From the NCBI GenBank assembly GCA_012838715.1, contig DUOR01000279.1, forward strand, positions 1 through 10,107: DNA of 10,107 bases, given 5' to 3'. Origin of the DNA: Actinomycetales bacterium. GTDB taxonomy: Bacteria > Actinomycetota > Actinomycetes > Mycobacteriales > Mycobacteriaceae. Below the pieces are notes generated by a model, which did not search any database, had not been told where the DNA came from, and worked only from the letters and a program-made list of their open reading frames with translations. This document shows, piece after piece, positions 1 through 10,107 of the stretch; position 1 is the stretch's first letter; every line of letters starts with the position of its first letter. Both the position numbers and the translations under genes were made by a program.

Positions 1-1133
<1,133 letters not shown>

Positions 1134-1145
1134 TTTCCCGGCGGG

Positions 1146-1176
1146 TAGTATTTCTAGGCATCTCGGTGCGAGGAGG
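1146..1176 (+). promoter_or_regulatory. Candidate -10 box and Shine-Dalgarno for the moaB-like gene
   Basis: TAGTAT at 1146-1151 fits the actinobacterial TANNNT -10 pattern and would start a transcript near 1158, giving a leader of about 26 bases. AGGAGG at 1171-1176 is a full-strength ribosome binding site 8 bases before the ATG at 1185, and it fixes that start. No convincing -35 box is visible. The ribosome binding site is secure; the promoter is a guess, since the gene could also be read through from the protease gene. Confidence 0.5.
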
Positions 1177-1184
1177 ATGGCGGA

Positions 1185-1787
1185 ATGGCTGACGTGGACA
1201 TTGCGAACGGTGGGGGCGGCCCGGATCGGGGCGCCGGGTTCGCGGGCGACATGGAGCCCAATGACGAGCATCTGCACGAGATCGAGCGGATGATGGACGA
1301 CTCCGGTGCGCTCCGCGACGACCGTCGCGCGCTGGTGGTGCTGGTCGGCGACCGCACCGCCGAGGACGACCGCACCGGCGACCTCATGGTCGAGCTGCTT
1401 CAGGAGGACGGTTACGGCGTCGACGCGGTCGTGGTGACCCCGTCGGTGAAGGGCCAGATCCGCAAGGCGCTGGAGACCGCGGTCGTCGGTGGCGCCGACC
1501 TGGTGGTCACCGTCGGTGGCGTCGGCGTCGGCCCGCGTGACGTGGTGCCGGAGGCGACGCGCAAGGTTCTCGACCGCCGCCTGTCCGGCATCGAGCAGGC
1601 GCTGCGGGCGTCGGGCCTGGCCGCCGGTTCCGCCGAGGCGGGCCTGTCCCGCGGTCTGGCGGGCGTGTCCGGGTCGACCGTCGTGGTGAACCTGGCCGAT
1701 ACCCGCGCCGCCGTCCGAGACGGCATGGCGACGCTGGGACCGCTGGTCCATCACGTCATCGCGGACCTCGGCCGCTGGCGGGTGTAA
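1185..1787 (+). CDS. moaB2: MoaB/MogA-fold molybdopterin-binding domain protein (MoaB2-like)
   Basis: A 200-residue protein of the MoaB/MogA fold, which in molybdenum cofactor synthesis binds and adenylylates molybdopterin. Residues 48-58 (RALVVLVGDRT) form the first strand. The signature loop VTVGGVGVGPRDVVPEAT spans residues 108-125, and LSRGLAGVSGSTVVVNL lies at 154-170. The first 45 residues are an acidic extension in front of the fold. The classic GGTG motif is GGVG here, as I recall for the mycobacterial MoaB2 branch. A MoaB2 from M. smegmatis has been reported to bind the housekeeping sigma factor, so this branch may do something other than cofactor synthesis; that is recalled knowledge, not shown here. 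No other cofactor-synthesis gene flanks it apart from the degenerate MoeA-like gene at 5512. The start is set by AGGAGG 8 bases upstream. An internal ATG at 1251 lacks such a site. Confidence 0.88.
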   Translation: MADVDIANGGGGPDRGAGFAGDMEPNDEHLHEIERMMDDSGALRDDRRALVVLVGDRTAEDDRTGDLMVELLQEDGYGVDAVVVTPSVKGQIRKALETAVVGGADLVVTVGGVGVGPRDVVPEATRKVLDRRLSGIEQALRASGLAAGSAEAGLSRGLAGVSGSTVVVNLADTRAAVRDGMATLGPLVHHVIADLGRWRV

Positions 1788-1789
1788 CC

Positions 1790-2062
1790 GTGTCGGGGGA
1801 CGGAGGGGGCACCGCTTCGGGTGGGGCCCGGCGGAGTCGGCGGGTGCGCCGGCGGGCCGGGGCCAGGCCGGAGCCGTTCCGGCGGAAGCGGGGACGCGGG
1901 GGCGCTGCCGGCGCTGATTCATCAGGGGCCGGTTCGTTTGGGGCGGGCTCGTTCGGGGCGGGTTCCCCGGAAGGGAAAAACCCCCCACCGGAAGCGCCGG
2001 AGGATCACTCCGGGTTCGATGAGGGGTTTTGGCGGGAGCAGACCCCGCCTCATTGGGGTTAG
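1790..2062 (+). CDS. Small basic, Pro/Gly-rich protein of unknown function
   Basis: A 90-residue reading frame starting with GTG two bases after the moaB-like stop, so probably translated by coupling. I do not recognise a family. The first half is very basic (SRRVRRRAGARPEPFRRKRG), which would suit nucleic acid or membrane-surface binding. Next comes a tandem GAGSF-GAGSF-GAGSP stretch, then a Pro/Glu-rich segment, and finally an aromatic tail ending FWREQTPPHWG. There is no membrane segment and no cysteine. The tail is the least repetitive part and looks like a conserved short motif at the extreme C-terminus, but I cannot confirm conservation. Coding status is supported by its tight spacing to the upstream gene and by the hairpin terminator shortly after its stop. 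In such GC-rich DNA a spurious frame remains possible. Confidence 0.6.
   Translation: MSGDGGGTASGGARRSRRVRRRAGARPEPFRRKRGRGGAAGADSSGAGSFGAGSFGAGSPEGKNPPPEAPEDHSGFDEGFWREQTPPHWG
1925..1969 (+). repeat. Three tandem 15-base units
   Basis: Units at 1925-1939, 1940-1954 and 1955-1969 all begin GGGGCSGG and are in frame with the small gene at 1790, encoding GAGSF, GAGSF and GAGSP. The third copy is diverged at its 3' end. A multiple-of-three unit keeps the frame when copy number changes. Confidence 0.8.
1977..2030 (+). other. Nested inverted repeat near the 3' end of the small gene
   Basis: AAAACCCC at 1977-1984 is complementary to GGGGTTTT at 2023-2030. Between them lies a perfect hairpin, CCGGAG (1997-2002) with CTCCGG (2008-2013) around a 5-base loop. 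The structure is inside the coding sequence, so it could be chance or an RNA structure affecting decay or termination. Confidence 0.35.
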
Positions 2063-2093
2063 CGTGGGCGGGTTCGCCGCGCCATCGCCCCGT

Positions 2094-2117
2094 ACGGCCC
2101 GGCTGCGGCCGGGCCGT
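2094..2117. terminator. GC-rich hairpin between convergent genes
   Basis: ACGGCCCGGC (2094-2103) and GCCGGGCCGT (2108-2117) form a perfect 10-base-pair stem around the loop TGCG. It lies between the stop of the + strand small gene (2062) and the stop of mscL on the - strand (2132). Being symmetric, it could terminate both transcripts. There is no strong T-run on either side, so it would be a U-poor actinobacterial-type terminator. Confidence 0.6.
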
Positions 2118-2131
2118 TGGCGTCGTTGGGC

Positions 2132-2569
2132 TTAGACGCCGTCGACGTTCTTGTTCAGCTCGGTGTCCGGGGTGCCGGACTGCTTGGCCAGCAGGTCGCG
2201 GATCTCGGTGAGCAAGTCGGCCTCGGTGACCTCTTCCTCGGCGGGGGTCTCCAGCTTGGCTTCACGCATCTGGTTGAACTTGTTCATCGGGGCGACGATG
2301 ACGAAGTAGACGACGGCCGCGACGAGCAGGAAGTTGATGGCCGCGGAGATGACGGAGCCGAAGTCCAGGAAGGTGGACGGTTTGTCCGCCAGGATGCGGA
2401 AGCCGAGGCCGTCCGCGGCGTTGGCGCCGCCGACGGAGTTGATCAGCGGCTGCATCAGGTTGTCGGTGAAGGCCGTCACGATGGAGGTGAACGCTGCGCC
2501 GATCACGACACCGACCGCCAGGTCAATGACGTTGCCGCGCATGATGAATTCCTTGAAGCCTGCGAGCAT
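2132..2569 (-). CDS. mscL: Large-conductance mechanosensitive channel MscL
   Basis: A 145-residue MscL, a homopentameric channel that opens under membrane tension to release solutes during hypo-osmotic shock. The family start FKEFIMRGNVIDLAVGVVIG is present at residues 5-24, with the first membrane helix continuing to about residue 42 and carrying the small residues that line the gate. The second helix is VISAAINFLLVAAVVYFVIV (about 73-92). A charged cytoplasmic helix with TEIRDLLAKQ follows. Length is normal (family about 130-150). The ATG at 2569 has AAAGGA on the - strand (2575-2580) five bases upstream. It is transcribed toward the hairpin at 2094 and is preceded by an unusually AT-rich region of 203 bases, where its own promoter should lie. 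Confidence 0.97.
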   Translation of the reverse strand: MLAGFKEFIMRGNVIDLAVGVVIGAAFTSIVTAFTDNLMQPLINSVGGANAADGLGFRILADKPSTFLDFGSVISAAINFLLVAAVVYFVIVAPMNKFNQMREAKLETPAEEEVTEADLLTEIRDLLAKQSGTPDTELNKNVDGV

Positions 2570-2605
2570 GCTTGTCCTTTCGTCGCAGTGAAGCTTTCAG
2601 CAAAC

Positions 2606-2654
2606 AAGATATCGGTTGCCACGTCACTGATTACATTATTGGGGGCAACGTCAC
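2606..2654 (-). promoter_or_regulatory. Possible mscL promoter region with ACGTCAC direct repeats
   Basis: On the - strand TATCTT (complement of 2606-2611) and TAATGT (complement of 2633-2638) both fit a TANNNT -10 box. The + strand heptamer ACGTCAC occurs at 2621-2627 and again at 2648-2654, 27 bases apart, embedded in GCCACGTCAC and GGCAACGTCAC. The repeats sit where an activator or repressor of mscL could bind. No good -35 box is seen, and which -10 is used cannot be decided. Confidence 0.35.
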
Positions 2655-2690
2655 ATATCGGAGTGGGGTTTCGGGGGTGAACGGTTTTCC

Positions 2691-2738
2691 TGACCTGCGG
2701 TGACCCGTGAAATGCGGTCACCTCCTGGTCATTTGACC
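2691..2738. promoter_or_regulatory. Cluster of five TGACC/GGTCA half-sites forming nested palindromes
   Basis: TGACC occurs at 2691, 2701 and 2734, and its complement GGTCA at 2716 and 2727, five copies in 48 bases. GGTGACC (2699-2705) and GGTCACC (2716-2722) form a perfect inverted repeat with a 10-base spacer, and the outer TGACC/GGTCA pair extends it. GGTCA-TT-TGACC (2727-2738) is a second palindrome. It lies between the SAF gene stop and mscL, both on the - strand. It could be an operator array, or the larger hairpin could end the SAF transcript, although no T-run follows. Confidence 0.45.
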
Positions 2739-2772
2739 TTGTCAGGGGCGTAACCGGGCGTTTTATCGGCCG

Positions 2773-3528
2773 TCATCCGGACAGCACGAGCGTCAGCGGC
2801 AGCTCGAGGCCGGCCGCCGCGACCGTCGCTGCGGCGCCATCGCCGAGGGCGAGCAGGACGACGCCGTCGTCGTCGGTGAGCACCACCCGCGCACCGCGCG
2901 CGACGGGCCGGGAGGAACCGGCGTCGTGGCCGGCGGCCAGCACGTCGACGACGTCACCGGTGCGCAGCAGCGGCACGAGGCCGGTGTCGCGCGGCGTGAC
3001 GGCGACGATGTTCGCGTCGTCCGCCCCGGTCAGCGCCTCCGCGAGGCGGGGGCCGGCGAACCGCGGTTCGGTGAGCGCCTCACCGCGGGTGAGGGGCCCC
3101 GCCGGGAGCTTTCCGACGACCGCTTCGGCGTCCCGGAACGCCTGGTCGGGGACGTGGTCCTCCGGGGTCATGCGGATGGCGATGTCGGCGGCCTCGATTG
3201 CCCGGCCGGATTCGACGTCCCGGGCGGCGACGACGACGGGCACCGTCCCGGACTCCGGGCGAACCATGTCGGCGACGGCAATCGTCGCGGCCGCGGCGAC
3301 CAACGCGACCGCGAGCAGTCGACGCAGCCTGCGGGGAGGGAAGCGGCGGGACCGGACGGACCGGAATCGGGCGCGGGGAGATGACGGGGATGAAGAGGCG
3401 AACCGGGACGAGGAATGGGGGAGTTCCGGTGACCGAGTCGTCCGTGGGTTCCGTGCCGTCCGCGCGCCCCATGTTTGCCGTGCGCCCCGCACGCCCCGCG
3501 CTTGCCGTGGTCCCGAAAGTGCCGCCAT
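2773..3528 (-). CDS. CpaB/RcpC-like SAF-domain membrane protein
   Basis: A 251-residue protein with a very basic, disordered leader (residues 1-70), one membrane helix (LLAVALVAAAATIAVADMV, about 71-89) and an outside SAF domain (about 97-157: VPVVVAARDVESGRAIEAADI to LTRGEALTEPRF). A small beta-rich C-terminal domain follows (VTPRDTGLVPLLRTGDVVDVL). SAF-domain proteins of the CpaB type assist secretion or assembly of surface structures such as Flp pili, but no pilus genes lie nearby, so the role here is open. The start is uncertain. I chose the ATG at 3528, which has GGAGAG two bases upstream. An in-frame ATG at 3609 would add 27 Arg/Gly/Pro-rich residues, and a GTG at 3492 would shorten it. 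No start lies between 3492 and the membrane helix, so the basic leader is at least 58 residues long. It is probably downstream of the cyclo-ligase gene in the same direction. Confidence 0.75.
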   Translation of the reverse strand: MAALSGPRQARGVRGARQTWGARTARNPRTTRSPELPHSSSRFASSSPSSPRARFRSVRSRRFPPRRLRRLLAVALVAAAATIAVADMVRPESGTVPVVVAARDVESGRAIEAADIAIRMTPEDHVPDQAFRDAEAVVGKLPAGPLTRGEALTEPRFAGPRLAEALTGADDANIVAVTPRDTGLVPLLRTGDVVDVLAAGHDAGSSRPVARGARVVLTDDDGVVLLALGDGAAATVAAAGLELPLTLVLSG

Positions 3529-3612
3529 TGCTCTCCGCCCGCCCCGTCCGATCGAATGGTGGGGCCGCGTCGTCGGCCCCGGTGGTCGGGCCGTGTGGTT
3601 GGCCCGCATGTC

Positions 3613-3631
3613 GCCGCCCTGTTCGGGCGGC
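3613..3631. other. Seven-base-pair hairpin between cyclo-ligase and SAF genes
   Basis: GCCGCCC (3613-3619) and GGGCGGC (3625-3631) flank the loop TGTTC. It lies in the 179-base gap between the cyclo-ligase stop and the chosen SAF start. It might attenuate or end the cyclo-ligase transcript. The rest of this gap is GC-rich, with other short palindromes (for example GGCCGG at 3661 with CCGGCC at 3680), and shows no clear promoter. Confidence 0.35.
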
Positions 3632-3707
3632 CCGTCACCGGGTTAGACGCGGGCGGGGCGGGCCGGGTTCCATCGGATTCCGGCCGGGTGCACGCCCCGG
3701 TGGAGAA

Positions 3708-4427
3708 CTATCGCCGGGCCTGGCCGTCGGCGGTGAGGACGGCGTCGACGGGAAGGTCGTGGGCGTCGTGGGGTACGGCGTCGAGGACCTCGCCGGGGTG
3801 GAGCAGCAGCGCGGTGCGTCCGGTGGCGTGGGCGAGGGAGCGGTCGTAGTAGCCGGCGCCCCGGCCCATCCGCATGCCGGCGACGTCGCCGGCGAGGCCG
3901 GGGACGAGGATGACGCCGGCGCGGGCGATGACCCCGGCGCCCAGGAGGGGGCCGACCGGTTCGGGCAGCCCGTACTTTCCGGGCGCCAACTCCCCGGTGT
4001 ACTCGGCCCAGTCGAGGGCCGTCGGCGGGCCCGGCGGGCACACCGGCAGCAGCAGGCGCACGCCGGGGAGCCGTTCGGTGAGGGCCGCGAGCAGGGCGTC
4101 CGGGAAACCGGAACCCGCGTCGGTGCCGATGGTCGCGTCGGTCGCCTCGTCGATGCCGATGGCCGCGTCGGCAGCCTCGTCGATGCCGATGGTCGCGCCG
4201 GGCTCCGTGTCGATGGGGACGTGCGCCGCGACGACGGGATTCGGTGCGTCGGCAAGCGAATCGGCGACCCACCGCACCACCTCGTGGAGCAGGCCCGCGT
4301 CGTGCCGGGCGCGCACGTCGACGCCGAGGCGGGAGCGGCGGGCGAGGATCCGCCGACGCAACTCCGGCTTCGGCAACGACCCGTCGAAGTCGTGCCCCAA
4401 CCCACCGTCCGGCGCGTGATTCCCCAT
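3708..4427 (-). CDS. 5-formyltetrahydrofolate cyclo-ligase
   Basis: A 239-residue cytoplasmic enzyme that uses ATP to convert 5-formyl-tetrahydrofolate to 5,10-methenyl-tetrahydrofolate in folate salvage. Seen in order: the N-terminal basic helix KPELRRRILARRSRL (20-34), PIDTEPG (71-77) on the substrate side, LLLPVC (125-130), KYGLPEP (151-157), and the diagnostic glycine-rich loop GMRMGRGAGYYDRSL (184-198). The normal family length is near 190-200. The excess comes from a 17-residue N-terminal extension and a roughly 30-residue tandem-repeat insertion (about 78-106) placed right after TEPG. The ATG at 4427 has no ribosome binding site but has a -10 box 7 bases upstream, suggesting a leaderless transcript. 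The gene is divergent from galU, as Rv0992c is from Rv0993. Confidence 0.93.
   Translation of the reverse strand: MGNHAPDGGLGHDFDGSLPKPELRRRILARRSRLGVDVRARHDAGLLHEVVRWVADSLADAPNPVVAAHVPIDTEPGATIGIDEAADAAIGIDEATDATIGTDAGSGFPDALLAALTERLPGVRLLLPVCPPGPPTALDWAEYTGELAPGKYGLPEPVGPLLGAGVIARAGVILVPGLAGDVAGMRMGRGAGYYDRSLAHATGRTALLLHPGEVLDAVPHDAHDLPVDAVLTADGQARR
4120..4209 (-). repeat. Three tandem 30-base units inside the cyclo-ligase gene
   Basis: Units at 4120-4149, 4150-4179 and 4180-4209 share a TCG-RTGCCGATGGYCGCGYCG core, read on the + strand. On the coding strand they give the ten-residue repeats IGIDEAADAA, IGIDEATDAT and a decayed IGTDAGSG. The unit is a multiple of three, so the frame is preserved. 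Confidence 0.85.
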
Positions 4428-4434
4428 GTCGGCG

Positions 4435-4440
4435 ACACTA
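4435..4440 (-). promoter_or_regulatory. -10 box of the cyclo-ligase, leaderless start
   Basis: On the - strand TAGTGT is followed by exactly seven bases and then the ATG at 4427. A transcript starting about seven bases after the -10 begins at or next to the A of ATG. There is no ribosome binding site, which fits leaderless translation, common in actinobacteria. No -35 match. Confidence 0.65.
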
Positions 4441-4476
4441 CCCCGCGGCCTCCACGGGAGGGGGCGTCGGACTGGG

Positions 4477-4482
4477 TAGGGT
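4477..4482 (+). promoter_or_regulatory. -10 box of galU, leaderless start
   Basis: TAGGGT is followed by seven bases (4483-4489) and then the ATG at 4490, the same geometry as the divergent cyclo-ligase promoter. No ribosome binding site precedes the ATG. The two -10 boxes are 36 bases apart, back to back. Confidence 0.65.
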
Positions 4483-4489
4483 GGCGCCC

Positions 4490-5512
4490 ATGACCACTCC
4501 CAACGACGACTCCAAGCCCACCGCCCGCCGTACGGCGCGGACGGTGATCGTGCCCGCGGCGGGAATGGGCACCAGGTTTCTCCCCGCCACGAAGACGGTG
4601 CCGAAGGAACTGCTGCCGGTCGTGGACACCCCCGGCATCGAGATGATCGCCGAGGAAGCGGCGGCGTCCGGCGCCGACCGGCTGCTCGTCGTCACCGCGC
4701 CGAGCAAGGACGGGGTGCTGGGGCACTTCGACGCGCGCCCCGACCTGGAGGAGACCCTCCACGAACGCGGCAAGGACGACATCGCCGCGAAGGTGCGCCG
4801 CGCGACCGAGGTCATCGGGGTGTCGAGCGTCGTGCAGGACAAGCCGCTGGGGCTGGGCCACGCCGTGCTGATGGCCGAGCCGGAACTCGCCGACGACGAG
4901 GATGCGGTGGCCGTCATGCTTCCCGACGACCTCGTCCTGCCGGTGGGCGTCATGGAGCGGATGGCCGCGGTGCGGGAGGAGTTCGGCGGTTCGGTGCTGT
5001 GCGCGCTGGAGCTGCCGCGCGAGGAGGTCTACAACTACGGCGTCTTCGACATCGAGGAGCCGGCCGAAGGTGCCGACGGCGCCGCCGCCGCCGACGTCAA
5101 GCGCGTCCGCGGCATGGTGGAGAAGCCCAGCCCGGAGGAGGCGCCGTCGACGTTCGTCGCCGTGGGCCGCTACCTGCTGGACCGGGCCATCTTCGACGCG
5201 CTGCGCCGCATCGACCGCGGCAAGGGCGGCGAGTACCAGCTCACCGACGCCATCGAGTTGCTCATCCGCGAGGATCACCCGGTGCACATCGTCATCCACG
5301 ACGGTTTCCGCCATGACCTGGGCAACCCGGGCGGCTTCATCCGCGCGTGCGTCGACTTCGGCCTGCGCGACCCGAACTACGGCCCCGGCCTGCGCCGCTA
5401 CCTGGAGCGCCGCATCACCGAGGGCGACGAGCCGCTGACCATGGACGGCACCTGCGACGGCACGGGCAACACCGCCGCAGGCGCGAGGGGTGAAGGGACC
5501 GGCGAGGGCTGA
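4490..5512 (+). CDS. galU: UTP-glucose-1-phosphate uridylyltransferase
   Basis: A 340-residue GalU, which makes UDP-glucose from UTP and glucose-1-phosphate for cell-wall polysaccharides, trehalose and other glycosides. The nucleotidyl-transferase signature is complete: PAAGMGTRFLPATK at residues 22-35 and VPKELLPVVD at 37-46. Further family motifs are LPDDLVLP, YNYGVFDIEEP, VEKPSPEEAPST, GRYLL and GGEYQLTDAI. The last 25 residues are a Gly/Thr-rich tail without known function. The ATG at 4490 was chosen over frames open further upstream because the conserved domain begins about 20 residues later and because the -10 box sits 7 bases before it. Its stop overlaps the next start (TGATG at 5510-5514), so galU and the MoeA-like gene are co-translated. 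Confidence 0.97.
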   Translation: MTTPNDDSKPTARRTARTVIVPAAGMGTRFLPATKTVPKELLPVVDTPGIEMIAEEAAASGADRLLVVTAPSKDGVLGHFDARPDLEETLHERGKDDIAAKVRRATEVIGVSSVVQDKPLGLGHAVLMAEPELADDEDAVAVMLPDDLVLPVGVMERMAAVREEFGGSVLCALELPREEVYNYGVFDIEEPAEGADGAAAADVKRVRGMVEKPSPEEAPSTFVAVGRYLLDRAIFDALRRIDRGKGGEYQLTDAIELLIREDHPVHIVIHDGFRHDLGNPGGFIRACVDFGLRDPNYGPGLRRYLERRITEGDEPLTMDGTCDGTGNTAAGARGEGTGEG

Positions 5513-6801
5513 TGCGCTCGGTCGAGGAGCAGCTGGCGACGATCACCGCCAACGCGGCGATGCCGGCCCCGGTGCGCATCGCCATTTCCGAGTCGTTGGG
5601 GCTGCTCTGCGCCGAGGACGTGGAGGCGGAGCGGCCGCTGCCGGGGTTCGTGCAGTCCGCGATTGACGGGTACGCGGTGCGTGCGGTGGACGTGCGGGGC
5701 GACTCCCCGGATGCCGCGGCGCCCGCGGGCGGCGTGCGGTTCGCGGCGGATTCGCGCATCGATTTCCACGAGGTGCAGCTGCCCGTCGTCGGCGAGGTGA
5801 CGGCCGGTTCGCACCATCCGCTGCGCCTGCAGCCGAAGCAGGCGGTGCGCGTGCACACGGGGGCGCCGTTGCCCACGCTTGCCGACGCCGTGCTGCCGCT
5901 CGATTGGACCGACCGCGGCGAACGCCGCGTGACGGCGTTGCGCCCCGTGCGTTCGGGTGATTTCATCCGCCGCGTCGGTGACGACGTGCAGCCCGGTGAC
6001 GTGGCGGTGTCCGCGGGCGCCGTGATTTCCCCGGCGCAGGTGGGCCTGCTGGCGGCGGTCGGCCGGTCGAAGGTGCTGGTGCACCCGCGGCCGCGGATGT
6101 CCGTCATCTCCATTGGCGCGGAGCTGGTCGACATCGACCGGGATCCGGGCCTGGGCCAGGTTTTCGACGTCAACTCCTACGCACTGGCGGCCGCCGGCCG
6201 TGACGCGGGGGCGGAGGTCCACCGCGTGGGCATCGCCGCCGGTGAGCCGCGCCGCATCCGCGACATCATCGAGGGCCAGCTGATCAAGTCGGAGGTGCTG
6301 GTCATCACCGGCGCCGTCGGCGGGGCGGCCGGCGAGTCCGTGCGCCGTGTGCTGGCGGAGCTCGGCGAGGTCGACGTCGGGCGCGTCGCCATGCACCCGG
6401 GTTCGGTGCAGGGCTTCGGCCTGCTCGGCGATGACCGCGTGCCCACCTTCCTGTTGCCGTCGAACCCCGTCTCGGCGCTGGTCGTCTTCGAGGTGATGGT
6501 CCGGCCGCTCATCCGCATCGCGCTGGGCAAGTCGAACCCGCGCCGCCGCACCGTCGCCGCCCGCGCCATCGGGCCGGTGGAGTCGGTGCCGGGCCGCCGC
6601 GGATACATCCGCGGCCAGCTCATGCGCGACCGCGAGACCTCCGAGTACCTGGTGCAGCCGCTGGGCGGCGCCGGCGGCGCGCAGGCGCACCTGCTGGCCG
6701 GCCTGGCCGAAGCGAATTGCCTGGTGGTCGTGCCCGACGAGGTCGACCACGTCCGCCCGGGCGACGTCGTCGACGTGCTGTTCCTGGCCCGCCAGTCCTA
6801 G
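5512..6801 (+). CDS. glp: Gephyrin-like MoeA homologue (Glp)
   Basis: A 429-residue protein with the full MoeA/gephyrin-E architecture: domains I/II (FVQSAIDGYAV at 46-56, VHTGAPLPTLADAVLP from 114), the MoaB-like domain III (about 190-340) and the C-terminal domain IV (about 345-429). MoeA inserts molybdate into molybdopterin. Here the motifs of that reaction are altered. The usual GGVSxGExD stretch reads TGAVGGAAGESV (266-277), the KPGKP loop reads HPGSVQGFG (295-303), and PGNPVS reads PSNPVS (316-321). In C. glutamicum the homologue encoded next to galU is Glp, reported to bind FtsZ and the membrane receptor GLPR at the septum. Gene order (galU, this gene, rimJ-like, membrane receptor) supports the same identity here. 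It is also orthologous by position to mycobacterial moeA1 (Rv0994). Translation is coupled to galU by a one-base overlap. A residual cofactor role cannot be excluded. Confidence 0.88.
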   Translation: MRSVEEQLATITANAAMPAPVRIAISESLGLLCAEDVEAERPLPGFVQSAIDGYAVRAVDVRGDSPDAAAPAGGVRFAADSRIDFHEVQLPVVGEVTAGSHHPLRLQPKQAVRVHTGAPLPTLADAVLPLDWTDRGERRVTALRPVRSGDFIRRVGDDVQPGDVAVSAGAVISPAQVGLLAAVGRSKVLVHPRPRMSVISIGAELVDIDRDPGLGQVFDVNSYALAAAGRDAGAEVHRVGIAAGEPRRIRDIIEGQLIKSEVLVITGAVGGAAGESVRRVLAELGEVDVGRVAMHPGSVQGFGLLGDDRVPTFLLPSNPVSALVVFEVMVRPLIRIALGKSNPRRRTVAARAIGPVESVPGRRGYIRGQLMRDRETSEYLVQPLGGAGGAQAHLLAGLAEANCLVVVPDEVDHVRPGDVVDVLFLARQS

Positions 6802-6820
6802 CTTCCGCGACGGTGTCCCC

Positions 6821-7456
6821 ATGGTGATCCGTTCGCAGCGGCTGATCGTCCCCGCCGGCGTCGTCCGCCTGCGCCCGCTGTCCCGCGACGATCACGGGGA
6901 GTGGCGCCGCATCCGGATGGCAGACGCGGAGGTCCTGCGCCGCGTCGAGCCGACCACCGGCGGCGACTGGGACGAGGAGCATTCGCGCCGGAACTTCCGG
7001 GCGATGCTGCGCCGGAACCGGGCCGCCGAGAACACCGGCGTCGGCGCGGTCGCGGCTATTGAACTCGACGGCGACTTCGTTGGGCAATTGACGCTCGGCG
7101 GCATGCGGCCCTTCCCGGAGTCCTGCTGCTGGGCGGGCTACTGGGTGTCGTCGGAGCATTGGGGCGGGGGAGTGGCCACCGCCGCGCTGGCGCTGGCGTG
7201 CGACCACGCGACCGCACTGGGGCTGCGGCGCATCGAGGCCACCGTCCTCGCCGCCAACGACGGCTCCCGGAAAGTCCTGGAACGCTGCGGTTTCCGCGAA
7301 ATCGGCGTGGCCCGCGAACTGTTCCACATCGACGGCGCGTGGCGCGACCACGTCGTCCTCGACCGGCTCGCCGACGGCCCCGGGGGCGGGGCCGCGGTGG
7401 ATCGGCTCGTGTCGTCGGGTTTCGCGCGTCGGCAAGCGGCGGACCCGGGGGAATAA
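6821..7456 (+). CDS. rimJ: RimJ/RimL-type GNAT N-acetyltransferase
   Basis: A 211-residue GNAT-fold enzyme that transfers an acetyl group from acetyl-CoA, in this subfamily typically to protein N-termini. RLIVPAGVVRLRPLSRDDHGEW opens the fold. GYWVSSEHWGGGVATAALALA (from about residue 106) is the acetyl-CoA pyrophosphate loop in the RimJ form, and NDGSRKVLERCGFREIGVARE is the usual C-terminal alpha/beta segment. The fold ends near HVVLDRLADG, and about 30 extra Gly/Ala-rich residues follow. It begins 19 bases after the Glp stop. No good ribosome binding site is seen, and GTG at 6824 is a near-equal start. Its position between glp and the receptor gene matches Rv0995. The substrate is unknown; whether it acetylates a division protein is speculation. 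Confidence 0.85.
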   Translation: MVIRSQRLIVPAGVVRLRPLSRDDHGEWRRIRMADAEVLRRVEPTTGGDWDEEHSRRNFRAMLRRNRAAENTGVGAVAAIELDGDFVGQLTLGGMRPFPESCCWAGYWVSSEHWGGGVATAALALACDHATALGLRRIEATVLAANDGSRKVLERCGFREIGVARELFHIDGAWRDHVVLDRLADGPGGGAAVDRLVSSGFARRQAADPGE

Positions 7457-7517
7457 GCGGGCGGCAACCGGCGGATCCCGCACGGCGTGGCGGGGCCGGA
7501 AGCGACCATCCGCGGTT

Positions 7518-7589
7518 TAGTGTTGACGGGAAACCCATGCCAGGTCGGGGAAGGGCCTGCCACCAGGGAAAGTACCCAACCACAGGAGG
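7518..7589 (+). promoter_or_regulatory. Candidate promoter and ribosome binding site of the receptor gene
   Basis: TAGTGT at 7518-7523 fits a -10 box and would start a transcript near 7530 with a leader of about 70 bases. AGGAGG at 7584-7589 lies 10 bases before the ATG at 7600 and sets that start. The 143-base gap after the acetyltransferase gene is otherwise without features. The site is strong for translation; the promoter is tentative, but it would let the receptor be expressed apart from glp. Confidence 0.5.
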
Positions 7590-7599
7590 AATCCCGGAC

Positions 7600-9033
7600 A
7601 TGTCGAGCTCTCTGCTCCTCGTGCTCATCGTCGTGGTGTGGCTGTTCGTGCTCGCGCCGCTGGTGGTCAACACCAGGGAGCCCATCCGCCGCACCTCGGA
7701 GGGACTGGGCCGTACCCGGCTGCTGCACCGCGGCGGCGAATCCGTGCCCACGCGGCGCCGCCGGCCCGCACTGTCCGAGCGTGACATCCGCCGCGGCGAC
7801 GACGACGCCGACGAATCGCTGGAGACCGTCGACGCCGAGTACGCGAACTTCGACGACGAGGATTCGATCCTCATCGACGACACCGGCCGCGCGCCCGCCG
7901 ACGAGACCCCGCCCGCCGTCGTCGAGGGCGACGTCGTCTACGAGCTGGAGGCAGGCGCGTCCGGTTCCGGCGACGCCACCGCCGACGCCGACCGCGTCGA
8001 CGTCGACCAGGACGGCGAGCTCATCGGCGACGCCGACCTGACCGGCGACCGCGACCCGGCCGGCGAGCATTCCGACGAGGTCCCGGCCATCGCCGCCGAG
8101 GGCATCGACGGTGACGTGGTCGCCGCCGGTGACTCCGGCGCTTCCGATGCTTCCGATGTTTCCGGTGAGGCCGCGGAACTGCGCAAGGCCGGCGCCATTG
8201 GCGGTGGCCGGGTCGGTTCGGGCGTCTCCGCGGACGCCGCCCGCGGCGAGGACGCCCGCGCGTACCTCACCCCGGAGGACTTCCTCCTCATCGACGAGCC
8301 CGCCGCCGCGATTGACGGGTCCGACGCCGCCGACGCACAGGCCGACGCCGCGAACGCGGACGCCGACGTCGATGCGGTCGCCGGCGACGCGGACGACGCC
8401 GCCTTCGTGGACAAGGCGAGCGAGGCGGACACCGCCGCGGACGCTGAACTTGACGCCGACGCCGAGCTTGACGCGGACGTTGACGCTGAGCTTGACGCCG
8501 AGATGGATTCCGATGCCGACGCCGACGGCGCCGTCGCGGCGGACCGGGGCGACGAACTGTCCGACGAGCTGACCGACGACGACCTGAAGTTCGCCGAGCG
8601 ACGCCGCGGCCGCGGCGGCTTCGACCCCGAGGCCGACGCGCGCTACGCGGAGACCCGCTACGCCCGCCGCCGCCGCAGCGTCGGCGCGCTGGCCGTGGTC
8701 ATCGCGGTGTCGGTGGTCATCGGCCTGCTGGTCGGTGGTTGGGCCTGGTGGCTGCCGCTGGCCGGCGTCGGCCTGATGGTCCTGTACCTCGTGTACCTGC
8801 GCCGCACGGTCATCGCGGAGAACGAGCTGCGCGCCCGCCGCATCCGCCGCATGAAGATGGCCCGCCTGGGCGTCCGCAACCGCGAGGACGAGGAGCTCGG
8901 CATCCCCGAGCGGCTCCGCCGCCCCGGCGCCGTCGTCGTCGAACTGGACGACGAGGACCCCGAGTTCGCCGACCTGCCCTACGCCACCTACGAAACCCCC
9001 GAAGAGGACCTGCGCCGCGCGGCCGGCGCGTAG
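7600..9033 (+). CDS. glpr: Glp membrane receptor (GLPR)-like protein with long acidic linker
   Basis: A 477-residue membrane protein. Residues 4-24 form one membrane helix (SLLLVLIVVVWLFVLAPLV), followed by a basic stretch (TRRRRP) that predicts a cytoplasmic position for what comes next. Residues about 60-355 form a very acidic Ala/Asp/Glu-rich linker without predicted fold. RRRRSVGAL then leads into two closely spaced membrane helices (about 361-381 and 383-402) and a charged cytoplasmic tail ending PEEDLRRAAGA. Position, topology and the upstream MoeA-like gene match GLPR, the receptor reported in C. glutamicum to recruit gephyrin-like Glp and connect the divisome to the polar elongation protein Wag31; Rv0996 is the positional mycobacterial counterpart. 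The linker carries two copies of ED-x-[IL]-L-I-D-[DE] (residues 87-94 and 226-233) and several tandem DNA repeats. The start is fixed by AGGAGG at 7584. Binding to Glp is inferred from context. Confidence 0.82.
   Translation: MSSSLLLVLIVVVWLFVLAPLVVNTREPIRRTSEGLGRTRLLHRGGESVPTRRRRPALSERDIRRGDDDADESLETVDAEYANFDDEDSILIDDTGRAPADETPPAVVEGDVVYELEAGASGSGDATADADRVDVDQDGELIGDADLTGDRDPAGEHSDEVPAIAAEGIDGDVVAAGDSGASDASDVSGEAAELRKAGAIGGGRVGSGVSADAARGEDARAYLTPEDFLLIDEPAAAIDGSDAADAQADAANADADVDAVAGDADDAAFVDKASEADTAADAELDADAELDADVDAELDAEMDSDADADGAVAADRGDELSDELTDDDLKFAERRRGRGGFDPEADARYAETRYARRRRSVGALAVVIAVSVVIGLLVGGWAWWLPLAGVGLMVLYLVYLRRTVIAENELRARRIRRMKMARLGVRNREDEELGIPERLRRPGAVVVELDDEDPEFADLPYATYETPEEDLRRAAGA
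8131..8166 (+). repeat. Four 9-base units in the receptor linker
   Basis: GACTCCGGC, GCTTCCGAT, GCTTCCGAT and GTTTCCGGT follow one another in frame, encoding DSG-ASD-ASD-VSG. Two units are identical, which suggests recent slippage. Confidence 0.7.
8440..8499 (+). repeat. 18-base tandem repeat encoding DAELDA in the receptor linker
   Basis: Copies lie at 8440-8457, 8458-8475 and 8482-8499, with a 6-base GACGTT between the second and third. Each encodes DAELDA and carries the Leu codon CTT, rare in DNA this GC-rich, in the same place. That pattern points to duplication of one unit rather than selection on each codon. Confidence 0.8.
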
Positions 9034-9042
9034 CGGCCACGG

Positions 9043-9087
9043 CGACGGCCCCGGGGCCGTCGGCAAGCGGAGCCCGGCGCCGACGGC
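9043..9087 (+). other. Overlapping, mutually exclusive hairpins after the receptor gene
   Basis: Bases 9043-9062 form a perfect 20-base palindrome. Its right arm also belongs to GCCGTCGGC (9056-9064), which pairs perfectly with GCCGACGGC (9079-9087). CGACGGC at 9043-9049 and again at 9081-9087 thus compete for GCCGTCG at 9056-9062. Either fold could end the receptor transcript; neither has a T-run. It lies 9 bases after the stop codon. Confidence 0.5.
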
Positions 9088-9127
9088 GAGAACGCACCAA
9101 CGGCGAAATAGTCCCCACCAGCGGATT

Positions 9128-9155
9128 TTGGCCCGCTGGCGGGGGCTGTTACTAT
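9128..9155 (+). promoter_or_regulatory. Promoter of tRNA-Ala
   Basis: TTGGCC (9128-9133) and TACTAT (9150-9155) are separated by 16 bases and form the clearest -35/-10 pair in the window. Transcription would start near 9162, leaving a 5' leader of about 54 bases to be trimmed before the tRNA. Confidence 0.65.
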
Positions 9156-9215
9156 TACGGACGTTGCAGACGCGGCCCGGTACCTTCGCCGGAACCCGGG
9201 ACGTGTTCTGCGCGC

Positions 9216-9291
9216 GGGGCTATAGCGCAGTTGGTAGCGCGTCTCGTTCGCATCGAGAAGGTCAGGGGTTCGATTCCCCTTAGCTCCACCA
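9216..9291 (+). tRNA. tRNA-Ala, anticodon CGC, CCA encoded
   Basis: The cloverleaf folds completely. Acceptor GGGGCTA pairs with TAGCTCC, the D stem is GCGC/GCGC, the anticodon stem TCTCG/CGAGA holds the loop TTCGCAT with anticodon CGC (reads GCG), and the T stem AGGGG/CCCCT holds TTCGATT. The third acceptor pair is G-U, the identity mark for alanyl-tRNA synthetase. The discriminator is A at 9288 and CCA is genomically encoded at 9289-9291. Confidence 0.97.
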
Positions 9292-9314
9292 TCGGCATCC
9301 GGGTGCCGTTTGCG

Positions 9315-9351
9315 AAGGGTCTTTCCGAAGGGGTTCGGAAGGGCCCTTTTT
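9315..9351 (+). terminator. Intrinsic terminator of tRNA-Ala
   Basis: AAGGGTCTTTCCGAA (9315-9329) pairs along its full 15 bases with TTCGGAAGGGCCCTT (9334-9348), including three G-U pairs, around a GGGG loop. The right arm runs into TTTTT (9347-9351). It is the only U-tailed terminator in the window and sits 24 bases after the tRNA. Confidence 0.9.
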
Positions 9352-9370
9352 CGCGTTCCGGGCGACCCGC

Positions 9371-9376
9371 TATCCT
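9371..9376 (+). promoter_or_regulatory. -10 box of the DoxX-family gene, leaderless start
   Basis: TATCCT is followed by seven bases (9377-9383) and then the ATG at 9384, the same spacing as at galU and the cyclo-ligase. No ribosome binding site is present. It lies directly after the tRNA terminator, so the gene needs its own promoter. Confidence 0.65.
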
Positions 9377-9383
9377 TCCAAGC

Positions 9384-9788
9384 ATGGACCGACCCGCCGT
9401 GCGCGATGGAGCGCTGCTGATTCTCCGCCTCATCCTCGGCGTCATCTTCATCGCCCACGGCTGGGACAAGATCTTCGTCACCGGCGTGGACAAGACCACC
9501 GGATATTTCGTGGCGGCGGGCATCCCGCAGGCCGAGCTGACCGTGTGGCTCGTCGCCATCGTCGAGCTCATCGGCGGCGCCCTGCTCATCCTCGGACTGC
9601 TGGCCCCGGCGGTGTCGGCGGTGCTGGTCATCGAGATGCTGGGGGCACTGTGGGCCGTGCATTGGGGGAATGGCCTGTTCATGCGGGACAATGGCGCGGA
9701 ACTCGTGCTGTCGCTCATCGGTGGCCTGATCATGGTGGTCGCGTTCGGTTCCGGGCGCGCCAGCCTGGACCGGGTGTTCACCCGATGA
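9384..9788 (+). CDS. DoxX-family integral membrane protein
   Basis: A 134-residue four-helix membrane protein of the DoxX family. Helix 1 is LLILRLILGVIFIAHGWDKI (9-28), with the family's R...G...G..K spacing. Helix 2 is LTVWLVAIVELIGGALLILG (about 53-72), with the conserved E-x2-GG. Helix 3 is AVSAVLVIEMLGALWAVHWG, and helix 4 ELVLSLIGGLIMVVAFGSG. The mycobacterial DoxX is reported to form a complex with superoxide dismutase and SseA in oxidative-stress defence; most family members have no assigned role, so I give none. The ATG at 9384 was chosen because the -10 box lies 7 bases upstream and the frame to its left crosses the tRNA. The anti-sigma-like gene follows 42 bases after the stop, so the two may share a transcript. 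Confidence 0.9.
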   Translation: MDRPAVRDGALLILRLILGVIFIAHGWDKIFVTGVDKTTGYFVAAGIPQAELTVWLVAIVELIGGALLILGLLAPAVSAVLVIEMLGALWAVHWGNGLFMRDNGAELVLSLIGGLIMVVAFGSGRASLDRVFTR

Positions 9789-9830
9789 CCGCGGCGGCCG
9801 CGGGCCCGACATCGAGCGTGGGAATGGGAC

Positions 9831-10107
9831 ATGGACTGTGAAGAGGTGCGCGCCGCACTGTCGGCGCGCCTGGACGGCGAGCCCTCGGGGCATGACGACG
9901 ATGTCGTCGACGCCCACCTCGACGCCTGCGACGACTGCCGCGCGTGGTTCGAGAAGGCCGTCGCCCTCAACCGCTCCCTTCTGATGGGCCCCGCCCAGGG
10001 CGCCGCGACGCCCGACTTCAGCGACCTTTCCGAACGCATCCTGTCCACCGTCGAGCCGGAGCGCCGCCGCCGCGAACGCACCTGGTTCATGGTGACCGGC
10101 GGCGCCC
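9831..10107 (+). CDS. zf-HC2 (anti-sigma-factor-like) zinc-finger protein, 3' end outside window
   Basis: The first 92 residues of a protein that starts MDCEEVRAALSARLDGE and carries H-x3-C-x2-C (HLDACDDC, residues 29-36). With Cys3 this makes the four-ligand zinc site of zf-HC2/ZAS anti-sigma factors, which hold an ECF sigma factor at the membrane until a signal such as oxidation releases it. After a Pro/Glu/Arg-rich stretch (PERRRRERTWF) the frame leaves the window where a membrane helix would be expected. The ATG at 9831 is the only start after the in-frame stop of the DoxX gene. The ribosome binding site is weak (GGGA 2-5 bases upstream). No sigma-factor gene is visible in the window, so the partner is unknown; it may lie to the right. 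It could also be a zinc-finger protein with another role. Confidence 0.82.
   Translation, partial: MDCEEVRAALSARLDGEPSGHDDDVVDAHLDACDDCRAWFEKAVALNRSLLMGPAQGAATPDFSDLSERILSTVEPERRRRERTWFMVTGGA

Follow-up and report, generated by a model that had tools for sequence, protein, structure and literature searches.

The window, i. e. the whole stretch of 10,107 nucleotides analysed here, belongs to a draft genome of 480 contigs that is 87.7% complete. ORF calls and profile matches on its plus strand give the order galU-like gene, glp, GNAT gene and glpR, just as the original prediction had described it (galU, a MoeA homologue, a GNAT enzyme and a membrane protein). The name galU was given from the position of the gene, its domain match being to a nucleotidyl transferase. 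Base 5512 is common to the galU stop codon and the ATG of glp, so that these two genes overlap; glp and glpR are co-located, one gene apart. The genes and features of the locus are:

From base 3: HtrA-like protease with trypsin and PDZ domains, first gene of the window
1185-1784: MoaB/MogA-like gene, between the HtrA-like protease and the minus-strand genes
Minus strand, between the MoaB/MogA-like gene and galU: mscL, then a SAF-domain gene, then a 5-FTHF cyclo-ligase gene
Stop codon at 5510-5512, plus strand: galU-like gene, nucleotidyl transferase, directly before glp
5512..6801, plus strand: glp, gephyrin-like repurposed MoeA, 429 residues (NF045515, 582 bits; top PDB match 8bve/8bvf)
6619..6651, plus strand: FtsZ-binding hairpin LMRDRETSEYL in domain IV of Glp, residues 370-380 (360-370 in C. 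glutamicum)
6821..7456, plus strand: GNAT acetyltransferase between glp and glpR (PF13302, 81 bits)
7600..9033, plus strand: glpR/sepX, three-helix membrane receptor, 477 residues (NF045516, 285 bits)
9216-9291, plus strand: tRNA-Ala, after glpR
After the tRNA-Ala, plus strand: gene for a DoxX protein, then gene for a zinc-finger protein

The predicted identity of the pair as Glp and GlpR was borne out, both proteins scoring over the cut-offs of their curated families. Glp reached 582.1 bits with NCBIfam NF045515 (Glp_gephyrin, cut-off 475) and GlpR 285.2 bits with NF045516 (SepX/GlpR, cut-off 160). Clustering with enzymatically active MoeA, which had been named as one outcome that would speak against this identity, was not found: with MoeA_actino (NF050098) Glp obtained 321.9 bits, far below the cut-off of 560. 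The closest solved structure is Glp of C. glutamicum (8bve, 614 bits), whereas chains of E. coli MoeA scored 144-147 bits and gephyrin chains at most 132 bits. C. glutamicum Glp (Cgl0883; PDB 8bve, 8bvf) has family and domains in common with the window protein, and 288 of 417 aligned residues are identical; domain II of the window Glp has about ten added residues. In both organisms a single gene lies between glp and glpR. The two nearest Glps, from a Corynebacterium MAG and from C. halotolerans, share 88% identity with the window Glp over the best segment, and on this Glp identity the host is assigned to Corynebacterium, near C. halotolerans. The window pair is thus an ordinary, well-identified member of a system that is itself already known (PMC10522489). 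We are confident that it is a genuine Glp-GlpR divisome module with the general mode of action of this system.

The FtsZ-binding groove of Glp is retained. The hairpin LMRDxETxxYL is common to the window Glp and C. glutamicum Glp, and its positions L360, M361, R362, Y369 and L370 (C. glutamicum numbering) are identical to 8bve in the alignment. Besides these, the published FtsZ contacts V338 and F414 are identical; Leu343 is conservatively replaced by Ile, and Ala364, reported as a backbone contact to FtsZ in C. glutamicum (PMC10522489), is Arg in the window. Across 114 Glps plus C. glutamicum, the commonest residue occupies each of the seven contact positions (without 343) in 110 to 115 of the 115 rows. 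At position 343 the residues L, V and I occur, with a single M, and position 364 is variable. The near-invariance of the contacts except 343 was counted in favour of a module, as was the presence of Glp and GlpR in nearly all sampled Corynebacterium. The proline-rich hinges are also kept, P18, P20, P192 and P194 being invariant among 26 Glps; they lie at the published borders of domains I and III (PMC10522489) and probably correspond to the two hinges boxed in Fig. 5b of that paper. The AlphaFold model of the Glp monomer was poor (pLDDT 51.6). The gephyrin E domain with GlyR likewise combines a MoeA scaffold, a membrane receptor and a partner from the tubulin family, but its binding site on domain IV differs from that of Glp (PMC10522489).

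GlpR most likely starts with the ATG at 7600 and not with the TTG further upstream that opens the mechanically called ORF, because position 1 of the family profile aligns at base 7600. Within the resulting 477 residues, the following parts were delimited:

7606..7674, plus strand: TM1, residues 3-25 (AlphaFold, hydropathy)
7678..8670, plus strand: acidic loop IDR1, residues 27-357 (pI 4.05, net charge -64; mostly low pLDDT)
8671..8805, plus strand: TM2-TM3, residues 358-402 (AlphaFold, hydropathy)
8806..9030, plus strand: C-terminal tail IDR2, residues 403-477 (identical to two sister species at 68 and 69 of its 75 positions)
8947..8976, plus strand: motif DDEDPEFADL, residues 450-459, candidate Glp dock by its conservation in GlpR tails

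The AlphaFold model has a mean pLDDT of 58, with mostly more than 80 in the helices and less than 60 in most of the rest; it contains a helical hairpin (residues 343-422). Both the three-helix architecture (TM1 and the TM2-TM3 hairpin) and the long acidic linker (IDR1 with 331 residues) were therefore found as described beforehand. C. glutamicum GlpR (Cgl0885) likewise has three TM helices, an acidic IDR1 and a C-terminal IDR2. Its IDR1 (residues 27-218) has the same pI of 4.05 (PMC10522489, Fig. 3 legend), and the cytoplasmic location of IDR1 is taken from the published account of GlpR (PMC10522489). In contrast, IDR2 has a pI of 4.89 in the window and of 10.87 in C. glutamicum (PMC10522489), i. 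e. the window GlpR lacks a basic tail of the C. glutamicum type. Across 46 Corynebacterium GlpRs the pI of IDR2 ranges from 4.7 to 11.1 and exceeds 8 in only 20, and a basic IDR2 is thus not family-defining. SepX of Streptomyces is also a divisome protein with three TM segments and two disordered cytoplasmic regions (PMC8748795). NCBIfam gives SepX and GlpR one name, SepX/GlpR; of its models, the window GlpR exceeds the cut-off for SepX_GlpR_1 and stays below the cut-offs for SepX_GlpR_2, 3 and 4.

The linker had been called strongly enlarged. This holds in comparison with C. glutamicum (about 331 vs 192 residues) but not within the genus: by hydropathy, IDR1 has 329 and 336 residues in the sister species and 354 in one further Corynebacterium, the range in Corynebacterium loci being 167 to 354. 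The matched span of GlpR is 461 residues in the window, against a median of 357 and a maximum of 481 among the 149 genus matches listed, five of which are at least as long as that of the window. Loop length as an exceptional feature was therefore rejected. The other 52 of the 201 genomes are the window's own, G196 (no match), G075 (partial match) and those beyond the matches listed. Since the matches are ordered by score, and in several unlisted genomes the match falls into two parts like that of the window, an undercount of long loops is likelier than an overcount.

The original prediction had further proposed that the length of this linker sets how far Glp reaches from the membrane. Our results do not support this. 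The spacers of IDR1 are the least conserved portion of GlpR, even between sisters: in residues 121-215 the two sister species agree with the window at only 22 of 84 and 11 of 48 aligned positions, compared with 68 and 69 of 75 in IDR2. Several Rhodococcus that possess Glp and GlpR have an IDR1 of only about 100 residues. In addition, IDR1 is not a free tether, since both of its ends enter the membrane, and it is in IDR2, at the C-terminus, that the conserved candidate dock is located. Imperfect 18- and 12-base DNA repeats at 8436-8502, inside the IDR1 coding region, suggest that the loop grew by slippage.

Which parts of GlpR are conserved was seen in an alignment of 46 GlpRs from Corynebacterium (that of the window, those of 15 named loci and those of the best-scoring 30 genus loci, with a few species present twice; L009, L012 and L058 were left out, having no clear TM1 or no match). 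The most conserved stretches are TM1, the membrane-near TRLLHRGG segment, RGG[FWY]DP and the tail stretch RRPGAVVxExDDxxPDF. Juxtamembrane RGG[FWY]DP before TM2 is present in all 46 and in 85 of 106 GlpRs of a wider set covering the order (76 of 82 sources, six having no match, and the 30 best-scoring Corynebacterium loci). The best conserved disordered stretch is the C-terminal DDxxPxFxxL. In the form D[DE][DESG][DS][PA]xFxxL it occurs within the last 110 residues of 105 of the 106 GlpRs and nowhere earlier in any of them, and it was found in none of 21200 shuffled tails. PxF is present in 103 of the 105 and AxF in two; the lone exception has PDW. Among 38 GlpRs, D450, D451 and L459 are invariant, and P454 and F456 are conserved to at least 90%. 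As a class-wide feature the motif was not seen: a search of the class with a SepX/GlpR model found it in one of 30 loci, from the window's family, and not in the other 29 (28 outside the order and one inside). All but one of the 30 fall short of the cut-off set for that model, so that their orthology is unsure.

The tail motif partly resembles the C-terminal tail of FtsZ. FtsZ tails from 39 Corynebacterium genomes carry PxF in 33 cases (e. g. DDDLDVPDFLR), PxW in five and another form in one, and all 14 further genomes of the order have PxF. G017, G033 and ten other genomes are outside this survey, and no ftsZ was found in the window's own 87.7%-complete assembly; in its two nearest relatives the FtsZ tail ends LPGWA, compared with VPxF in C. 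glutamicum. Three lines of published evidence from C. glutamicum lead us to propose the motif as a Glp dock: Pro438 and Phe440 of FtsZ sit on the Glp hairpin, deletion of the hairpin abolishes binding of both FtsZ and GlpR, and GlpR without IDR2 partly phenocopies the loss of Glp (PMC10522489). The likeness is partial: before the proline FtsZ has the hydrophobic Leu435 and Val437, and in the motif of GlpR such residues are missing at these places. Co-variation of the two tails was not seen: among the GlpR tails read, those of L002, L003, G001 and G056 keep PDF where FtsZ has turned to PxW in the window's clade. Partial likeness, missing co-change with PxW and the rarity of the motif class-wide were counted against a dock. 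We regard DDxxPxFxxL as a tentative candidate, somewhat less likely than not to be the dock. On the side of Glp, Met at position 370 occurs in three of 114 Glps, and these are the three genomes whose FtsZ ends NDLPEWGF. This coincidence would fit a maintained Glp-FtsZ contact; it may be a single event, since the three genomes are close relatives.

The loss of GlpR binding by hairpin-less Glp (PMC10522489) predicts that GlpR carries an element which uses an overlapping site. This is at odds with a second explanation to which we give close to an even chance, namely that the tail motif binds a partner other than Glp (Wag31, SepF or lipid) and resembles the FtsZ tail by chance. Such a partner would agree with the partial nature of the likeness and with the lack of co-variation in the window's clade. 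GlpR binds Wag31 in C. glutamicum through a site that is not mapped on GlpR in the available parts of that report (PMC10522489). The partner of IDR2 might be Wag31 or something else other than Glp. Rather unlikely, in our opinion, is docking of Glp on a conserved island of IDR1, e. g. juxtamembrane FAERRRGRGGFDP or AYLTPEDFLLIDE, with the length of the loop tuning its reach. Whereas the short islands conserved in the genus, such as RGG[FWY]DP, and the wide variation in loop length are what this would predict, it has to contend with the poorly conserved spacers, with the short IDR1 of Rhodococcus and with the link between IDR2 and Glp function in C. glutamicum (PMC10522489).

The module very probably works as follows. 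Glp would dimerise and hold the FtsZ C-terminal peptide on the hairpin of domain IV, as seen in C. glutamicum, and GlpR would anchor Glp to the membrane. If the tail motif is the dock, this anchor would be DDxxPxFxxL, using the site of the FtsZ tail or one overlapping it, and the two sites of a Glp dimer would then be either contested by FtsZ and GlpR or divided between them. IDR1 would be a variable acidic loop with few short conserved islands rather than a length-tuned tether. The motif is thereby a small candidate for the Glp-GlpR interface, which is unmapped in the parts of PMC10522489 available to us and which bears on the linkage of FtsZ, Glp, GlpR and Wag31.

A further question concerns what is left of the MoeA ancestor in Glp. 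The E. coli MoeA positions used for comparison (D59, D142, K275, K279 etc.) are residues which we take to belong to the catalytic site; Gln at 279 in the aligned E. coli chain is presumably the engineered K279Q. The catalytic motifs had been described as altered, which is true of one part of the site only. In the HMMER alignment other residues stand at the equivalents of D187, D228, K275, K279 and S371, and Glu takes the place of D259, whereas D59, T100, R137, D142, E188, P298, P301 and R350 are retained. K275 is R and K279 is H in all 115 Glps, including that of the window, and D142, E188, P298 and R350 do not vary among them. The 12 Glps from genomes without Moco genes have the same R/H replacement and the same fixed positions as the remainder. 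Megrian et al. describe the active site of Glp as poorly conserved (PMC11733289). By our count, part of the site drifts and part of it is fixed.

Genes for Moco synthesis are missing from many of these organisms. Our sample comprised 201 Corynebacterium genomes, the window's own and 200 of at least 90% completeness. MoaC was present in 128 and MoaA in the identical 128; the other 73, including the window's own, had no moaC or moaA match. Each of these 73 has exactly one MoeA-family gene, and all 73 retain both Glp and GlpR. The MoaC-positive genomes have two to four MoeA-family genes in 127 cases and one in G149. Over the whole sample, Glp was over the cut-off in 198 genomes and GlpR in 200. 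By E-value, Glp was missed in G106, G149 and G196, all MoaC-positive. G106 has five matches (best E 3.6e-122), none of them a Glp over the cut-off, and G196, which is 90% complete, is also the sole genome without a GlpR match. An apparent loss of Glp in G149, which keeps GlpR, was not accepted, since its absence is not readable where part of the fetched stretch is N. A tree built from the Glps of 34 Corynebacterium, of which 12 are Moco-less and 22 have Moco (a non-random choice of genomes with fetchable coordinates), and of four outgroups requires no fewer than seven changes of the Moco state, six of them forced by well-supported branches. In this tree, which is a Glp tree rather than a species tree, the changes are presumably losses. 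The host of the window may well have lost Moco synthesis too: in its 87.7%-complete assembly, where ftsZ was not found either, there is no match for moaC or moaA, and glp is the only gene of the MoeA family.

That the MoeA-like protein is a working molybdotransferase with only a secondary role in division is very improbable, for, although the equivalents of D59, T100, R137, D142, E188, P298 and R350 are retained, it scores as a Glp and far below the MoeA_actino cut-off, carries the R and H found for K275 and K279 in 115 of 115 Glps, and comes from an 87.7%-complete genome in which, as in 72 further ones of at least 90% completeness, a single MoeA-family gene and neither moaC nor moaA was found. 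Glp would here most likely be without service in Moco synthesis. According to PMC11733289, bacteria with Glp carry at least two moeA copies, and PMC10522489 speaks of multiple copies in "most" actinobacterial genomes; the rule of at least two copies fails for this third of our sample. A literature search, supplements aside, found in the accessible parts of the literature no statement on the retention of Glp in Moco-less genomes with a single MoeA. As whether Glp retains an enzymatic role is a question left open in the available parts of PMC11733289, the Moco-less Corynebacterium with Glp, about one third of the sampled genomes, provide a natural test of it.

A more far-reaching reading would combine both lines. 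Possibly, Glp lost its tie to Moco metabolism on several occasions within Corynebacterium and kept a near-invariant remnant pocket, also where a species has no detectable molybdopterin pathway; a different ligand may occupy this pocket and so gate the scaffold. GlpR would hold Glp by a C-terminal mimic of the FtsZ tail, and Glp would pass back and forth between FtsZ and GlpR as these compete for a single groove. As a whole we consider this unlikely; for the window pair, binding, competition and a function of the pocket are inferences. The remnant pocket would consist of the equivalents of D59, T100, D142, E188, P298 and R350, together with the invariant R and H that replace K275 and K279.

At residues 291 and 295 of Glp (gene 5512-6801), the equivalents of lysines in MoeA, arginine and histidine respectively were found in all Glps compared (115/115). 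This also holds in species whose genomes gave no moaA and moaC match. The two positions are fixed rather than drifting.

In relatives of the window, the usual form DLDVPxF of the FtsZ C-terminus has been abandoned in favor of the following tails (L-numbers denote the genomes compared):

NDLPEWGF, 3 genomes (L117, L119, L149)
DGLDLPGWA, 2 genomes (L147, L148)
DGLGLPGFL, 1 genome (L150)

SepF and other partners of the FtsZ tail may have adapted to the changed peptide. In the assembly of the window's own genome, no match to ftsZ was found. Since the remaining 60 of the 61 genomes searched have one, this absence most likely reflects a gap in the assembly.

A recurring tail of another kind, approximately WxPVPVPxPTYxTKPxA, is frequent in the SepX/GlpR-like proteins outside the order (loci L206-L234 except L224). 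It may be a docking motif of these proteins themselves.

Near glp the window contains a further gene, which is retained in a genome that gave no moaA or moaC match:

1185-1784, + strand, MoaB/MogA-like gene (PF00994, 73.6 bits)

Possibly, this gene is a second relic of Moco synthesis that has been re-used for another purpose.
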